Shown here: positions 1 through 64,000 of the stretch, in pieces
Position numbering within the stretch: position 1 is the first letter of the stretch
How the letters are laid out: every line of letters starts with the position of its first letter
Assembly (NCBI RefSeq): GCF_003332305.1
Contig: NZ_QOIO01000025.1
Span: 1-64,000 of the forward strand
Origin: Microvirga aerophila
GTDB taxonomy: Bacteria; Pseudomonadota; Alphaproteobacteria; Rhizobiales; Beijerinckiaceae
Direction of reading: 5' to 3'
Length of the DNA: 64,000 nucleotides
Program-made: the position numbers and the translations under genes
The notes under the pieces: model-generated
Databases searched by the model: none
What the model was told of the DNA's origin: nothing
Seen by the model: only the letters and a program-made list of their open reading frames with translations

Positions 1-207
1 GAGATCGTCAAACGCTCCGACCAAGCTAAGGGCTTTGTGGTTGTCGCGAAGCGGTGGATCGTTGAGCGAACCTTTGGCTGGCTGGGCCGCTGCCGCCGGC
101 TGGCTAAGGACTTCGAGAACCTCACCCGCACGCAGATGGCCTTCGTTCAACTCGCCATGATCCGACTCATGACCCGCAGGATCGCAAGGCTTTGTCAAAG
201 CTCATGA
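1..207 (+). pseudogene. IS5-family transposase, C-terminal fragment
   Basis: Open from the first base of the window and ending in TGA at 205-207. The 68 residues read like the C-terminal end of an IS5/IS427-type DDE transposase: a basic start (IVKRSDQ), then [22 protein letters not shown], split here as [12 protein letters not shown] and CRRLAKDFE, where the glutamate of VERTFGW is the usual third catalytic acid. The upstream part lies outside the window, so it is unknown whether the gene is intact. It marks the left edge as mobile-element DNA. Confidence 0.8.
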
Positions 208-544
208 ACAACTCGGACCGACTCTCAACGACGGTCATGCGGTGAGAGGGATAAGAAATCAGATACACGACATCGCCGACACTGAAGTGCATGGTTCGCT
301 CCTGATCCACCACATCAGAGTGTAGCTCGCTGGTCAACAGCAGGGAAGGTGACGGGGCTCATCTCCCAAACATCGTCTCTGACACGAGGTGTCAATCCCG
401 AGCTGCAGACGAATACGTTCGGTTAACCATGCGTCGCCAAAGGCCTCGCACCGTCCCAATTGCGTCACAAGCTCGACCCAATGCGGAGCTGATGTGCACA
501 CACAACCCTCTCCGCCATTCAGCTAACGATGCGCAGGTAAGCTC
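208..544. other. Intergenic, no gene seen
   Basis: About 340 bases between the transposase tail and the peptidoglycan-binding gene. Part of it is presumably the non-coding end of the insertion sequence. No ORF, RNA or clear promoter could be supported. Confidence 0.4.
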
Positions 545-1159
545 ATGAGCTTTATGAACAACCAAGTCAGGCTACAGCTCAATGCGACAAGCAAAGGCCT
601 CTTAGCGACTACGGTGATCGGTTGGGGCCTGTTCGGGTACTCCGTCCTGTCGACGGGATCTGAGGAGCATGCGATCCAGAGGGAGAATTCGCACCTTCGG
701 CAGCAGATTGAGACGGTCACCGCAGAGCGCGATCAGCTGGCGCAAGCCAATGAACAGAAAATCCGCGCGGGCCAAGATCTCAACACGATGCTGGTGCGGA
801 TCGAAGCCGCAAATGACGAGCTCCAGCAGCTGGACTCTCTGCGGGCAAGCGTGAGTCAAGCGCTTGAGCAAGCCCGCCTTCAGCTCACGGGACCGTCCGA
901 TCAGCCTGCAGCCATCACGGAAAGTCCCACGATCAGCACGACGTCAGCGGTTCGCCTGTCCAGGCAGGAGATCCGCGCGGCGCAGGAGGCGCTTGTCGAC
1001 TTCGGGTATGGGAAACTAAAAGCTGACGGATCTCTCGGCCCCTCGACGCGCAAGGCCGTTGAGGCTTTTGAACGAGCCAAAGGTCTTCCCGTCACGGGCA
1101 AGCTTGGAACTGCGACTCTGCAGACTCTGAGAACGCACACGGCCTCGGTGACACAATAG
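545..1159 (+). CDS. Membrane-anchored peptidoglycan-binding domain protein
   Basis: 204 residues. An N-terminal hydrophobic stretch (about residues 18-38) can serve as an uncleaved membrane anchor or signal peptide. Residues 44-110 are rich in E, Q, L and R with heptad-like spacing (ENSHLRQQIETVTAERDQL), suggesting a coiled coil. The C-terminal 60 residues (IRAAQEALVDFGYG...GSLGPSTRKAVEAFERAKGLPVTGKLG) match the PG_binding_1 fold, a three-helix domain that binds peptidoglycan. It probably sits in the periplasm tethered to the inner membrane. No enzymatic domain is visible, so the role is structural or scaffolding by inference. It stands alone; the next gene is on the other strand. Confidence 0.8.
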   Translation: MSFMNNQVRLQLNATSKGLLATTVIGWGLFGYSVLSTGSEEHAIQRENSHLRQQIETVTAERDQLAQANEQKIRAGQDLNTMLVRIEAANDELQQLDSLRASVSQALEQARLQLTGPSDQPAAITESPTISTTSAVRLSRQEIRAAQEALVDFGYGKLKADGSLGPSTRKAVEAFERAKGLPVTGKLGTATLQTLRTHTASVTQ

Positions 1160-1365
1160 CCCGTCTGCGAGTTTTCTGGCGCTGCCTACAGCAGGTCGGT
1201 GGCTACCGCCGGACGATGATCGTCTGGTCCTTGATCACAGGGGTGATCGGTCACAGACTAAGCAACCCAAGGGCGGGACCTGCCCGGGCGCCGCAGATGC
1301 AAGGCAGAGGGAGCGCCCGCCCCGCCAGAATCGTGGCGGGGCTGACCTTTCGTAGTGTCGGGGTC

Positions 1366-1659
1366 TCAAGAGAGATGTTGGGCGAAGTGCTTGTTCATCT
1401 CGAACATGCTCACTTTCCTCTTGCCGCCAAAGATGGCCTGCAGCTTGTCATCAGCCAGGATCTCGCGCTTGTCCGCAGGATTCTGGAGATTGTTGGCCTT
1501 GATGTACTCCCAAACCTTGCTCACCACCTCAGTGCGGGGCAGCGGGGAAGAACCGACCACAGCGGCCAGTTCGTTCGAGGGCTGCAGCGGCTTCATCAGA
1601 GCCGGGTTCGGCTTCTTGGTCGCCGTTGCTCCAGCCTTGTCTGTCTTTGATGCTGCCAT
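1366..1659 (-). CDS. SWIB/MDM2 domain protein
   Basis: 97 residues. The N-terminal 25 residues are Lys/Ala/Thr-rich. The rest is a single SWIB domain: LMKPLQPSNELAAVVGSSPLPRTEVVSKVW, cut here at LAAVVG, followed by EYIKANNLQNPADKREI and the closing DDKLQAIFGGKRKVSMFEM. The ATG at 1659 has a GGAG seven bases upstream, better than the TTG two codons earlier. SWIB domains are known from eukaryotic chromatin remodellers and also occur as small stand-alone proteins in Chlamydia and rhizobia, where the function is mostly unknown; DNA or chromatin association is inferred. The next gene on the same strand encodes a very basic protein, which fits a nucleoid role. Confidence 0.9.
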   Translation of the reverse strand: MAASKTDKAGATATKKPNPALMKPLQPSNELAAVVGSSPLPRTEVVSKVWEYIKANNLQNPADKREILADDKLQAIFGGKRKVSMFEMNKHFAQHLS

Positions 1660-1834
1660 TGTCAAACTCCATAATTACGTCCCTCAGTCGTCTGTGAGGG
1701 TAAGATGTCGCGACTATGGCGGTCAAAGAACGAACAGCCTCTTGGCCTGGAGCTTCCTCATCAAGTTTCGAAGACGGCCGGACAGAGCTAACCCTGGGAG
1801 ATTGTGCTTTCCGTCCGGCCAATCATTGCGTTGG

Positions 1835-2494
1835 CTAGTCGCCAACCGCTGATGATTTCCTCCGCGAGGAGGTCCGCCGGCCGCCCTTCCGGCTTGCGCC
1901 GTTGCCACCTTCCTCGCCCGGCGATCCGCCGAGGGCGCTGGTCACGACCTCCCCGGCAGCTCCGATGGCAGCCGCTGCGACCTCCAACGGAGCGGCGACG
2001 ATCTCGGCGCCAAGGCTTCCTGCGGCCGACACAGCGTCCCTACCCTCCTGCGTGCCGCGGCCCTGTCCCTGCTCGCCGCCCTGCGGCTTCTCCAGTACGT
2101 TTGCGACCGCCCTGAGCGCCTCGGCCATCACCGAGCGGGCCTGCGGGGAGGTGAGCGTTGTCTCAAGGCTCGAGAGCCACGCCATCGGGTTCAGCAGACT
2201 GCCCTGCGACCGTGAGCGGGATGGGGAGCGAGCCGCCGTCGTGGAACGCGACCTCGATACACGGGAGGTCGAGCGCGCTGCCGTGCGCGATCCTGCGGCG
2301 GAGCGGGCCTTGGCGGGAACCGCCTGAGACTTCGTCGCAGACCGGGAGCCGGCCATCGCCTTGGGCTGCGCCCGCTTGGAAGCGCCAGCCCCCTTCTTAG
2401 TCGCCGAAGAGGAGGCGGACTTCGACGCCGACTTCTCCGGCGCTTTCCGGCTCCTGCTGGGTTGTGAAGTTCCGTCCTTCTTGTTGGTAGCCAT
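1835..2494 (-). CDS. Basic Ser/Arg/Lys/Ala-rich protein, histone-like tail
   Basis: 219 residues, low complexity. Residues 1-100 are almost entirely S, R, K, A and T with repeated SRS and KSAS blocks, like a histone H1-type tail. A short ordered segment follows ([20 protein letters not shown], then [19 protein letters not shown]), a glycine/glutamine linker, an Ala/Val-rich helical stretch, and a basic C-terminus. The ATG at 2494 is chosen because AAGGA lies six bases upstream; the in-frame ATG at 2500 overlaps that site. No named family was recognised. Its charge and its position next to the SWIB gene suggest a nucleic-acid-binding, nucleoid-associated role, which is inference. Confidence 0.65.
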
Positions 2495-2742
2495 GGTCAT
2501 TCCTTCGTCTGCTGGGGCCGCAAGCCGGCCGTACCGAGGAACCGAGGTCCTCGACGATAACAATGACAACGTGGCCGTTCGGTTCAGTCCGCTCCAAAAG
2601 GCTAATCAGGGCTTCACCCATGGCTCGAGCGTTTGCTGATCTGACAAGTCACAAGATCTTAAGCTCTCCCTGCTCTAAGCGCCCTCCCCATTTCACTCCC
2701 CTGAAGCAGTCCTTTTCCTCTCACTTATTCATTGAGAATCCT

Positions 2743-3225
2743 ATGTCGAACGAAGCCATCATCTTCACGGACGGCGCTTGCCTTGGGAACCCCGGTCCAG
2801 GCGGATACGCTGCTGTCATCACTATTGCCGGTGAAGAGCAGGTCATCGTGGGACGTGACCGCTCCACGACCAACAACAAGATGGAAATGACGGCAGCCAT
2901 CAAAGCGATTGAGGCTGTGCCTCAGGGCCTCCCGATCGTCATCCATAGCGACAGTCAGTATGTCATCAAAGGCGCGACCGAGTGGCTCCGGGGATGGAAA
3001 GCCAAAGGTTGGCGTAAGGCTGACGGCAAGCCCGTGCTGAACCAGGACCTCTGGATGCAGATGGATGTCCTCATGGTTGGCAGGAAGATCACCTGGAAGT
3101 GGGTGAAGGGTCATGCCGGCCACCCTGAGAATGAGCGCGCGGATCGGCTAGCCAATTGGGAAGCCGTGAGGGCTGCGGCAGGAGCCGGAACGGACTCGAC
3201 GGCTGTTGAAGCGGCTACTGCTTGA
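2743..3225 (+). CDS. rnhA: Ribonuclease HI
   Basis: 160 residues, usual RNase HI length. The enzyme cleaves the RNA strand of RNA-DNA hybrids (R-loops, primers). The four catalytic acids are recognisable: Asp in IIFTDGACLGNPGPGGYA, Glu in NNKMEMTA, Asp in IHSDSQYVIKG and Asp in ENERADRLAN, together with the conserved His of KGHAGH. The C-terminal 20 residues are an Ala/Thr/Gly tail outside the fold. An open frame continues further upstream, but homology begins at the ATG at 2743, so that start is used. Free-standing gene, no operon partner seen. Confidence 0.95.
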   Translation: MSNEAIIFTDGACLGNPGPGGYAAVITIAGEEQVIVGRDRSTTNNKMEMTAAIKAIEAVPQGLPIVIHSDSQYVIKGATEWLRGWKAKGWRKADGKPVLNQDLWMQMDVLMVGRKITWKWVKGHAGHPENERADRLANWEAVRAAAGAGTDSTAVEAATA

Positions 3226-3382
3226 GTATGACACCTGAGGCAGTCGTCCTCATCCACAGGCCCGTTTACCGAACCTGTAATAATAGCTGAGGCGTTCAGA
3301 TACGGTTCACGGGTGCCGCACGACCCTTCCTGTTAGTGCTGGACGATGCCAGTCAGCGTCGCCATTGAACAGGGAGGCTTCC

Positions 3383-3751
3383 ATGTTGAGGTGGTCCAAA
3401 CGGGCAAGCCCCGCTGCTACCTTGATCACCGTGGCAACATTGCTCGGCGGGTGCGTAACCGGGACCGAGGTTTCCTACAGTGAATATCAGTATGGCCGTT
3501 ATGGCGGGACTGAACACACCTATGAGCGTAACCTCTACGCAGATCCGTCCCGTGGCATCGAAAGCGAGAGGTGCCGAACCGTCGTCCGGCAGCGGATCAA
3601 CAGCTTTGGAGAAGAGGTCGTCAGGCGGGATCGCGTTTGCGGCCCTACAGGTGAGATAGAGACTGCAGAACCTTGGGACCGCCGAGCGCCTCGTTTTGGC
3701 TATCCCAATCCGGTTGAGCCGCCACCAGAAGACGTTCCGTACGTCGACTGA
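3383..3751 (+). CDS. Small secreted lipoprotein, function unknown
   Basis: 122 residues from an ATG preceded by GGGAGG. The N-terminus is basic (MLRWSKR), then hydrophobic (AATLITVATLLGG), ending in a lipobox-like LLGGC at about residues 20-24, so Cys24 is the likely lipidation site. The mature part is polar with Tyr/Gly-rich (YSEYQYGRYGG) and Arg-rich segments, two more cysteines that could form a disulfide, and a Pro/Glu-rich end. No enzymatic motif is visible. Likely anchored to the inner or outer membrane in the periplasm. Confidence 0.7.
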   Translation: MLRWSKRASPAATLITVATLLGGCVTGTEVSYSEYQYGRYGGTEHTYERNLYADPSRGIESERCRTVVRQRINSFGEEVVRRDRVCGPTGEIETAEPWDRRAPRFGYPNPVEPPPEDVPYVD

Positions 3752-4023
3752 ACAGAAGTTCGAAACATACTCGAGGACGCCCAGCAGGAAGTGCGATGAT
3801 GTCGCCGACGCGCGGATCGTCTCGGGCTGGAGGCCGGTGACGTTCAGAAACTGGATGATCCGATCAACCGCATGGGTCAAGCGTGCCAGGGCTGGCTGGT
3901 TGGAATTTGGCGGGATCGGTGCTAATCCCCTGCCAATCCCTAATCCTTCTTCCTGGGCGGAAAGACCGAGACCCTGCGTCTTGTCCGTCTCAAAGACCTT
4001 TTCCAACGATCAGGATCAGCCAA

Positions 4024-5190
4024 ATGCCGGGCATCGCACGTCAGTTCGAGCCGCATGTTACCCGTAGTGGCGGTACCCCGTCCAAGTACCGTTTCACCGC
4101 CCGATGCTCCACCTGTCACAAAGCGGACACCTACGAAGCCAGCAAGCCTGTGGGTGATGAGCTCGTCAAAGGCTACTTCAAGGACCGTGGATGGTTGCTG
4201 GGCCGGGATCGCGCCTATGACCTGTGCCCGGCTTGCCTGACGAAGCCTCGGCAGACCCAACAGCGCCACACGCCTCCAGAATCCGCGAACCGTTTGGACC
4301 GCTCGACAGCCCCGGCGGAGAAGCAGTCCCGGGACACGGCTGATATTCTGGCTCGCCACTTGGGCAAGCCCGAAGTGCTCGCGGCGGAGGTCTTCCGCCC
4401 CAAGCCCGTGCAGCCCCCTCGCCCATCTGCTCCGGATGCGCCCCAGCAGACCGCACCAGCCCCTGCCCTCTCACCTGGGGTCGAGGAGGCCTTGACAGGA
4501 ATGGCGGCAGAACTGAAAAGCCTCCGGTCCACGATGGAGATCATGGCCGAGCAGGTGAGCAAACTGGTGACGCTTGGAGGCCGGCAGATCGAAGCGATCG
4601 CACGACTGGCCCCTCTGGTGCTCCAATCAGCAGAGGGGATCTCCGGCGGCCTTCGGAATGTTGTCAGCGCGATTCAAACGATCCCAAGCTCTTCCCCTCC
4701 CGCGAGAGAGCCCACCCAGGCGGAAGAGCCGCTGATGCGAGAGGCTGATCCCGTCGGACCACAGAATCCGGACACCACCCCAGAACCGGAGCCCCTAGCG
4801 GTGTCCGGATCGAAAGGGCGATCAAGGCAGACGAGGCGCTCGAAGCAGACCGAGGATAGTACCAATACAGCTATCTCCGCGCCCATCGTGGTGAAGTCGA
4901 TTCCAGATGCCAAGCGTTCCGATCGGTTCTACACCACCATCCGCCTATCACGGGAGCTGTGGGACCGGGCAGGCTTTAGCCCAGACGACCGTCTCGTGCT
5001 GGATTGGAGTGGCAAGGCGCTGACCATTGAACGTGTCGCTGAGGGCGGAGTGAAGCCAAAGTCGATCGGCGAGGCGTCGGTGGTGCTCCAATCGTGGAAG
5101 CTCGGGGACATCAACCTCGACCAGCCCAAGGTCACCGGCGCCAACGCCTCCCTGCGCCTGACTGCCAGCGTCGCTCGTCCGCGTTCCTGA
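4024..5190 (+). CDS. Protein with N-terminal zinc-ribbon-like motif, function unknown
   Basis: 388 residues. The ATG at 4024 (start MPGIARQFEP) is preferred over the longer frame from 3883: the extra residues look non-coding and AGGATC precedes 4024. Residues 20-80 carry two CxxC knuckles, CSTCHK and CPACL, about 45 residues apart, consistent with a structural zinc ribbon. The middle (about 90-290) is Pro/Glu/Ala-rich and disordered, with a short helical part (LTGMAAELKSLRSTMEIMAE). The last 90 residues form a compact beta-rich domain with FYTTIRLSRELWDRAGF and RLVLDWSGKALTIERV, resembling a swapped-hairpin (AbrB-like) fold, though this is not certain. DNA binding is possible but unproven. 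Confidence 0.65.
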   Translation: MPGIARQFEPHVTRSGGTPSKYRFTARCSTCHKADTYEASKPVGDELVKGYFKDRGWLLGRDRAYDLCPACLTKPRQTQQRHTPPESANRLDRSTAPAEKQSRDTADILARHLGKPEVLAAEVFRPKPVQPPRPSAPDAPQQTAPAPALSPGVEEALTGMAAELKSLRSTMEIMAEQVSKLVTLGGRQIEAIARLAPLVLQSAEGISGGLRNVVSAIQTIPSSSPPAREPTQAEEPLMREADPVGPQNPDTTPEPEPLAVSGSKGRSRQTRRSKQTEDSTNTAISAPIVVKSIPDAKRSDRFYTTIRLSRELWDRAGFSPDDRLVLDWSGKALTIERVAEGGVKPKSIGEASVVLQSWKLGDINLDQPKVTGANASLRLTASVARPRS

Positions 5191-5306
5191 CAGGGGAGCG
5201 GCGCTCCCCTCACCCGCGATCGGAACAATGAATAATCGCGCCGATGCGTTTGATCTGCCTCTTACTCAGATGAGGTGGATGGGGACTGAGCCTTCTTGAG
5301 ACACCC

Positions 5307-5335
5307 CTTGCCTGCTGTTGTCCGTGTTGCTAGCT
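5307..5335 (+). promoter_or_regulatory. Candidate promoter for the tRNA pair
   Basis: CTTGCC at 5307-5312 and CTAGCT at 5330-5335 are separated by 17 bases. This fits the rhizobial housekeeping consensus CTTGAC-N17-CTATAT at most positions. Predicted transcription would begin near 5341, about 50 bases before the first tRNA. Confidence 0.35.
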
Positions 5336-5390
5336 GCGTCCTTCGCAGCATAGCCACATTGGTGACGATGCGGCATGGTGCGTGTGGTTG

Positions 5391-5466
5391 GGGCCTGTAG
5401 CTCAATGGTTAGAGCCGGCCGCTCATAACGGTCTGGTTCCCGGTTCGAGTCCGGGCGGGCCCACCA
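5391..5466 (+). tRNA. tRNA-Ile (anticodon CAU, lysidine type)
   Basis: 76-nt cloverleaf including an encoded CCA at 5464-5466. The acceptor stem GGGCCTG pairs with CGGGCCC, the D-arm is GTAGCTCAATGGTTAGAGC and the T-arm contains GGTTCGAGTCC. The anticodon loop reads CTCATAA, so the anticodon is CAU. The GCTCATAAC context is that of tRNA-Ile2, where the wobble C becomes lysidine and reads AUA, rather than of a methionine tRNA. The tRNA-Leu gene follows three bases later, so the two are probably co-transcribed. Confidence 0.9.
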
Positions 5467-5469
5467 CGT

Positions 5470-5554
5470 GCGGGCGTGGCGGAATTGGTAGACGCACTGG
5501 ATTTAGGTTCCAGCGGCGCAAGCTGTGGGGGTTCGAGTCCCTCCGCCCGCACCA
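5470..5554 (+). tRNA. tRNA-Leu (anticodon UAG)
   Basis: 85-nt class II tRNA with a long variable arm and encoded CCA. The acceptor arms GCGGGCG and CGCCCGC pair; the anticodon stem-loop CTGGATTTAGGTTCCAG gives anticodon UAG, reading CUN leucine codons; the T-loop is GGTTCGAGTCC. Such 3' ends are common integration sites for islands. No repeat of its 3' end was found downstream in the window. Confidence 0.93.
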
Positions 5555-5581
5555 TCAAGGCCACCAACGCGGGGCCATGCC

Positions 5582-5611
5582 AATCGGCTGTTTGCATTCA
5601 AACGGCCGATA
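5582..5611. terminator. Hairpin after tRNA-Leu, possible bidirectional terminator
   Basis: An inverted repeat ATCGGC-T-GTTTG / CAAAC-G-GCCGAT with a four-base CATT loop lies between tRNA-Leu (+) and the 3' end of the next gene (-). There is no clear T-tract, so terminator function is tentative. Confidence 0.4.
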
Positions 5612-5635
5612 TCCCCGGGGCTGGTTCAGTTGGGG

Positions 5636-6283
5636 CTATGCAACCACGATCACATTAGCGATGAAGTCCTGGAGCTCGAACTCACCTGTTCGGGACTCGA
5701 ACCCTGTCACGGCGATGTGACAGACGGATCGCTGCCACGTCACGATGTCTTTGAACCCATGCGCTCTGAAATGCTGCCACGCCGCAAACGAAGCGAGGTC
5801 CTCCGCAACCTCATCGCCGTAACGCCACCGTAAGAAGGGTGCGATGCACATCGCGAACCGTGCATTGCTCTCGTAATGCGGGGAAGAAGAGCACTGCGGA
5901 TTTATAGCAAACAACGTCCACACCACCCCATGGTTCTGATCCGTGTGGGCGGAAATGACCCTATCCCAGGGTTTGGAGCGCGCCCAAATCAGCGGGAAGC
6001 TGACCTTGGCCTGTTGCCCGCCGGGCATGTACATGGGCGTCCTGACGAGCACGAAGTACGCTTTCCACAGCCCCTGCTGGCTGGGCTCGTCCCCTTGCGC
6101 AATGACGGCGTTGACGGCTTGCGGTAACCACCGGTCGATCATCTCAGCTGAAACATCAATCTGAGCCTCACCGAACTCTCTCTGAAGACGAAGACGCCCT
6201 GGTGAGAACACCACCCGCTGGGTCCCGTCGATGGTGCTCACCACCTGTCTCGGCCTTAATCGACTGTCTTGGCTAACCGTCAC
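5636..6283 (-). CDS. Hypothetical protein
   Basis: 215 residues, GTG start with an AGGG-type ribosome site. No signal peptide or membrane segment is evident and no family was recognised. It has an aromatic-rich centre (WKAYFVLVRTPMYMPGG, then FPLIWARSKPWDRVISAH) and histidines and cysteines scattered in the second half. It opens the accessory island downstream of tRNA-Leu and, like the seven genes that follow, lies on the minus strand. Confidence 0.55.
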   Translation of the reverse strand: MTVSQDSRLRPRQVVSTIDGTQRVVFSPGRLRLQREFGEAQIDVSAEMIDRWLPQAVNAVIAQGDEPSQQGLWKAYFVLVRTPMYMPGGQQAKVSFPLIWARSKPWDRVISAHTDQNHGVVWTLFAINPQCSSSPHYESNARFAMCIAPFLRWRYGDEVAEDLASFAAWQHFRAHGFKDIVTWQRSVCHIAVTGFESRTGEFELQDFIANVIVVA

Positions 6284-6395
6284 CGCCCTACCCTTCTAGT
6301 GCACTCATTACGCTCGGTGCCCTGCGTCTCACGACGAATGCACCGTTCCCGGCTTGGAGGCCCCTCTGCATGCCGGGGCGGATATCGGACAGGGA

Positions 6396-7487
6396 TCATG
6401 TGACTGAAGAAGGCAGTGGCGGCGTCGGCAGGAAAAGCACCTTGGCCCTTGTGCTCATGGGCTCAAGCTGTGCATCTTCTTCGGCTTCATCCGACATGAG
6501 GTGGATTTCACCATCGACCAGCCACCAATCACAATAGCGCCGGTAAAGATCACGAGCATGCTTCGTGTCACCCTCTTCCGCGATGGCCGCGATAATCTGC
6601 TCGAGCGTGATATAACGAAATCCAACGGTCCAGGCCGCTGCCCCAGCGAGCTCGCATTGGTACTGCGCCACCGTCTGAACCTGCATGTTGTGCTCTGGCC
6701 CAAGCAACAGCAGGGTTCCTTCCGCGTAACCGTCTTGATGCAGCATTCTTTCGCTCAGAAGCTGCAGCCGCAGCAACTGCAGCGATCGGTTCGTCCCCAA
6801 GGCTTTACGCTTAGGCCCAAGGCCTAGGCTGGTTGTCCTTGCGAGTTCGGCATAGCGAGCCTTGAGGCTCTCAAGCGGGTCGATGAAACCGTCCGCGTAT
6901 TTGATCTCAAGGGCGATGAATCCTCTCTTACCCTGGGGCAGGCTATACCGAACAAGGACATCAAAAGCCGTGCTTCCGCTCTCGTATGCCCCACCACGTG
7001 GTCCCGAGGCATACTCGAACCGAATGTCTTCAACGGTCATGTCACGGCCCGGAAGCAGCCGGCAGAAGACCGCTGTCGCAAGATCCCGGTGGAGCTTCAA
7101 CTGTCCGAACACGTTGAAGGCCAACTGCTGGGGCGACAGCAAGTTAAGGTAAAGGTTCTCGGGATCGATCACGGCCCCAATCTCGTGGTCTATGAGTTCG
7201 CGACGAACGAGGGTAGCGATTTCACGAGATAGGAAGCCTCCGCCTGCCCTGCCGATGGACGGCGCTAGACGGGAGCCCAAGGGCTGGCGCTTGCCGTCGG
7301 GTCCATGGGCTTGTCCGGCGGGGTAACCCCGATCCTCACGCCAAAGGCTTTGTAACAAGCGGACGGCGGACTTGAAGCCGTTGTCCGCTTGCCGATAGCA
7401 CTGATGTCGTTTGAGGATCTCAGTGGGTACAACGGGCATCTGGGGGATCGGGCCAAGGCCTAAGGGGTCAAATAAGGTATTGATCAT
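6396..7487 (-). CDS. PD-(D/E)XK nuclease-like protein (PGN_0703-type candidate)
   Basis: 363 residues, ATG start with AGGA seven bases upstream. Around residues 180-215 it reads STAFDVLVRYSLPQGKRGF followed by IALEIKYADGF. This gives an aspartate, then a Glu-x-Lys on the next strand, the core of the PD-(D/E)XK nuclease fold, and the Ser/Ala-Phe-Asp context resembles the PGN_0703 family of putative restriction endonucleases. Family assignment rests on this motif alone. The rest is alpha/beta with an Arg/Leu-rich helical segment (RSLQLLRLQLLSERML). No methyltransferase or other restriction partner is adjacent, so a stand-alone nuclease is the most likely reading. Substrate unknown. Confidence 0.55.
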   Translation of the reverse strand: MINTLFDPLGLGPIPQMPVVPTEILKRHQCYRQADNGFKSAVRLLQSLWREDRGYPAGQAHGPDGKRQPLGSRLAPSIGRAGGGFLSREIATLVRRELIDHEIGAVIDPENLYLNLLSPQQLAFNVFGQLKLHRDLATAVFCRLLPGRDMTVEDIRFEYASGPRGGAYESGSTAFDVLVRYSLPQGKRGFIALEIKYADGFIDPLESLKARYAELARTTSLGLGPKRKALGTNRSLQLLRLQLLSERMLHQDGYAEGTLLLLGPEHNMQVQTVAQYQCELAGAAAWTVGFRYITLEQIIAAIAEEGDTKHARDLYRRYCDWWLVDGEIHLMSDEAEEDAQLEPMSTRAKVLFLPTPPLPSSVT

Positions 7488-7700
7488 GAAGTGTCCTGGA
7501 ACCGCGAGGATGCGGTCCAGGACTGTTCCGGTTGGAGAATGAGAAGTTCAGGTGGTTGTGGATTGCTGTTGTAGCAGGAGAGGATCGCGATGCTCCGATC
7601 GATGAGGGTTTGCGGCGGATCGCGGTGTCACTTCAGCAATTGGCATTCAGGCCGCGAATATCCGTCTCCCTAATTGGCGAACCGCCTCGTTCGGTGACGT

Positions 7701-8105
7701 TCACCAATCCGATCGGGCCGGAAATCTCTGAACATCATCGAAAGCCGCCATCAACGCATCCACCTCCCGAAACGTAAACTCTTCTTCATAATAAGCGTCC
7801 CAAAGAACCCAAAGGGCACGCCCGATCTGCTCACCGTCATAAAAAAGCGGGAAGTAATTTGCTGCAAATAGCCGCTGCCCATATGCTTCCGTACCAAACT
7901 TTCGCATAGCGATGACGTAAAACAAGCCAGGACCACGAACGTCTTCAATGGGTGTGTCGATTTGGCCGGGCTGCACTTTAAAAGCCCAATGCTGTCGGTC
8001 AGGATCGGCCATAAACGTTATGGTGTCTGTCATCCGCAGGAAAGGGTTTATCTCGTACCTTCTTAAGAGAAAACCACCTGCATCGATGGGCATGATGATA
8101 GCCAT
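7701..8105 (-). CDS. Family A paralogue 1, function unknown
   Basis: 134 residues, ATG start with AAGG about eight bases upstream. This is the most diverged of four consecutive minus-strand genes that share a layout: an N-terminal strand ending in Arg/Tyr, an IVVR-like segment (here FYVIAMRKF), a basic RRAF-like turn (GQRLFAANYF), an (I/L)xRAxWxxWDAY helix (GRALWVLWDAYYEEEF) and a final AFDDxExFP box (AFDDVQRFP). No signal peptide, membrane span or known domain is seen, so a cytoplasmic protein is likely. Tandem duplication and divergence of a small single-domain protein is typical of conflict or immunity genes, which is inference only. Confidence 0.6.
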   Translation of the reverse strand: MAIIMPIDAGGFLLRRYEINPFLRMTDTITFMADPDRQHWAFKVQPGQIDTPIEDVRGPGLFYVIAMRKFGTEAYGQRLFAANYFPLFYDGEQIGRALWVLWDAYYEEEFTFREVDALMAAFDDVQRFPARSDW

Positions 8106-8256
8106 AATTTAGTACCTTAATTGAGAGAGTAATTGTTCATGCCATCGACGGAACGCACCTACAGCTCTTAGGTAAAGTCTTGTCATCGACACGCAATCTC
8201 GTATTTTTCAGAACAGTGCGGCTGTCCTTTATCGTGCAAGGTCCCTCCCCCTCATG

Positions 8257-8784
8257 TCATGGCATGCTGGGTGTGTAAGGTTTCGTCGAGCGCTGAAGCC
8301 AGCGGAGGCGCCGAGCAAACGTGGAGGAGTGGTGTCGCGCGTCCGCGATGTACATGCACCCAAGACTTGGAGTATACCGTCCTTTTAGCCTCGGGGTAGA
8401 AACAATAGGTGGAAAATTTATGAGATCGCGGAGGCCCTGCTCCATTACGCTAAGGACATACATGGATGTTTTACCGGAAAACAGATATTGATCCCAGGCC
8501 ACCCACAGCAGCCGGGCAGTTAACTCATCAAAATCAAGCGAAACACTTTCGTCCATAGCGAAAAGACGTCGCTCTAGGGCATCCCACGTGTGGCGGCGCA
8601 CGACAATTAGATACGCCTCAGCGTCATCTGGGTTTTTGAGTTCATCGTCGAACGGCTCTCGAATCCGGTGGGATGAATCCCAGTGGGCTTCGAAGTATTT
8701 CATGTCCGACTCATAAATCTCAGGTGGACACTCGAAGTAGCTTTTCAGCGCGCCGTTTCGCTCAATTGCGGTGAAGTCGGACAT
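8257..8784 (-). CDS. Family A paralogue 2, with C-terminal extension
   Basis: 175 residues. ATG start with AAGGAATT upstream and a promoter 65 bases further. The first 135 residues follow the family A layout: SYFECPPEIYESDMKYFEAH, then HRIREPFDDEL, YLIVVRRHTWDALERRLFAM, ARLLWVAWDQYLF and DLINFPP. The last 40 residues (RYTPSLGCMYIADARHH and a basic Arg/Trp-rich tail) have no counterpart in the sisters and may come from a shifted stop. Function unknown. Confidence 0.6.
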   Translation of the reverse strand: MSDFTAIERNGALKSYFECPPEIYESDMKYFEAHWDSSHRIREPFDDELKNPDDAEAYLIVVRRHTWDALERRLFAMDESVSLDFDELTARLLWVAWDQYLFSGKTSMYVLSVMEQGLRDLINFPPIVSTPRLKGRYTPSLGCMYIADARHHSSTFARRLRWLQRSTKPYTPSMP

Positions 8785-8849
8785 GAGAATTCCTTGTACT
8801 AAAGCTGTGACGTGATGCCTCCGCGGGCGCCGGTTCCGCGGAGGCTGTG

Positions 8850-8878
8850 ATATAGTCGGGAGTGTTCGATCGATTCAG
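8850..8878 (-). promoter_or_regulatory. Promoter of family A paralogue 2
   Basis: On the minus strand CTGAAT (8878-8873), a 17-base spacer and CTATAT (8855-8850). It matches the rhizobial sigma-70 consensus CTTGAC-N17-CTATAT and is shared, with identical spacing, by the next two family A genes. Confidence 0.65.
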
Positions 8879-9082
8879 AACAATCCAAAATATTTGAAGC
8901 GCAAGGTATCCACTCGAACGTCGTGCGCGTCATTGTGCATTGTACTTGAACGTATCGAGCCGATCTGGCTCCAAGGCATATCCACCCGGAAGTGGCATCC
9001 ATGCTATTACTAATGAATTCGAAGGCCGGTTGATGCCAGATACTGGATCGCCTCAACCACGGCCCGCAGACAGGTCATGCAG

Positions 9083-9110
9083 GGATGCCCAACCCACCGG
9101 GTGGGCATCC
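9083..9110. terminator. Hairpin between family A paralogues
   Basis: GGATGCCCAACCC pairs with GGGTGGGCATCC apart from one bulged base. It lies 170-200 bases downstream of the 9284-9694 gene, so it could end that transcript. No long T-run follows on either strand. Confidence 0.45.
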
Positions 9111-9283
9111 TTCATGTGGGAATTTCAAAGCCAGTAGCATTTTCTATTCGCCCGATGGCACCAGATACTTCTAGGTCACAACAGGAGCGTGGTCCCGTTG
9201 TCGGTTGGGGCAGCCCTACTGTGAGAAACACCTAATCCCAGTTCTATTTACGCGAGGGTCAACACACCGACCTTCTTCCCGCT

Positions 9284-9694
9284 TCAGAAGGGCGGTGGAA
9301 GCTTCTCGATGTCGTCAAAGGCCTTAACCGTCATATTCACAACATCACTGGTGAGCGCAATTTCGCCCTCGTAAGCGTCCCATGCCGCCCAAAATGCGCG
9401 CGCAAGTATCTCTTCATCGTCATAGTGGAATGCTCGAAGGAGGCTTGCTTCCCCGCTGCCCTCAATCCAAAAGGCCCGCCGCTGGAACGTATCCGGCGCA
9501 TGCTTTCGCACGACAATTAGATTAGCGTCGTCTTGGCATCCCTCCCGTATCTCACCGGGGTATGGCTTCCGAATGAAGTGAGTACGCTTGCGGTTGTTGA
9601 TAAAGAAATCGCAGTCAGCTCTTTGCACGTACGGGTCTATGTCGAAGTACGGGCGTAGCTTCTCCTCGAAATTGCATGCATTAAGCTCAATCAC
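9284..9694 (-). CDS. Family A paralogue 3, function unknown
   Basis: 136 residues, GTG start with AGGAGA six bases upstream. It has the clearest family A signature: RPYFDIDPYVQRADCDFF, HFIRKPYPGEI, NLIVVRKHAPDTFQRRAFWI, EEILARAFWAAWDAYEGEI and KAFDDIEKLPP. It is closest to paralogue 4, sharing YFDI-P-VQRAD and IRKPYPGE. No known domain recognised. The gene has its own promoter (9757-9785), so each copy is transcribed singly rather than in an operon. Confidence 0.65.
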   Translation of the reverse strand: MIELNACNFEEKLRPYFDIDPYVQRADCDFFINNRKRTHFIRKPYPGEIREGCQDDANLIVVRKHAPDTFQRRAFWIEGSGEASLLRAFHYDDEEILARAFWAAWDAYEGEIALTSDVVNMTVKAFDDIEKLPPPF

Positions 9695-9756
9695 ACTATT
9701 CTCCTATCTTATGTTTGGTATAAACCCGAGCTACCTTTGATGTTTCGGGTGCTCTG

Positions 9757-9785
9757 ATATAGTCGGGATATTCCCGATGGTTCAG
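9757..9785 (-). promoter_or_regulatory. Promoter of family A paralogue 3
   Basis: CTGAAC (9785-9780), a 17-base spacer and CTATAT (9762-9757) on the minus strand, about 63 bases before the start codon. The flanking CCCGACTATATCA is the same as in the paralogue 2 promoter. Confidence 0.7.
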
Positions 9786-10066
9786 CATACGGTTGACTTT
9801 TTCAGCTTGCCACCTTCGTTGCGAGCTTTCGCTCTTGCATGAAGGCGCCAAAAGCTCCTGGTTTCATGTTGCCTGTCTGACGTATTCGCTCCTAAGTGTC
9901 TGCCGGGAGCACAAAGCTGGACCGCTCACGATAAGGTCTTGATCCCTACTCTAATTCATGCTCCCCGCAGAGGAGCCCGACCATAGGCCTAGGCTCAAAG
10001 ATATCCCGCTTTGATGTTGGTGCCCTGAATTACGCTATCTATTCCGCACCCTCGTGCACGGACCAC

Positions 10067-10501
10067 CTATCCCCAAATCGGAAACTGTTCGAGATTGTCG
10101 AAAGCGCTCACGAGAATGTTTACAGGATTAATATCGAGGAAGACTTCTGTATCAACGTCGTTCGACAGAACCCATAAAGCACGTCCGATCGCCTCTTCGT
10201 TGCGAGGGTAAAAGGACTTCAGCACCTCTATAAAACTAGATCCCTCAGCGTACGTAACTGTGAAGGCGCGTCGATCGATTAAGCCTGGGCCATGCTGACG
10301 GACCACAACTATGCTCGCTTCATACCGCAGGCAATCCTTTCCGAGCTCACTCGTAAGCTCCCCAGGGTACGGCTTGCGTATCAGATGCCTGCGGTGGGGG
10401 CTCCTGTTGAAGAATGCCCAATCCGCTCTCTGAACATCAGGTGCAATGTCAAAGTAATGGTTTATAGCCTCGCGTGGACCACCCATGCGAACACCTAACA
10501 T
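10067..10501 (-). CDS. Family A paralogue 4, function unknown
   Basis: 144 residues from the ATG at 10501, chosen because AAGGAG lies seven bases upstream and the promoter lies within the longer open frame (to 10669), excluding that start. Family A layout: NHYFDIAPDVQRADWAFF, HLIRKPYPGEL, SIVVVRQHGPGLIDRRAFTV, EEAIGRALWVL and SAFDNLEQFP. The WDAY motif is replaced by SNDVDTEVF. No signal peptide. Function unknown. Confidence 0.65.
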   Translation of the reverse strand: MLGVRMGGPREAINHYFDIAPDVQRADWAFFNRSPHRRHLIRKPYPGELTSELGKDCLRYEASIVVVRQHGPGLIDRRAFTVTYAEGSSFIEVLKSFYPRNEEAIGRALWVLSNDVDTEVFLDINPVNILVSAFDNLEQFPIWG

Positions 10502-10564
10502 TCGTTTCTCCTTCGATTGTCCTCGCCAGCCATTTGGATCAACCCGTCGGGTTGGCTTGGACCC

Positions 10565-10593
10565 ATATAGTCGGCGGCTTTTGGCCTGTTCAG
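10565..10593 (-). promoter_or_regulatory. Promoter of family A paralogue 4
   Basis: CTGAAC (10593-10588), a 17-base spacer and CTATAT (10570-10565), about 63 bases before the ATG. It is the third member of the shared promoter set. Confidence 0.7.
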
Positions 10594-10681
10594 GAAAACC
10601 GAAAGAATTTTTGCACTGGCGGGCACAATGACTGACTTCGCCGTGGGGCTGTCCCGGTGTGTTCGCCACAATGCTTCAACG

Positions 10682-10716
10682 AAAAAAGCCCACTTGCAGG
10701 GTCGCTGCTCGCGGGC
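10682..10716 (-). terminator. Rho-independent terminator of family B copy 1
   Basis: On the minus strand an imperfect stem GCCCGCGAGCAG / CTGCAAGTGGGC is followed directly by six T. It lies about 60 bases after the stop of the 10775-11227 gene. The equivalent site after copy 2 has a perfect stem. Confidence 0.65.
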
Positions 10717-10774
10717 GTGAATACTCGGGAGTGTTGCAGATCACAGCCCGCGCCTGTAACCGGCGCGCGATCCC

Positions 10775-11227
10775 TTATCCTTTGTGCGCCAGTGGTGCCT
10801 GTAAGGGGTATACCTGTGTGGTCCAAGCAATCTGGATGAGGGTTGTAATGACCGCCTTCTCGTCCGGGGCGACAGACTGTAGTTGGTCACGAAGTTGGGT
10901 ACAAAGCTGATCCAAGTACGGGCGGTCCTCACGTGTGGGTAAGCCCATTCCAATTAGGGTAAGCCGGTGTGAGTGCCAAAGCACCGTCCACAGCTCGACG
11001 GATGTGCCCCGCCACTTTCCCTTATGTTTGGCTTCCTCAAGTCGTTCTTCGTACAGGTCGATGGGCTTCGGCAAACCCAACGCCTTAGCATGGCGGTACA
11101 TGTTGCCGATGGCTTGGCTGAAAAAAAGGGACTGTTTCCATGTGAATGGGTCGGGAATGGCCGAAAAGTCACCTGCTTTAACTTGATCAAGCCAAGTGTC
11201 ATTGTTGGGGGATGAAGTTTGATCCAT
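10775..11227 (-). CDS. Family B copy 1, helical protein of unknown function
   Basis: 150 residues, ATG start. It is clearly paralogous to the next gene along most of its length: MDQTSS, WLDQVKAGDFSAIPDPFTW, SQAIGNMYRHA, DLYEERLE-AK, YLDQLCTQLRDQLQ and a closing IAWTT-YPL. The protein is mostly helical and soluble with no signal peptide or known domain. The leader upstream of the start is also conserved between copies, so the duplicated unit includes its regulation. Function unknown; its relation to the nearby HUH genes suggests a partner or regulator, which is inference. Confidence 0.7.
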   Translation of the reverse strand: MDQTSSPNNDTWLDQVKAGDFSAIPDPFTWKQSLFFSQAIGNMYRHAKALGLPKPIDLYEERLEEAKHKGKWRGTSVELWTVLWHSHRLTLIGMGLPTREDRPYLDQLCTQLRDQLQSVAPDEKAVITTLIQIAWTTQVYPLQAPLAHKG

Positions 11228-11386
11228 GGTAAGAGAGCGGTCCGCGTTTTGAGCACCGGGATGATGCTGCCGTGGCTATTCTTCCGGCCTCGTCATCAGA
11301 AGTTCAGTCCGCCGTTCTCCCGGAGAAGAGCAACACGGGAAATGAGCACCAGCATGTGCCTTCAAGCTGTTTGACACGATGCTTCA

Positions 11387-11424
11387 ACGAAAGAAGCCCG
11401 CGAGCGGGGATTCTGCTCGCGGGC
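11387..11424 (-). terminator. Terminator of family B copy 2
   Basis: A perfect 10-bp inverted repeat, GCCCGCGAGC and GCTCGCGGGC, with a 9-base loop (11396-11424), followed on the minus strand by TTCTTTCG. It lies about 60 bases after the stop of the 11484-11933 gene, the same place as the terminator of copy 1. Confidence 0.7.
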
Positions 11425-11483
11425 ATAATGACTGTGAAGATTGGCGGATTATAGCACCACGCTCGCAACCAGCACGGGACTCG

Positions 11484-11933
11484 CTACCCCTGGTATGAGA
11501 ATGGCACGGGTAAGGGATAGCGCTCGGTCGTCCATGCGATCCTGATGAGGGTCATCAGGGTGGCCTTCTCGTGAGGAGGTACTGCTTGGAGTTGGTCACG
11601 AAGCTGGGTGCACAACTGGTCCAAATATGGCTCGTCTTCAGGGGCGGGTAGGTCAACCGCCATCATTACGAGGTGGTACGCATACCACAACGCCACCCAC
11701 AACTCGACCGTGGTCCCGCGCCACTGCCCCGTGCGCTTAGCTTGCTCAAGCCGTTCTTCGTACAAGTCCCTTGGCTTCGTTAAGCCCACGGCTCGGGCGT
11801 GGCGGTACATGTTGCCGATGGCCTGGCTGAGTAGGAGGGCTCGGTCCCACGTGAAGGGATCGGGGATGGCGGAAAAGTCACCTGCTTTGACCTGGTCGAG
11901 CCAGGCGTCGTCGGTAGATGAAGTTTGATCCAT
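11484..11933 (-). CDS. Family B copy 2, helical protein of unknown function
   Basis: 149 residues from the ATG at 11933 (MDQTSSTDDAW). The open frame extends further upstream, but only from this ATG does it align with copy 1; the extra part is the conserved non-coding leader. The conserved blocks are WLDQVKAGDFSAIPDPFTW, LLSQAIGNMYRHARAVGL, DLYEERLEQAKRTGQWRGT and YLDQLCTQLRDQLQ. It stands divergently 373 bases from the HUH gene at 12307. No domain recognised. Confidence 0.7.
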   Translation of the reverse strand: MDQTSSTDDAWLDQVKAGDFSAIPDPFTWDRALLLSQAIGNMYRHARAVGLTKPRDLYEERLEQAKRTGQWRGTTVELWVALWYAYHLVMMAVDLPAPEDEPYLDQLCTQLRDQLQAVPPHEKATLMTLIRIAWTTERYPLPVPFSYQG

Positions 11934-12306
11934 GAGGAAGAACGCAGTCCGGGTTTCGAGCACCGGGGTGGTGCTGCCGTGGTGGTTATTCCGTGTGGGC
12001 CAGGAGAAATTCAGTCCCGGCTTTGTCCTGAAGAAGAGCAACACGGGAAGTGAGCACGGGTATGCGCCTTGTGGTTTGGCGACTCACATGCTCCGGGCTG
12101 ACCACCCCATCATACGGTTCCAAAGTGGCATTGGGAATGTAAGGCCACGGCTTTGGGAAATAGGGCTTAAATATCCTTCACGTACAAACACTTAAGCCGC
12201 TGGTTTGCACTGCGCGCGCCAGCTCCTGCCCGCCAATCAAAAATTTCTTCACCGCGGCACAAAACTTCTCCTCTCCTGCCCGGAATAGGCCCGAGCAGAG
12301 GCTCGC
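11934..12306. other. Divergent spacer between family B copy 2 and HUH gene 1
   Basis: The first ~110 bases are the leader conserved in the family B copies, with GTGTTGCTCTTCT and GTGCTCA blocks on the minus strand. The rest should carry promoters for both directions, but no strong -35/-10 pair was identified. Confidence 0.5.
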
Positions 12307-13287
12307 GTGTTTGGTTTTGTCCTGATGTCGGGACGACGCTGGGACCACTGCAGGAAGATGACTCCCGTGGCTAATGATGAATTCCTTTACTCGCCTATTA
12401 CTCCTGACACAGACGTCTTGCTATCGAGCGTCTCCTCAGCGTCTCTCCTGGCGCCTGCGAACGAAGTGGAAGATTGGGACTGGGACCTCCCCTACATACC
12501 GACTGGTACCGTCCGGTGGCGGCCTTCGCGGCTTCGGAACGAGGTGGGCCTTCTTTACGATGCTATGAGCTTCATGAACTGGCAGTACAGTCGCGTGTTC
12601 AACACCCACGTGACGCTAACGTTCAGCAAGATGTGCATTGGGGATCATCGCGAGGCAGCAAGACTGATGCCTCACTGGAACAAAGAGATGAAGCGATGGC
12701 TGGCGATTGGGCCAGACAAGTCGCGGAAGCGTTGGAAGAAGCGCGTACGTGCGGCTGAGCCATCACCGCACCTGTGGGTCTATGTTTTTGAGAACGGCCG
12801 TGACAAGGGCTTCCATGCTCATCAACTCTGTTGTGTCCCGGACTCGCAAGTGAAGGCTTTCGAAGCTCACACTCTCGCCTGGTGGCGACGTGAGGCCTGG
12901 ATTGACTTCCCGGCGGATGCCATTGAAGTCAGGCACTGCCGCACTTACGATGAGAAGAGCGGCTATGAACGGCAAGTTGAATGGTTCAGGTATCTTATCA
13001 AGTCAGCGGCTCGAGACTTCGGATACTTCGGTCTAGATGGCCAAGTCCATTCCGTGGATGAGATTTTCAAGTTAGCCCCTTATTGGGAAACAAACCCCGT
13101 CTACTCGCCTCGCCTTCATGGTATTTGCCACGAGCTGTCTATGAAAAAGCGACGTGAGGCCGGATTTGTGTCAAAGCTGGGCTCGTGCGAGCTCGACGAA
13201 GTGTATTCCGGTTGGGAATTCGATGCCCGTCGTGAACGGATCAAGGCTGAAGAAACTGCAGCCTTTTTGGCTACCCTCAACATCTGA
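12307..13287 (+). CDS. HUH-type Rep/relaxase-like nuclease 1 (candidate)
   Basis: 326 residues; GTG start with AGAGG five bases upstream, though ATGs at 12325 or 12358 are possible. It shows the three motifs of the HUH endonuclease superfamily in order: motif I VFNTHVTLTF (about 97-106), motif II GFHAH (H170, H172) and motif III YLIK (Y229, K232). In HUH enzymes the histidines bind a metal and the tyrosine attacks single-stranded DNA at replication or transfer origins. It is a distant relative of the 15450-16775 protein, sharing also NAxxFxN-type context and the ending TLNI. No mobilisation or phage gene is adjacent. The assignment is by motif, not by recognised family. Confidence 0.6.
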   Translation: MFGFVLMSGRRWDHCRKMTPVANDEFLYSPITPDTDVLLSSVSSASLLAPANEVEDWDWDLPYIPTGTVRWRPSRLRNEVGLLYDAMSFMNWQYSRVFNTHVTLTFSKMCIGDHREAARLMPHWNKEMKRWLAIGPDKSRKRWKKRVRAAEPSPHLWVYVFENGRDKGFHAHQLCCVPDSQVKAFEAHTLAWWRREAWIDFPADAIEVRHCRTYDEKSGYERQVEWFRYLIKSAARDFGYFGLDGQVHSVDEIFKLAPYWETNPVYSPRLHGICHELSMKKRREAGFVSKLGSCELDEVYSGWEFDARRERIKAEETAAFLATLNI

Positions 13288-14016
13288 GCCACAGGTACTG
13301 TGACTACGGACGAGCTAGCTAAGGCTGTCCGCCGCTCGGAAGAGTAAGTTGCTTTCGGCTTCATGCCCATACCAAGTGGGGAGAAGTATGAAGGCAACTG
13401 CTCCTCGTTGGCATATAGTCAGGGGACGCGTCATCCTTGGTTCGGCTCTCGGCCATGATGATCTCTCTAGAGGGAGAGTTCATCATGCTTGTGTTCTCTC
13501 TCAAACTTGGTGAGCGCTTGAGGGAGGCTGTTCCTTGCTGAAGGCAAGGCTTCGCCTCCCGGCGAAGCCTGCTGCCCTCAGCTGCTCTCAAACCCGGAGC
13601 CACGCCGTCGGTTAGCCGTTGGATCGTGATACAACCCTCTTACGGGGAGGCCGGGGTCAGGCGGTCGGCCTTTACATATCGCTTCGTATCTGACGCGGGC
13701 GGACATTGCTGCACGATCCATCAACAACAATGTCGCCTGTGGGTTCGGGGGGCTCCCTTCTCCCACTCCTGCGACACAAGAAACCTTGTGCCGCTTGTGC
13801 CGATGCCCTTCGGCTTATGATCCGGCTGCCCCCGATCACCTGGCTAGCGATGAGGACCAGAGCCCATATGGGGCTGGCATGTCAGCATGAAGTGCCAATA
13901 AGGTGGGGAACAGGTGGCCGCACTTTTCCAGGAGTTGCGGTTCAACCTTGATAGGAGGACCAACGCAGTTCCATTTCGTTTCCATGGCGTGCGTGAAGAG
14001 TCATTGCATCAGCTGC
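13288..14016. other. Intergenic with hairpins, no gene supported
   Basis: About 730 bases. Contents: a perfect 10-bp hairpin AGGCTTCGCC/GGCGAAGCCT near 13549-13572 and an interrupted palindrome around ATGATGATCTCTCTAGAG near 13455-13486. An open plus-strand frame of about 85 codons (13630-13891) lacks any usual start codon. The hairpins could terminate HUH gene 1 or serve as a single-strand origin. Confidence 0.4.
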
Positions 14017-14538
14017 TTATCCGTTTTGAGATTTTAGTAGGGAAAAGAACCGCATCGCCGCAGCACGAGCTAATTCTGGGCGTCGCGCTTCAAAAGCCGC
14101 AGCGATCTCAATGCACGGGTATAAAGGCAGTTGAAGCTCTGGGTCGGTAAAAGGGGGCAGCGGTGTATCGCCAGTTGTAGGCCATGACTCCCCGACAACC
14201 GGCCTACAAATGTCAATACATGGTTCCACAAGTGTACGGATAATTCCCTTCCAGGCGGACTCAATATACATGGGGCTGTCATCGATACAGCTTTCCAACC
14301 ACTCGACAGTAAATTGAAAGTTACGAATTTTCGTCGGTGTAAAATCCAGTGCTGCGTACGCAATGCCGTCGCATAAAAGTCGCTCCAAGATAGCAGTCCG
14401 CTCAGTGCTCTGTACGGTAGCATCAAGCTCTTGCTTTGCTTTGACAGACTCTCGGACAAGGCGGGCCCGGGCTTCGGTGCGTTTCTTGGTGCTGACCCTC
14501 TGGGCCCGGCGGGAGTAGGTACTGCGATGTGGTCGCAT
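14017..14538 (-). CDS. Hypothetical protein of the island
   Basis: 173 residues from the ATG at 14538, which has AGGAAA six bases upstream; a CTATAT -10 element lies at 14595-14590. The N-terminal 50 residues are very basic (MRPHRSTYSRRAQRVSTKKR) and probably helical (ARARLVRESVKAKQELD). A mixed domain with LERLLCDGIAYAALDFTP and VEWLESCIDDSPMYIESAW follows, and the end is alanine-rich. No known family. The basic start suggests nucleic-acid contact, which is inference. Confidence 0.5.
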   Translation of the reverse strand: MRPHRSTYSRRAQRVSTKKRTEARARLVRESVKAKQELDATVQSTERTAILERLLCDGIAYAALDFTPTKIRNFQFTVEWLESCIDDSPMYIESAWKGIIRTLVEPCIDICRPVVGESWPTTGDTPLPPFTDPELQLPLYPCIEIAAAFEARRPELARAAAMRFFSLLKSQNG

Positions 14539-14864
14539 TGGTGGTTTCCTGAAGTCAGTTCGGCTGCGTCTGAAGCAGCGTTCCCACCCATATAGTCTTG
14601 GCAAATGGAACACTGCGGGATCGCAATCCAATTTTGGACTGCCATCTGGTTCAGCTGCCAACCTGTTGGACTAAGGGTTCTTGGCAGATGTTCGTGTGGT
14701 TGAATGTGCGGTCGCAAAAATTCCCACGCTCCGCTAAGGGGAGATGAATTGGACGACGCATCCGCGTTCTTTGCTCGAAATGCGGTCCGAGTGGCTGGCG
14801 ACGTGAACCTCGGGAGGGAGTGAGCCATTTGTTCGTTGCACGTCAGCCGGAACCTGCGTGATAC

Positions 14865-15073
14865 GACGGGTTGATATCGACCCGTGCGCTTGGCGTCTTC
14901 AAGCCGCCTCTCATATGATCGCTTGGGGTCGACATCCCTGCGATCGTGGCGCGCCGCTACATGTTCCCGATGGCTTGGCTGAAAAGGAGGGATTGGCTCC
15001 ACCTCAACGAAACGGCAATGACAGAAAAATCACCCGCTTCGACCAGTTCGAGCCATGCGTCGTCATTGTTCAT
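14865..15073 (-). pseudogene. Family B copy 3, decayed
   Basis: The start MNNDDAWLELVEAGDFSVIA and the block SLLFSQAIGNM match the intact copies, but the next codon is TAG where the others have Tyr-Arg-His-Ala. Similarity resumes in another frame with DPKRSYERRLEDAKRTGRYQP (up to about 14875). At least one nonsense mutation and one frameshift are therefore present. The remnant stands 376 bases from HUH gene 2, mirroring the intact copy 2 and HUH gene 1 arrangement. Confidence 0.75.
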
Positions 15074-15449
15074 AAAGGTTGTCCCGATTTTTGTGGATGG
15101 GCGTCCGTACGTTTCGGCTTGAGCCGTCCACCTCATTTCCGGCCTGATGGCTTGAATCTCGGCCGTCGGCCCGGACCCGAAGAAAAGCACTTACTAAAAA
15201 TGAGCACAGGACGTCGGCTGCGCTGATCACTTTCCCTATGCCATGCGTCGGGCGCATAAGCACTTCGGATGGGAGCGGGAAATGGAAAACCGTTGCATGG
15301 CAAGCAAGGCTCCGGGGCGCTGGCTAAATTTATTTTGCGAGCGAGTACGAGTTTCGGGCCATTGGAAACCATATCTCCTAGTCGGAGACTACCGGTGTTT
15401 ACCTTACAGCCTGCCGTGGCTTGCTCCTCCGACAAATGGGGAACCACGC

Positions 15450-16775
15450 ATGTCCTTCCATCCCACCTCTCGACCACCGCTTGGTCTGTCCGATAAACCT
15501 GGTCCTGACGGGTTCGTGCCGCCACCACATTGGGAACGAAGCCGGGCCGAGTTTGACGCTTATAACGTCGGCGTTGCCTATTCGCCTGATCTTCCGGCAG
15601 CCCCCGCATGGTGGTTCGGAACCGCCCATGAATTTTGGGACCGGCGGTATTGCCTTGCATATGAAGCGCCACCGCCGGGCGATTGCCCGATCGAGCAAGC
15701 AATCGGTTGGTACGTCAGCCACACGCTTTTCATGCTGCCCGTCCATACCACGCACCAAGCTAACCCATTCCTGCAATCGCCCGCCGTCCACCAACCGGCT
15801 GGTGCGACCCACGTGTCTACGAACGGCGACACGGGTGTTCCCGCTATCGTGGATGACCCGCCGCACACGCGGGATGATTACGACGATATTGAGGATTATG
15901 CCCAATATCTTCGCCAATCTGGTTTCGACCTTCGGGACGAACATGGAAAGCCGGTGTGGGTTTCGATCCATGGCACCGGTGAGCAGGCGCGCCTGCATCG
16001 GGCCATCAATGGTGATGGTAAGCGACAATATCAAAGAACATGGGAAGGTTATGGGCAAACCCAGCACCTTGCTGGGCGCGACTTCACGAAACTGTACAAC
16101 GCTGTGGCGTTTGCGAATTGCCAAGGATGGGTGTTGAACACTTTCATCTCCATCTCGTGGAGTACGGTCGGTATCACCACCGATCTGCTCGTGGAACAAG
16201 CGCACCGCCGGTTCAATGAGCGAATGCGCAAGTGGCTTTTGGAACGAGGCCTTCCGCTTGCATGGGTCTGGGTCTTGGAACGGGGCAACACGTATGGCCT
16301 TCACAGCCATATTCATGTTGCGGTGCCTAAGCAACATCGCCGGGATTTTATGCAATGGGCGAAGAAATGCGTGTCACACATTCCCGGGCGGCCACTCGTG
16401 AACACGGAAATAAGCAAGACCGTGCGTTTCGATTGCCGTTCTGACCGAGACGTCGCGGGTCAATGGTGGCGGTTCCCCTATTACGCAAAAGGCGTGGACC
16501 CAGCCGTCGGGTTCCGCGATGCCGACGATAAGCATATCTGGCGGCTTCTGAATGAAGTGGCGGGACTGACTCTGAAACCCCAAGGTCTCGTGAAGACGAA
16601 ACGGGCGGGCGTCTCACGCGCCCTGGATGCCAAGGCTCGAAGGGCGTTTGATGCCCAGTATGGCTTGCCGCCCTTTGCGCTTGCCAATGGGGGCAAGGAA
16701 CCTGCTGACCTCTACACCGATGAATACCTCAAATGGCATGATGCTCAATGCATATTGGGCACGTTGAACATTTGA
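15450..16775 (+). CDS. HUH-type Rep/relaxase-like nuclease 2 (candidate)
   Basis: 441 residues from the ATG at 15450, which has GGGGA eight bases upstream; a longer frame to 15243 exists but its first part has no support. The N-terminal 200 residues are Pro/His/Asp-rich and absent from the sister protein. From about residue 205 the HUH layout appears: WVLNTFISISW (motif I), GLHSHIHVAVP with H285, H287 and H289 (motif II) and PYYAK with Tyr344 and Lys347 (motif III). The C-terminus ends LGTLNI, as in the 12307 gene. It probably nicks single-stranded DNA. No helicase or capsid genes are adjacent, so whether it serves a mobile element or a host function is open. Confidence 0.65.
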   Translation: MSFHPTSRPPLGLSDKPGPDGFVPPPHWERSRAEFDAYNVGVAYSPDLPAAPAWWFGTAHEFWDRRYCLAYEAPPPGDCPIEQAIGWYVSHTLFMLPVHTTHQANPFLQSPAVHQPAGATHVSTNGDTGVPAIVDDPPHTRDDYDDIEDYAQYLRQSGFDLRDEHGKPVWVSIHGTGEQARLHRAINGDGKRQYQRTWEGYGQTQHLAGRDFTKLYNAVAFANCQGWVLNTFISISWSTVGITTDLLVEQAHRRFNERMRKWLLERGLPLAWVWVLERGNTYGLHSHIHVAVPKQHRRDFMQWAKKCVSHIPGRPLVNTEISKTVRFDCRSDRDVAGQWWRFPYYAKGVDPAVGFRDADDKHIWRLLNEVAGLTLKPQGLVKTKRAGVSRALDAKARRAFDAQYGLPPFALANGGKEPADLYTDEYLKWHDAQCILGTLNI

Positions 16776-17318
16776 CCAAGATCCCGCCAAGGGACAACCG
16801 GGCTCTTGGGGTGGTAGCGGATGGCGGAGCCGATCCTCGCGTGTGCTGCCATCCCGTGGCTGAGCCAATTGCTTTCTGGTCATCCTAAATGGAAATGATC
16901 GCGCAAGAAATGGAAGCAACACTGAGCTAAACCCTTGGGATGTCGAGGTAATGGGGCTCAAGCGCCGTCTAGCGCGATGGGTGGGCGACCATGCTCGAAA
17001 CCTTTGATGTCATCCTTCTAAAAACAACTAACTCTCTACTGGACCAAACCCATGGTGGATGGATGTAAGGGAGGTAGTGGGGTGTTTGGGGGATGATAGG
17101 GGATAGATAGGGGTAGATGATGGTAGTAGATAGTGGTTTATGCGGATGGTTGTTGTATTGGTTCTTGATATAGATAGTCCGCGACAAGCAAAAATCGCAG
17201 TTGATCGTGATTTTTTTCCAAAATATTTCGACATCGGTGTTTTCGCGCTGATGGATTCCCACGAGAGAATAGGAAATAGATAGCTCGAACTATTTTTTGT
17301 GGATTTGCTTCCAATGCT
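16776..17318. other. Intergenic with a G-tract region
   Basis: About 540 bases after HUH gene 2. Apart from the G-rich tract at 17069-17114 no coding or RNA feature is supported. A minus-strand open frame (16969-17262) is compositionally odd (Tyr/Pro/Ile/His-rich) because it crosses the G-tract, and is not credited. Confidence 0.4.
17069..17114 (+). repeat. G-run tract, possible G-quadruplex
   Basis: Five G-runs of three to five G (GGG, GGGG, GGGGG, GGGG, GGGG) separated by 5-7 bases on the plus strand, inside a pyrimidine-poor stretch from about 17049 to 17150. This satisfies the usual intramolecular quadruplex rule. Confidence 0.5.
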
Positions 17319-17475
17319 TTACTGACGTTTAAAGCTATCGGCAGCTAGTGTGAACGGTGCAACACGAAGGTGGATGGCAATCTGCTTGAGCGTCAGCTGT
17401 CCGCCTTGAATGAAGGCTTGTGCGATCTTGTGCTTGTCGACATCACTCGCGGGCGGTCACCCGCCCCGGCGTCTT
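17319..17475 (-). pseudogene. Serine recombinase (resolvase) C-terminal remnant
   Basis: Reading backward from the TAA at 17321-17319, the frame gives HKIAQAFIQGGQLTLKQIA and HLRVAPFTLAAD, a match in spacing to the helix-turn-helix end of Hin/resolvase proteins. A GDRPRV segment just upstream is in another frame, so the gene is frameshifted, and no catalytic domain is present. It marks the right side of the island as a former mobile element. Confidence 0.5.
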
Positions 17476-17656
17476 AAGCAGTCAAGGTTTGGACGCATCT
17501 GGATAAAGTTGCACGGTACAAGCGGCGGCACGACGGTCGCCACTTCGATCCGTGTCAGATAGCAAACTATCCGGTTTCAACTTTTGGCTGCGTCTTGCCG
17601 GCAACATACATATCAATGAATACGTCCAGTTGCTCGCTTGCCCTTCTGAAGTGAAA

Positions 17657-17678
17657 GGCCTATGTCTTGGCATAGGCC
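17657..17678. promoter_or_regulatory. Palindromic operator upstream of vapBC
   Basis: A perfect 8-bp inverted repeat GGCCTATG/CATAGGCC with a 6-base spacer, ending 18 bases before the vapB start codon. Antitoxin-toxin complexes of this class usually bind such palindromes to repress their own operon. Confidence 0.55.
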
Positions 17679-17696
17679 AAAGTGGAGGAGCTCGGG

Positions 17697-17933
17697 ATGC
17701 AGCACGAACGACACGTTAGGCTCTTTCGGAATGGCCGGAACCAAGCAGTTCGGATTCCAGTCGAGTTCGAGCTGCCGGGCGACGAGGCTATCATGCACCG
17801 GGACGGGGACCGGCTGATCATCGAGCCGGTCCGTAAGGGTGGCCTGATCGCCCTACTCGACACGTTGGAGCCACTCGACGAGGACTTCCCCGCCATCGAG
17901 GATAAGCTCAGCACGCCGGAGGACATCTTTTGA
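17697..17933 (+). CDS. vapB: Antitoxin, VapB/AbrB type
   Basis: 78 residues from the ATG at 17697, preceded by GGAGGAG. The N-terminal half (VRLFRNGRNQAVRIPVEFEL, then DEAIMHRDGDRLIIEPV) is a swapped-hairpin AbrB/MazE-like DNA-binding domain as in VapB. The acidic C-terminal end (EPLDEDFPAIEDKLSTPEDIF, cut here as LDEDFPAIEDKL) would thread into the toxin active site. It overlaps the toxin gene by four bases (TTGA), so the two are translationally coupled, and both are likely autorepressed at the palindrome 17657-17678. Confidence 0.88.
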   Translation: MQHERHVRLFRNGRNQAVRIPVEFELPGDEAIMHRDGDRLIIEPVRKGGLIALLDTLEPLDEDFPAIEDKLSTPEDIF

Positions 17934-18340
17934 GCCTCGGGCGCTACATGCTCGATACGAATATCCTCTCCGACATGATCCGCAACCCAGCCGGAAAGGC
18001 TGCGGCGCGTCTGCGTCAGGTCGGAGACGCGAGTGTCTGTACCAGTATCGTTGTCGCCTCGGAGCTGCGCTACGGTGCGGAGAAGAAGGGCTCCGAGAAG
18101 TTAACCGCCAGGGTCGAGGCCGCGCTGCGAGAGATCGAAGTCCTGGCGCTCGACGTGCCGGCCGACGCGCATTATGGCGTGGTTCGCAGCCGCCTTGAGT
18201 GCGAGGGACGGACGATCGGACAGAATGACCTCCTTATTGCCGCGCATGCGCTTTCGCTCGGAATGACACTGGTCACGGACAACGTACAGGAGTTCAACCG
18301 TGTTGATGGGCTCCGGATCGAGAATTGGTTGGACGGGTAG
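17930..18340 (+). CDS. vapC: PIN-domain toxin VapC
   Basis: 136 residues, TTG start overlapping the vapB stop; the next possible start is the ATG at 17948. The PIN nuclease acids are present: Asp in YMLDTNILSDMI, Glu in VVASELRYGAEK, and Asp residues in GQNDLLIAAHAL and LVTDNVQEFNRV. VapC toxins cleave RNA, often initiator tRNA, when the labile antitoxin is lost. The pair is a complete type II toxin-antitoxin module at the border of the island. Confidence 0.92.
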   Translation: MSLGRYMLDTNILSDMIRNPAGKAAARLRQVGDASVCTSIVVASELRYGAEKKGSEKLTARVEAALREIEVLALDVPADAHYGVVRSRLECEGRTIGQNDLLIAAHALSLGMTLVTDNVQEFNRVDGLRIENWLDG

Positions 18341-18687
18341 CTCACGTGGCTCTATCTGCCGACCATGTGAAGGTGCCGTGCACCGCCGAAGGACACAAAG
18401 TGCCGGCATGGCAGCAGGAATGTGCTCTTTCGTCATCTCGACTGCCCATAGTGATATCAACGTCTCCGCCGGCATCAATTTGAGTTCTTCGCCACTCGCA
18501 CGAGCCGCGGGAACCTCGAACGGGTCTGCCACGAACCGGCAGCTCTAAGGTTCTGGATCACGTCGACTACCGACCTTGCAAAACAGACGGCTATAAGAAG
18601 AGCCTCCCGAGCCTCACTCCAAGTGATCCTCCCCGGTATCCACAGGGTTGCCGGAGCAACTTGCATTGACCGAGTGGCGTTGCGCAT

Positions 18688-18702
18688 GTTCTTGCTTTGT
18701 TC
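18688..18702 (+). promoter_or_regulatory. LexA (SOS) box upstream of imuA
   Basis: GTTC-TTGCTTT-GTTC, the alphaproteobacterial LexA site GTTC-N7-GTTC, 21 bases before the imuA start. It implies repression by LexA and induction by DNA damage. Confidence 0.8.
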
Positions 18703-18723
18703 ACTTTGTCGCACCGGGACCCG

Positions 18724-19515
18724 ATGTCGCTACCACCGCGCCCTTCCCTCTCCGCCGTCCCGTCCGTCACCTCTGCGACGGTCGCCGCGTTGCGCCGGCA
18801 GATCGAGCGCCTCGAGGGCGGCGCGCAGGCACGTGCGCCGCTGCCGTTCGGCATCGCGGGCCTCGACGATCATCTGCCGGGCGGCGGCCTCGCGCGGGGG
18901 GCGCTGCACGAGGCCGTCGAGGCAGGGCCCGCCGCCGAGTTCGCCGGCTCGGCCACCCTGTTCACCGCCGGGATCGCCACGCGCCTTGAGGGACCGGTCC
19001 TGTGGTGCCTGACCAGGCGCGACCTGTTCGCGCCGGGCCTCGCGGCTGCGGGGCTCGTGCCAGGGCGCATCATCTACGCGGAGGCGGGCCGGGACCGGGA
19101 AGTGCTGCCTCTCGTCGAGGAGGGCCTGCGCGAGCGCGGCCTCGCGGCCGTCGTGGGCGAGGTGACGCGCCTGAGCCTCATCGCCTCGCGACGCTTGCAG
19201 CTCGCCGCCGAGGCGTCGGGCGTCACCGCGCTTCTGCTCCGGCGCTGGTGGACCGTGGCCGAGAAGGATCTGGCCGCCCTGCCCTCGGCGGCAGTCACCC
19301 GCTGGCGCATCGCGCCCGCCGCGACCGAGCCCGCCCCTGCCCCTGCCCCGGGCCTCGGCCGTGTCCAGTGGCAGGTCGACCTCGTGCGCTGCCGTGGCGG
19401 CGCTCCCCGTTCCTGGATCCTGGAGGCCTACGATGCGACGGGTCGTCTCGCTCTACCTGCCTCACTGGCCCGTCGACCGGATCAGACGCCGATACGGCGA
19501 GCCGCCGCACAGTGA
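18724..19515 (+). CDS. imuA: Mutasome protein ImuA
   Basis: 263 residues from the ATG at 18724. The earlier TTG would overlap the LexA box and is excluded. ImuA is a RecA/SulA-like protein that supports ImuB and DnaE2 in SOS mutagenesis. Visible features: the start region LRRQIERLEGG, the conserved LPFGIAGLDDHLPGGGLARG and ALHEAVE, then LWCLTRRDLFAPGLAAAGL, and the late VTRLSLIASRRLQLAAE with LLLRRWW. The imuB start lies 83 bases inside its 3' end, so the pair is one transcript. The other mutasome gene, dnaE2, lies at 30372. Confidence 0.92.
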   Translation: MSLPPRPSLSAVPSVTSATVAALRRQIERLEGGAQARAPLPFGIAGLDDHLPGGGLARGALHEAVEAGPAAEFAGSATLFTAGIATRLEGPVLWCLTRRDLFAPGLAAAGLVPGRIIYAEAGRDREVLPLVEEGLRERGLAAVVGEVTRLSLIASRRLQLAAEASGVTALLLRRWWTVAEKDLAALPSAAVTRWRIAPAATEPAPAPAPGLGRVQWQVDLVRCRGGAPRSWILEAYDATGRLALPASLARRPDQTPIRRAAAQ

Positions 19516-20935
19516 GCCGCTCGTGACCGTGCAGACCGCAGGATCGCGCCGCACGATCGCGGCCGCCTGTCCGGCCGCGCAGCGGCTCGGCCTTCACGCC
19601 GGCATGGCCGTCGCCCAGGCGCAGGCGATGGTCCCTGGGCTCCACGTCTGGGGCGCCACGCCCGAGGAAGACGAGGCCGCGTTGCGAGAGCTCGCGCGCT
19701 GGGCCACCGGCTACTCGCCCGTGGTCGCGCCCGACCCGCACGACGGGGTCTGGATCGACATCGCCGGCTGCGCGCACCTCTATGGGAGCGAGGAGGCGCT
19801 CCTCGAGCACCTGCTCGGCCGCCTGAACGGGCAAGGCGTCACAGCACGGGCCGCCGTCGCCGACTCGCCGGGCGCGGCCTGGGCCGTCGCGCGATTCCGC
19901 GGCGGCGGCGTCATCCCGGTGGGCCGTTCCGTCGATGCGGTGGCCACGCTGCCCGTCGCTGCGCTGCGCATCGCCCCGGCCATCGTCGCCGTCATGCAAC
20001 GTCTCGGAGTGGAGCGCGTCGGGCAGCTCGCCGCAATGCCGCGCCCGCCGATGGTGCGCCGTTTCGGCAAGGACGTGGCGCTGCGGTTGGACCAGGCGAT
20101 GGGCCATGCCTTCGAGCCGATCAATCCGCTGATTCCGGAGGAGACGCCCCTCTCTACGATCGCCTTCCCCGAGCCGATCGGCAGGCTCGAGGCGCTGAAA
20201 GACGTGGTGCGCCGCCTTGCCGAGGACCTCTGTGCGCAACTCCTCAGGCGAGGCCAGGGTGTGCGCCGGCTCGACCTCATCCTGCGCCGCGTCGACCAGA
20301 AGGGCGCGAACCTTCGCGTCGGCACCGCGAGGGCCACGCGGGACGCGCCGCACCTCGCGAAACTCTTCGACGAGCGGCTTGAGACCGTCGATCCGGGATT
20401 CGGCATCGAGGAGATGGTCCTCGTCGCCAGCAAGGTCGAGCCGCTCTCCGAGACGCAGACGGAGGCGCGCGGCATCGCTGGCGTGTCCGCGCCGGACGTC
20501 GACATGAGCCGCCTCGTTGACCGGCTCAGCGCGAAGGTTGGGGCGCACCGCGTCTACCGCCTCGAGCCGGTGCAGACGCTCGTGCCGGAGCGGATGGCGC
20601 GGAAGGTGCCCGCACTCGCGCCGGTGACGGACGCCACCTGGCCGGAGAACCTGCCGCGGCCGACGCGGCTGCTCGATCCGCCCGAGCCCGTGGTCGCGAT
20701 GGCCTTGCTGCCCGACCACCCGCCGGCGCTGATCGTCTGGCGCAAGGTCCGGCACAAAGTCACGCACGCGGACGGTCCGGAGCGCATCGCTCCCGAGTGG
20801 TGGGCCGGCGACACGGACGGGCCATCGCGGGACTACTACCGCCTCGAGACCGACCGCGGCGGCCGCTTCTGGGTCTACCGCGACGCGCCTGCGGCCGAGG
20901 GCGGACGCTGGTGGCTGCACGGCTTCTTCGCGTGA
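19433..20935 (+). CDS. imuB: Mutasome Y-family-like protein ImuB
   Basis: 500 residues from the ATG at 19433 (MRRVVSLYLPHWPVDRIRRR), overlapping imuA. It has the Y-family polymerase layout: an N-terminal strand, fingers/palm with WIDIAGCAHLYGSEEALL, a thumb with the helix-hairpin-helix (LGVERVGQLAAMPRPPMV) and a little-finger region. The first catalytic carboxylate position holds YLPHWP in place of the D-x-D of DinB, so it is a non-catalytic adaptor, as is known for ImuB. ImuB links the beta clamp, ImuA and DnaE2. Damage-inducible through the upstream LexA box. Confidence 0.93.
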   Translation: MRRVVSLYLPHWPVDRIRRRYGEPPHSEPLVTVQTAGSRRTIAAACPAAQRLGLHAGMAVAQAQAMVPGLHVWGATPEEDEAALRELARWATGYSPVVAPDPHDGVWIDIAGCAHLYGSEEALLEHLLGRLNGQGVTARAAVADSPGAAWAVARFRGGGVIPVGRSVDAVATLPVAALRIAPAIVAVMQRLGVERVGQLAAMPRPPMVRRFGKDVALRLDQAMGHAFEPINPLIPEETPLSTIAFPEPIGRLEALKDVVRRLAEDLCAQLLRRGQGVRRLDLILRRVDQKGANLRVGTARATRDAPHLAKLFDERLETVDPGFGIEEMVLVASKVEPLSETQTEARGIAGVSAPDVDMSRLVDRLSAKVGAHRVYRLEPVQTLVPERMARKVPALAPVTDATWPENLPRPTRLLDPPEPVVAMALLPDHPPALIVWRKVRHKVTHADGPERIAPEWWAGDTDGPSRDYYRLETDRGGRFWVYRDAPAAEGGRWWLHGFFA

Positions 20936-21096
20936 GCCACGCGGAGCTTCAGGTTACGATGGATCGGATGGTATCCGGGCGCCATCAGCGGCCACTTCTT
21001 CCCGGACCAGCTTCACGCGCTCCCCCGGCCGGAACCTATAGCCAAGCCTCACGTTCAAACCCTCAGCTGAGACTGCAAAACGCAGGATGCCAACTG

Positions 21097-21858
21097 ATGC
21101 AACGGTGGCCGGAACGCCTCTGGATCGTCCGTCATGGCGAGAGCGCCGGCAACGTCGCACGCGATGCCGCCCATGCGGCCGGTCTATCCCGCATCGACAT
21201 CGCCCACAGGGACGTCGATGTCCCTTTGAGCCCGCTCGGCGAGGAGCAATCCAGTGCCCTTGGACGCTGGTTCGCCACCCTGCCCGCAGGGGAACGCCCC
21301 AACGTCGTTCTGACCTCTCCCTATCTCCGGGCGCAACGCACGGCTGAGATCATCGAGGCGGAAGGAGGCGTCTGTGTCGAGCGCCATACGTTTGTCGTCG
21401 ACGAGCGCCTACGCGAGAAGGAGTTCGGTGTCCTCGACCGCCTCACACGCTCGGGCATCGAGGAGCTCCATCCCGACCAAGCTGAGTTCCGCCGGCTTTT
21501 GGGCAAGTTCTATCACCGGCCGCCCGGTGGCGAGAGCTGGTGCGACGTCATCTTGCGTCTCAGAAGCGCGCTCGACACGATCTCCCTGCATCACAGCGGC
21601 TGTCGCGTTCTGATCGTGGGTCACCAAGTGGTCGTCCTGTGCCTGCGCTATCTTCTGGAGAACATGACGGAGCAGAAGATCCTGGAGATTGATGCCGAGG
21701 GCGATGTTGCGAACTGCTCCGTCACCGAATACCGCCTCGATCCCGGCATTGGCGAGCATGGACAGTTGACATTGCACCGTTACAACTTCGTCGCTCCCCT
21801 TGAAGAGGCTGGCGCGCCCGTGACAACCGAGCCCGACGCCAAAGTTGCGGCACGATGA
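21097..21858 (+). CDS. Histidine phosphatase family protein
   Basis: 253 residues from the ATG at 21097, with AGGA upstream; the open frame runs further back over the end of imuB, but homology starts here. The phosphatase signature LWIVRHGESAGN holds the nucleophilic His, and the second catalytic His is in LIVGHQVVVLCLRY. TSPYLRAQRTAEII and LREKEFGVLD are further conserved blocks. It acts on a phosphorylated metabolite, sugar or protein; the substrate cannot be read from the sequence. It shares four bases (ATGA) with the next gene, so the two are coupled. Confidence 0.88.
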   Translation: MQRWPERLWIVRHGESAGNVARDAAHAAGLSRIDIAHRDVDVPLSPLGEEQSSALGRWFATLPAGERPNVVLTSPYLRAQRTAEIIEAEGGVCVERHTFVVDERLREKEFGVLDRLTRSGIEELHPDQAEFRRLLGKFYHRPPGGESWCDVILRLRSALDTISLHHSGCRVLIVGHQVVVLCLRYLLENMTEQKILEIDAEGDVANCSVTEYRLDPGIGEHGQLTLHRYNFVAPLEEAGAPVTTEPDAKVAAR

Positions 21859-22742
21859 GCAACGGTGCGATCACCTCCGAATTCCTCAGCCGAATACCTC
21901 TCCCGCAACCCTCTGAGGACGGGGATAAAGACCAGCGCGGACGTGTCCTTGTCATCGCAGGGAGCGCATCGGTTCCAGGGGCGGCCCTGCTTGCAGCGAC
22001 TGCTGCGTTGCGCGCCGGAGCCGGCAAGCTTCAGATCGCGACCTGCAAGAGCATTGCGACCCACCTTGGCCTCGCTGTGCCAGAGGCGCTGGTCCTTGGC
22101 TTGCCGGAGACGCGAGCGGGCGAGATCGATCCAAAGGCGACTGTCCTGCTGCGCGAGCGGATCGCGCGATGCGATGCGGTTCTAGTCGGGCCTGGAATGC
22201 TCGACGAAGAAGCGGTCTCCGCATTCACCGCAGATCTCTTGAACTGTGAACCCGGATCGGCATTCGTCCTGGATGCTGGGGCGCTAGGACAGTTGAAGGA
22301 CATCGCTGCCGTTCTGGCCCGCCATAAGGGCCGCATGGTGATCACTCCCCATGCAGGCGAGATGGCCAATCTGCTTGGCATCGACAAGGATGACGTCCTG
22401 AGCAACCCGGCTGAGATTGCGGAGCAAGCGGCGAGACTGCTGCACAGTGTCGTGGCCCTCAAGGGGCCGTGCACCTACATCGCCACGCCGGACGGGGCCA
22501 CATTCACCTACAGCGACGGCAATGTCGGCTTGGCGACATCGGGATCGGGAGACACGCTGGCCGGCATCGTCGCAGGCCTGCTGGCTCGCGGCGCAAGTCC
22601 GCTCGGGGCGGCACAGTGGGGAGTCTTCCTTCATGGCGAGGCCGGCAACCGCCTGGCCCAGACCCGTGGCCCCCTCGGCTTCCTCGCGCGGGAACTCCTC
22701 GCTGAAATCCCTACGATCATGGCGAAGTTTCGTGAGACCTGA
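21855..22742 (+). CDS. nnrD: ADP-dependent NAD(P)H-hydrate dehydratase
   Basis: 295 residues, start overlapping the upstream stop by four bases. It belongs to the YjeF C-terminal/ribokinase-like family that repairs damaged NADH and NADPH hydrates using ADP. Conserved pieces: GRVLVIAGSASVPGAALLAA near the start, DAVLVGPGM, FVLDAGAL, VITPHAGEMANLLG and the nucleotide-binding loop ATSGSGDTLAGIVAGLLARG, which holds the catalytic Asp. The N-terminal epimerase domain of the bifunctional Nnr is absent, so this is the stand-alone dehydratase. Cytoplasmic metabolite repair next to DNA repair genes. Confidence 0.9.
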   Translation: MSNGAITSEFLSRIPLPQPSEDGDKDQRGRVLVIAGSASVPGAALLAATAALRAGAGKLQIATCKSIATHLGLAVPEALVLGLPETRAGEIDPKATVLLRERIARCDAVLVGPGMLDEEAVSAFTADLLNCEPGSAFVLDAGALGQLKDIAAVLARHKGRMVITPHAGEMANLLGIDKDDVLSNPAEIAEQAARLLHSVVALKGPCTYIATPDGATFTYSDGNVGLATSGSGDTLAGIVAGLLARGASPLGAAQWGVFLHGEAGNRLAQTRGPLGFLARELLAEIPTIMAKFRET

Positions 22743-22750
22743 CCACAAGG

Positions 22751-25333
22751 TCACGGCTTGCGCCTCTTTGAAGCCGGAACCACTTGGTCGACCGCTTCGA
22801 AGTCCGGCCAAGGATCGCTGCTGAGATTCGGCAGCCGGGCCGCCAGATTACCGACCCGATACTGATTGCCACTGCGAATGGATGGCAGTTCGTCCCATGA
22901 CACTGGTGTGGAAACGGGTGCGCCCGACCGCGCCCGCGTGGAGAAGGCAGCCACAGCCGTCGCACCCCATCCATTGCGCAGATAGTCGATGAAGATCCGG
23001 CCTGTCCGGGCACGCTTGGCCATCGTGTCGGTGTAGCGCGTAGGGTTCGCCTTCGTCATGGCCGCCGCGACACCCGCCGCGAACGCTTTGGCCTCGTCCC
23101 AGGATGCCTTCGGCTCGATCGGCACCACGACGTGCAGGCCCTTGCCGCCGGACGTCTTGACGAAGCTCTCAAGGCCGAGCCCCCGCAAGTGCTCGCGCAC
23201 GTCGACGGCTCCCTGGACAACGGCGTCCCATCCGACACCCTCCCCCGGATCGAGATCAAAGACCAGGCGGTCGGGCCGCTCCGGCTTCGTCAGCGTCGAA
23301 CCCCATGGATGGATCTCGAGCACGCCAGCCTGAACCAGAGCGAGAAGGCCCGCGAGGTCCTGGATCGCGACGGCCTCGTCGTCGCCCACGGTGACCCGCT
23401 GCACCAAGTCGTTATCGAGACCGGCCCAAGCATGTTTCTGGAAAAAGCACTCCTTCTGCGACCCGCCCGGACAGCGCAGAAGCGACAGCGGCCGGTTTAC
23501 GATATGAGGCAGGATCTGGTCCGCGATCTCCGTATAGAACTCTGCGAGACCGAGCTTTGTGATGCCCACATCCTCCCAAAGAACCCGATCGGGATGGGTG
23601 AGCCGAGCTCCCTCGAGGATCGCAGCATTTGGGGTCTCGTCGGACGGAGTTTTGACGGCGGTCTCCCGGACCACCTCGCGCGGATCCTTGTCCTCGCGCA
23701 GGCCCTGGAAGGAGCCCTGCCGGACCATGCGATCATGGGTCCACCCCCGGAACTCGACCTCCGCGACCAGTTCCGGCTTGACCCACTTCACGCCGCGGCT
23801 GGCCATCGCAGGGATCTTGTCGGCAAAGGACGACGCGGCAACCTCGATCGGCGCGAGCGTCTTGTATAGCGAGGCCGCCGTCTCCGCGGTGAAGCCGGTA
23901 CCGACGCGCCCGACATGGAGCAGCTTCCCGGCGTCATAGACACCCATGACCAGCGAGCCCACAGCCTTCTTGCTCGTGCTCGAGGGCAGGTAACCGGCGA
24001 TCACCAATTCCTGCCTCAGGGTGCACTTCGATTTGACCCAGTCGTTGCCGCGGCCGGAACGGTAGGGCTGATCAGCTCGCTTCGAGATGATTCCTTCCAG
24101 ACCCATGCGGCAGGCATGTTTGACGAGGGTTGCGCCGTCTTCCTCGAGATGGTCGCTGAAGCGAATAGCGCCGCCCTGGGGAAGGTCATCAAACAGGAGG
24201 CGCAGGGCCGCCTTTCGATCCGCGAGGGTTGCCTTCCTGAGATCCTTGCCGTCCAGGTAGAGCAAATCAAACACGTAGTAGACGAAGCGCTCGCCTTTGC
24301 CCTTCAGCTCCTGCTGCAGGGCCGAGAAGCTTGAGACCCCAGCCTCATCCTCGACGACGATCTCCCCGTCGAGCAGGGCCGACGGGATCTTCAGATCCTT
24401 CAGGGCTTTGGCGACAGGTTTGAACTTGGCGGTCCAGTCGAGGCCCTTCCGGGTCAGGAGCTGGATCTCGCCACCGTCGATGCGGGCCTGCATGCGGTAG
24501 CCGTCGAACTTGATCTCGTGCAGCCACTCGCTTCCTCTGGGAGCGCTCTCGACCAGTTTCGCCAGCGCCGGCTCAACGAAGGCTGGCAGGATGCCCTTCT
24601 TCGCCCCCTCGACCTTGTTTGGTGCAGGGGGTCTCTGGGATCGAGCTTCCGCAACCGTCTCGCGCTTCGCGTGGTCGATGCGGATCTCGCCTTCGGCGGC
24701 GAGGTCTTCGATAGTAAGACCTGACTTCAGTGATGTTGTCTCCTCCTCCAGGATGTCCGGATCAGCAGACGTTCGGGCAGCCTCGTCGTCGGACTTGAGC
24801 AACAGCCATTGCTCGTTCCTTTGACCTGGCTTGCCGCGCGTCCGGATAAGGTGCCACTTGCCCTTGAGACGCTCGCCCTCGAGAGTGAAGGTCAGGCGAC
24901 CATGGGCATAGTCTTCCCCGGGATCGCCTTCGGGGATCCAGCGGCCCTGATCCCAGACGATCATGGTTCCGCCACCGTATTGTCCAGCCGGGATCACGCC
25001 CTCGAAGTCGATGTACTTCAGCGGGTGGTCCTCAGTGTGGACCGACAGGCGCTTCTCTCCGGGGACCAGGCTGGGGCCGCGAGTGACCGCCCAACTCTTG
25101 AGCACGCCATCCATTTCAAGCCGCAGGTCATAATGCAGGCGGCGGGCGTCATGCTTCTGGACCACGAAGCGGTCGCCATGCGCCTTGCCACGTTTTGCCT
25201 TCGGCTCATTGGTGACGGAGAAATCGCGTTTCGCCTGGTAGGTGGCGAGAGAGCCGGAGGATTTTGGCTTAGCGGCGGGCTTGGCTCGAGACCGAGCAGT
25301 CCTGGCTTTCATCTCCGACGATCCGGCGACCAT
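22751..25333 (-). CDS. ligD: ATP-dependent DNA ligase D (phosphoesterase-ligase-polymerase)
   Basis: 860 residues, ATG with AGGAGA six bases upstream. It seals and fills double-strand breaks in non-homologous end joining together with Ku. Domain order: a basic start; a 3'-phosphoesterase domain (about 40-190) with QKHDARRLHYDLRLEMDG; a ligase domain (about 250-560) with the adenylated lysine in EIKFDGYRMQ and the nucleotidyltransferase motifs LLDGEIV and GLEGIISKR; and a C-terminal archaeo-eukaryotic primase-like polymerase (about 590-860) with LVFDLDPGEGV carrying the metal-binding Asp pair, and SGGKGLHVVVP. ku follows 35 bases upstream on the same strand, so they form one operon. Full length and intact. 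Confidence 0.95.
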   Translation of the reverse strand: MVAGSSEMKARTARSRAKPAAKPKSSGSLATYQAKRDFSVTNEPKAKRGKAHGDRFVVQKHDARRLHYDLRLEMDGVLKSWAVTRGPSLVPGEKRLSVHTEDHPLKYIDFEGVIPAGQYGGGTMIVWDQGRWIPEGDPGEDYAHGRLTFTLEGERLKGKWHLIRTRGKPGQRNEQWLLLKSDDEAARTSADPDILEEETTSLKSGLTIEDLAAEGEIRIDHAKRETVAEARSQRPPAPNKVEGAKKGILPAFVEPALAKLVESAPRGSEWLHEIKFDGYRMQARIDGGEIQLLTRKGLDWTAKFKPVAKALKDLKIPSALLDGEIVVEDEAGVSSFSALQQELKGKGERFVYYVFDLLYLDGKDLRKATLADRKAALRLLFDDLPQGGAIRFSDHLEEDGATLVKHACRMGLEGIISKRADQPYRSGRGNDWVKSKCTLRQELVIAGYLPSSTSKKAVGSLVMGVYDAGKLLHVGRVGTGFTAETAASLYKTLAPIEVAASSFADKIPAMASRGVKWVKPELVAEVEFRGWTHDRMVRQGSFQGLREDKDPREVVRETAVKTPSDETPNAAILEGARLTHPDRVLWEDVGITKLGLAEFYTEIADQILPHIVNRPLSLLRCPGGSQKECFFQKHAWAGLDNDLVQRVTVGDDEAVAIQDLAGLLALVQAGVLEIHPWGSTLTKPERPDRLVFDLDPGEGVGWDAVVQGAVDVREHLRGLGLESFVKTSGGKGLHVVVPIEPKASWDEAKAFAAGVAAAMTKANPTRYTDTMAKRARTGRIFIDYLRNGWGATAVAAFSTRARSGAPVSTPVSWDELPSIRSGNQYRVGNLAARLPNLSSDPWPDFEAVDQVVPASKRRKP

Positions 25334-25368
25334 GGCATTCTCCTACGCACTACAACTTGTCGGGTGGT

Positions 25369-26253
25369 TCAGCCGGCCTTGCGCGCCTTCGTCTTCGTGA
25401 CAGGCTTTTTAGCGGACTTCGGTTTCGCTGCGGGCTTCTTCGCCGGAGCGGGTTTCTCGTCGTTGGAACCAGCCTTTTCGGCAGAGACGCTGCGCTTGAG
25501 CGCATCCATGAGATTGACGACGTTCGAAGACTTTGGCTGCTCTTCATCGTTCTTGACCGACTTCCCGCCTTGCTTCGACTTGAGCAACTCGGCGACGGCT
25601 TCTTCATAGCGGTCGTCAAACTGCTCAGGATCGAAATGCGCCGCCTTGCTCTCGATGATGTGGGCGGCAAGGTCCTTCATCTCCTTGGGATACTTCACCT
25701 CGCTGATCTCGTCGAAGACCTTGTCCTCGTCGCGGACCTCATCGGCCGCATGCAGGGTCGTGCCGACAAGGCCCTCATCGAGAGGCTCCAGCAGGATCAT
25801 ACGCTCGCGCCGCGCGAGCACGATGCGGGCGATGCCGACCATGCCTTTGTCGCGGATGGCATCGCGAATGACGCAGAACGCCTCGTTGGACACCTTGTCG
25901 GTTGGTGCGATGTAGTACGCGGTATCGAGGAAGCGCTCTTCGACCTCCTCGCGCGGCACAAAGGTCTCGATGTCGATGGTGTGTGTGCTTTCCACCTTCA
26001 GGGCGTCGAGCTCCTCGTCTTCAACTTGGATATAACTGCCCTTGCCGACGAGATAGCCCTTCACTTGCTCCTCGCTCTCGACAACCTCTTCGGTCTCGCT
26101 GTCGACGAACTGGCGCTTGACCCGATTGCCCGTCTTGCGGTTGAGGGTGTTGAACCGGATCTTGCCGCCTGAGGACGTCGACGGATATAGACCGACCGCG
26201 CAGGACACGAGAGACAGCTTGATGTGGCCCTTCCAGACCGTCCGTTCAGCCAT
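25369..26253 (-). CDS. ku: Non-homologous end joining protein Ku
   Basis: 294 residues from the ATG at 26253, with GGGAG seven bases upstream. Bacterial Ku forms a homodimeric ring on DNA ends and recruits LigD. The core beta-barrel starts with RTVWKGHIKLSLVSCAVGLY, followed by IRFNTLNRKTGNRVKR, KGYLVGKGSYIQVEDEEL and DTAYYIAPTDKVSNEAF; the central part has ARIVLARRERMILLEP. The last 60 residues are a Lys/Ala/Pro-rich tail (PAPAKKPAAKPKSAKKP), typical of rhizobial Ku and likely to contact DNA. Co-transcribed with ligD. Confidence 0.95.
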   Translation of the reverse strand: MAERTVWKGHIKLSLVSCAVGLYPSTSSGGKIRFNTLNRKTGNRVKRQFVDSETEEVVESEEQVKGYLVGKGSYIQVEDEELDALKVESTHTIDIETFVPREEVEERFLDTAYYIAPTDKVSNEAFCVIRDAIRDKGMVGIARIVLARRERMILLEPLDEGLVGTTLHAADEVRDEDKVFDEISEVKYPKEMKDLAAHIIESKAAHFDPEQFDDRYEEAVAELLKSKQGGKSVKNDEEQPKSSNVVNLMDALKRSVSAEKAGSNDEKPAPAKKPAAKPKSAKKPVTKTKARKAG

Positions 26254-26444
26254 GGGTGGAACTCCCAACGATACGCTACCGTATGAGGGCGCTGGTGACC
26301 TTGGCGACACCCTCACGAGTCAGCAACGTCGCCCTGAAATGACTCGTTCCGAGTTCTCCACAGACATCTCCGACACGGTTAATTGTGCGTGAAACCGCAC
26401 CCACGTCATGAAAAGCTGAGCCTTAATCGGAGGGGAGAAGCTGA

Positions 26445-26633
26445 ATGTCTGATGACAAAGCCAATCGCGGTGGTGCGGATCGTAGCCGGGTCGCTGGCGG
26501 CGAGGGGTACGAAGTCGACTACTTTGCCAGGAAGCACGGAATTAGCGTCGCGCAGGCCGAGGCGTTGATCAAAGAGCACGGGAATAACCGCGAGAAGCTC
26601 GACGCTGCTGCCGGAAAGCTCAAGAGAGGCTAG
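26445..26633 (+). CDS. DUF3606 domain protein
   Basis: 62 residues, ATG start preceded by GGAGGGGAGA. It matches the small DUF3606 family common in Hyphomicrobiales: DYFARKHGISVAQAEALIKE followed by HGNNREKLDAAAGKLK. It is helical and hydrophilic with no membrane segment. The family has no established biochemical role. It lies divergently from ku, in the promoter region between the repair genes and the small stress-related genes that follow. Confidence 0.8.
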   Translation: MSDDKANRGGADRSRVAGGEGYEVDYFARKHGISVAQAEALIKEHGNNREKLDAAAGKLKRG

Positions 26634-26688
26634 CCGCTGGTGGCATCTCCGCCTTTCGTGCGCTCCCGCTGCCTGGAATACGTAGAAC

Positions 26689-27419
26689 GTGTGTGAGCGC
26701 CGCATCTATATTGGGACCGCCGTTTGGGCGATCCCAAAGGCACACCAAGATGCCTTCCCGAATGACGGCAGCCATCTGGTGCGATACGCGAACCGGTTTG
26801 ACGGCGTCGAGATCAACTCGTCCTTCTATCGGCCTCATCGCTTATCGACCTATCAGCGCTGGGCGGATGATGTCCCCGACCACTTCCGCTTCGCGGTGAA
26901 GATGCCGAAGACGATCACCCACGAAGGTCGGCTCCTTGATGTCGGGGAGCCCCTGCAACGATTTTTGGGCGAGATCACCGGATTGGGTGGCAAGCTCGGA
27001 CCAGTCCTCATCCAGCTTCCCCCAGCTTTAAATTCGACCCCGATGCAGCCGAAGCATTCTTCCGGACTCTCCGCGATTCCTTTGGCGGCGATATCGTCTG
27101 TGAGCCCCGGTACGCAACATGGTTTACGGCCGACGTCGACGCCTTCATGACAAAGCGGCAGGTCGCGCGGGTCGCAGCCGACCCTCAGCCGCACCCGGAT
27201 GCGAAGCAGCCGGGCGGATGGTGCGGGCTTGCGTACTATCGCCTGCATGGCTCGCCGAAGATGTACTATTCATCCTACTCCGACGAGGCCATCACCCAGA
27301 TCGCCGGAGAACTAAAAGGGCTTCAGGCTAAGGGAACACGGACGTGGTGCATATTCGATAACACGGCGGAATTTGCCGCGACGGCCAACGCTCTCGCCAC
27401 CGCCGTGCTCGTTCGATGA
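26689..27419 (+). pseudogene. DUF72 family protein, frameshifted
   Basis: The first part (26689 to about 27030, GTG start) reads as a normal DUF72 N-terminus: RIYIGTAVWAIPKAHQDAFP, GVEINSSFYRPHR, FRFAVKMPKTITHE and LGPVLIQLPPAL. After that the frame is lost, but the +1 frame continues the family exactly: FDPDAAEAFFRTLRDSFGGD, VCEPRYATWF, then VARVAADPQPHP, GLAYYRLHGSPKMYYSSY and WCIFDNTAEFAATANAL. One base is missing near 27027-27032 (around CTTTAAATTC). Restoring it gives a full-length protein, so this is either a recent pseudogene or a sequencing error. DUF72 proteins are TIM-barrel-like with unknown activity. Confidence 0.8.
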
Positions 27420-27487
27420 TGAGCAGGTTTCACAGGCCAGCCCCTCCCCTTCTATCCAGACAGCTCTGTGACGGGCTGCCTAGTCGT

Positions 27488-27673
27488 TCACTGCTTCCGC
27501 AATGTCCTCTCGCGTTCAGCCTGCTCGATCTTCTGCAGCAGGGCCTCGATGTCGCTTGGCAGTGACTGCCGCAGGGTATCCTCGTAGATCCGCTTGAGAT
27601 CCCGACCAATGCAGAGCAGGAGATCTCGGTCTGAGAGATGAGGGTGGTGCGACGGTCCTTTCTCTTCATTCAT
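27488..27673 (-). CDS. NepR-like anti-sigma factor (candidate)
   Basis: 61 residues from the ATG at 27673, preceded by GGAGGAG eight bases upstream. The sequence IGRDLKRIYEDTLRQSLPSD followed by IEALLQKIEQAE fits the small NepR pattern (a basic helix IGxxLRxxY, a (V/L)P turn and a second helix). NepR holds the general stress sigma factor EcfG until the response regulator PhyR binds it. No phyR or ecfG gene lies next to it here; an atypical receiver gene lies about 2 kb away. The assignment rests on pattern and length. Confidence 0.55.
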   Translation of the reverse strand: MNEEKGPSHHPHLSDRDLLLCIGRDLKRIYEDTLRQSLPSDIEALLQKIEQAERERTLRKQ

Positions 27674-27716
27674 TGCCTTTGACTCCTCCACAATCCGATT
27701 TGCCGATGCGGTGCCG

Positions 27717-28439
27717 TCACGACAAGACGATGACCTGGGTTCCCTCAGGAGCACGCTGGTAGAGATGGATGACATCCTGGTTGACCATGCGGATGCAGCC
27801 CGACGACACGTTGGTGCCGATGGTCTGAGGCTCGGTGGTGCCGTGGATGCGATAACCCGTGTCGCCACTGGCTGCGAAGAGATACATCGCTCTCGCCCCG
27901 AGCGGGCTCGTCGGACCTCCTGGAACGCCCCGCCCGCGCGACGTCGCCACGAGTTGTGAGCGGATCTCCGGATCGCGGGCCACCATCTCCTTCGGCGGCA
28001 CCCAATCCGGCCAGCTGCGCCGCATGTTGATCTTTGCGGTCCCCGACCAGCCGAAGCCCTCGCGACCCACGCCAACGCCATAGCGGGTCGCTCGTCCTAG
28101 GGCTTCAACAAAATAGAGCTGACGCGAGGCCGGATCGACGACCACGGTGCCGGGCTCCTCCGTTCCGAGGTATTCCACCTGCTGTCTCAAGTAAGCCGGG
28201 TCCGCCTGGGCATAGTTGAACTCCTTCACGGGAGCAGGCTCGCCGGGGTAGCTGGCGTAAACGACCGAATAGTTGGGCTTGCTGATGGTACTGCCACTGA
28301 GGCTTCGGCGTGGGCTAGAAGCATCGAGCAATCCGCCGAAGAGCGGTCCGCCTGTGGAGAACCCAGAGCAACCGGCAAGAGAGACAGAGGTGGCAGCAAG
28401 GCTGAGCGAAAGCAACGAGCGGCGCGAGATCGTGGACAT
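27717..28439 (-). CDS. L,D-transpeptidase (YkuD/ErfK family) lipoprotein
   Basis: 240 residues. The N-terminus has a twin-arginine-like MSTISRRSLLSLSLAATSVS ending in a lipobox LAGC, so Cys23 may be lipidated. The YkuD domain spans about residues 95-240: VVVDPASRQLYFVEALG, RYGVGVGREGFGWSG, and the catalytic signature HGTTEPQTIGTNVSSGCIRM, in which the cysteine of SSGCIRM attacks the donor peptide and the His of YRIHG assists. It cross-links peptidoglycan (3-3) or attaches proteins to it in the periplasm. Transcribed apart from the neighbouring genes. Confidence 0.92.
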   Translation of the reverse strand: MSTISRRSLLSLSLAATSVSLAGCSGFSTGGPLFGGLLDASSPRRSLSGSTISKPNYSVVYASYPGEPAPVKEFNYAQADPAYLRQQVEYLGTEEPGTVVVDPASRQLYFVEALGRATRYGVGVGREGFGWSGTAKINMRRSWPDWVPPKEMVARDPEIRSQLVATSRGRGVPGGPTSPLGARAMYLFAASGDTGYRIHGTTEPQTIGTNVSSGCIRMVNQDVIHLYQRAPEGTQVIVLS

Positions 28440-28473
28440 GGGCGCACTCCAGACAACACAAGAATGGATGGGA

Positions 28474-28797
28474 CTACTGCTCGGTGAAGAAGGTCAGGAC
28501 CACCTTGCCCTTGTCGCTGAGAAGGCAGACGAAGCGGTTGGGCTTGTCGGTCTTGTCGCGCTGGAGATAGGCGTCGCCCATAACCACCATCTTGATCGGC
28601 GTGTCGCCGACGTTGGTGCTGGCCTTTGAGACGGCCAGCGACTCCATGTCGAGCGTGATCTGGTCGAGCGAGGGCGAGCGTTCTTTGATCGCCGCCAGGC
28701 CCGACAACCGGCACGCCTCGACCTCGACGGGAACCTGAGCGAAGGCGGATGAAGACGCGACGAGAGACGTCGCAAGAACTGCGAAAGCAAGCCGCAT
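28474..28797 (-). CDS. Small secreted protein, unknown
   Basis: 107 residues, ATG start with GAGG upstream. A clear signal peptide (MRLAFAVLATSLVASSSAFA, cleavage after AFA) precedes a mature domain of about 87 residues with two cysteines that could pair (EACRLSG and RFVCLLSD) and a beta-rich end (KGKVVLTFF). No family name recognised. Upstream of the L,D-transpeptidase gene on the same strand, 34 bases away, so they may be co-transcribed. Confidence 0.7.
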   Translation of the reverse strand: MRLAFAVLATSLVASSSAFAQVPVEVEACRLSGLAAIKERSPSLDQITLDMESLAVSKASTNVGDTPIKMVVMGDAYLQRDKTDKPNRFVCLLSDKGKVVLTFFTEQ

Positions 28798-29220
28798 GGG
28801 ACAACCTCGGTTGGGGAGCGCCGGTCATCATCGAACCCGGCATGTGGGGAAAAGTCCGGGACGAGCCCGGCAGTTCCTGACGCAGCAACGGTTTGCGCCC
28901 CCGGCGAGCCTCTTCTGCAAAACACGGTTAGCGCATGGTTAACAGGATCGGCGGCAGCATGCCGAAGCCTCACCTGCCCTTCGCCACGCTGGCAAAGGTA
29001 GCCGTCAACCGTACTGGCGCTCAGGTGCGCAACGAGTGGGGCGTTCGCGAGGCCTGACCTTCATCCGAGATGATACTGATGTTCCGCGCCGACACCACGT
29101 GGATGAGCCCAATGAAGGGCGCAGGTGACAGCATCCTTCCTGTCTAAGGTGAAGCCTCAAGCTTGGAGCAAGAGCCGCAAGGACGTCGACAGCACCTTTC
29201 ACAAACATAGTGTCGCTAGT
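28798..29220. other. Intergenic, no gene supported
   Basis: About 420 bases. Short open frames here have no recognisable product. Promoters for the secreted-protein gene (-) are expected in the left part, but no clear motif was identified. Confidence 0.4.
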
Positions 29221-29478
29221 CTAGCACCCCAGACGCTGAACGTTGGCGCGAACTTTCTGACGGTAACCCTTAACCACGTGATGCGCCGTGCCGCCCGCCG
29301 CGATGGTCGTGGCCGCCTCTGCGAATGCGTTCACCTTCTCGGTCACCATCAGGAGGTTTTCAGCAGGCGAGCTTCGGCCCAGCGCCATCTGCGACAGACG
29401 CGCCCAGATAACGGACTGGGACTCTATGGTCAGCATGGTCGCATCCGTCGCCAGCGTCACCCAAGATAGAAACATCAT
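29221..29478 (-). CDS. Small helical protein, unknown
   Basis: 85 residues, ATG start. It reads as a compact helical protein: TLATDATMLTIESQSVIWAR, ENLLMVTEKVNAFAEAATTI and the basic end VKGYRQKVRANVQRLG. The TIESQSVIWxR and MVxEKVxA patterns recur in short uncharacterised phasin-like proteins of Hyphomicrobiales, from general familiarity rather than a search. No signal peptide. It stands alone. Confidence 0.6.
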   Translation of the reverse strand: MMFLSWVTLATDATMLTIESQSVIWARLSQMALGRSSPAENLLMVTEKVNAFAEAATTIAAGGTAHHVVKGYRQKVRANVQRLGC

Positions 29479-29582
29479 GACCCTCTAAGCTGCGGCAGGC
29501 AGCAGGTCTCTAACTCCAAGCGCGGCCATTAGATCCTTGTGCGTTAGCTGTGTTTTTGACGCTGCTTGCTCCACCAGTCCTG

Positions 29583-29999
29583 TCAGGCCGCGTGCATCTG
29601 ATGCTCATCAAAACAGTGTCGGCTTGAGATCTGCCCGATGACCCCGACGAGCTGATGCGGATGATACGGCGTACGCAAGCATGGTGCGCCGCTGACCTTC
29701 TCCCGCTCCGGAAGCTTGTACGGCGCATCACAGGTGTAGATCACATGAATGGACGGGTCAGACCGCCGGGCAGCTTGTGCCAGTGCCATGCCGTCAGAGG
29801 TCTTCTCGGGCTCGACGTCAACGACCAGGACGCTCACCCTCTGATTGGTATGCAGGAGGTCGAGCGCCTCCTCAACGGTGCCCGCCATCAGGACATCGTA
29901 ACCATACCCCTCGAGACCGGCTCTTGTGAGAGCACCGGTGCGGCGATCTGCCGGAAGCAGAAGAACGAGTGGTTGTCTGGCCGTCTCCGACGCTCCCAA
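29583..29999 (-). CDS. Atypical response-regulator receiver protein
   Basis: 138 residues, stand-alone receiver-like fold. The first strand and loop read LVLLLPADRRTG in place of the usual acidic pair. The likely phosphoacceptor Asp is in VSVLVVDVEPEKTSDG, followed by ALAQAARRSDPSIHVIYTCD, where the usual Thr/Ser is kept, and no conserved Lys is obvious before the PYHPHQLV end. No output domain. With the acidic pocket incomplete, phosphorylation is doubtful; it may act as a protein-binding module. It lies between the NepR-like gene and dnaE2. Confidence 0.65.
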   Translation of the reverse strand: MGASETARQPLVLLLPADRRTGALTRAGLEGYGYDVLMAGTVEEALDLLHTNQRVSVLVVDVEPEKTSDGMALAQAARRSDPSIHVIYTCDAPYKLPEREKVSGAPCLRTPYHPHQLVGVIGQISSRHCFDEHQMHAA

Positions 30000-30371
30000 A
30001 GAAAACAGGATCAGGCCCTATGGTTAACAGGAGCTCAAATCTCAAACTCTGTCCGCTCTACAAAGCAGTCGAGACGCACCGAGTCCCAGCTCCAAGCGCC
30101 GAACCAAGCCGAGAGCTGCGCAGGTCTTTCACGGCACTTGGGCACAGGTTGTCCTATAATCGACGGCGCGAAGAGATCTCCCCGATATCCACATGCTGGC
30201 TACGCCCATTCACATTGACTCAAACTGGAGATTTTGTTCCTGATCTGTTCTTGATGTCAGGAACTTGGAAATGGCAGCGTTTATCGAGCCCATGTCGTTG
30301 ACGCTTGCTTGGTTAGATCCAGCTTCGCAAGACAAGCGCCAACACAGCTCCTCGGACAGCAGGCCTTCGTC
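30000..30371. other. dnaE2 upstream region
   Basis: About 370 bases, divergent between the receiver gene and dnaE2. It holds a TTGACT element at 30215-30220 and the LexA box at 30236-30250. Nothing else was identified. Confidence 0.5.
30236..30250 (+). promoter_or_regulatory. LexA (SOS) box upstream of dnaE2
   Basis: GTTC-CTGATCT-GTTC, the same GTTC-N7-GTTC format as at imuA. A TTGACT -35 candidate precedes it by 15 bases, so LexA would sit over the -10 region. The start of dnaE2 is about 120 bases downstream. Confidence 0.8.
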
Positions 30372-33300
30372 GTGAGGTACGCCGAGCTCCAAGTCACCAC
30401 GCACTTCTCGTTCCTGCGCGGCGCGTCGAGCCCCGCCGAACTCTTCGAACAGGCTAAGCTTCTCAGCATCGAGGCGCTCGGCATCACGGACCGCAACTCA
30501 CTCGCCGGCATCGTGCGCGCCTACGAGGCGTCGAAGGAGACCGGTGTGCGGCTGATCGTCGGCTGCCGCCTCGATCTCACCGACGGGACGTCGCTCCTGG
30601 TCTACCCGACCGACCGCACTGCCTACTCGCGCCTGTGCCGGCTGCTCAGCGTCGGCAAGGGCCGCGGCGGCAAGGGCAAGTGCCGCCTCGCGTGGGACGA
30701 CGTCGTCGCGTGGAACGACGGCCTGCTCGCGATCCTCCTCGGCGACGAGGCCGACGACGAGCTCACGCGAAACCTGGCGCGCTTGAAGGCCACCTTCGGC
30801 GACCGCGCCTACATGGCCCTGATCCGCCGCTTCGCGCCCAACGAGCACCTCCGGCTCTTCTACGTCGAGCAGGCGGCCCAGACCGCCAAGGTGCCGACGG
30901 TGGCCATGGGCGACGTGCTCTACCACCATCCCTCGCGCCGCCGCCTGCAGGATGTCGTCTCGTGCATCCGCCAGCGCTGCACGATCGACGAAGCCGGATT
31001 CCGCCTCGATCGTCATGCCGACCGGTTCCTCAAGGACCCGGTCGAGATGCAGCGCCTGTTCGAGCGCCACCCCGAGGCCGTCCGGCGGATTCGGGAGGTC
31101 CTCGACCGCTGCCGGTTCAGCCTCGACGAGCTGCGCTACCAGTACCCGAGCGAGACCGAGCCGGGCGAGACCGCGCAGGACAAGCTGGAACGCCTGACGT
31201 GGGAGGGCGCGGCGAAGCGCTATCCCGACGGTGTCCCCGACGTGGTCGCGACGACCTGCCGGCACGAGCTCCACCTGATCGAAGAGTTGGGCTATGCGCC
31301 GTACTTCCTCACCGTCCACGCCATCGTGTCGTTCGCGAAATCGCGCGGCATCCTCTGCCAGGGGCGCGGCTCGGCGGCGAACTCCGCCGTGTGCTTCGTG
31401 CTTGGTATCACCTCGATCAATCCGACCGAGCACGACCTCCTGTTCGAGCGCTTCGTCTCCCAGGAGCGGCGCGAGCCGCCCGACATCGACGTCGACTTCG
31501 AGCACGAGCGGCGCGAGGAAGTGATCCAGTGGATCTACGACACCTATGGCCGCCACCGCGCGGCGCTCACCGCCGTCGTCACCTGCTATCGCGCCCGTGG
31601 GGCCGTGCGCGAGGTCGGCAAGGTGCTGGGCGTGCCGGAGGATGTGACGGCGGGCTTGTCCGGTCTCGTCTGGGGCTGGGGCAACGGCGGCGTGACCGAG
31701 GCCGAGGCCAGGGAGCTCAACCTCAACCTCAACGACCCGCGCCTGCGGATGACGCTGGAGCTCGCCTCCGAGCTCATCGGCGCGCCGCGCCATCTCTCGC
31801 AGCATCCGGGCGGCTTCGTGCTGACCGAGGCACGCCTCGACGACCTCGTGCCGATCGAACCCGCCGCGATGGAGAACCGCCAGGTGATCGAGTGGGACAA
31901 GAATGACATCGACACGCTGAAGTTCATGAAGGTCGACGTGCTGGGTCTCGGGATGCTCGGTTGCATGCGCCGGGCCTTCGACCTGCTGCGCGAGCACAAA
32001 GGCGAGGACCGCGAGCTCGCCACGATCCCGCTCGACGACGAGAAGACCTACGCGATGATCCAGAAGGCCGACACGGTCGGCACCTTCCAGATCGAGAGCC
32101 GGGCGCAGATGGCGATGCTCCCGCGCATGAAGCCCGAAAACTTCTACGACATCGTCATCCAGGTGGCGATCGTCCGGCCCGGCCCGATCCAGGGCGACAT
32201 GGTGCACCCCTACCTCCGTCGACGGGAGGGACACGAGAAGCCGGAATACCCCCGGCCGGAGCTGCGGCGGGTGCTGAAGAAGACGCTCGGCGTGCCGCTC
32301 TTCCAGGAGCAGGCGATGCGGGTGGCCATCGAGTGCGCCGGCTTCACGCCGTCCGAGGCCGACCAGCTCCGGCGCGCCATGGCGACGTTCAAGCTCACCG
32401 CGGGCGTCACCAAGTTCCGCGACAAGCTCGTGCAGGGGATGACGGCCAGGGGCTATGACCAGGAGTTCGCCGAGCGCACCTTCAAGCAGCTCGAGGGCTT
32501 CGGCTCGTACGGCTTCCCGGAGAGCCATGCGGCTTCCTTTGCCAAGATCGCCTATGCGTCGTCCTGGATGAAGCGGCACCATCCCGACGTGTTCTGCTGC
32601 GCCATCCTGAACGCGCAGCCGATGGGATTCTACGCCCCGGCGCAGCTCGTGCGGGACGCACGCAACCACGGCGTCGAGATCCGTCCTGTCGATGTCAACC
32701 ACTCCCGCTGGGACTGCACCCTCGAGCCCACCCGCAACCGCCACCGCTTCGCCGTGCGCCTCGGCCTGCGCCTGGTGCGCGGCCTTGCCAACGCCAACGG
32801 CGGCATGATCCCGATCGCGCGCGGCGACACGCCCTACACGTCGATCGAGGATCTCTGGCGGCGCGCCGGGATCCCCGTGACAGCCCTCGAGCGCCTGGCC
32901 GACGGCGACGCCTTCGGCTCGCTGGGCGTCAACCGGCGCGACGCGCTCTGGACCATCCGGGGCCTCTCAGATGAGATCATGCCGCTGTTCGCGGCGGCCG
33001 ACGAACGCGACCGCGTGATCCGCTCCGAGGCCCAGGAGCCCGCCGTCGCGCTGACGCCAATGACGGAGGGCCGGGAGGTCGTCGAGGACTACCGCTCGAA
33101 GGGGCTGACCCTGCGCCAGCACCCCCTCGCCTTCCTGCGCGCCGAACTGCGCGAGCGCCGGATCCGGAGCTGCGCCGACCTCCACCGCGCCCGCGACGGC
33201 CGGCGCGTGACGGTCGCCGGCCTGGTGCTCGTGCGCCAGAAGCCTGGCTCCGCCAAGGGCGTGATGTTCATGACGATCGAGGACGAGACCGACGTCGCCA

Positions 33301-33632
33301 ACATCATCGTGTGGCCCTCCCTGTATGACAAGCAGCGCCGCCTCATCCTCTCGTCGGGGATGATGGCGGTCCGCGGCCGCTACCAGCGTGAGGGCGGCGT
33401 GACCCACCTCATCGCCGAGCACCTCGTCGACCTGTCGGACCTTTTGCGCAGCGTCGGCGACCGCGACGATCCCTTCAGCATGCGCCATGGCCGCGGCGAC
33501 GAGGCGAAGATCGGCACGCGCGACCGCCTGCGCGAGGGACCGAGGGAGGCCGTCGACGCGCCGCCCGTTGTGGCTCCAGAGAAGCGCTCCGAGGTTCCCG
33601 CAATCCGCATCGCGACGAGGGACTTCCGTTGA
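30372..33632 (+). CDS. dnaE2: Error-prone DNA polymerase DnaE2
   Basis: 1086 residues from the GTG at 30372 ([20 protein letters not shown]). The frame is open to 30309, but the family starts here. It is the C-family translesion polymerase that works with ImuA and ImuB. N-terminal PHP domain ([39 protein letters not shown]). The polymerase palm has [19 protein letters not shown] and the catalytic acids in [16 protein letters not shown]. Further conserved: [32 protein letters not shown] and [20 protein letters not shown]. The C-terminal OB domain ([19 protein letters not shown]) contacts single-stranded DNA. Regulated by the LexA box at 30236-30250. It is split from imuAB by the NHEJ genes. 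Confidence 0.96.
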
Positions 33633-33661
33633 CCCAGCCCGCCGTGCCATAGGTGCCCGTC

Positions 33662-33868
33662 ATGCAAGAGCCCGACCCCAGACAACGGACGAAACTCCTC
33701 AAGATCGGAACGCGGCAGTGCCGCTACATCGTCTCGGACGATCCGCGCAGCGCCGTCTGCTGCGGAGCTCCGACGCCCGAAGGATCGAGTTGGTGCGACT
33801 GGCATCGGCGGCTCGTCTATGTTCCGGCACAGCCGGCGAGGCTGCGCCGGGAGGCCGTTGCGTCGTAG
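33662..33868 (+). CDS. Mini GcrA-like protein
   Basis: 68 residues from the ATG at 33662; a GTG three codons upstream is possible. QCRYIVSDDP, CCGAPTPEGSSWCDWHRRL and VYVP match the C-terminal half of the cell-cycle regulator GcrA, which in full form has an N-terminal DNA-binding helix-turn-helix and binds sigma-70. Here only the Cys/His-containing C-terminal motif (Cys-Cys...Cys..His) is present. It may modulate the RNA polymerase holoenzyme or compete with full GcrA, which is inference. It starts 30 bases after dnaE2, so it may be co-induced by damage. Confidence 0.7.
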   Translation: MQEPDPRQRTKLLKIGTRQCRYIVSDDPRSAVCCGAPTPEGSSWCDWHRRLVYVPAQPARLRREAVAS

Positions 33869-33914
33869 GCCAAGGCGCTCCGGACAGCCCCGATTCCGGG
33901 CTGAACCGCACAAG

Positions 33915-33940
33915 TGACAGTTTATGCTGACAGTTTATGC
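33915..33940 (+). repeat. 13-bp tandem duplication
   Basis: TGACAGTTTATGC is repeated twice with no spacer, in the 3' region between the mini GcrA gene and anmK. Probably a recent slippage event; no function is apparent. Confidence 0.8.
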
Positions 33941-33979
33941 GCTGTCCCTCTCGAAATTGCCGCTGAAGGAACTCGTTGC

Positions 33980-35107
33980 CTATGCGGCCTCATCGAACAT
34001 GGCGATGCGCCCGCCAGTGATGGGTTGCGCGACACCTATCGTGAGCGGGAAGCTGATCGGCAGGCCACGAAGCGCCCGGACGGCCAGAAAGGCAAAGCAT
34101 TCCGCCTCGACGTCATCGCCGCGCCAGCCCACATCTTCGGCCATGACCGTCTCAATCCTCGCGCGATGGCGAATGGCGTCGACCAGGGTAGGGTTTCTCC
34201 GTCCGCCACCGCAGAGGATGAGGCGTGCCGGCCGTTGCGGCAGCAGATCGAGCGCTTTGCCTACCGCGCCTGCCGTGAACGCCGTCAATGTCGCTGCACC
34301 ATCCTCCAGGCTCAACCCGTCAGCCATGGCTGCGGTGAAGTCGTTGCGGTCGAGTGACTTTGGGTAAGGGGCCGTCAGGTAGGGATGCTCCAGAAGCCGA
34401 GCGAGACGAGCCTCGTCAACGACGCCCCGGGCACCGACGGCACCGTCGCGGTCCATGTCGCCAAGACCATGTCGACCGATCCAGTCGTTGAGGGGAGCAT
34501 TGGCCGGCCCCGTGTCGAACGCGACCATAGTGTCACCGCCCCACCAGGTCACATTGCTCACGCCGCCGAGGTTGAGGACGGCTGCGTTCGGCTTGGCGTC
34601 GATGCTGCGCAGGAGCGCGACGTGGTAGCTCGCCGCGAGCGGAGCTCCCTGGCCGCCCGCCATCATATCCGCCGTGCGAAAGTCATAGGCCACGTTCGTA
34701 CCGATGAGGCTGGCCATCAAAGCCCCGTTCCCGAGCTGCCGCGTCTGTCCGCGACGCTCCACTTCAGGGGCTCGGTGGAGCATGGTCTGGCCATGAAAGC
34801 CGACGACGGCGATGTCCGATGGCTTGATGCCGTTCTCGTGGAGAAAGGCCGTGACGGCCGCTGACTGCGCTCGGGTGAGGGCGTCTTCTGCCCGCGTGAA
34901 TATTGCAGGCTCAGGCCCCTCAAAGTTCCAGTCGCGCGCCTCCGCCATAGCGTCTCGGAGAAGGGGGCGGAGCTCGGGCGGATAGGGCGCGAGCGTCCAA
35001 GGCCCGAACTCCTGGATCGTCTCGCCATCGGTTTTGATCAGAGCGATGTCGATGTTGCCGTCGAGGACGGTTCCGGTCATCAGTCCGACGGCCCAGGCTG
35101 GCGTCAT
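33980..35107 (-). CDS. anmK: Anhydro-N-acetylmuramic acid kinase
   Basis: 375 residues, usual length. It phosphorylates 1,6-anhydro-N-acetylmuramic acid from cell-wall turnover to MurNAc-6-phosphate. Conserved pieces: [18 protein letters not shown] at the start (the family has GTSxDG, here GTVLDG), [51 protein letters not shown] with the catalytic Asp in [30 protein letters not shown] and [14 protein letters not shown]. Cytoplasmic. No other recycling gene is adjacent. Confidence 0.93.
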
Positions 35108-35391
35108 GGCAGCAATCTCCAGTTTCCGGATGCGGTGAGCCTACCCCGCTAGGGGCTATTCATAGCTCGTGCGACGAAAAGGATCCTATCATCAGGTCAG
35201 GCCGTCACAACGCCTAATCAGACGCTGTTCCGTCCGGAGATTCCTCAGACCCCATGTCGACAGGCTGGCCCGTGAATTCGGAGATCGCTGTCGTCGTCCT
35301 GTCGGCCTTGTCCGAGCTATGCCAGCCTCTTCATGATTTGAGAACCGCCGCCACCGCATAAGGTACCATGCCCCGCCGGAGGATCCCGCCC

Positions 35392-36063
35392 GTGTGCAAT
35401 CTCTACTCGAGCTACACCACCCAGGAGGCCATGCGTCGCGCCTTCGAGGTCGCCCGCGACACCGCCGGCAACGTGCCTCCCCTACCGGCGATCTTCCCGG
35501 ACCAGATGGCACCGGTGGTGCGCACGGTCGACGGCGAGCGCGAGCTGATCCGGATGCGCTGGGGCTTTCCGCCGCCGCCGAAGGTCGGCACCCAGCCGGT
35601 CACCAACGTGCGCAACGTGGGATCACCCTTCTGGCGCGCTTGGCTGAAACCCCAGTACCGGGCCCTGATTCCGTTGACCAGCTTCAGCGAATACAGGGAC
35701 ACGAAGCCACGCAAGACACCAGTGTGGTTCGCCCTGAACAAGGACCGGCCGTTAGCCGCTTTCGCGGGTATCTGGCGGCCGTGGACGGGTGTGCGCGGCA
35801 CCAAGGCCGAGCCAGTCGAGGGCGAGCATCTGCTCTACTCGTTCCTGACCTCGGAGCCGAACGGCGTCGTCGGGCCGATCCACCCGAAGGCCATGCCGGT
35901 GATCCTGACGACCCCGGAGGAGTACGAGACTTGGCTCACCGCGCCGGCCGAGGAGGCGCTCAAGTTGCAGCGGCCGCTGCCCGACGACAGGCTCCAGATT
36001 GTCGCCGAAGGCGCACGGTCCGACCAGCCTGAGGACGGACGAGCCGCCGGGTCACGTGCCTAA
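35392..36063 (+). CDS. SOS response-associated peptidase (SRAP/YedK/HMCES family)
   Basis: 223 residues. The GTG at 35392 is chosen because GGAGG lies nine bases upstream and the next codon is the essential Cys2 (start MCNLYSSYTT), which must become the N-terminal residue to form a thiazolidine link with abasic sites. Conserved: the Asn of NVRNVGS, WLKPQYRALIPLTSFSEYRD with the catalytic Glu, FAGIWRPW, FLTSEPNGVVGPIHPKAMPV with the active-site His of IHPKAMP. It shields abasic sites in single-stranded DNA, complementing translesion synthesis. No clear LexA box was seen upstream. Confidence 0.93.
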   Translation: MCNLYSSYTTQEAMRRAFEVARDTAGNVPPLPAIFPDQMAPVVRTVDGERELIRMRWGFPPPPKVGTQPVTNVRNVGSPFWRAWLKPQYRALIPLTSFSEYRDTKPRKTPVWFALNKDRPLAAFAGIWRPWTGVRGTKAEPVEGEHLLYSFLTSEPNGVVGPIHPKAMPVILTTPEEYETWLTAPAEEALKLQRPLPDDRLQIVAEGARSDQPEDGRAAGSRA

Positions 36064-36189
36064 GGAGATCAATACGCTGTCGTCGGGTCAGTCACCGACA
36101 TCCTCGGAGCCTTCACAGCGTAGATGCCGGTCCTGGTGCAGACCTCGCGAGGTCCTTTGTTCAAGGGCCACTTATCCGCATGGATCGTT

Positions 36190-39100
36190 TCACGATACGG
36201 TGTTTAGCACACTCCGCGCTTCCTCCACGTCCGACAGCCTCAGGCCATCCTGGAACCCGTGACACACCGGATGCAGGAGCCTCCACGCCCTCTCCCGCTC
36301 GCCACCTTGCGCCCACAGCTTGGCGAGATCGGTGGCCGCTCTCAGCTCCAGAAGCCGGGCAGCTTGCCGCTGAGCGGTTGTGACGGCCAGTTGCAGGTTT
36401 CTTTCCACCTCATCGATGGGAGCCTTCTCGGCTCGGAGCAGAGCCGCCTGCTGGCGATACAGTTCCGCCAGCATGTATTGCTCACCATACGTCTCACTGT
36501 GCTGGCGTGCGGCTGCCAGGTGAGCGCGAGCCTCGTCCAATCGGACCGACAGCAAGTATCCTTGAGCCAAATAGCAGCCAATCCGGCTCGTGTGCAAAAC
36601 GGCCCCTGTCGCGTGCAGGCGACGGAGTGCATCCTCCAGCAGCGCCAGCCCCTCCTGATGTTCCCCGAGTTGGCACAGGGCCCAGCCGCGGATCTCCTCG
36701 GCAAACGCGAGCCATTGCGGCAGGCGGTGCTCGCGCGAGACCTGAAGGGCCTCAGCCCCAAGCCGTTCAGCGACGCCCGCATTGCGGCCGAAGTTGTGAG
36801 CATTGCCGGTCGAAACGAGCGACCAGGCCAGCGTGTGAGGGTTGTTGAGCGCACGGGCGCGCATCAACCCTTCTTCGGCAATCCTGGCGGCCTCTTCCGG
36901 AAAGCCGAGCAGACTGTGAACCGCCCCGCGGTAGAGGCGGCAGACGATCTGCGGCTGCTCGCCATAGATCTTGAACTCGGCCTCGGGCCGGCTGTCGGCC
37001 AGCACGGCTCCTCGTTCGAGCAGTTGGTCGGCCTCGCCCTGCTCGCCGGCGATGAACAGCGTGTATCCCAGGGCCCGGCAGGCAATCGCCAGCCGCACCA
37101 CGTCCTCGTCCTGGGTTGCCAGGGAGTAGAGCTCGCGGGCCAGGTCGACCGTCCTCGGCACCGGGTGCCGCATGAGGCAGGAATTCCACACCACCCGGTG
37201 GGCCGCGAACCGGCCGGGCCAGTCGGCGAGGGTGGCCCCAAGCGCCTTGGCCCGCGAGGCACAGGTTTCCACTAGCGGAGAGCCAAACCCGTGAACTGCA
37301 ATCAGCGGCACCACCTGGGCCAGCCGCAGATCGGCTTCGAGATGATCCCGTTGTGCAGATGGGGCAAGCTTCTCCAGCAGGTCGAGGGCCCGTTGGAAAT
37401 GGCCGATGGCCTCGTGGTTGGCAGAACGGGCTGCGCTGCGCGCGCCGGCGCGCCGCCACGCCTCGATCGCCGGTTCGGTCAGTCCGGCCTCGGTGTAGTG
37501 CCGGGCCAGCAGCTCAGGCTGGCTTTCCACGAGGGACGGGAAGCGGTCCTGAAGAACCTGCGCAATGCGCCGGTGAGTGAGCTCGCGCCGGCTCTTGAGC
37601 AGGGACTGGTAGGCGGCGTCGCGCAGGAGCGCATGCTTGAACGTGTAGGTTGCGGCCGGTGGGGCGCCCTGACCGAAGACCAGTTCGGCGGCCATCAACT
37701 GACCGAGCGCATCGCGCAGGTCAGCCTCGGAGACGGGAGCCACGGCGGACAGGAGCTCGTAGCTAAACTCCCGGCCGATGCAGGCAGCGGTCTGGGCCAC
37801 CTCTTTGACGGGACGGAGCCGGTCGAGACGGGCCATAAGGGAGTCATGCAAGGACGAGGGGATCGCCAGGGCCGGCAAGGGGATGTCGGCCACGTAGGCC
37901 GTGTCGGTCTGGCGCAGCAGACCCGACTCCAGCACGGTCCGGGTGAGCTCCTCCAGATAGAGGGGCACGCCGTCCGTCTTAGCGAGCAACTCCCCCATGA
38001 CCTCATCGGGCACGGCCTTTCCGCCGGCGACGCCGTCGATGATCGCCCTCGCGTCCTGGCTGCGCAGGCGGTTGAGCGTCAGCCAGGTCACATGCTGGTG
38101 GCGGCTGAAACTGGGCTGGAAGCTTGGCCGTGCGGTGAGGAGCATGAGCACACGCGCTTGGGTGATCCGGCTCAGGATCAGCTCGATCAGCTCCAGGGTG
38201 GTCGGATCAACCCAGTGGGGATCCTCGACCCGCAGCACCACCGGCTGCGCGGCCGCAAGCCTGATGACCTGCTCCACAAGGATGTCCAGTGTTCGCGCGC
38301 GGCGCTGCTGGGGGGTGAGGTCGAGCGGTGGATAGTGCGCGGAAGCATCCAGGCCGAGCAGGGCTCCAAGGAGGTGCACAGCCTCAGGGTTGTCGCCCAT
38401 GGTGGGGCGTAGGAACGCCTCAAGCTTGGCAAGCCGCTGCTCGGTGCTGTCGCCGGCAGACAAGCCTGCGACATGGTTCAGGTGATGAACGACAGGCCAG
38501 AGCGGACTGCCCACGTGATAGGGCGAGCATTGGTAGCTCACCACCGTCAGGGGTTCGTCCGCGAGCGCATCCAGGGTTGCCTGGGTAATGCGTGACTTGC
38601 CGATGCCAGCCTCGCCGATGAGCAGGACGCACTGGCCTTCTCCCGTCCTGGCCTGGCGCCAGCGGTCGAGGATCGTGGCGAGTTCCGGCTCCCGCCCCAC
38701 CATCGGCAGCAGTTGCCCGGCCTGATGAGCCTCAAAGCGGCCCTCGACAGCACTCTCCTGGTGAACACGGTAAGCAATGGTTGGGCGCTCGAGACCCTTG
38801 AGAGTTTGCGGCCCGAGGTCGTCGAGATCGAAGGTGCCTCCAAGCAGGCGTCGGGTCGTCTCGCTGACGACCACCGATCCGGGTGGCGCAAGGCCTTGCA
38901 GCCGTGCCGCAAGGTTTGGCGTCTCGCCCACCACAACACGCTCGCGGGCCTCACCCTGGCCGATGAGGTCGCCCACCACAACCAAGCCGGTCGCAACCCC
39001 GATCCGCACACTCAAAGGTGTGCCCCCTGATGATGGCATGCTGGCGACCGCCTCTGCGATGGCCAGCCCGGCCCGCACGGCGCGCTCGGCCTCGTCCTCG

Positions 39101-39534
39101 TGAGCTTTGGGCCAGCCAAAGTAGGCGAGCACCCCATCGCCCATGAACTTGGCCACATGGCCCTCGAAGCGGGCGATCTCGCCGGTCACGGCATTTTGAA
39201 AGGCGCGGATGATCTCATGCATCTCTTCGGGATCGAGGCGCGCGGCGAGCGCCGTCGAGCTGACGAGATCGCAGAACATCACGGTCAGCTGCCGGCGCTC
39301 GGCTTCGGGGGGTGCATTTGTCCCCTCCCTAAGCCGATGTACAGCGCTGGGTTGGTTGTCGTGCAGCGCGGCGATGGCCTTGAGCAACTTCTTGCGGTGG
39401 CCGAGGAGCACTCCGAGCTTCTCGAGGTCGGCCTCGCCGAGTTCAGGCAAGACCTCAGCGTCGACGGCGTTGGCGCGGAACACCGCCTCGTATTGTTCGA
39501 GACCGAGGGATTGAAGCCATGCGCCGATGTCCAT
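36190..39534 (-). CDS. SAM-class III cyclase-AAA ATPase-TPR signalling protein 1
   Basis: 1114 residues from the ATG at 39534. Domains: a SAM domain (about 1-65, MDIGAWLQSLGLEQYEAVFR); a class III adenylate/guanylate cyclase domain (about 85-260) with metal-binding Asp in VMFCDLVSSTALAARLDPEE and FMGDGVLAYFGW, and the NLAARL transition-state motif; an AAA/NB-ARC-like ATPase with Walker A LLIGEAGIGKSRIT; and a long C-terminal TPR/helical repeat. The catalytic set looks intact, so cAMP or cGMP synthesis is likely, gated by the ATPase and repeats. It is paralogous to the 43222 gene. Ligand unknown. The ATG at 39537 is an alternative start. Confidence 0.9.
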   Translation of the reverse strand: MDIGAWLQSLGLEQYEAVFRANAVDAEVLPELGEADLEKLGVLLGHRKKLLKAIAALHDNQPSAVHRLREGTNAPPEAERRQLTVMFCDLVSSTALAARLDPEEMHEIIRAFQNAVTGEIARFEGHVAKFMGDGVLAYFGWPKAHEDEAERAVRAGLAIAEAVASMPSSGGTPLSVRIGVATGLVVVGDLIGQGEARERVVVGETPNLAARLQGLAPPGSVVVSETTRRLLGGTFDLDDLGPQTLKGLERPTIAYRVHQESAVEGRFEAHQAGQLLPMVGREPELATILDRWRQARTGEGQCVLLIGEAGIGKSRITQATLDALADEPLTVVSYQCSPYHVGSPLWPVVHHLNHVAGLSAGDSTEQRLAKLEAFLRPTMGDNPEAVHLLGALLGLDASAHYPPLDLTPQQRRARTLDILVEQVIRLAAAQPVVLRVEDPHWVDPTTLELIELILSRITQARVLMLLTARPSFQPSFSRHQHVTWLTLNRLRSQDARAIIDGVAGGKAVPDEVMGELLAKTDGVPLYLEELTRTVLESGLLRQTDTAYVADIPLPALAIPSSLHDSLMARLDRLRPVKEVAQTAACIGREFSYELLSAVAPVSEADLRDALGQLMAAELVFGQGAPPAATYTFKHALLRDAAYQSLLKSRRELTHRRIAQVLQDRFPSLVESQPELLARHYTEAGLTEPAIEAWRRAGARSAARSANHEAIGHFQRALDLLEKLAPSAQRDHLEADLRLAQVVPLIAVHGFGSPLVETCASRAKALGATLADWPGRFAAHRVVWNSCLMRHPVPRTVDLARELYSLATQDEDVVRLAIACRALGYTLFIAGEQGEADQLLERGAVLADSRPEAEFKIYGEQPQIVCRLYRGAVHSLLGFPEEAARIAEEGLMRARALNNPHTLAWSLVSTGNAHNFGRNAGVAERLGAEALQVSREHRLPQWLAFAEEIRGWALCQLGEHQEGLALLEDALRRLHATGAVLHTSRIGCYLAQGYLLSVRLDEARAHLAAARQHSETYGEQYMLAELYRQQAALLRAEKAPIDEVERNLQLAVTTAQRQAARLLELRAATDLAKLWAQGGERERAWRLLHPVCHGFQDGLRLSDVEEARSVLNTVS

Positions 39535-39717
39535 CATTGCTCCCTCTTCGCGCGGCAACTTTACCGAAAGCGCCGCCGGATGGCGACCATTGCTGCTCGC
39601 ATGCAGGGGTGCTGCGTCATCTGCGCCGGGAGGTGAGCGCAACCATCTGTCAGATGCAGTTCGAGGAGATGATGACGCGGAGGGCCCCCTCGCTCGAGCC
39701 GAGCCTTGTGCCCTGGA

Positions 39718-41064
39718 CTAAGCATGCGGCCTGTCATGCTCCAGCGCAAACAGCCGCCATTTCGCAGGCACTCCCTTGAGGGTGCGCAGGCCCCGGTCCT
39801 GAAACTGCAGGCCCGAACCGGCGACCAGGTCCCTCACCGTGCTTGAGACCAGCACCTCGCCGGGAGCGGCCGCCGCCGCGACCCGGGCTCCGATATGAAC
39901 AGCGATCCCGCCCACATCCGCCCCACCCGCCATGACCTCGCACTCACCGGTGTGCAGCCCTGATCGAATCTCGATCCCGAGCTGCCGCACCGCATCCCGG
40001 ACGGCACACGCACAACGGATGGCTCGCGCCGGCCCATCAAACGTCGCCAGGATACCGTCGCCCACCGTGTTAATCTCCCGGCCGTTGAACCGACCGAGTT
40101 CCTGCCGCACCAGGCGATAGTAGCTCTCCAACTGGTCACGCCAGCGGCGGTCACCGAGAGTGGCTGCCCTCTCGGTGGAGCCGACCATGTCAACGAACAG
40201 AACTGTGGCGAGCACCCGGTCCGGCTCAGGAACGTGACGCACACCCGTGAGAAACTCCTGGATCTCAGTGATGATGGCGTCGGCATCGCCGACCCAAGGA
40301 AGGTGGTCCCGACCGGCCAGCTCCACATATTTCGCCCCGGGGATCTGTTGCGCCATGTGGCGCCCCGCAGCCACAGGGACGTTCACGTCGTCGCGGCGAT
40401 GCAGGACCAAGGTGGGGACATGCACCGCGGGTAGCACGGGTGTGACATCGATCTCGCTGTTCATCCGTATCAGCGCCATCGCAGCCCCGGGACTGGCGCT
40501 CAGGCGCTCGAAGCGGCCCCACCAGTTCCGGAACTGCTCGTCGTCCACCATGCTCGGGGCAAAGCGGATTAAGCTCAGGCCGGTGCCCCAGGACGCATCC
40601 ATGAATTGGAGCATGAATTCGAGCTCCTGCGGCGTCGCCACCAAGGAGCTGAACTCCGCAAAGCTGCCGTAGAGCACCAAGGCGGCGGTCCGTTCCGGAT
40701 AAGTGGCGGCGAACAGCACGCTCATCGGACCACCTTCGGACACGCCGATGATAGCCGCCCGCTCGGACCCTGCGGCGTCGAGGACGGCCCGTACATCGTC
40801 CATCCGCTGCTCGAGGGTGGGCACCTGTGGCACCCGGTCCGAGAGCCCGGAGCCGCGCTTGTCGAATAGGATCAGGCGGGAAAAGGAGGCTAGGCGGCCT
40901 AACAAGCGGGCGCAGGCGGGCTCCTCCCAGAACCATTCGACGTGGGAGATGAAGCCCGGGACGACCACCAAGTCGAGCGGGCCCGTCCCGACAATCTGGT
41001 AGGCGATATGAACATCGCCGCTCTTGGCGTAACGCGTCTCCGGCAGAGTGCGCGAGCGTTCCAT
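39718..41064 (-). CDS. Alpha/beta hydrolase-class III cyclase fusion
   Basis: 448 residues. Residues 1-260 are an alpha/beta-hydrolase fold: LDLVVVPGFISHVEWFWEEP, FDKRGSGLSDR, the nucleophile elbow IIGVSEGGPMSVLFAATYPE with Ser in GVSEG, and the acid/His region PTLVLHRRDDVNVP and LAGRDHLPWVGD. Residues 280-448 are a class III cyclase domain: LFVDMVGSTERAATLGD, INTVGDGILATFDGPARAI, SGLHTGECEV and VHIGARVAA. The fusion suggests that a hydrolysable small-molecule signal is sensed by the hydrolase and relayed to nucleotide synthesis; this is inference. It lies 184 bases upstream of cyclase 1 on the same strand. Confidence 0.9.
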   Translation of the reverse strand: MERSRTLPETRYAKSGDVHIAYQIVGTGPLDLVVVPGFISHVEWFWEEPACARLLGRLASFSRLILFDKRGSGLSDRVPQVPTLEQRMDDVRAVLDAAGSERAAIIGVSEGGPMSVLFAATYPERTAALVLYGSFAEFSSLVATPQELEFMLQFMDASWGTGLSLIRFAPSMVDDEQFRNWWGRFERLSASPGAAMALIRMNSEIDVTPVLPAVHVPTLVLHRRDDVNVPVAAGRHMAQQIPGAKYVELAGRDHLPWVGDADAIITEIQEFLTGVRHVPEPDRVLATVLFVDMVGSTERAATLGDRRWRDQLESYYRLVRQELGRFNGREINTVGDGILATFDGPARAIRCACAVRDAVRQLGIEIRSGLHTGECEVMAGGADVGGIAVHIGARVAAAAAPGEVLVSSTVRDLVAGSGLQFQDRGLRTLKGVPAKWRLFALEHDRPHA

Positions 41065-41341
41065 CGGGCTTCCTTCCGGCGGGGCCGTGCCGGCGCTAAA
41101 CCTTAATCAAGATGCACCTTCCGGCGACGCGCGTCCAAGGCAATCAGTCTTGTTCAGCCTGGACCAGAGCCGGCCCGGCGTATGCGCCGAAAGCGCCTCG
41201 TTCACGGAGAACGTCTTGGCGAGGTCATCGCCAAGGCCGAAAGAGGATCATCGGTAGTGAGATCCGCGCCGCAGCAGGTGTGGTATCCTTGATCAGCGCG
41301 TCAGCCGCTGAAAGGATCCTGAGGCGTTGGAGGACAAGGCC

Positions 41342-41473
41342 ATGGCACACCGCGAACAGCATGGGAACCGCGAAGCCAAAAAGCCCAAGAAGACCAAGCC
41401 GAGTTCGGACACCCAGCCCGGGACGTGGGCCGTCAGCGAGGTGATCGAGGCGAAAGCCACGGCGAAGCATTAG
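41342..41473 (+). CDS. Small basic hypothetical protein
   Basis: 43 residues, ATG at 41342. The sequence begins MAHREQHGNREAKKPKKTKP and continues with a polar, Thr/Ala-rich end. Short proteins with an MAxREQxGNREAKKPKK start recur in Methylobacteriaceae, from general familiarity. No ribosome site is perfect (GGACAAGGCC upstream). Highly basic and disordered; function unknown. Confidence 0.55.
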   Translation: MAHREQHGNREAKKPKKTKPSSDTQPGTWAVSEVIEAKATAKH

Positions 41474-41569
41474 CCTCAGCATTCGCCACTGACGTGGCTG
41501 GGAGCGGAACGGCCGCAGGGAAGCCTGCGTTGACTTGCAGGGCTTAACTTAGGTTAAGGGAGGCCGATC

Positions 41570-41908
41570 ATGCGCCTCAGTCCCAGAGAGCTCCTGATCG
41601 TTGGCGTTGCCATGGCCAGCCTAGTGATCGGCCTGAGCTCGAAGGCCCAGGCCCAGGGCCAGCCTCAGACCTCCGAGACCCTCAAGTCCGAGAGCACCGG
41701 TCCCCAAGATCCGCGCTCCACCGGCCCGGTGGGCCGCTCGAAGGAGCCGCTGAGCGACAAGCTCGACCGTACAGACGGTGTGATCCGCCCGCCGGCCGAC
41801 ATCGCGCCAGAGATGTCCGTCCGCCCGCCGGTTCCGAACCCCGGCACGACGCGGGTCATCCCGCCCCCGGGTTCCCCAAGCGGCGACCAGACTGTTGAGC
41901 CGAAGTGA
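41570..41908 (+). CDS. Small secreted Pro/Ser-rich protein
   Basis: 112 residues. A signal peptide (MRLSPRELLIVGVAMASLVIG with cleavage near AQA at about residue 28) precedes a disordered mature region rich in Pro, Ser, Thr and Gln (TGPVGRSKEPLSDKLDRTDG, then VRPPVPNPGTTRVIPPPGSP). No domain. GGAGG lies upstream of the ATG. Periplasmic by inference; function unknown. Confidence 0.7.
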   Translation: MRLSPRELLIVGVAMASLVIGLSSKAQAQGQPQTSETLKSESTGPQDPRSTGPVGRSKEPLSDKLDRTDGVIRPPADIAPEMSVRPPVPNPGTTRVIPPPGSPSGDQTVEPK

Positions 41909-42134
41909 GAATCAGTCGCCAGACCGACGATACCCGTAGCTTCCAACACTGCCCTGCTTGGCCACATCATTGAATTCGCCCATGAGGTCATTGGAGCGTG
42001 CTCGTCCTGAGCGGGCGCGGCGTCGGAGATCGTGGTATGGGCGAACGAGATCCGGAAGCGCCGGCGCAACCGTACCGTCGCGTGTGTCCATGGAAGCGGC
42101 TATATTCCGGCCTTGTGAGCTGGGGAGTTGTCCC

Positions 42135-42974
42135 ATGAGTGATGCGAGGATGACGTCGACAGGCCATGCGGTGAGCGACGCACCATGGCTGGACCTCCAC
42201 TTCCAGATAGCCCGGGCCGAGTACGAGGAGGCGCTCCGCTTCGTCGGCATCGAACCCGGCTGGAACGTGCTCGATGCGGGCTGCGGCTCGGGCGGGTACA
42301 TCCCCCTCCTGTGCGAGCTCGTCGGCCCCGCAGGTCAGGTTGCCGCGCTCGATCTGGCGCCCGAGAACGTCACCCAAGTCGAGCGCATCATCCAGGATGG
42401 ACACTGTGCGGCCCCCGTGAACCTTCGCGTCGGCAGCGTGCTGGACCTACCCTTCGCGGACGCCACGTTCGACTGCGTGTGGTGCGCCAATGTCGCCCAG
42501 TACCTGACGGACGTGGAATTCACCCGCGTCATGGGCGAGTTTCGCCGTGTGACCAAGCCCGGCGGCATCGTCGCTGTGAAGGACTCTGATGGGACGCTCC
42601 TGCAATTGCTGCCACTGGATCCGGCGATCTGGGCCCGTCACGTTGCGGTACGCCGGGCCAAGGCGGCCGAGACCGGAGTGCTGGGCGCCTGGTGCGGATC
42701 CTCGCTGGCCCGGTTCTTCCGCCAAGCGGGGCTGATCGATATCGTCCGCAAGGGTTGGTTGGTGGAACGCTGGGCCCCGGTGCCGGCCTATGCGCGCCAG
42801 TTCCACACCATGGGCCTGCGCTATCATGCCAAGCTCGCGGCGGAGAACGGCCTCTCCCGATCGGACTGCGAAGCGCTGGCTGCGGCAGCGGAGGATCCGG
42901 ACCACCTGTTCGATGACCCTGACTTCTGCTTCCGCGAGTACTTTGTCGTCACCTTGGGACGTGTACCGGCCTAA
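42135..42974 (+). CDS. SAM-dependent methyltransferase
   Basis: 279 residues from the ATG at 42135, which has GGGGAG upstream. Class I Rossmann methyltransferase: motif I NVLDAGCGSGGYIPLLCELV, the acidic motif VAALDLAPENV, motif III VGSVLDLPFADATFDCVWCA, and post-motif MGEFRRVTKPGGIVAVKDSD. The C-terminal 100 residues are helical and probably bind the acceptor. Typical of UbiE/COQ5-like enzymes, but the substrate cannot be read. Independent transcript. Confidence 0.85.
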   Translation: MSDARMTSTGHAVSDAPWLDLHFQIARAEYEEALRFVGIEPGWNVLDAGCGSGGYIPLLCELVGPAGQVAALDLAPENVTQVERIIQDGHCAAPVNLRVGSVLDLPFADATFDCVWCANVAQYLTDVEFTRVMGEFRRVTKPGGIVAVKDSDGTLLQLLPLDPAIWARHVAVRRAKAAETGVLGAWCGSSLARFFRQAGLIDIVRKGWLVERWAPVPAYARQFHTMGLRYHAKLAAENGLSRSDCEALAAAAEDPDHLFDDPDFCFREYFVVTLGRVPA

Positions 42975-43221
42975 CCGAGGGCTTTCCCGGTGATGGACAA
43001 ACACGATTGGGTGATTGGCCGCTCTGGATTAATCCAGGGAGGCTTCCGTTCCCTGCAGATTTCCGCCTGGCCCAGAAGCTGGCGAAGGAACCACGTTACC
43101 TTCGGGCCACACGTTGCCATTTGCCCGGAGTCGGTTCGTGACGTTTGTTCGCGCCCTCCCCGCCGTTATACGGTAGGTTGAAGAGCCTGGCATTGCGATC
43201 ACCATCAAGCCGGGAGGGCTC

Positions 43222-46200
43222 ATGGACGTTGGCACGTGGCTGCGCGATCTGGGGCTGGGACAGTACGAGCAAGCGTTCCGCGAGAACGACATCGATGGCG
43301 ACGTCCTGGCCGACCTCACCGCCGATGACCTGAGCGGGCTCGGTGTCGTCTCGATCGGCCACCGCCGCAAGCTGCTCGCCGCCATCGCCGCCCTGCGCGC
43401 GGGCCCGCCTCCAGGGCCTGTCCCTTCCACGCAAGCATGGACCGCGCCCGCCGGGACAGCCCTGCCGCTTCCGGAGGCCGAGCGACGGCAACTCACGGTG
43501 ATGTTCGTCGATCTCGTCGGCTCGACGGCGCTCGCGGCACGCCTGGACCCCGAAGACATGCGTGAGGTGATCGGGACCTATCACCGCAGCATTGCGGAGA
43601 CGGTTGGCCGCTTCGGTGGTTTTGTCGCCAAGTACATGGGCGACGGGGTCCTGGTCTATTTCGGCTGGCCCCACGCGGACGAGGCCGATGCCGAGCGCGC
43701 CGTGCGCGCTGCCCTGACCACACTGGACGTGATCGGCCAGATCGCGCCCGCTGGTGAACGGCTAGCCGCGCGCATCGGCATCGCCAGTGGCCTCGCCGTC
43801 GTGGGCGACCTGCTGGGCGCCGGTGCCGCACGGGAGCAGACCGTGATCGGCGAGACCCCGAACCTTGCCGCACGGCTGCAATCACTTGCTGATCCCGGCT
43901 GCGCGGTCATCGACGCCGAAACCCGCCAGCGCATCGGCGGCCTGTTCGAGTGCCGCGAGCTTGGCGCGGTTCACCTCAAGGGCCTGCCCGGGCCGGTCTG
44001 CGCCTGGCAGGTGCTGAGCGAGGCCATGGTTCAGAGCCGCTTCGAGGCCATGCATAAGGCCGCCCTCACGCCGCTCGTCGGGCGCGACGACGAGCTCGAG
44101 CTGCTGCTGCGCCGCTGGCGGCAGGCGAAGGAGGGCGAAGGGCAGGTGGTGCTCACCTCCGGCGAGCCCGGCATCGGCAAGTCGCGCCTGATCGCTGCGC
44201 TCGAGGAGCGCGTGGCCCTAGAGGCGCATCTCAAACTCAAGTACTTCTGCTCGCCGCATCACCGAGACAGCGCTCTCCAGCCGATCATCGCGCGCTGGCG
44301 GAACGAGGTTGGTTTCGTCGACGGCGAGGCTGCGGATGCACGGCTCGACAAGCTGGAAACCCTGCTGCGCCCACTTGGCGCCGCCCCGGACGAGCTGGCA
44401 CTCATCGCCGAGATGCTCGGTGTGCCAGGGGGAGAGCGGTATCCGCCGCCGGCTCTCAGCCCGGAGCAGAAAAAGGAGCAGACCGTCGGAGCCTTGCTGC
44501 GAATTCTCGAAGAACGGGCCCACCGGTCCCCCGTGCTGATGCTGTTCGAGGACGTGCATTGGGCCGATCCAAGCTCGCTCGAGCTGTTGGACAGGTTGAT
44601 CCTGCGCTTGGCCTCGCTGCCGGCGCTGGTGGTCATCTCGTTCCGGCCAGAGTTTCAAGCGCCCTGGGTTGGTCAGGCGGGTGTGACCCTGATGGCGCTG
44701 AGCCGTCTCAGCCCGCGTCAGGCCGCGGCGCTCGCCTCCCAGGTGGTCGTGGGCCAGGCGCTGCCGGCCGGGATGCTGGAACGGATTGTGGCGCAAACCG
44801 ACGGTGTGCCCCTGTTCATCGAGGAGTTGACCAAGGCCGTGCTGGAGGGCGCCGGCCAGCCCGACGCTGCTGTCGCAGCGCTTCCGATCCCGAGCACTTT
44901 GCAGGCTTCGCTGACGGCTCGGCTGGATCGGCTGCCGGTCGCGAAGCAGGTGGCGCAGATCGGCGCCATGATCGGCCGCGAGTTCAGCCATGAACTGTTG
45001 GCCGCCGTGGCCGGACTGCCCGAGGCAGCCTTGACGCAGGGACTGGACGAGCTCGTCAATGCCGGTCTCGCGTTCCGTCGCGGCACGCCGCCCGAAGCGA
45101 CCTACACGTTCAAGCACGCACTCGTACAGGACGCCGCCTACGTGAGCCTATTGCGGGGCACACGACAGAAGCTGCACGCCCGGATCGCCCAGGTGCTGGA
45201 AGAGCGCTGGCCGGACGTGGTCGAAACCCAGCCTGAGCTGCTTGCCCATCACTTCACCCAGGCGGGACTGACCGAGCGGGCTGCGGAGTACTGGCAGCGG
45301 GCTGGGGAACGCACCTTCCGGCAGTCGGCCGTTGCAGAAGCCATCGGCCATCTCACCAGGTGCATTGCCCTCGTGCGGACCTTTCCCGAAACCCGCGCGC
45401 GAGCCGAACGCGAGCTGCATCTCCAGACGATGCTCGGTCAGGCGTACATCGCCCGACACGGCCACGGGGCACCTGAAACCGCCGCCGCTTTCGCACGGGC
45501 GCAGGATTTGGTCGAGGCCGTGGGGGAGGTGTCGCAGCAGTTTCCGGTGCTGTATGGGTTCTGGGCTGTCCAATTCGTCCGCATGGCGCTTCCCGAGCAG
45601 CAGAAGCTGGCCGGGCAAACTCTCGCCCTGGCCGCGCAGCATCCTGACCCGGAGCGATTGTGCCTGGCGCACCGAATGTGCGGTGCGACCGATGAGGCCG
45701 GAGGTGAGCTGCTCCCCGCCCGCGCACACCTTGAGCAGGCCGTTGCGCTGTACGAGCCGGAACGGCACGGTTCGACGGCCTTTGTCTTCGGCCAGGACCT
45801 TGGTGTGTCGGCGCTTGCCCATCTGACCTGGGTGCTGTGGCTGCTGGGCTATCCGGATCAGGCATCCCACCGCCAAGCCGAGGGGTTGGCCCTGGCGTAT
45901 CGGGTTGGCCATAAGAACACGCTCGGGTTTGCGCTGATGTACAGCGCGATGGTGGGTGCTTTTGGCCGCGATGCCAGATCAGCCGCGGAGCACGCGGCGA
46001 CGTTGCTGGAGCTCGCCCGGGAGCACAAGCTGGATCTGTGGGCCGCCAGCGCGACGGTTGTCCAGGGCTGGGCCTTGGCTCGCCAGGGCCAGGGAACCGA
46101 CGGGATCGCCATGATCCACCACGGGCTCGCGGATTGGAACGCTAGCGGTGCCGAGTGGATGCGACCGTTCTTCCTGGGCTTGCTGGCTGAAGCGTGCGCC

Positions 46201-46569
46201 CTCTCCGGGGACATACAACGGGGGCTCGGTGGCTTGGACGAGGCTCTGGCAGCGGTTGAGCGAACGGGGGAGCGCTGGCCTGAGGCCGAACTGCATCGCT
46301 TGCGCGGACAGCTTTTGGCCGCCCTGCCGGACGGCGGAAGACCAGACGAGGCGAGCGCCGCGTTTGAGCGCGCGATCGAAATCGCCCGACATCAATCGGC
46401 GAAGTCCTGGGAGCTCCGGGCCGCCGCCAGCCTCGCCAAACACTGGCGCGATCAGGGCAAACCTGCCGACGCTCGCAACCTGCTCGTGCCCGTGTCTGCG
46501 TGGTTCACCGAGGGCTGTGAGACACCGGATGTCGACGAGGCCAAGGCACTGCTCGACACCCTGATGTGA
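43222..46569 (+). CDS. SAM-class III cyclase-AAA ATPase-TPR signalling protein 2
   Basis: 1115 residues. Same order as the 36190 protein: SAM domain (MDVGTWLRDLGLGQYEQAFR), cyclase domain with VMFVDLVGSTALAARLDPED, YMGDGVLVYFGWP and TPNLAARLQSL, ATPase with Walker A LTSGEPGIGKSRLI and Walker B-like VLMLFEDVHWADPSS, then helical repeats (HALVQDAAYVSLLRGTRQKL, LLAHHFTQAGLTERAAEYWQ). The catalytic residues are retained. The two proteins are full-length paralogues on opposite strands, so they arose by an older duplication. Probably cytoplasmic. Confidence 0.9.
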   Translation: MDVGTWLRDLGLGQYEQAFRENDIDGDVLADLTADDLSGLGVVSIGHRRKLLAAIAALRAGPPPGPVPSTQAWTAPAGTALPLPEAERRQLTVMFVDLVGSTALAARLDPEDMREVIGTYHRSIAETVGRFGGFVAKYMGDGVLVYFGWPHADEADAERAVRAALTTLDVIGQIAPAGERLAARIGIASGLAVVGDLLGAGAAREQTVIGETPNLAARLQSLADPGCAVIDAETRQRIGGLFECRELGAVHLKGLPGPVCAWQVLSEAMVQSRFEAMHKAALTPLVGRDDELELLLRRWRQAKEGEGQVVLTSGEPGIGKSRLIAALEERVALEAHLKLKYFCSPHHRDSALQPIIARWRNEVGFVDGEAADARLDKLETLLRPLGAAPDELALIAEMLGVPGGERYPPPALSPEQKKEQTVGALLRILEERAHRSPVLMLFEDVHWADPSSLELLDRLILRLASLPALVVISFRPEFQAPWVGQAGVTLMALSRLSPRQAAALASQVVVGQALPAGMLERIVAQTDGVPLFIEELTKAVLEGAGQPDAAVAALPIPSTLQASLTARLDRLPVAKQVAQIGAMIGREFSHELLAAVAGLPEAALTQGLDELVNAGLAFRRGTPPEATYTFKHALVQDAAYVSLLRGTRQKLHARIAQVLEERWPDVVETQPELLAHHFTQAGLTERAAEYWQRAGERTFRQSAVAEAIGHLTRCIALVRTFPETRARAERELHLQTMLGQAYIARHGHGAPETAAAFARAQDLVEAVGEVSQQFPVLYGFWAVQFVRMALPEQQKLAGQTLALAAQHPDPERLCLAHRMCGATDEAGGELLPARAHLEQAVALYEPERHGSTAFVFGQDLGVSALAHLTWVLWLLGYPDQASHRQAEGLALAYRVGHKNTLGFALMYSAMVGAFGRDARSAAEHAATLLELAREHKLDLWAASATVVQGWALARQGQGTDGIAMIHHGLADWNASGAEWMRPFFLGLLAEACALSGDIQRGLGGLDEALAAVERTGERWPEAELHRLRGQLLAALPDGGRPDEASAAFERAIEIARHQSAKSWELRAAASLAKHWRDQGKPADARNLLVPVSAWFTEGCETPDVDEAKALLDTLM

Positions 46570-46800
46570 CTCAAGCCGGCTCGATGTCGCCGGGAATGGA
46601 AGCAACCCGATCTGATGCCCGCATCGGTCAAACCAAGACAATGGCCCTGCCCTCCAGGAACGTCTGCTTTGGCAGCGGCACGAGCAGACCAAAGCTCTAC
46701 GTCTGATAGGTGCAGCAAGTGGGAGTCGAGTTCCTCCCAGGGCCCTTCGTCGACAGGCAATCCCGTGCTACCTTCAACCCGCTGGATGGGAGGAGACGAA

Positions 46801-47604
46801 ATGCGGGTGCACGTCCTCGCACTTGCTCTCCTGGTTCATGGCGGGGCCGAGGCGGCATCCCGTCGAACCTTCGTCAGCTTCGATGCTCCGGATATCCGGC
46901 CGTCGTTCAGCTTCGACAAGGCCTATGAGACAGGGCCGATGCTGAACTTGACCGGCGTGCTCACGGTGCCCGAAGCACGGGGACGAGTGGCTGCCATCGT
47001 TCATCTCCATGGCTGTTCCGGTGCCGTGCGATCCCTGGACGAGTTCTGGACGGCACGCTTCGTCGAATGGGGCTATGCCGTCTTGCGCCTCGACAGCCTT
47101 TCACCGCGGAGCCTCATGAACGTATGCGTCTCCGATGCGGTGTCACCCTACGGCCGCGCAGCCGACGCTTATGCGGCAAAGGCCTGGCTTGGTCGCCAGC
47201 CGGAGATTGATGCGGACCGCATTGCGGTGGCCGGCTGGTCGCACGGCGGATCGACCGTCCTGAAGGCGCTGGGATTTCCGCCAGGCGACTTCGGGGCCGA
47301 TCCGACCACCGAGCCATTCCGAGGCGGGATCGCGTTCTACCCATGGTGCGAAAGGCCGAATGCCATCCTCGCCCCGCTTCTAATCCTTGCAGGCGAAGCG
47401 GACACCTGGACGCCTGCCGAATCCTGTCGCGACTTGCGCGGGATGGAGAAGGTGCGCGTTGAGTCCTATCCGAACGCCACACACGGATTCGACGTGCCTG
47501 GTGTCGATCTCATCATGCTGGGCCACAGGATCAGGTACCAACCCGAGGCGGCGGCCGCCGCGACTCAGGCCGTCCGCACCTTCCTGGCAGAGATCATGCG
47601 CTAA
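46801..47604 (+). CDS. Secreted alpha/beta hydrolase (dienelactone-hydrolase-like)
   Basis: 267 residues from the ATG at 46801, preceded by GGAGGAG. A short signal peptide (MRVHVLALALLVHGGAEAA) precedes an alpha/beta-hydrolase fold: AAIVHLHGCSGAVRSLDEFW, WGYAVLRLDSLSPRS, the nucleophile in VAGWSHGGSTVLKALG (Ser in GWSHG), LLILAGEADTWTPAESC with the Asp, and YPNATHGFDVPG with the His. The triad is complete. Likely periplasmic esterase or hydrolase; substrate unknown. Confidence 0.85.
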   Translation: MRVHVLALALLVHGGAEAASRRTFVSFDAPDIRPSFSFDKAYETGPMLNLTGVLTVPEARGRVAAIVHLHGCSGAVRSLDEFWTARFVEWGYAVLRLDSLSPRSLMNVCVSDAVSPYGRAADAYAAKAWLGRQPEIDADRIAVAGWSHGGSTVLKALGFPPGDFGADPTTEPFRGGIAFYPWCERPNAILAPLLILAGEADTWTPAESCRDLRGMEKVRVESYPNATHGFDVPGVDLIMLGHRIRYQPEAAAAATQAVRTFLAEIMR

Positions 47605-47931
47605 TCTCCTCCCACCCGCTGAGCGCTGTATCACGGGCGCCTGGAGCAGATGAGTTCACACGTCGAACGATGTTGTCGAGCGCGTGCGCAGCCTCCCCGC
47701 TCGCCGCGGAAGCGCAACAGCCCAATACGATCTGAGGCGACGGACCGTTTAGCGTCAAACCAGTAAACCCTTACCCTTAGGAACGTACGGTGTTCTGGTC
47801 CTAAGCGGACATCCGGTCTACATCCGGGATGTGCCAAAGACGACATATCAGCTCGGCCTACACCTCTCCCTCAATACTGCTTCGCGTTGGTGGAATAGAA
47901 GCGATATTGATGTTTGGAAGAGCCCGCCAGC
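47605..47931. other. Intergenic, hairpin only
   Basis: About 330 bases between the 3' ends of two convergent genes. It holds an inverted repeat CTTAGGA/TCCTAAG around 47776-47805 that also contains GAAC-N7-GTTC; probably a terminator. No gene supported. Confidence 0.4.
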
Positions 47932-49173
47932 TCATGACTCGAGTTCCCGGAAACAGCCGTCCTCCGCGGCCTCGTGCCGGTCGATGAGAAACCATGTCGG
48001 CATGCGGCCCTTACCCTTGACATCGATAGTGCCCCGAGGCTCCCAAATGAACTGTCCCGCCAGTCGCTCGTAAACCTCCTGGGATGCCTGAATCTGGCCT
48101 GAAACTCCTGTGGACTCCATGCGGGACGCCATGTTCACGGCGTCGCCCCAAACGTCATAGAAGAACTTGTGCGTTCCAACAACGCCAGCAACCACAGGGC
48201 CGCAGGCCATCCCAATCCTGATAGCAACAGGATCTCCGTTCTGAGCAGCAATACTCGCAGCCACCTCGCGCATCTCAAGCGCGAACGCTGCCAAGGCTTC
48301 AAGGTGGTCCGACCGGACTAGCGGGATGCCACTGACGACCATATAGCCGTCGCCTGTGGTCTTGATCTTCTCCAGCCCATGCTGCTCCACAAGCTGATCG
48401 AAGGCCGTGAACGCCTCATTGAGGAATCGGATCACCTCCATGGGAGGCATACCGCTTGCCCGCGCCGTGAATCCTGCCATGTCGGCAAAGAGAATAGACG
48501 CATCGTCGAACCCATCAGCGATGATGCCTGGCGAGATCTTGAGCCGCTCGGCGACAGGGACCGGCATGATGTTGGCGAGCAGGGTTTCGGACCGCCGGTA
48601 CTCCCTCTGCGCCAAGGCTTCCGCCCGGCTCGTCTCCCTGACAGCGTAGAAGACGATGGCCAGGAGAATCGCCGAGGTCCCGATGATGCAGGCGAGGAAA
48701 TTGCCGAGCATGAACGATGGGCTGAGAAGACCCGTATCGGCCGGGGCCAAGAGCTCTAAGGCAATGAACAGCACGATGCCCACGCTGCCGAAGAGCGCGA
48801 TCAAACCGATCCTTTCCGGACCGAATACGAGCACTGCTCCCGCCGCGATGGCGAGGTACTGGACCTGCATTCCGCTATCCGTTCCCAGCATGAAGCAGAT
48901 GACGAAGATGGCTGTGTAACTGATCAGGCCATAGGCTAGCGCACCCGCGGTCTCCCCGAAGCGATGCATCAAGGGGACAGCCGCGAGAAGCAGCCCAACG
49001 ACGATGTTGATCATGGCAAGCGGCCAGAGCCTACGATCCAGAAGATCGGAGAGGGCAAAGCCAAAGGCCAGAAGAACGCCACACCAGGTCGTTGCGTTAA
49101 GGACTTTGAGGCGTCGCGCCACATGCGCTGGGTACCGCTGGGTTCCATAGTCCAGGCTCGCAGGCCATTGCAT
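47932..49173 (-). CDS. Membrane class III adenylate/guanylate cyclase
   Basis: 413 residues from the ATG at 49173, preceded by GGGAGG; the frame extends 25 residues further back. Residues 25-190 form about six membrane segments (WCGVLLAFGFALSDLL, MINIVVGLLLAAVPL, YGLISYTAIFVICFMLG, YLAIAAGAVLVFG, LIALFGSVGIVLFIALEL, GTSAILLAIVFYAV). A cyclase domain follows: ASILFADMAGFTARASGMPP, LEKIKTTGDGYMVVSGIP, IGMACGPVVAGVVGTHKFFY and DVWGDAVNMASRME. All metal-binding and transition-state residues are present. The membrane part resembles MASE-type sensory domains, ligand unknown. Fourth cyclase within 13 kb. Confidence 0.92.
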   Translation of the reverse strand: MQWPASLDYGTQRYPAHVARRLKVLNATTWCGVLLAFGFALSDLLDRRLWPLAMINIVVGLLLAAVPLMHRFGETAGALAYGLISYTAIFVICFMLGTDSGMQVQYLAIAAGAVLVFGPERIGLIALFGSVGIVLFIALELLAPADTGLLSPSFMLGNFLACIIGTSAILLAIVFYAVRETSRAEALAQREYRRSETLLANIMPVPVAERLKISPGIIADGFDDASILFADMAGFTARASGMPPMEVIRFLNEAFTAFDQLVEQHGLEKIKTTGDGYMVVSGIPLVRSDHLEALAAFALEMREVAASIAAQNGDPVAIRIGMACGPVVAGVVGTHKFFYDVWGDAVNMASRMESTGVSGQIQASQEVYERLAGQFIWEPRGTIDVKGKGRMPTWFLIDRHEAAEDGCFRELES

Positions 49174-49240
49174 GTCCCCCTCCCGAAAGGTCTCGCTGGA
49201 GATAGTAACGGTGCGGGCTGGTAGAGCCCTTAATCCCACT

Positions 49241-49897
49241 TCACTCAATCCGCAGAAGACCGCGCTTCGTCCGGCCGTCGAACGTATCGAGGGCGGTGAA
49301 GAGGCGCGACCGCTCGACCAGCCAGGGGCGGTAGTTCTCGTTGACGTCCAGCACGAAGACGAGATCCTCGTCCTCTAGGTACCCTCCGACGGGCGAGATG
49401 TGGCCGACCCCGGCTCCGAAGATCGCTTTGCGGCTGAAGTTGACCACGTAACGCCGCTCCGGGTTGTTCGTGTCCCGCAGGATCTCTCGGAAGGCCTCCG
49501 GCGTTAGATCCCGCAGGACCGTGACCCTCCGGCTGGTATGGCTCCTCGCGAGCTCTGCTGCCTGATCCAAGGTGATACCGACGGGGCAGATATGGAACCA
49601 GCACGATCCTGCATTCTTGAGGATCTCGCCCTCGGTGTCAGCCTTCTCCTCCCCGAGCGACCGGAAGACGTTGGCCAAGCTCGCCGGGCCGCAGACCGAG
49701 CCGTTCGACTGCCATTCGAGGTGGTTCCCGAAGGTTGCCGCAACAGGCAGACGCCAGGCGCGATCCAGAAGCTCGTTGGTGCGGGTCACAGAAGTCCGAA
49801 TGACCTCGGGTTGCACCTTGGATTGATCGACATAGGCTGTAGCCGCGCCGATCAGGCCAAGGGCGATCACGAGTGAGACGGCAATCTTGCGCTTCAT
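49241..49897 (-). CDS. Phytochelatin synthase-like cysteine protease
   Basis: 218 residues from the ATG at 49897, which has GGGGAG seven bases upstream. An N-terminal hydrophobic segment (AVSLVIALGLIGAATAYVD) suggests export or anchoring. The papain-like triad of the phytochelatin synthase family is visible: Cys in NGSVCGPASLANVFRSLGEE, His in GVGHISPVGGYLEDE and Asp in FVLDVNENYRPW. Bacterial half-length members deglycinate glutathione and glutathione conjugates rather than make phytochelatin, so metal or xenobiotic detoxification is likely. Independent transcript on the minus strand. Confidence 0.88.
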   Translation of the reverse strand: MKRKIAVSLVIALGLIGAATAYVDQSKVQPEVIRTSVTRTNELLDRAWRLPVAATFGNHLEWQSNGSVCGPASLANVFRSLGEEKADTEGEILKNAGSCWFHICPVGITLDQAAELARSHTSRRVTVLRDLTPEAFREILRDTNNPERRYVVNFSRKAIFGAGVGHISPVGGYLEDEDLVFVLDVNENYRPWLVERSRLFTALDTFDGRTKRGLLRIE

Positions 49898-50264
49898 GGC
49901 CAGGCTCCCCCAAGGAGGCATCCTGACCCGATTGTACGTCAGTTTCGGGACGAAGCGACAGCTGATGCGGTTTGAGTTAGAAGCAGGTGAAGCCCGCAGA
50001 TCGGACTGGGCCAAGGCAGGAGCCCAAGCCTCCTGAAGGGATGCTGCGGGTCAATCTTTCACGTTCCGACCGCTCAACAAACGTCGGCTCTTAAGTGCCC
50101 AAACGGACTGAGTCATCACCAAAGCAAACTCCCCAACCGGCAACCGAGATTGTGTCGCTCAGACGGAAAGCTGCGCGTTGGCCTGTTGCTCCCGTCTCCT
50201 GGGTTGTTGAAGATCAAGGAGAAGAATAAGCTGTGGCATAGCAGAACTCCTCTGGGGTGATGGC
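49898..50264. other. Divergent intergenic region
   Basis: About 370 bases between the divergent phytochelatin-synthase-like and decarboxylase genes. It should hold both promoters, but no clear -35/-10 or regulator site was recognised. Confidence 0.4.
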
Positions 50265-51644
50265 ATGCGCGAGCTGGATATCCCCGATCAGGAGCTGTCC
50301 GCACTGGCGGACGAGACCTTGAATCTCGCCAAGAACTACTGGTCCCGTCTGGACGAACGTGCGGCCTACCCCGCCACAAGCGGCGAGGAGACCGCGCGGC
50401 TCTTCTCGCGAGCATGGGCCGAGACAGGACGCGGCCGGGGGATCCTTGCTGACTTCCAACAGATCGCCGACCACTCGCGTCCGTCCGGCGCCCGGTTCTT
50501 CGGTTACGTGGTCGGCTCTGGCGAACCGGTCGGGGCGCTCGGCGAGTGGCTGGCGGCGGTTCTCAACCAGAACGTCACCTCCTGGCGATCGGCGCCGGCG
50601 GCCACAACGATCGAGCGCACCGTCGTCGGCTGGCTGGCGGATGCGGTCGGGTGCCCCGGCTTCATCGGCAGCCTGTGCGGGGGTGGTTCGGCAGCCAATC
50701 TCATGGCCCTGACAATGGCGCGGGAGGCGAAGCTCCCTGCCAACGAAACAGGTGCCAGCCCATGCATGATGTACGCCTCCGAGCAGGCGCACATGTCCAT
50801 CCCCAAGGCCATCGCGCTGTTGGGCATCGGCCGGCAGAATCTTCGGCTGATCCCCGTCGACGAAGGCTTCCGGATGCGGACGGACGCGCTCAAGGCTGCC
50901 ATTGCCGAGGACCACAGGGCAGGCCGTACCCCCATCGCCATCGTGGCCACACTCGGCACGGTGGCGACCGGCGCGATCGACCCCCTCCGTGAGATTGCGG
51001 ACGTCGCCCGGATGGAGGCCCTGTGGCTGCATGTCGACGGCGCCTACGGGGCTCTAGCGGCCCTGGCCGTGCCAGACCAATTCCAAGGCTTGGCATCGGC
51101 GGATTCGCTGTCGCTCGATGCCCACAAGTGGCTGTACCAGCCCATCGATTGCGGCTGCCTGCTCCACCGCGATGCAGCGATTGCGCGTGAGGCTTTCTCG
51201 AACAGCGGGGACTACGTCAGGATCCTCAACCAAAATCCCGAGGAGGCGTTTGCCTTCTTCGAGGAATCGATGGAACTCTCCCGACGATTCCGTGCCTTGA
51301 AGCTCTGGATGTCGCTCCAGTATCACGGGCGCCGAACGTTTCGTGAAGCCATCGCGCGCGATCTCCGTCATGCCCAGATGCTGGCGGAGGCCATCGCGGC
51401 GCAGCCGGAGCTGGAACTGCTGGCGCCCGTCACCCTCAGCGTGGTTTGCTTCCGCCACCGTACGAAGGACAACGAGGCGATCTTGCGGCGCTTGGTTGCC
51501 CGAGGCCGGGTGTATCTGTCGAATGCAACGCTCAAGGGCCAATTCGCGCTGCGGGCGTGTTTCGTGAATCACCGGACGACAGCGGAGGACGTACGCACCA
51601 TCGTGGATGAAGTCATCGCCGCCGCCACTGAGCTCAATCGATGA
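50265..51644 (+). CDS. PLP-dependent group II decarboxylase
   Basis: 459 residues. Fold type I PLP enzyme of the aromatic-amino-acid/diaminobutyrate decarboxylase group. Features: GARFFGYVVGSGEPVGALGE, VTSWRSAPAATTIERTVVGW, GFIGSLCGGGSAANLMALTM, EQAHMSIPKAIALLGIG, LGTVATGAIDPLREIADVAR, LWLHVDGAYGALAAL with the PLP-pairing Asp, and the Schiff-base Lys in SLSLDAHKWLYQPIDCGCLL. It probably decarboxylates an amino acid to an amine; the substrate cannot be assigned. ATG start with GGGGTG upstream. Confidence 0.88.
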   Translation: MRELDIPDQELSALADETLNLAKNYWSRLDERAAYPATSGEETARLFSRAWAETGRGRGILADFQQIADHSRPSGARFFGYVVGSGEPVGALGEWLAAVLNQNVTSWRSAPAATTIERTVVGWLADAVGCPGFIGSLCGGGSAANLMALTMAREAKLPANETGASPCMMYASEQAHMSIPKAIALLGIGRQNLRLIPVDEGFRMRTDALKAAIAEDHRAGRTPIAIVATLGTVATGAIDPLREIADVARMEALWLHVDGAYGALAALAVPDQFQGLASADSLSLDAHKWLYQPIDCGCLLHRDAAIAREAFSNSGDYVRILNQNPEEAFAFFEESMELSRRFRALKLWMSLQYHGRRTFREAIARDLRHAQMLAEAIAAQPELELLAPVTLSVVCFRHRTKDNEAILRRLVARGRVYLSNATLKGQFALRACFVNHRTTAEDVRTIVDEVIAAATELNR

Positions 51645-51752
51645 TCCGCCGGCTGTGGACGCCAGTGGTATCATGACGGCGACGTTGCTCCATATACAGC
51701 CGGGATCAGTGGGCTGCGAGGTTCAACTCCAAGGTCCACTTGGGGTCTTGGT

Positions 51753-51891
51753 TGTGTAAAAACGCTGACGTGTTGCTCGGTGAAGCAAATTTGTGTCTTG
51801 TGAGGCTGAACCGACCGGAGATTTCTCGGTGTACGGGGCTGAAATTGTACAGATAGCTCGTCGAGATCGGACCTGTTCGCGTTTTTACACA
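51753..51891. mobile_element. MITE-like or insertion-sequence remnant with 13-bp inverted repeats
   Basis: TGTGTAAAAACGC (51753-51765) is exactly inverted as GCGTTTTTACACA (51879-51891), enclosing 113 bases with no coding capacity. The ends resemble those of insertion sequences whose termini read TTTTACACAG. Probably a non-autonomous or internally deleted element. Confidence 0.55.
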
Positions 51892-52010
51892 GGCTGGGTC
51901 AGGAACCGCGATTCCCTGCGCTTTCGGAACGTCCGGTTCAATGTGAATTGCTGCCTTCGAGCTTAGGTCTCAGGCGTGCCAGGAGCTGACCTTCCTGGTT
52001 TTGGTTCATG

Positions 52011-52034
52011 TCGCGGAAGGCTGTTCTATGGAAC
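52011..52034 (+). repeat. 24-bp intergenic repeat, copy 1
   Basis: TCGCGGAAGG....CTATGGAAC, the first of five related copies (52.0-56.4 kb) of the form TTCGCAGAA-N8-TATGGAAC, all in the same orientation. It lies 66 bases before the ABC-binding protein gene. Confidence 0.5.
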
Positions 52035-52099
52035 CCGCGTCAACACACCTGCACAGCCTGTGCTATACTGTTTTCTGTTGGTGAACCTGAAGGTGGCTG

Positions 52100-53077
52100 A
52101 TGCGACGGCGGGAGTTCGTCATCGGTCTTGGCTGCGTGGCCGTCGCATGGCCGCTCAGAACGCGCGCGCAGCAAGGGGGAAAGATCTATCGCATCGGCAT
52201 TCTCGAAGCGATACCCGCAGACAGGAACGCCGCCAATCTTAACGGCCTCCGCAAGGGGTTGCTGGATCTCGGCTACGTCGAAGGCCGCAATTTGATCATT
52301 GAATACCGCTCGGCCGATGGTCGGGCGGAGCGGTTTCCCGACCTCGCGGCCGAACTGGTGCGTCTCAAGGTTGACTTGTTCGTGACGAGGGGGACGCCTG
52401 CCACCAAGGCGGTCGAAAACGCGACCGGAACAATCCCGGTCGTTATGGCGACGATGGGCGGCCCGGGCGCCATCGTGGCAAGCTTCGCGCGCCCTGGAGG
52501 CCACATCACGGGGGTGATCACCTTCAGCACCGAACTGACGGCAAAACGAGTCGAGATCCTCAAAGAGCTGGTTCCGAGTCTCGCCCGCGTCGCCTTGCTT
52601 CACAACATGGGCAATCCGGCGGTCCCACCCGAATGGGACGAGACCAAAGCGGCGGCGCGCGCGCTGGGTCTCGAGGCAGACCTTCTCGACGTGCGCAGCA
52701 AGGACGACTTAAGCCGCGCGTTTGAACAGACACTCCGTCAACACATCGGCGGGTTGGTCGTTGGGGCAGATGGCCTCACGCAACTGCATCAACAAATGGT
52801 CATTGACTTTGTCGACCGTCATCGGCTGCCGGCAATCTATCCAGCCCGCGAGTACGTCGGGGCTGGAGGATTGATCGCCTACGGGGTGAACTATCCTGAC
52901 CTTTATTTCCGCTTGGCAACCTTCATCGAAAAGATCCTCAAGGGCGCCAAACCTGGGGAGCTTCCGGTGGAACAGCCGACCAAATTCGAGCTCGTGATCA
53001 ACCTGAAGACTGCCAGGGCACTCGGCCTCGACATTGTCCCTTCGCTCCTGGCCCGCGCCGACGAGGTGATGGAGTAG
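52100..53077 (+). CDS. ABC transporter substrate-binding protein (ABC_sub_bind family)
   Basis: 325 residues. A Tat-like signal MRRREFVIGLGCVAVAWPLR precedes the mature protein. It belongs to the ABC_sub_bind family: YRIGILEAIPADRNAANLNG, LRKGLLDLGYVEGRNLIIEY, DLFVTRGTPATKAVENATG, IPVVMATMGGPGAIVASFAR and the closing NLKTARALGLDIVPSLLARADEVME, cut here at LARADEV. Members are periplasmic and bind small ligands of unknown type. No permease or ATPase gene is adjacent, so it is an orphan, as is common in this family. Confidence 0.88.
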   Translation: MRRREFVIGLGCVAVAWPLRTRAQQGGKIYRIGILEAIPADRNAANLNGLRKGLLDLGYVEGRNLIIEYRSADGRAERFPDLAAELVRLKVDLFVTRGTPATKAVENATGTIPVVMATMGGPGAIVASFARPGGHITGVITFSTELTAKRVEILKELVPSLARVALLHNMGNPAVPPEWDETKAAARALGLEADLLDVRSKDDLSRAFEQTLRQHIGGLVVGADGLTQLHQQMVIDFVDRHRLPAIYPAREYVGAGGLIAYGVNYPDLYFRLATFIEKILKGAKPGELPVEQPTKFELVINLKTARALGLDIVPSLLARADEVME

Positions 53078-53116
53078 AGATCTCGCGCGGGAAATCCGCC
53101 ACGTCCCGCCGCACAT

Positions 53117-53140
53117 TTCGGATAAGGCCGTTTATGGAAC
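53117..53140 (+). repeat. 24-bp intergenic repeat, copy 2
   Basis: TTCGGATAAGGCCGTTTATG followed by GAAC. In this copy the two ends form an imperfect inverted repeat (TTCGGATAA/TTTATGGAA). It lies between the convergent ABC-binding and GNAT genes. Confidence 0.5.
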
Positions 53141-53158
53141 GGCTAGATTGCGCGTTGC

Positions 53159-54049
53159 TCACCCAGTGGTATCAGTCGCATAGGTAATCGTGCTGTAGTC
53201 ACCAACCCGCTGAAATCCAAGAGCCTCGTAGCAGCGTCGCGCCGCAGGGCTCTCAGTGAACAACACCGCGCGCGTTACGCCCTCTTGCTCCGCGATTTGG
53301 AGGGCACCTGCCACGACCCTTCGGGCATACCCGCGCCCACGCCACTCTGGCGGGGTCCATACGCCTCCGATCTGAACAATGTCAGAGACCCGTACCATGT
53401 GGGTGCAGAGCGACACAGGGTGGGTGCAGAGCGACACAGGTATGTCCCCTACCTCCAAAAGGAAGGCTTCCTTGCGCGCAACGTGTCCCTCAATCATCTG
53501 GGCTGCAAGCGACCGGGTCGTATCCGTATCAGGGAGCCCAGTACTCTCCAGTTCATAGCTGAAGCGCCACTCCCGGAGCAGAGCAAGATCCTCGCTCTTG
53601 GCCCGACGGCAGGAGGTGGAGCTTGAGCCAAGGGGACCAGGGGCTATCAGGTCGGAGAGGTTGAGCACGAACATGCCCACTCGGGATTGCCTTTGGATGG
53701 CCTGCTCCTCTAAACCTAACCCAGCATGAGCCGTCTCCACCTGTGACAACGACCCCAGGATTTTAAGCAAAGGCCGGCCTGTGGCCTCGATCGCCACCCG
53801 CGCCAGCTCGGCAGAGCTCCCGGGCGCTTGCAGGAACACGACGTTGTGCCAGCTGTGCATCGCGACGCCCACGATGTGACCGTCCGAAAGGGCAATCGCA
53901 TAGGTGCCCTGAAGGGGCTTTCCCTCATCAACGAGGCCGCCACGAGTAAGAAAAGAGCGCAGATGCAGGGAGCTATCAGCATGCTGAGCCAGGAATGCGT
54001 CGAGCAGGCTCTCGTCACCAGGATGGGCAAGGCGAACCGTGTTGGCCAT
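53159..54049 (-). CDS. GNAT-family N-acetyltransferase
   Basis: 296 residues from the ATG at 54049, with GGAGG nine bases upstream. Two lobes: an N-terminal degenerate half (RLAHPGDESLLDAFLAQHAD) and a C-terminal GNAT domain with the acetyl-CoA loop WTPPEWRGRGYARRVVAGAL (the RGRGYA pyrophosphate loop), VLFTESPAARRCYEALGFQR and VGDYSTITYA. It acetylates an unknown substrate. An in-frame 21-bp tandem duplication repeats PVSLCTH in the middle. Confidence 0.85.
   Translation of the reverse strand: MANTVRLAHPGDESLLDAFLAQHADSSLHLRSFLTRGGLVDEGKPLQGTYAIALSDGHIVGVAMHSWHNVVFLQAPGSSAELARVAIEATGRPLLKILGSLSQVETAHAGLGLEEQAIQRQSRVGMFVLNLSDLIAPGPLGSSSTSCRRAKSEDLALLREWRFSYELESTGLPDTDTTRSLAAQMIEGHVARKEAFLLEVGDIPVSLCTHPVSLCTHMVRVSDIVQIGGVWTPPEWRGRGYARRVVAGALQIAEQEGVTRAVLFTESPAARRCYEALGFQRVGDYSTITYATDTTG
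53399..53440. repeat. 21-bp perfect tandem duplication inside the GNAT gene
   Basis: A 21-base unit beginning GTGGGTGCAGAGCGACACAG occurs twice without spacer (53399-53419, 53420-53440). It is in frame and adds seven residues, doubling PVSLCTH. Recent slippage is the likely origin. Confidence 0.9.
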
Positions 54050-54147
54050 CCGCAGCATCCTCCAAGGCCTGTCTGAGCTGTTCACAGATCCTGTGGCTTG
54101 GCTTGAGCATAGGCCTCGCGCAGGACCGATACAATCCGCCCGCGTAG

Positions 54148-54171
54148 TTCGCAGAAACATCTCTATGGAAC
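54148..54171 (+). repeat. 24-bp intergenic repeat, copy 3
   Basis: TTCGCAGAAACATCTCTATG followed by GAAC, 99 bases upstream of the GNAT start, in the same orientation as the other copies. Confidence 0.5.
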
Positions 54172-54237
54172 GGGCCGTGCTTCATCAGCTGGCGAATTGA
54201 CTCTGAGCTGACAAAGGCGGCTCAGCTGTCGATCGGG

Positions 54238-55116
54238 TCAGAGCTGCGCAAGGGTCAGTGCGACTGGTGTCGTTGGCAGGTGTTCGACTGCGCTGAACCC
54301 TGCTTGGTGCAGCGCCTCCTCAAGCGCGGTGTCGGTCCACGGACGGCCGCCGCTGAGCACCGTGCGCAACCCACTGAGCGCTGCCGGCAGATGCTCTGCA
54401 GGGGCGGCGTAGCGCGCGAGCGCCAGCCAACCCCCAGGCACCAAGGCCGCGCGAATGCGCTCAAGCGCCGCCACCGCAACAGGCTCAGGCAAGAAGGGCA
54501 AGGGCAGCCAAGCCAGGGTGAAGACCTCCACATCTTCCAGCACGGTGACATCCTGCCAACGGAGCTCCACCCGCGCCTCGAGACCGACCCCGGTGACGTT
54601 CTTCCGGGCCAGCGCCAGCGCAGGCTCGTGAATGTCGATGCCGACGACGCGAAGCGCCGGCCAGACCCGTGCCGCTTCGATCGCCAGCCAGGCTGCGCCC
54701 GTTCCCACGTCAAGGAAGGCTCCGCCCTCACGCCGCAATGCCGCCCTCAGCTCGGGCCGATCGGCGGACGCCGCCTCCAAGTCGTGCACGATCTTGCGCG
54801 AGGCCCGGCCGATGGCGTCGATCAACACCGGATCCTGGTGCCGCCACCCTGGTGGCTGGGCTGGGTCGGCAAAGAGTGCCGCGGCCTCGCTCAAGGCGTA
54901 GCCAATCGCAGCCAGCATCGCCTCCTGCTGGGCGGGCCCAAGCCCGTCCGGGAGCGCAGGATGCATCGCCCGCGCCGCCTCCTGAAGCCGCGGGCGGAGC
55001 ATCGGGTCGCCCTCGCGGTGCTCCTGCCGGAGCCGGAGTTCTGCGCCAAGCGCGGCAATCGCCTGGACGGAGAGAAGATGCCGCCGGATCTCGGTGATTG
55101 GATCATCCTGGCTCAC
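54238..55116 (-). CDS. Class I SAM-dependent methyltransferase
   Basis: 292 residues from the GTG at 55116 (start VSQDDPITEIRRHLLSVQAI), which has GGAGG about eight bases upstream. The upstream open frame is not supported. The N-terminal helical half (AMHPALPDGLGPAQQEAMLA) is followed by a Rossmann domain: GAFLDVGTGAAWLAIEAARV, LRVVGIDIHEPALALARKNV, ELRWQDVTVLED, and the acceptor region FTLAWLPLPFLPEPV and LVPGGWLALARY. Substrate unknown. Confidence 0.8.
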   Translation of the reverse strand: MSQDDPITEIRRHLLSVQAIAALGAELRLRQEHREGDPMLRPRLQEAARAMHPALPDGLGPAQQEAMLAAIGYALSEAAALFADPAQPPGWRHQDPVLIDAIGRASRKIVHDLEAASADRPELRAALRREGGAFLDVGTGAAWLAIEAARVWPALRVVGIDIHEPALALARKNVTGVGLEARVELRWQDVTVLEDVEVFTLAWLPLPFLPEPVAVAALERIRAALVPGGWLALARYAAPAEHLPAALSGLRTVLSGGRPWTDTALEEALHQAGFSAVEHLPTTPVALTLAQL

Positions 55117-55242
55117 GTTGCGCGTCCTCCACCAAAATCTGATGCAGGATCGGTCATCCGATGCCCGGCCGCAAATCAACTTACACGAAAGGGCTGGGCC
55201 GATTGGCAGAGCTACCCGTCCTTTGGATCCTAGATGCGCAAT

Positions 55243-55267
55243 TTCGCAGAAGGTGCCTTTATGGAAC
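55243..55267 (+). repeat. 25-bp intergenic repeat, copy 4
   Basis: TTCGCAGAAGGTGCCTTTAT followed by GGAAC, 127 bases upstream of the methyltransferase start. It has one more base in the middle than the other copies. Confidence 0.5.
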
Positions 55268-55341
55268 TGGTTTCGATTGAACGCCGATCCTCCCCTTGGA
55301 GGTCTCACAAAGGCGCTCCTATCGTACCACCCACACCTGTT

Positions 55342-56310
55342 TCAGTCTGGCGGCTGTATTCGGTAGATGGCTTTCCCCGAGATCCAGAGTGAGCCCGCTC
55401 CGTACCGAATGGCATCGCCCATAGGACCTGATCCGGTGAAATGGCGAACCAGCGTGTTCGTCTTGGGGTCGATCTGCGCAACCGGTGTTCTTGGGGCGCT
55501 GATCCAGACGTAGCCGCCACCGCAAACGATATCGCCACCATCCAACCGTCCTATCGTCTCAATGGTCGCCAGCACCTCGCCGGTCTTGCCATCGATCCGC
55601 TGTACGGTGCCATCGCTCTGGTTCAGCACCCAAATCGAACTTTCGCCGGACGCGATAAAGCGCGGTCGGTCGTGGAGCTTGATGGTCGAAATGACGGCAT
55701 TGCTTTTGGGGTCGATCCGATAGAGTTCGCCGTTCTCAAAGCCGGTCACCCAAACCGAGCCGAAATCGACCACGACTCCGGCACTGGCTGAAGGGAGCGG
55801 GATCTCCGCCTCGACTGCCCCGGTCCCAGGATTGTAGCGCGTCAGAACGGTGTCCCTGGTCGCACTGGATGGGGCGGTCAGGACCCAGATCCCACCCTCC
55901 CCCACACCGATGTTGCCCTCGCTCTCCACCATCTGGGCGGGGATTTCCTGCACCAGCTTGTTGGTGTTGGGGTCTATCCTGAGGATCAGGTCGCGGGTCG
56001 TGGCAGGCACCCATACGGCCCCTTCGCCGATGCCCATGGCGCGATACTTGCCATAGCTACCGAGCGGGATGTCCGTCACGCTGTTATCCGCAGCGTTGAC
56101 CCGGACCAGAGGCCCACCGCCGAGAGCCGGATCCGAGGGTTGGTTCATCATCCAGAGGGAGTCGAACCCGAAACCCATGAAATCGCCGCCGCGCGGGATT
56201 TCCGCCTGCAGGGTCAGGCTGCCGGGGGGCAACTCTTCCGCTGCGAAGCCCAAGTCGGATGAGACCAGAGTAAGAAACGACAACAAAATGAGTGCTTTGA
56301 CTGTGCTCAT
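55342..56310 (-). CDS. Secreted beta-propeller (YVTN/Vgb-like) protein
   Basis: 322 residues. Signal peptide MSTVKALILLSFLTLVSSDL with cleavage near AAE. The rest is a series of about six propeller blades, each with a GxGxxWV or SVWV strand and a PxTNK/D turn: GEGAVWVPATTRDLILRIDP, GEGGIWVLTAPSS, FGSVWVTGFENGELYRIDPK, SSIWVLNQSDGTVQRIDG and GGYVWISAPRTPVAQIDPKT. This is the virginiamycin-B-lyase/YVTN-type fold. Without lyase residues being certain, a binding or scaffold role in the periplasm is as likely. Confidence 0.85.
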   Translation of the reverse strand: MSTVKALILLSFLTLVSSDLGFAAEELPPGSLTLQAEIPRGGDFMGFGFDSLWMMNQPSDPALGGGPLVRVNAADNSVTDIPLGSYGKYRAMGIGEGAVWVPATTRDLILRIDPNTNKLVQEIPAQMVESEGNIGVGEGGIWVLTAPSSATRDTVLTRYNPGTGAVEAEIPLPSASAGVVVDFGSVWVTGFENGELYRIDPKSNAVISTIKLHDRPRFIASGESSIWVLNQSDGTVQRIDGKTGEVLATIETIGRLDGGDIVCGGGYVWISAPRTPVAQIDPKTNTLVRHFTGSGPMGDAIRYGAGSLWISGKAIYRIQPPD

Positions 56311-56385
56311 TGTCTTCCTCCCGGAGAAACTGCTGGCTTGGAAGACACGTCCTGTTAGATCGATTATACCACCATGGTCTCGTAA

Positions 56386-56409
56386 TTCGCAGAACGCCCT
56401 TTACGGAAC
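56386..56409 (+). repeat. 24-bp intergenic repeat, copy 5
   Basis: TTCGCAGAACGCCCTTTACG followed by GAAC, 76 bases upstream of the beta-propeller start, in the same orientation as the other copies. Confidence 0.5.
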
Positions 56410-56756
56410 CCGATGAGGTGTCGTTTGACCGTATTCAGAAGCTTCCATCGGCGCTCGGGTCAGTGAGTCAGCAAAGAGCCAGTCGATGCGGCCCGCTCTG
56501 CCCGGCCCGATGTGAGCACGAATATTGAAGGACACTTGGGAGCCGCTGGCACCAACCCCGCTGCCGGAACTGCGCTGTCTACAAGCCATAGGACCGCGTT
56601 CGGCTAAAGTCAGCTCCGGGTCAAAGAGGAACGAACAGCAAATGAAATGAAGGTCCGCTCACTGCCTCATGAGCAGACCAAAGCGCTTCTTCAGAGAAAT
56701 GCCAACAAAAGACCTTCGTGGAGGATTGGTGTCGTGTTTCGGCCTGAGGAGATTCT
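56410..56756. other. Intergenic, no gene seen
   Basis: About 350 bases between the repeat and the pntB fragment, probably insertion-sequence debris. No ORF with a recognisable product. Confidence 0.4.
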
Positions 56757-57104
56757 TCAGATGGCCTGCACCAGTTGGTCGACGCTGGCTTTGGCGTCAC
56801 CGTAGAACATGCGGGTGTTCTCCTTGTAGAGGAGCGGGTTCTCGATCCCGGAGTAGTCCGTCCCCTGCCCGCGCTTGGACACGAACACCTGCTTGGCCTT
56901 CCACACCTCCAGCACCGGCATGCCGGCAATCGGGCTGTTCGGATCCTCCTGGGCGGCCGGGTTCACAATGTCGTTCGAGCCGATCACGATCACCACGTCA
57001 GTGTCGGCAAAGTCCTCGTTGATCTCGTCCATCTCCAGCACGATGCCGTACGGCACCTTCGCCCCCGCCAGCAGCACGTTCATGTGGCCGGGAAGCCGCC
57101 CGGC
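56757..57104 (-). pseudogene. pntB: NAD(P) transhydrogenase beta subunit (pntB), C-terminal fragment
   Basis: About 115 residues match domain III, the NADP-binding end of Pnt[80 protein letters not shown] and [20 protein letters not shown]. The stop is normal, but the membrane domain is absent; upstream of 57104 the frame runs into insertion-sequence sequence. A displaced fragment, not a functional subunit. Confidence 0.9.
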
Positions 57105-57165
57105 CTGTTCGAGCTTGAACTGTTTTCGCAAGCCAGCGTTCTGATCGTCCTGGCGGAGATGATCG

Positions 57166-57300
57166 ATGCTGACGGACAAGCAATGGGCGATGTTGGAGCC
57201 GCTGATTGAGGCGTGCAGGCCCAAGGGCAAGACCCCGCCACAGGACCTTCGGCGCACACTTTCGGCCATCCTCTGGCGGCATCAGAACGGAGCCACCGCC
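57166..57300 (+). pseudogene. Truncated insertion-sequence transposase, N-terminal part
   Basis: The start [20 protein letters not shown] and [17 protein letters not shown] match the N-terminal domain of IS5-type transposases (DUF4096). After about residue 45 the expected continuation (WRAIP...) is gone and unrelated sequence follows. It adjoins the pntB fragment, so this element probably carried or created that break. Confidence 0.8.
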
Positions 57301-57554
57301 TCAAGCTTCATGGGCGTCCTCTCGCTCGCAGCCGCTTTCGACTGGATCAAGTCCCAAGGTCGCGAGCAACACGGACCCAGATCGGTCAACACCATGCAGG
57401 TGGTCAGGGACACAAATGGCAGCTTCGTGCCTGGGCTGACACTGCCACATGCGGCAGAGCAACGGACTTTGTCCCCGTCACTGGGGTGTGCTACCCTCGG
57501 AGTGTCGTACATGCACCTCGACTCCGCCTTTGAGGCGCTGCCTGGGAGGGATTC

Positions 57555-58247
57555 ATGTCGCAGGCAATCTTCCAGACACAATGGCAGACCTACCGCAAGG
57601 TGATCGACTTCAACTACAATTTCCATCGCGAGGTCTACGACCTGCTGCACGGCATCCTGGTCACCGAGGCCCCCAAGCCCTTCCGCTTTCTCGACCTTGG
57701 GTGCGGGGATGCCACCGGGAGCAGGGCAGCCCTGAGGGGAACGGACGTTTCTGGCTACTTCGGCGTTGACCTATCGCAGCCGGCGCTCACCCTGGCGGAA
57801 GAGACGCTCAAGACCCTTCCCTGCCCGGTCACTCTTGTTCAGGCCGACTTCGCCGAAGCACTGGCGGGCTGGTCGGAGGCCGTCGATGTCGTTTGGATCG
57901 GGCAGTCCCTGCACCACCTCGATACGCGAAACAAGGGCGAGCTGATGCGCCGGGTGCGTCGCCTGCTAGGTCCTAACGGCCTATTCCTGATCTGGGAGCC
58001 GACCTTGAGTGAGGGGGAGGATCGTGACGGCTGGCTCGGTCGCGTCGAGCACGGTAGCCGCCTCTTGTGGACGGAGCTCGACGCATCGGAGTTTTGCGCC
58101 ATTGTCACTCACAATCGTGCATCAGACTATCCGGAGTCTGTGGCCGTGTGGCACTCGTTGGGTCTCGAGGCCGGCTTCTGCACGGCCGAGACGGTGTTTG
58201 TGGATCCGAGGGAGTTGGCTCGGGTGTATTGCTACCGGCCGTCCTGA
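57555..58247 (+). CDS. SAM-dependent methyltransferase
   Basis: 230 residues. Class I fold: FRFLDLGCGDATGSRAALRG, YFGVDLSQPALTLAEETLK, VTLVQADFAEALAGWSEAVD, VVWIGQSLHHLDTRNKGELM and LLGPNGLFLIWEPTLSEGED. The N-terminus (WQTYRKVIDFNYNFHREVYD) is a helical lid. Probably acts on a small molecule; acceptor unknown. It stands between insertion-sequence debris on both sides. Confidence 0.85.
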   Translation: MSQAIFQTQWQTYRKVIDFNYNFHREVYDLLHGILVTEAPKPFRFLDLGCGDATGSRAALRGTDVSGYFGVDLSQPALTLAEETLKTLPCPVTLVQADFAEALAGWSEAVDVVWIGQSLHHLDTRNKGELMRRVRRLLGPNGLFLIWEPTLSEGEDRDGWLGRVEHGSRLLWTELDASEFCAIVTHNRASDYPESVAVWHSLGLEAGFCTAETVFVDPRELARVYCYRPS

Positions 58248-58305
58248 GAGATGCGCGCTGCCGACGTTTCCATGGCAACTGCACAGGGGAGGTCCGCTAT
58301 TCAAA

Positions 58306-59074
58306 CTATAACAGGCGGTAGCCAGAGGTTGGCTCTTGAAGAGCCGACAGCGGCGTCTCGATGCTCCAGACGACGCCGGCAGGCTCATAGATGATCCCTG
58401 CCTGCTCGCCGAAGCTCCCGGCCAGGCTTCGCTCGAACAGCCGCGAGCCAAAGCCCTTACGTACAGGAGCTTTGACAAGAGGACCGCCGCTTTCCTGCCA
58501 CCTGAACCGAAACAGGCCAGCCTCCCCATCCCTTGCCACATTCCACGTGATCTCGACCTGTCCCGCATCCACCGACAGGGCCCCGTACTTGGCTGCATTG
58601 GTGCAGAGCTCATGTAGGGCCAGCGAGAGGGCCAGCGTCGTCTTCGGCCCAAGGTGGACATCAGGCCCGCTGACGTGGATCCGGCCATGATCGTTGTGTG
58701 ACTGGATGGCCCCTTCGACGATCACCGTGATGCTGGCACTGGACCAGTTCTCTTGCAGCAGGGTGTCGTTCGCCCGAGCCAGGGCTGCCAATCTCTCACT
58801 GAAGATGATGCCGGCCGCTTCCAGTGAAGGAGCGCTTCTCAGGGTCTGGGTGGCAATGGCCTGAACCATGGCCAGGGTGTTCTTCACCCGGTGCGTCAGT
58901 TCCTGCATCAGAAGCTGGCGCTGCTCTTCCAGGCGTTTGCGGGCCGTGATGTCGTAGACGGCTCCGACGATCCGCGACGGACGCCCGACCTCGTCACACA
59001 CGATCTCCCCTCGTCGGGCAGCCACCGCACCGTTCGGTCGTCCTGCCAGACGATTCGGTAATCCGTGTAGCCGA
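58306..59074 (-). pseudogene. HWE-type sensor histidine kinase, truncated and frameshifted
   Basis: The intact part, 58306-59025, encodes an HWE-kinase core: QELTHRVKNTLAMVQAIATQ with the phosphoacceptor His, ALHELCTNAAKYGALSVDAG and the ATP-binding region GSRLFERSLAGSFG. Upstream, PAS residues GYTDYRIVWQDDRTVRWL continue in another frame, so a one-base shift separates them, and the gene is cut at 59075 by a MITE-like repeat. The sensor part is missing, so this is a remnant, possibly still making a soluble kinase core. Confidence 0.75.
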
Positions 59075-59174
59075 CTAGAGCATCGGACGATTTGTCGGAC
59101 CCGCTCCGTTCCTACCCCTGCCTAGCGGAGAAAGGTGGAGCGTCGTGGATCCGCTTTTTCGTCCGATGCTCTAG
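59075..59174. mobile_element. MITE-like element with 16-bp inverted repeats
   Basis: CTAGAGCATCGGACGA (59075-59090) and its exact inverse TCGTCCGATGCTCTAG (59159-59174) bound about 100 bases with no ORF. A third copy of the right end lies at 59320-59335. It sits at the broken PAS domain of the kinase gene. CTAG ends suggest a target duplication or target preference. Confidence 0.6.
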
Positions 59175-59355
59175 ATCCTCAAGGGAATGGACCAATGACG
59201 TTGCCAGCAGATGGCGGTGCATCGGACGGTTAAACGGACTTATTGCCAGCGACTTCGAAAGTAATTCAGCAAAAGTAATTCAGCATTGATGGGGTGCAGA
59301 AATCAGCGGCTCCGACTTCTCGTCCGATGCTCTAGGATGGTGTGTTACATGCGTC
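59175..59355. other. Insertion-sequence flank, no gene
   Basis: Holds a tandem GTAATTCAGCAAA-type repeat around 59260-59285 and the extra MITE end at 59320-59335. Nothing coding. Confidence 0.4.
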
Positions 59356-60721
59356 CTACTACTACAGCCGTGATTTACGTCGGCGTCGGGTGCGTTTGCG
59401 CCAGTGGCATTCTCGCGCCCGCTGCTGATGCCGCCGACGCCACACCGACCAGTGCTCCACCGCCTCAATCGAAGGCGGCCGCTCCCACACCAAGTGCCAG
59501 AGCAGCCATCGCACCTCGGGCACCGTGAACGGCAGCAGCCCCGCGGCCTGCCCGACGGGGGCCTCTCCCCCCGATGGCGTGCTGGCGCACGATGGTGAGA
59601 TACGCATGCGCCAGCATGGCCAACGTGATGTGCCGATGCCAGCCCGTCCACGCGCGCACCTCGTACGCGTCCAAGCCGGTCTCGCCCTTGGCTTCCTCAA
59701 AGCAGCTCTCGATCCGCCAGCGCTGGCCCGCAATCCGCACCAGCTCGGCGAGCGACGTCTCCTCCGGTGAACGGGTGAGATAGAACGTGAACTGATGCGG
59801 GCGGCCCTTCTTACGGCGGATCAGCAGGCCGGTCTTCCAGTCCGGCACGGGCGGCGTGCGATACGGCAGATAGGCCCAGTCATACAGCCGTGGACCCTTG
59901 GCTCCATCCCCAGCGCTCAGCCGCCGCCAACCTCTGGCCGGCACGTCCTCGAGCCAATCCTCCACGGGCTTGAACCCGAGCCGCTGGGCCGAGGTCACAG
60001 CCAGCACGTAGCCGCGCCCGTGCGCCTCGATCAGGCGCCGCGTCTGGTGATCGGCACCATAGAGGCTGTCGCTCACCACCCAGGCACACGGCACGCCGGC
60101 CTCGAACGCTTGCTTCAGCATCGCCTGCCCGAGCTTCGGCTTGGTCGCGAAGCTGATCTCGTCCGGCACACCCGCCTCCGCCCGCCGTACGGCGTCATAA
60201 GCCCAGGTTTCCGGCAGGTACAGGGCCCGGTCGATCAGGGCATGGCCGTGCCGGCTGGCATAAGCGAGAAACACCCCGATCTGGCAGTTCTCGATGCGGC
60301 CTGCGGTGCCAGAGTACTGGCGTTTGACGCCGGCCGACTTGTCCCCCTTCTTCAAGAAGCCGGTCTCGTCGAGCACCAGCACGGCGTCAGGATCGCCCAG
60401 ATGCTCGACGACATAGGCGCGCAGATCATCGCGCACGGCATCGGCATCCCAATGCATGCGGGCAAGGAAATCCTGCACGCCATCAGGGCTGGCATCGCCG
60501 GCCGCTTCCGCCAGGTGCCAGCCGTTCTTGCGCTCCAGCGGCGCGAGTAGACCCTGCAGGTAAGCCCGGACGCGTCGGCGCGGTTCGATCCGGCCGAAAC
60601 GGGGAGTAATCCGGGTGCAAAGGTCATCCAACTGATAGGCCCAACGATGGGCCTCGCTTGCGTGCGTCATGGCGCGACACCTCCGTGTCTAAGACAACGC
60701 ACAAGACCCGGCTGTAGTACT
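59356..60721 (-). mobile_element. IS701-type insertion sequence
   Basis: About 1.37 kb bounded by imperfect inverted repeats, CTACTACTACAGCCGTG on the left (59356-59372) and its inverse CGGCTGTAGTACTAG on the right (60707-60721). It holds one transposase gene on the minus strand, and the reading frame of its C-terminal part ends inside the left repeat, as is usual for compact IS. Confidence 0.75.
59362..60670 (-). pseudogene. IS701-family transposase, frameshifted by an extra G
   Basis: The frame 60670 to about 59565 reads a typical IS701 transposase: RVRAYLQGLLAPLERKNGWH, DAVLVLDETGFLKKGDKSAG, QYSGTAGRIENCQIGVFLAY, PCAWVVSDSLYGAD and QRWRIESCFEEAKGETGLDA with the catalytic Asp, Asp and Glu. 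After QHAIGG the family sequence continues one frame over (EAPVGQAAGLLPFTVPEVRW, LLWHLVWERPPS) to a stop at 59362. Deleting one G from the run of six near 59570 restores the frame. It is therefore a homopolymer frameshift: real, programmed or a sequencing error. Confidence 0.85.
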
Positions 60722-60813
60722 AGAGCCTGGAGAAGAAGGGAGGCCCCGGACCGCTTCACGCGTCGCTCCTCGGGCCGCCTCACCACCCCATCAAAGAATT
60801 TTGGAGTGGTGCA

Positions 60814-61242
60814 GTGCTCTGCCCTCAAACGGACACGATCCCGCATTCCCGCCGCCCCGGACGTCCGGCCACCGCGAGCGCCATCATCGCCCGGTGCGAC
60901 GCCCTGTGCTTTCCGGGCGGCGTCTCGAGCTACATCGCGCCCGCCGCGCGGATCCGGCGCATCCGGGCCTGCGCCGTGGAGCAGTTGGGGCGTCATCCGC
61001 CGTCGAAGCGCTCGATCGAAAAGTTCTACGAGCAACGGGCAGTCGTCGCGAGCCGGTGGTGGCGGCACAAGCTGCTCGAGGTCGCCTTCATCCGGGCGTT
61101 CCCGGGCGGCGTCGTCTCAGCGGACACGACCATCCAGTCGCGCAACGACCGGATCCTCGATGACGGCTTCGCGGCCGACCAAATTCAGCTGCCCAGCCCC
61201 ACGACGATCCGGCGCTTCCTCAAAAGCAGGGGCACCACATGA
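60814..61242 (+). CDS. Hypothetical protein upstream of a TadE/G-like gene
   Basis: 142 residues, GTG start with GGAG eight bases upstream. Basic throughout, with SKRSIEKFYEQRAVVASRWW and RRPGRPATASAIIARCDAL. No signal peptide or known domain. Its stop overlaps the ATG of the next gene by four bases (ATGA), so the two are co-expressed. Function unknown. Confidence 0.5.
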   Translation: MLCPQTDTIPHSRRPGRPATASAIIARCDALCFPGGVSSYIAPAARIRRIRACAVEQLGRHPPSKRSIEKFYEQRAVVASRWWRHKLLEVAFIRAFPGGVVSADTTIQSRNDRILDDGFAADQIQLPSPTTIRRFLKSRGTT

Positions 61243-61727
61243 ACCGGACCTTCCCGATTTCGCAGCCGGCCGAGTTGCTCCGCCGGCACGAGAGCGGCTC
61301 CGTCGGCGTGGCGATGGCGCTGCTGATGCCGCTCCTCGTCGGCATCCTCGGCCTGGCGATCGACTACGGGCGCATGGCCACGATCCGCACCGCCCTGATC
61401 CAGGCGGCCGACGCCACGGGCCAGACCCTGCGCATGCAGATCAACCTTTGCAACGCCCGCGTGGAAGCCGGCGAAATGCAGGCCCAAGGCTGCTTCGACG
61501 ACGCGCACATGACGCTGAAGGGGGCCTCCCTCCAGGCGCACGCGCGCCAGCACATGGACGAGAACTTCAAGGTCCGGTGGGCCCGCGCGAGCGTCGACCG
61601 GTTGACCTATGAAGGCCTCACCGGACGCGTGACCCTCGACGTCTCGTCGCAGTACGATTGCGTGTTCTTGCACCTGATCCTCAAGGAAGGCTGTCGCGTC
61701 AGGCTCGAATCCGGCACCAGCTTCTGA
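61239..61727 (+). CDS. TadE/TadG-like pilus-assembly protein
   Basis: 162 residues. An N-terminal region RRHESGSVGVAMALLMPLLV followed by GILGLAIDYGRMATIRTALI is the typical TadE/TadG start: one membrane helix and the GLAxDYGR motif. The remainder is extracytoplasmic, with cysteines in LCNARVEAG, GCFDDAHM, DCVFLHL and EGCRVRL. In complete systems such proteins are minor pilins of Flp pili, but no tadA, cpaE or flp gene is near. Orphan member, function unclear. Confidence 0.7.
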   Translation: MNRTFPISQPAELLRRHESGSVGVAMALLMPLLVGILGLAIDYGRMATIRTALIQAADATGQTLRMQINLCNARVEAGEMQAQGCFDDAHMTLKGASLQAHARQHMDENFKVRWARASVDRLTYEGLTGRVTLDVSSQYDCVFLHLILKEGCRVRLESGTSF

Positions 61728-61734
61728 GGCGCTG

Positions 61735-62883
61735 TCACGTCATCCGTCTGCGCCGCATGGCGAGCAGCTCGACCTCGAGGTTGATCTTGCCCGATTTCAC
61801 CATCCGGACGAATGCGCGGAAGTAGCCGCCAGGGTTGCGGATCTTCTGCGTGCCGCTCGACACGTCATCATCGTAGAGCTGCAGCACGTAGATCACCGCC
61901 GTGGCTGCCCCCACGGGTCCGATTTCAGCCACGGCCTCGTTCCAGGCGCTCTCATGCGCGCCGAGCGAGGCCCGCAGGTACCGCCCTGCCCCGACGAGGT
62001 CGTCGATGGTACGGATCGGTTTTCCGTAATCGGTGACCGTGGGGCAAGCCTCAACGATCAATGCCGGTGATAGGTGCTCTGCCGGTCGTTCTTTTGGCAG
62101 AACCGCCTCAGCTTTCCCCGGAAAGCTCTTTGTACAAGTCTCGCTAGGAGATCCGTTGTTTGATTCTTTGTGGCGGCGGTTTTCGCCCCCATTGCCCGCT
62201 TTGTAGAACGCTTCCTCGCACGCATTCCTCAGAGCTTGCCACTGTTCCAGGATACTATCAGGCAGAGTTTGTGAACTCCGCAGCGGCGTCCTTCCTTTGA
62301 GCGCCTCCACCTGGTCCTCCAGATCGGAGCTGTCGAGATCGGGGAAGTGGTGCGCCAGCGCGTTGAGAGCCTCTTCGGCGGCCCGCCGGCAGATCGTCAC
62401 CTCGTCGAAGGCGCGCTTCCGCACCTCGCGGAGCTGCTTCTGCTCCACGATGCGCTGGGCCCACTCCCCTCGCCTCGCGTAGACCGGCGTCAGGTCGAAG
62501 CCGAACGCGTCGACGATCTCGCCGGCCAGGTCCTTGACGGCGTAGCGCTTGCCGTTGGGCGAGTCCTTCGGCACGACGAGTTGCAGGTCGATGAGCTTGC
62601 GGATGCAAGCCCGCAGTGCGCGCTCGGAAAGGCCCGTGCGCTTCATCAGGTAGTCGTTGGACGGCCAGACGAGGATCCTGTCCCATTCCTGCTCGCCCCA
62701 GCTGGCGACAAGTTCGGACAAGACGGTGCGCAAGCCGGTTCGGAGGCACAGGGCCTCGGCCGCCTGGCGCACAGCCGCCGACAGTTCCTTACGCGTCACA
62801 GTGCGCCCGTTTTCGAGCGCGAGTTCTCTCGCGGCCAGGGCGGCATGTCTCAGCCGCCGGCCTCCTGACGATGCAAGCTGCAT
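61735..62883 (-). CDS. repC: Replication initiation protein RepC
   Basis: 382 residues. The ATG at 62883 has GAGGG five bases upstream, better than the ATG four codons earlier. RepC is the initiator of repABC-type replicons of Alphaproteobacteria. N-terminal DNA-binding part: LRHAALAARELALENG, VTRKELSAAVRQAAEALCLR, LVWPSNDYLMKRTGLSERAL, RACIRKLIDLQLVVPKDSPN. C-terminal signature: IRTIDDLVGAGRYLRASLGA, HESAWNEAVAEIGPVGAATA and KIRNPGGYFRAFVRMVKSGK. An antisense RNA candidate covers its leader. No repA or repB is directly upstream, unlike the usual operon. Confidence 0.95.
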   Translation of the reverse strand: MQLASSGGRRLRHAALAARELALENGRTVTRKELSAAVRQAAEALCLRTGLRTVLSELVASWGEQEWDRILVWPSNDYLMKRTGLSERALRACIRKLIDLQLVVPKDSPNGKRYAVKDLAGEIVDAFGFDLTPVYARRGEWAQRIVEQKQLREVRKRAFDEVTICRRAAEEALNALAHHFPDLDSSDLEDQVEALKGRTPLRSSQTLPDSILEQWQALRNACEEAFYKAGNGGENRRHKESNNGSPSETCTKSFPGKAEAVLPKERPAEHLSPALIVEACPTVTDYGKPIRTIDDLVGAGRYLRASLGAHESAWNEAVAEIGPVGAATAVIYVLQLYDDDVSSGTQKIRNPGGYFRAFVRMVKSGKINLEVELLAMRRRRMT

Positions 62884-62935
62884 CGTACCCTCCATGTTGA
62901 GGGCAAAGCGGGAGGGTTCACCGAAACCGATGCTC

Positions 62936-62965
62936 TTGACACTCAGCTTGTCGGGATGGCATAAG
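62936..62965 (+). promoter_or_regulatory. Promoter of the antisense RNA
   Basis: TTGACA (62936-62941), an 18-base spacer and CATAAG (62960-62965). Directed away from repC, so transcription starts near 62972. Confidence 0.55.
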
Positions 62966-62971
62966 GAAGGT

Positions 62972-63050
62972 GCAAATCATTCCAGATGCCCACCCTCGCG
63001 GTGGTCTCCAAAGGCCCTCGAAGTTTCCAGCTTCGTGGGCCTTTTGCTTT
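62972..63050 (+). ncRNA. Antisense ctRNA candidate controlling repC
   Basis: About 75-80 nt on the strand opposite to repC, inside its leader. It has a first stem CCACC/GGTGG (near 62988-63004) and a final hairpin GGCCC-T-CGAAG/CTTCG-T-GGGCC (63013-63041) followed by TTTTGCTTT, a rho-independent end. In repABC plasmids a ctRNA of this kind between repB and repC represses RepC synthesis and sets copy number and incompatibility. Here it sits 90 bases before repC. Confidence 0.6.
63010..63050 (+). terminator. Terminator of the antisense RNA
   Basis: AAAGGCCC-T-CGAAG / CTTCG-T-GGGCCTTT hairpin with one mismatch, followed by TTTTGCTTT. Confidence 0.7.
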
Positions 63051-63056
63051 GCCTGA

Positions 63057-63269
63057 TTACGTCACCGTGTTTGGCTCCTTACCAACAAAGGTTGTCTCAA
63101 GGGCGTGGTTAATGGCTTCCTGACGCGTCTTAAAGCGGCCGCTCCCGACGGCACGGTCGATCGCTGCCCCAATAAGCTGAGGCACCCAAACGTTCATCTC
63201 CCGGTCTCCCCGTTCCCGACGAGTTTTCCGGAGCCGTTGAACGCGCTCGATCCCTTTCGTGTCAGGCAT
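63057..63269 (-). CDS. Small basic protein, possible ribbon-helix-helix
   Basis: 70 residues from the ATG at 63269. The sequence MPDTKGIERVQRLRKTRRER is followed by MNVWVPQLIGAAIDRAVGSG and FKTRQEAINHALETTFVGK. The second half has a strand followed by two helices, as in ribbon-helix-helix regulators, with a basic N-terminal segment before it. It lies between repC and the right edge on the same strand and may regulate the replication region; that is inference. The frame stays open upstream to 63356. Confidence 0.55.
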   Translation of the reverse strand: MPDTKGIERVQRLRKTRRERGDREMNVWVPQLIGAAIDRAVGSGRFKTRQEAINHALETTFVGKEPNTVT

Positions 63270-63836
63270 GGCATTCCACCCACAGCACTCCAGACAGTTA
63301 CGAGAAATGCCCGATTCTGAGACGGCTGTGGAGTCAGAGCGCAAGAATCCATTCACAATATCTGGATTCTCCGTTGGAAAACTCCTTTAAGCAGAATCAA
63401 TTAGCTCAAACGGCCGAATCAATTCGCAAGTAAAAGGCTGGTTCCGAACGGCTTGGCGTTTCGCACTTGATTCCGCGCTCAGAGTTGTAGAGTTGGTATC
63501 TCGGCTCCCATTCCAACCTTTTTCTCTTCAAGACTCAATGTTCAGTCATGAAGACTGCATATCGGCAAAATTCCTACCATCAATATTTGCGGTAGACTCA
63601 AGAGCCCAGCTTTTGGAGGAATGCCTGACAGGTATTCGTCTGCCTCACGACCGCAGCCGACCATGGAAACTCGAGGGAACTTGGTCATAGGCTGAGGGGT
63701 TGATCCACCCCATTGCACAGCGAAGAGACATTCTGACATCGAGATCGTGGATGCAGGGTGCTTCCGTGTTCTTCCGCTCCCTGGATATCGTCAGAACTGG
63801 CACAACGGCATCTCAACTTTGCACAAACGCGACATT
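63270..63836. other. Upstream region of the replicon, no gene supported
   Basis: About 570 bases, noticeably AT-rich compared with the rest. Several short frames are open but none has a recognisable product. An origin or partition site could lie here; no iterons were recognised. Confidence 0.4.
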
Positions 63837-64000
63837 TCAACTTGGTTGCCAGAGGCAATTTTCGTTCAACAAACGTTTTGACAAGAAGTCTGCGACCCTT
63901 GCTGCGCCTGGATCCGTGCTCAGGTTGATCCTCTTGCGGCCACCTGCCATCAGGTCCAGGATCTCGGCCGATGGCCGACCCGCTGTACTCAGGCACGACG
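63837..64000 (-). CDS. Partial gene at the right edge, possibly RepB/ParB-like C-terminus
   Basis: A minus-strand frame enters from beyond the window and ends in TGA at 63839-63837. The 54 residues include AGRPSAEILDLMAGGRKRIN, then STDPGAARVADFLSKRL and a polar end. The KRIxL...VADFLSKRL pattern recalls the C-terminal dimerisation end of RepB/ParB partition proteins, which would suit a repC neighbour. The overlapping frame 63685-63996 is less convincing. Low certainty because the main domain is outside the window. Confidence 0.35.
   Translation of the reverse strand, partial: SCLSTAGRPSAEILDLMAGGRKRINLSTDPGAARVADFLSKRLLNENCLWQPS

Follow-up and report, generated by a model that had tools for sequence, protein, structure and literature searches.

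What look like the scrambled leftovers of a small mobile island of soil bacteria, found at transfer-RNA genes and carrying its own predicted DNA-nicking enzyme, in Microvirga aerophila

We analysed a stretch of 64,000 nt from Microvirga aerophila (contig NZ_QOIO01000025.1, positions 1 to 64,000 of the forward strand; hereafter the window), in which two predicted HUH endonuclease genes lie among genes of two protein families, here called A and B, and share the region with a PDDEXK_13 nuclease gene. The following features were located:

5470-5554, plus strand: tRNA-Leu(tag), found by ARAGORN; likely edge of inserted DNA
6396-7487, minus strand: PDDEXK_13 nuclease gene, passing the family test with 293.5 bits against the curated Pfam PF20796 cut-off of 27
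7701-8105, 8257-8784, 9284-9694 and 10067-10498, minus strand: four tandem paralogues of family A
10775-11227, minus strand: family B copy 1 (B1), recognized by its identity to B2
11484-11933, minus strand: family B copy 2 (B2), an open frame with a profile match to the B genes of 8 loci
12307-13287, plus strand: HUH1, predicted Rep-like HUH endonuclease with the motifs E..G.H.H and Y..K; the start may be 12358
14870-15073, minus strand: family B copy 3 (B3), a broken remnant with an internal stop codon and a frame change
15450-16775, plus strand: HUH2, predicted second HUH endonuclease, deeply diverged; frame open from 15204

Open frames were confirmed for B2, HUH1 and HUH2 where a first-pass annotation of the same DNA had placed them. 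In the PDDEXK_13 protein, D176, E194 and K196 are invariant in a four-row alignment. Iterated profile searches unite the four A genes in one family, of which no relative was detected among the other 32 loci scanned.

The three B copies are young relatives of one another. All are mutually 59–69% identical (B1 and B2 about 68%; the B3 fragment 59–64% to B1 or B2 over 36–37 residues), and in the tree they cluster tightly in a separate clade (support 100/100). A tandem repeat of ~708 bases comprises B together with its flanks, including matching upstream DNA of B1 and B2 (z = 14.2); the upstream DNA of B1 and B3 matches more weakly (z = 3.0), with none of 200 shuffles as good in either comparison. 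B3, which starts at 15073, reads for 38 residues before a stop codon and changes frame, bearing out the earlier view that it has decayed. The predicted structure of B2 is all-helical (pLDDT 80.7). No Pfam match was obtained for B2 and none in PHROGs or NCBIfam for B1 and B2, while ten B proteins gave only scattered weak profile matches, the best at E 0.0036 for two members. Assignment of a function to family B by profile or fold was rejected on account of these weak matches and of a best PDB fold hit at only E 1.5. No family B member was confirmed in viral contigs.

On sequence grounds, HUH1 and HUH2 are distant yet real homologues. Each finds the other in tblastn (E = 3e-6 to 5e-6; 22.7% identity over 150 residues), which agrees with the first-pass description of the two as only distantly related; overall identity is 21–27%, and E..G.H.H and Y..K are kept in both. 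H170, H172, Y229 and K232 (HUH1 numbering) are invariant in 14 HUH proteins, with Tyr229 as the probable catalytic tyrosine, so that both the HxH motif and the tyrosine are present within a predicted HUH fold. The predicted structure of HUH1 is Rep-like and resembles viral replication initiators, including a microvirus initiator. Strong fold matches to Rep domains occurred only among predicted viral proteins; against the PDB no fold match reached E ≤ 0.001, with a non-HUH protein second in the ranking, and no PDB sequence matched below E 0.1. Scores against the Pfam family REP_ORF2-G2P (PF23343), whose curated cut-off is 27.8 bits, all remain below that value: 17.4 and 27.5 bits for the window proteins (HUH2 falling just short at 27.5), 16.9 for the HUH protein of locus L037 and 20.0 for that of L047. 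Neither HUH1 nor HUH2 matches an IS91/ISCR or RAYT family in Pfam, PHROGs or NCBIfam. In the tree, HUH1 joins HUH proteins of other loci, the nearest being that of L039 (48% over 267 columns), which belongs to a tRNA-Gln element. HUH2 falls outside the 13-row clade containing HUH1 (support 96/96), and by this placement the second HUH gene is of another lineage.

The first-pass annotation had explained the two HUH genes by an old duplication of a linked pair, in which a B gene diverges from an HUH gene and serves as its partner or regulator. This reading draws on the same orientation and the similar spacing of both pairs, and B and HUH do share units elsewhere (see below). The near-equal distances of 373 and 376 bases are not shown to be meaningful beyond chance, as they hinge on the chosen start codons: HUH1 has alternative in-frame starts at 12325, 12358 and 12367, and HUH2 at 15243, 15282, 15297 and 15516, so that the pair 373/376 represents just one choice among about 20. 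The proposed alignment of the spacers B2–HUH1 and B3–HUH2 revealed no similarity (z = 1.3; 21 of 200 shuffles as good), nor did the 230 bases nearest HUH in each (z = 0.3; 75 of 200 shuffles as good), and spacer homology as a mark of pair duplication was rejected because the alignment is no better than shuffles. A joint duplication further conflicts with the trees, where one tight, young clade holds the B copies but HUH1 and HUH2 are on separate branches. Between some units, the divergence of HUH far exceeds that of PDDEXK_13, which suggests that HUH sequences have been exchanged between units. Since such exchange would mask a duplicated pair, duplication followed by replacement of one HUH gene is conceivable.

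We examined the wider arrangement in 23 loci obtained from one profile scan of genome contigs with PDDEXK_13. A divergent HUH gene lies upstream of the nuclease gene in 18 of the 23, about 0.1 to 4.5 kb away and in the same orientation in all 18; if only loci whose DNA extends 6.8 kb or more upstream of PDDEXK_13 are counted, the figure is 18 of 19. DUF2958 occurs in 12 of the 23 loci, B in 8 and the small gene C in 8. The fullest order is tRNA – tyrosine integrase – HUH (divergent) – PDDEXK_13 – DUF2958 – B – other genes, and in the 8 B-bearing loci the arm opposite HUH consistently reads PDDEXK_13, then DUF2958, then B. Linkage of B and HUH within one unit, in opposite directions, thus stands in 8/8 B-bearing loci, but direct adjacency does not, as PDDEXK_13 and not B adjoins HUH. 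Pairing of B with HUH is not a rule either: searches with B alone gave three clear relatives (G027, a Microvirga terrae plasmid and a Sphingomonas plasmid), and in none of them did the 12–40 kb examined match an HUH or PDDEXK_13 profile; a fourth, weak relative (G261) matches neither profile. Together with the dissimilar spacers and the discordant trees, these loci make the pair-duplication reading very doubtful.

The association of HUH with PDDEXK_13 was also found from other starting points. Among nine HUH-centred relatives, which include the weak match G699, PDDEXK_13 lies nearby in five, and no PDDEXK_13 was seen in the DNA examined for G191, G213, G671 and G699. PF20796 gave six matches in 249 genomes, four of them full-length, and three of these four have a divergent HUH gene, the genome of the window included. 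The sole plasmid record matched by three searched HUH proteins also has a divergent PDDEXK_13; HUH1 was not found in plasmids. Exceptions are L048, with PDDEXK_13 and an integrase and no HUH; L058, with no HUH within 5.1 kb; and G218, where PDDEXK_13 lies near CBASS genes and HUH is absent. In L038 and L048 the integrase is on the opposite side, beyond PDDEXK_13. By eye, the intergenic DNA of 12 loci shows no obvious shared origin motif between HUH and PDDEXK_13. Part of this intergenic DNA resembles further small reading frames.

That these genes share no function and merely happen to lie together in a hypervariable region might be argued from the window, where the order departs from the conserved one and one B copy is broken; with divergent HUH and PDDEXK_13 in 18/23 loci and one orientation in all 18, we consider this highly improbable for HUH and PDDEXK_13, while the A genes may be such neighbours. 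A defence system, in which the HUH and PDDEXK_13 nucleases attack invading DNA and mobility is incidental, would account for two adjoining nucleases, for the defence genes among some neighbours and for PDDEXK_13 near CBASS genes without HUH in G218. However, where the integrase is on the HUH side, the HUH/PDDEXK_13 pair occupies the place of a core module, between the integrase and variable genes; the HUH fold is like that of replication initiators; and no PADLOC model was matched by either of the two PDDEXK_13 proteins scanned. On balance, we regard a defence system as unlikely. Anti-phage-type genes (SIR2-HerA, TIR, a methyltransferase and a GajB-type helicase) stand next to some loci. PADLOC gave no defence match on four proteins of elements with both ends known (three from L047, one from L039), and we therefore treat the anti-phage genes elsewhere as neighbours and, at most, as candidate cargo.

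Boundaries and a shared copy bear on mobility. In 13 of the 14 loci with an integrase, a tRNA gene lies no more than about 0.2 kb from it (8 Gln, 4 Ser, 1 Leu), and the three integrases scanned combine DUF6538 with Phage_integrase. L046 (Rhizobium rosettiformans) and L047 (Pseudochelatococcus contaminans), whose hosts belong to different bacterial families, share 11,321 bases at 99.8% identity; the shared DNA runs from tRNA-Gln as far as a 17-base repeat of the 3' end of this tRNA, with nothing similar outside the shared copy within the 17 kb compared. In the element with known ends, the boundaries are tRNA att sites beside an integrase. The same 17-base repeat of the tRNA-Gln 3' end is common to L049 and L039, and att repeats were detected in 4 of 11 tRNA-bearing loci tested. 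Because a 99.8% copy in two families ends at tRNA-Gln att sites, the unit carrying HUH and PDDEXK_13 is, judging by its sequence, mobile, and the L046/L047 copy indicates recent transfer between hosts.

How such a unit would travel is a further matter. Among ten L047 proteins scanned with Pfam, some of which have no Pfam match at all, there were no mating-pair genes and no capsid, packaging or phage-hijacking genes. A phage satellite, excised on infection, replicated by the HUH protein and packaged by a helper phage, would fit the integrase at a tRNA site, the small size (11.2 kb in L046/L047), the lack of conjugation genes among the L047 proteins scanned and the fold match of HUH to a microvirus initiator. 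Against it stand the lack of a capsid or packaging gene in that same set, and the viral data: 50,697 phage records searched with HUH2 and the L043 HUH protein gave no match, HUH2 was likewise not found in viral contigs, and in these contigs a single locus contained PDDEXK_13 pieces, where no HUH profile matched. We therefore consider a satellite somewhat improbable.

The window itself departs from the mobile unit in several respects. The feature tests for an integrative mobilizable element (IME) found an integrase in relatives (14 of the 23 loci) and not in the window; within positions 1–24000, integrase, C and DUF2958 gave no profile match, and no convincing att repeat of the window's tRNAs was detected, so that the case for including it depends on PDDEXK_13, HUH1 and B. 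The order differs by three B copies, two HUH genes, and four A and two B genes before HUH1. These A and B genes intervene between PDDEXK_13 (6396–7487) and HUH1, and B probably adjoins HUH1 here because the region is rearranged, B having multiplied and the A and B genes having split PDDEXK_13 from HUH1. On the left, DNA similarity to a tRNA-Met/Leu stretch of two other Microvirga genomes ends at 5554–5556; an empty site was not seen in the genus, the left and right flanks never occurring together in four stretches examined. With reasonable confidence, we interpret this region as descended from a small integrative element of Alphaproteobacteria, since rearranged and probably no longer mobile.

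For this integrative element we propose the following mechanism. Its fullest form lies at a tRNA gene's 3' end and carries (i) a DUF6538-type tyrosine integrase, the optional small gene C and an HUH gene directed toward the integrase, and (ii) on the opposite arm, PDDEXK_13, DUF2958 and family B, with variable genes beyond. The integrase would excise and integrate a circle at the tRNA att site, a step for which the boundaries and the one recent copy in two families speak. From its fold and motifs, the HUH protein would nick one strand at the origin of the circle, staying bound via its tyrosine, and would start rolling-circle replication and/or helper-dependent transfer of the circle; initiation of either process on the excised circle is its most likely role. 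PDDEXK_13, DUF2958 and B would constitute a co-directional accessory operon, for which circle processing or interference with competing DNA is our guess. A bolder version, put forward tentatively, holds that tRNA-integrating elements of Alphaproteobacteria carry an exchangeable HUH cassette opposite a fixed PDDEXK_13 – DUF2958 – B operon, that the HUH type sets compatibility or helper choice, that the elements spread anti-phage genes, and that in one branch, with carriers in Bosea, an inverted copy of 66–95 bases of HUH's own HxH segment, just behind the stop codon, acts as an antisense or inversion switch limiting the initiator.

Seen this way, an odd gene pair leads to a class of elements that has defined ends, shows a sign of recent transfer and offers a core open to testing. 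Mobile elements of the 'integrase plus rolling-circle initiator' kind would then extend to Alphaproteobacteria, and PDDEXK_13, DUF2958 and family B, for which the searched libraries give no function beyond the nuclease superfamily, would gain a place within a system. The element may serve soil bacteria as a vehicle for anti-phage genes, and because HUH diverges strongly between units that are otherwise alike, what sets compatibility or helper range can be tested.

No description of this gene set was found in an open-access library, which leaves out most subscription journals. According to the available account of hitcher elements, namely mobilizable islands and satellites (PMC11389934), these lack a full transfer apparatus and need a helper, as would the element described here, for which no helper, oriT or packaging signal was identified (oriT being sought by eye in intergenic DNA, with the HUH protein present); the same account relates the MOBC relaxase family to restriction enzymes. 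Integrative elements are also described in Gammaproteobacteria (PMC10214605), where they are termed putatively non-mobilizable. With REP_ORF2-G2P (PF23343) initiators, the HUH proteins share HxH and Y..K, weak matches of 17–28 bits and a fold match to viral initiators, whereas their scores stay under the family cut-off. Compared with the system as outlined in PMC5704250, the present one lacks a coupling protein in the L047 set scanned, resides in Alphaproteobacteria, mostly at tRNA-Gln and tRNA-Ser sites, has a Rep protein nearest to REP_ORF2-G2P, and is set apart by a constant PDDEXK_13 arm read away from Rep, with DUF2958 in 12/23 and B in 8/23 loci.

The first-pass annotation had proposed an old duplication of a linked pair, a family B gene divergent from an HUH endonuclease gene, and the reading frames of B2, HUH1, B3 and HUH2 were found at the positions that it had assigned to them. 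The genes relevant here are:

6396-7487, minus strand: full PDDEXK_13 nuclease (PF20796, 293.5 bits)
7701-10498, minus strand: family A, four tandem paralogues
10775-11227, minus strand: family B copy B1
11484-11933, minus strand: family B copy B2
12307-13287, plus strand: HUH1
14870-15073, minus strand: B3, a broken remnant of family B
15450-16775, plus strand: HUH2
17682-18340, plus strand: MazE-type antitoxin and PIN-domain gene pair

The duplication of the pair itself is not supported by the analysis. The equal B–HUH spacing depends on one start-codon choice among about twenty pairs, and the two spacers align no better than shuffled DNA, least so near the HUH genes. In the trees, B1, B2 and the B3 fragment form one clade (100/100, with a program warning about the long branches that surround it), whereas HUH1 branches with HUH proteins from other loci (closest: L039, 48% over 267 columns), far from HUH2, which groups with L052 (88/62). 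A B–HUH pair could in principle have been duplicated and one HUH gene replaced thereafter. Comparison of related loci shows, however, that HUH often diverges more than the genes beside it: between L044 and L050 identity is 90% in PDDEXK_13, 84% in B and 35% in HUH; L036 and L040 share 89% in PDDEXK_13, 45% in HUH and 48% in B; L041 and L055 share 84% in B and 27% in HUH. L043 and L053 show the opposite pattern (HUH 94%, B 69%). These identities suggest that HUH, and B less markedly, undergo exchange or rapid change, and differing HUH genes beside related B genes therefore require no duplicated pair. B1 and B2 are 68% identical within a repeat of about 708 bases that takes in upstream and downstream DNA, and by this pattern they are a tandem duplication of one B gene plus its flanks.

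We searched for HUH, PDDEXK_13 and B independently. Among nine HUH-centred relatives, a count that leaves out the window's own genome, PDDEXK_13 is nearby in five (genomes G194, G635, G647 and G704 and a Roseomonas plasmid) and was not found in the DNA examined around HUH of G191, G213, G671 and the weak match G699; B is present only in G647, after PDDEXK_13. When 72,556 plasmid records were searched with HUH1, HUH2 and the HUH protein of L043, HUH1 had no match, and the other two matched the same single record, the Roseomonas plasmid, in which PDDEXK_13 is divergent from HUH with other genes between, as in the window. Among 249 genomes of the order, six match PF20796, four at full length (G000, G019, G194, G218); a divergent HUH gene was found in the first three but not near PDDEXK_13 of G218, nor in the 16 kb that surround the two partial matches. 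B is rare (2/249 genomes of the order, 2/385 of the class, the window's own counted in both). Neither HUH nor PDDEXK_13 was found in the DNA examined around B of G027, a Microvirga terrae plasmid and a Sphingomonas plasmid, or around a weak B match in G261, and B can thus exist separately. On the M. terrae plasmid (L012:5980-6678) the B-domain frame runs on into a gene with an Ada metal-binding annotation; on the Sphingomonas plasmid (L013:5401-6312) the B domain forms the C-terminal portion of a protein of 303 residues.

Since PDDEXK_13 adjoins HUH divergently in G635, G647, G704 and G194, we chose a PDDEXK_13 alignment to search genome contigs. It matched 82 stretches, 24 of which encode relatives, yielding 23 loci whose gene content was determined by profile searches over their reading frames. 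HUH lies upstream of PDDEXK_13 on the opposite strand in 18 of the 23, DUF2958 occurs in 12, small gene C in eight and a tyrosine integrase in 14 (in pieces at L054). B occurs in eight, always downstream of PDDEXK_13 on the same strand and after DUF2958; with HUH divergent in these loci, the proposed B–HUH linkage holds to this extent, whereas the B-centred matches without HUH speak against it. Four loci are on short or cut contigs (L042, L056, L057, and L058, where no HUH was found in the 5.1 kb upstream of PDDEXK_13); among the 19 loci with at least 6.8 kb upstream, HUH is absent only from L048. Some of the loci depend on each other: L046, L047 and L049 represent a single type of element, L043 is close to L053, and each of the pairs L036/G647 and L047/G704 is apparently a single locus, as the gene coordinates agree. 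Of the 14 integrases, 12 are on the HUH side, and those of L038 and L048 are found past PDDEXK_13; in 13 of these loci a tRNA gene (8 Gln, 4 Ser, 1 Leu) is no more than about 0.2 kb from the integrase. The fullest order is tRNA, integrase, (C), HUH (backwards), PDDEXK_13, DUF2958, B, other genes.

Residues D176, E194 and K196 of PDDEXK_13, which we take to be the PD-(D/E)XK site, are invariant across four proteins, and the nuclease signature is intact. The PDDEXK_13 gene is broken into two reading frames in two Bosea loci (L053:7971-9037, L055:7014-8088), so the nuclease may have been lost there while HUH and B remain open. The HUH frame L045:1705-3543 contains internal repeats of about 187 bases with 88% identity.

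Mobility is evident from L046 (Rhizobium rosettiformans) and L047 (Pseudochelatococcus contaminans), which have a single 11,321-base block in common at 99.8% identity, and no further similar stretch in the 17 kb compared. The block extends from tRNA-Gln to a 17-base duplicate of that tRNA's 3' end, a repeat that also terminates L049 and L039; within the DNA examined, such a repeat is present in 4 of 11 tRNA-bearing loci. None of ten L047 proteins, several of them matchless, gave a Pfam match to conjugation or phage-structure genes. Anti-phage-type genes, plausibly cargo of the elements, often stand beside other loci:

L040: SIR2-HerA, after B
L054: cytosine methyltransferase, after PDDEXK_13
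L052: TIR protein
G194: GajB-type helicase, near its copy
L037: weak methyltransferase-like matches
G218 (without HUH): CBASS cyclase and phospholipase, near PDDEXK_13

PADLOC matched none of four proteins from elements with both ends defined (three from L047, one from L039).

HUH1 and HUH2 are both HUH-type proteins: a 14-row alignment has 11 invariant columns, including E162, G168, H170, H172, P178, F185, Y229 and K232 (HUH1 numbering). The predicted HUH1 model (mean pLDDT 77.6, poor at residues 1-68) has 16 matches at E <= 0.001 to predicted viral proteins, most nameless and one a microvirus replication initiator. Among solved structures, parvovirus/AAV Rep domains match more weakly (best E 5e-3), with a human elongation-factor complex in second place. 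Eight of the 14 proteins end in TLN(I/L) or TLQI, possibly a C-terminal signal (window 13273-13284 and 16761-16772; L036, L037, L040, L041, L043, L053).

Five of 20 HUH genes, forming one HUH-tree branch (99/96), are followed 21-34 bases past the stop by an inverted repeat of 66-95 bases around the HxH codons, 87-99% identical to the own gene; HUH1 and HUH2 of the window have none. The inverted copies are:

L036:6214-6297
L040:6095-6166
L041:6252-6322
L043:6076-6163
L053:6221-6315

The copies in L040 and L041 match their own genes at 97-99% identity, whereas the segment is 72% identical between the two genes; in L043 and L053 the copies are 94% identical mutually and 87-90% to their own genes. 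Close tracking of its own gene by the inverted copy is thus limited to some of the elements. Possible roles are pairing with the HUH message or inversion of the gene end; alternatively, the copy may be a by-product of replication.

The window copy departs from the conserved order in that B is interposed between PDDEXK_13 and HUH1, with four A genes in addition. Its tRNA lies on the PDDEXK_13 side, as in L038, and the window resembles the tRNA-Met/Leu stretch of two other Microvirga genomes up to the final tRNA-Leu bases, where the similarity ends. G+C is 0.51-0.57 at 7-18 kb, compared with about 0.58-0.63 on the left and 0.64-0.75 immediately on the right; rightward of this stretch, the DNA has its best plasmid matches in Microvirga. 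Integrase, C and DUF2958 have no profile match in window 1-24000, and no att repeat was found in the window. The window copy is probably a rearranged derivative that no longer moves by itself. For family A, Pfam and PHROGs gave only weak matches (best E 0.049) and NCBIfam none; the 32 other loci scanned contain no relative. The MazE/PIN pair lies where the low-G+C stretch ends on the right, upstream of an impB/mucB-family (IMS) gene.

The analysis thus shows a recurrent gene order, boundaries in four elements, one recent transfer, the HUH motifs and fold, and an intact nuclease signature. We propose that the integrase would excise the element and that HUH would nick a presumed origin on it, leading to rolling-circle replication and helper-dependent transfer, with PDDEXK_13, DUF2958 and B in a presumably accessory role. 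Among described systems, the nearest relatives are IMEs of streptococci, in which the putative relaxases are akin to rolling-circle initiators (PMC5704250).
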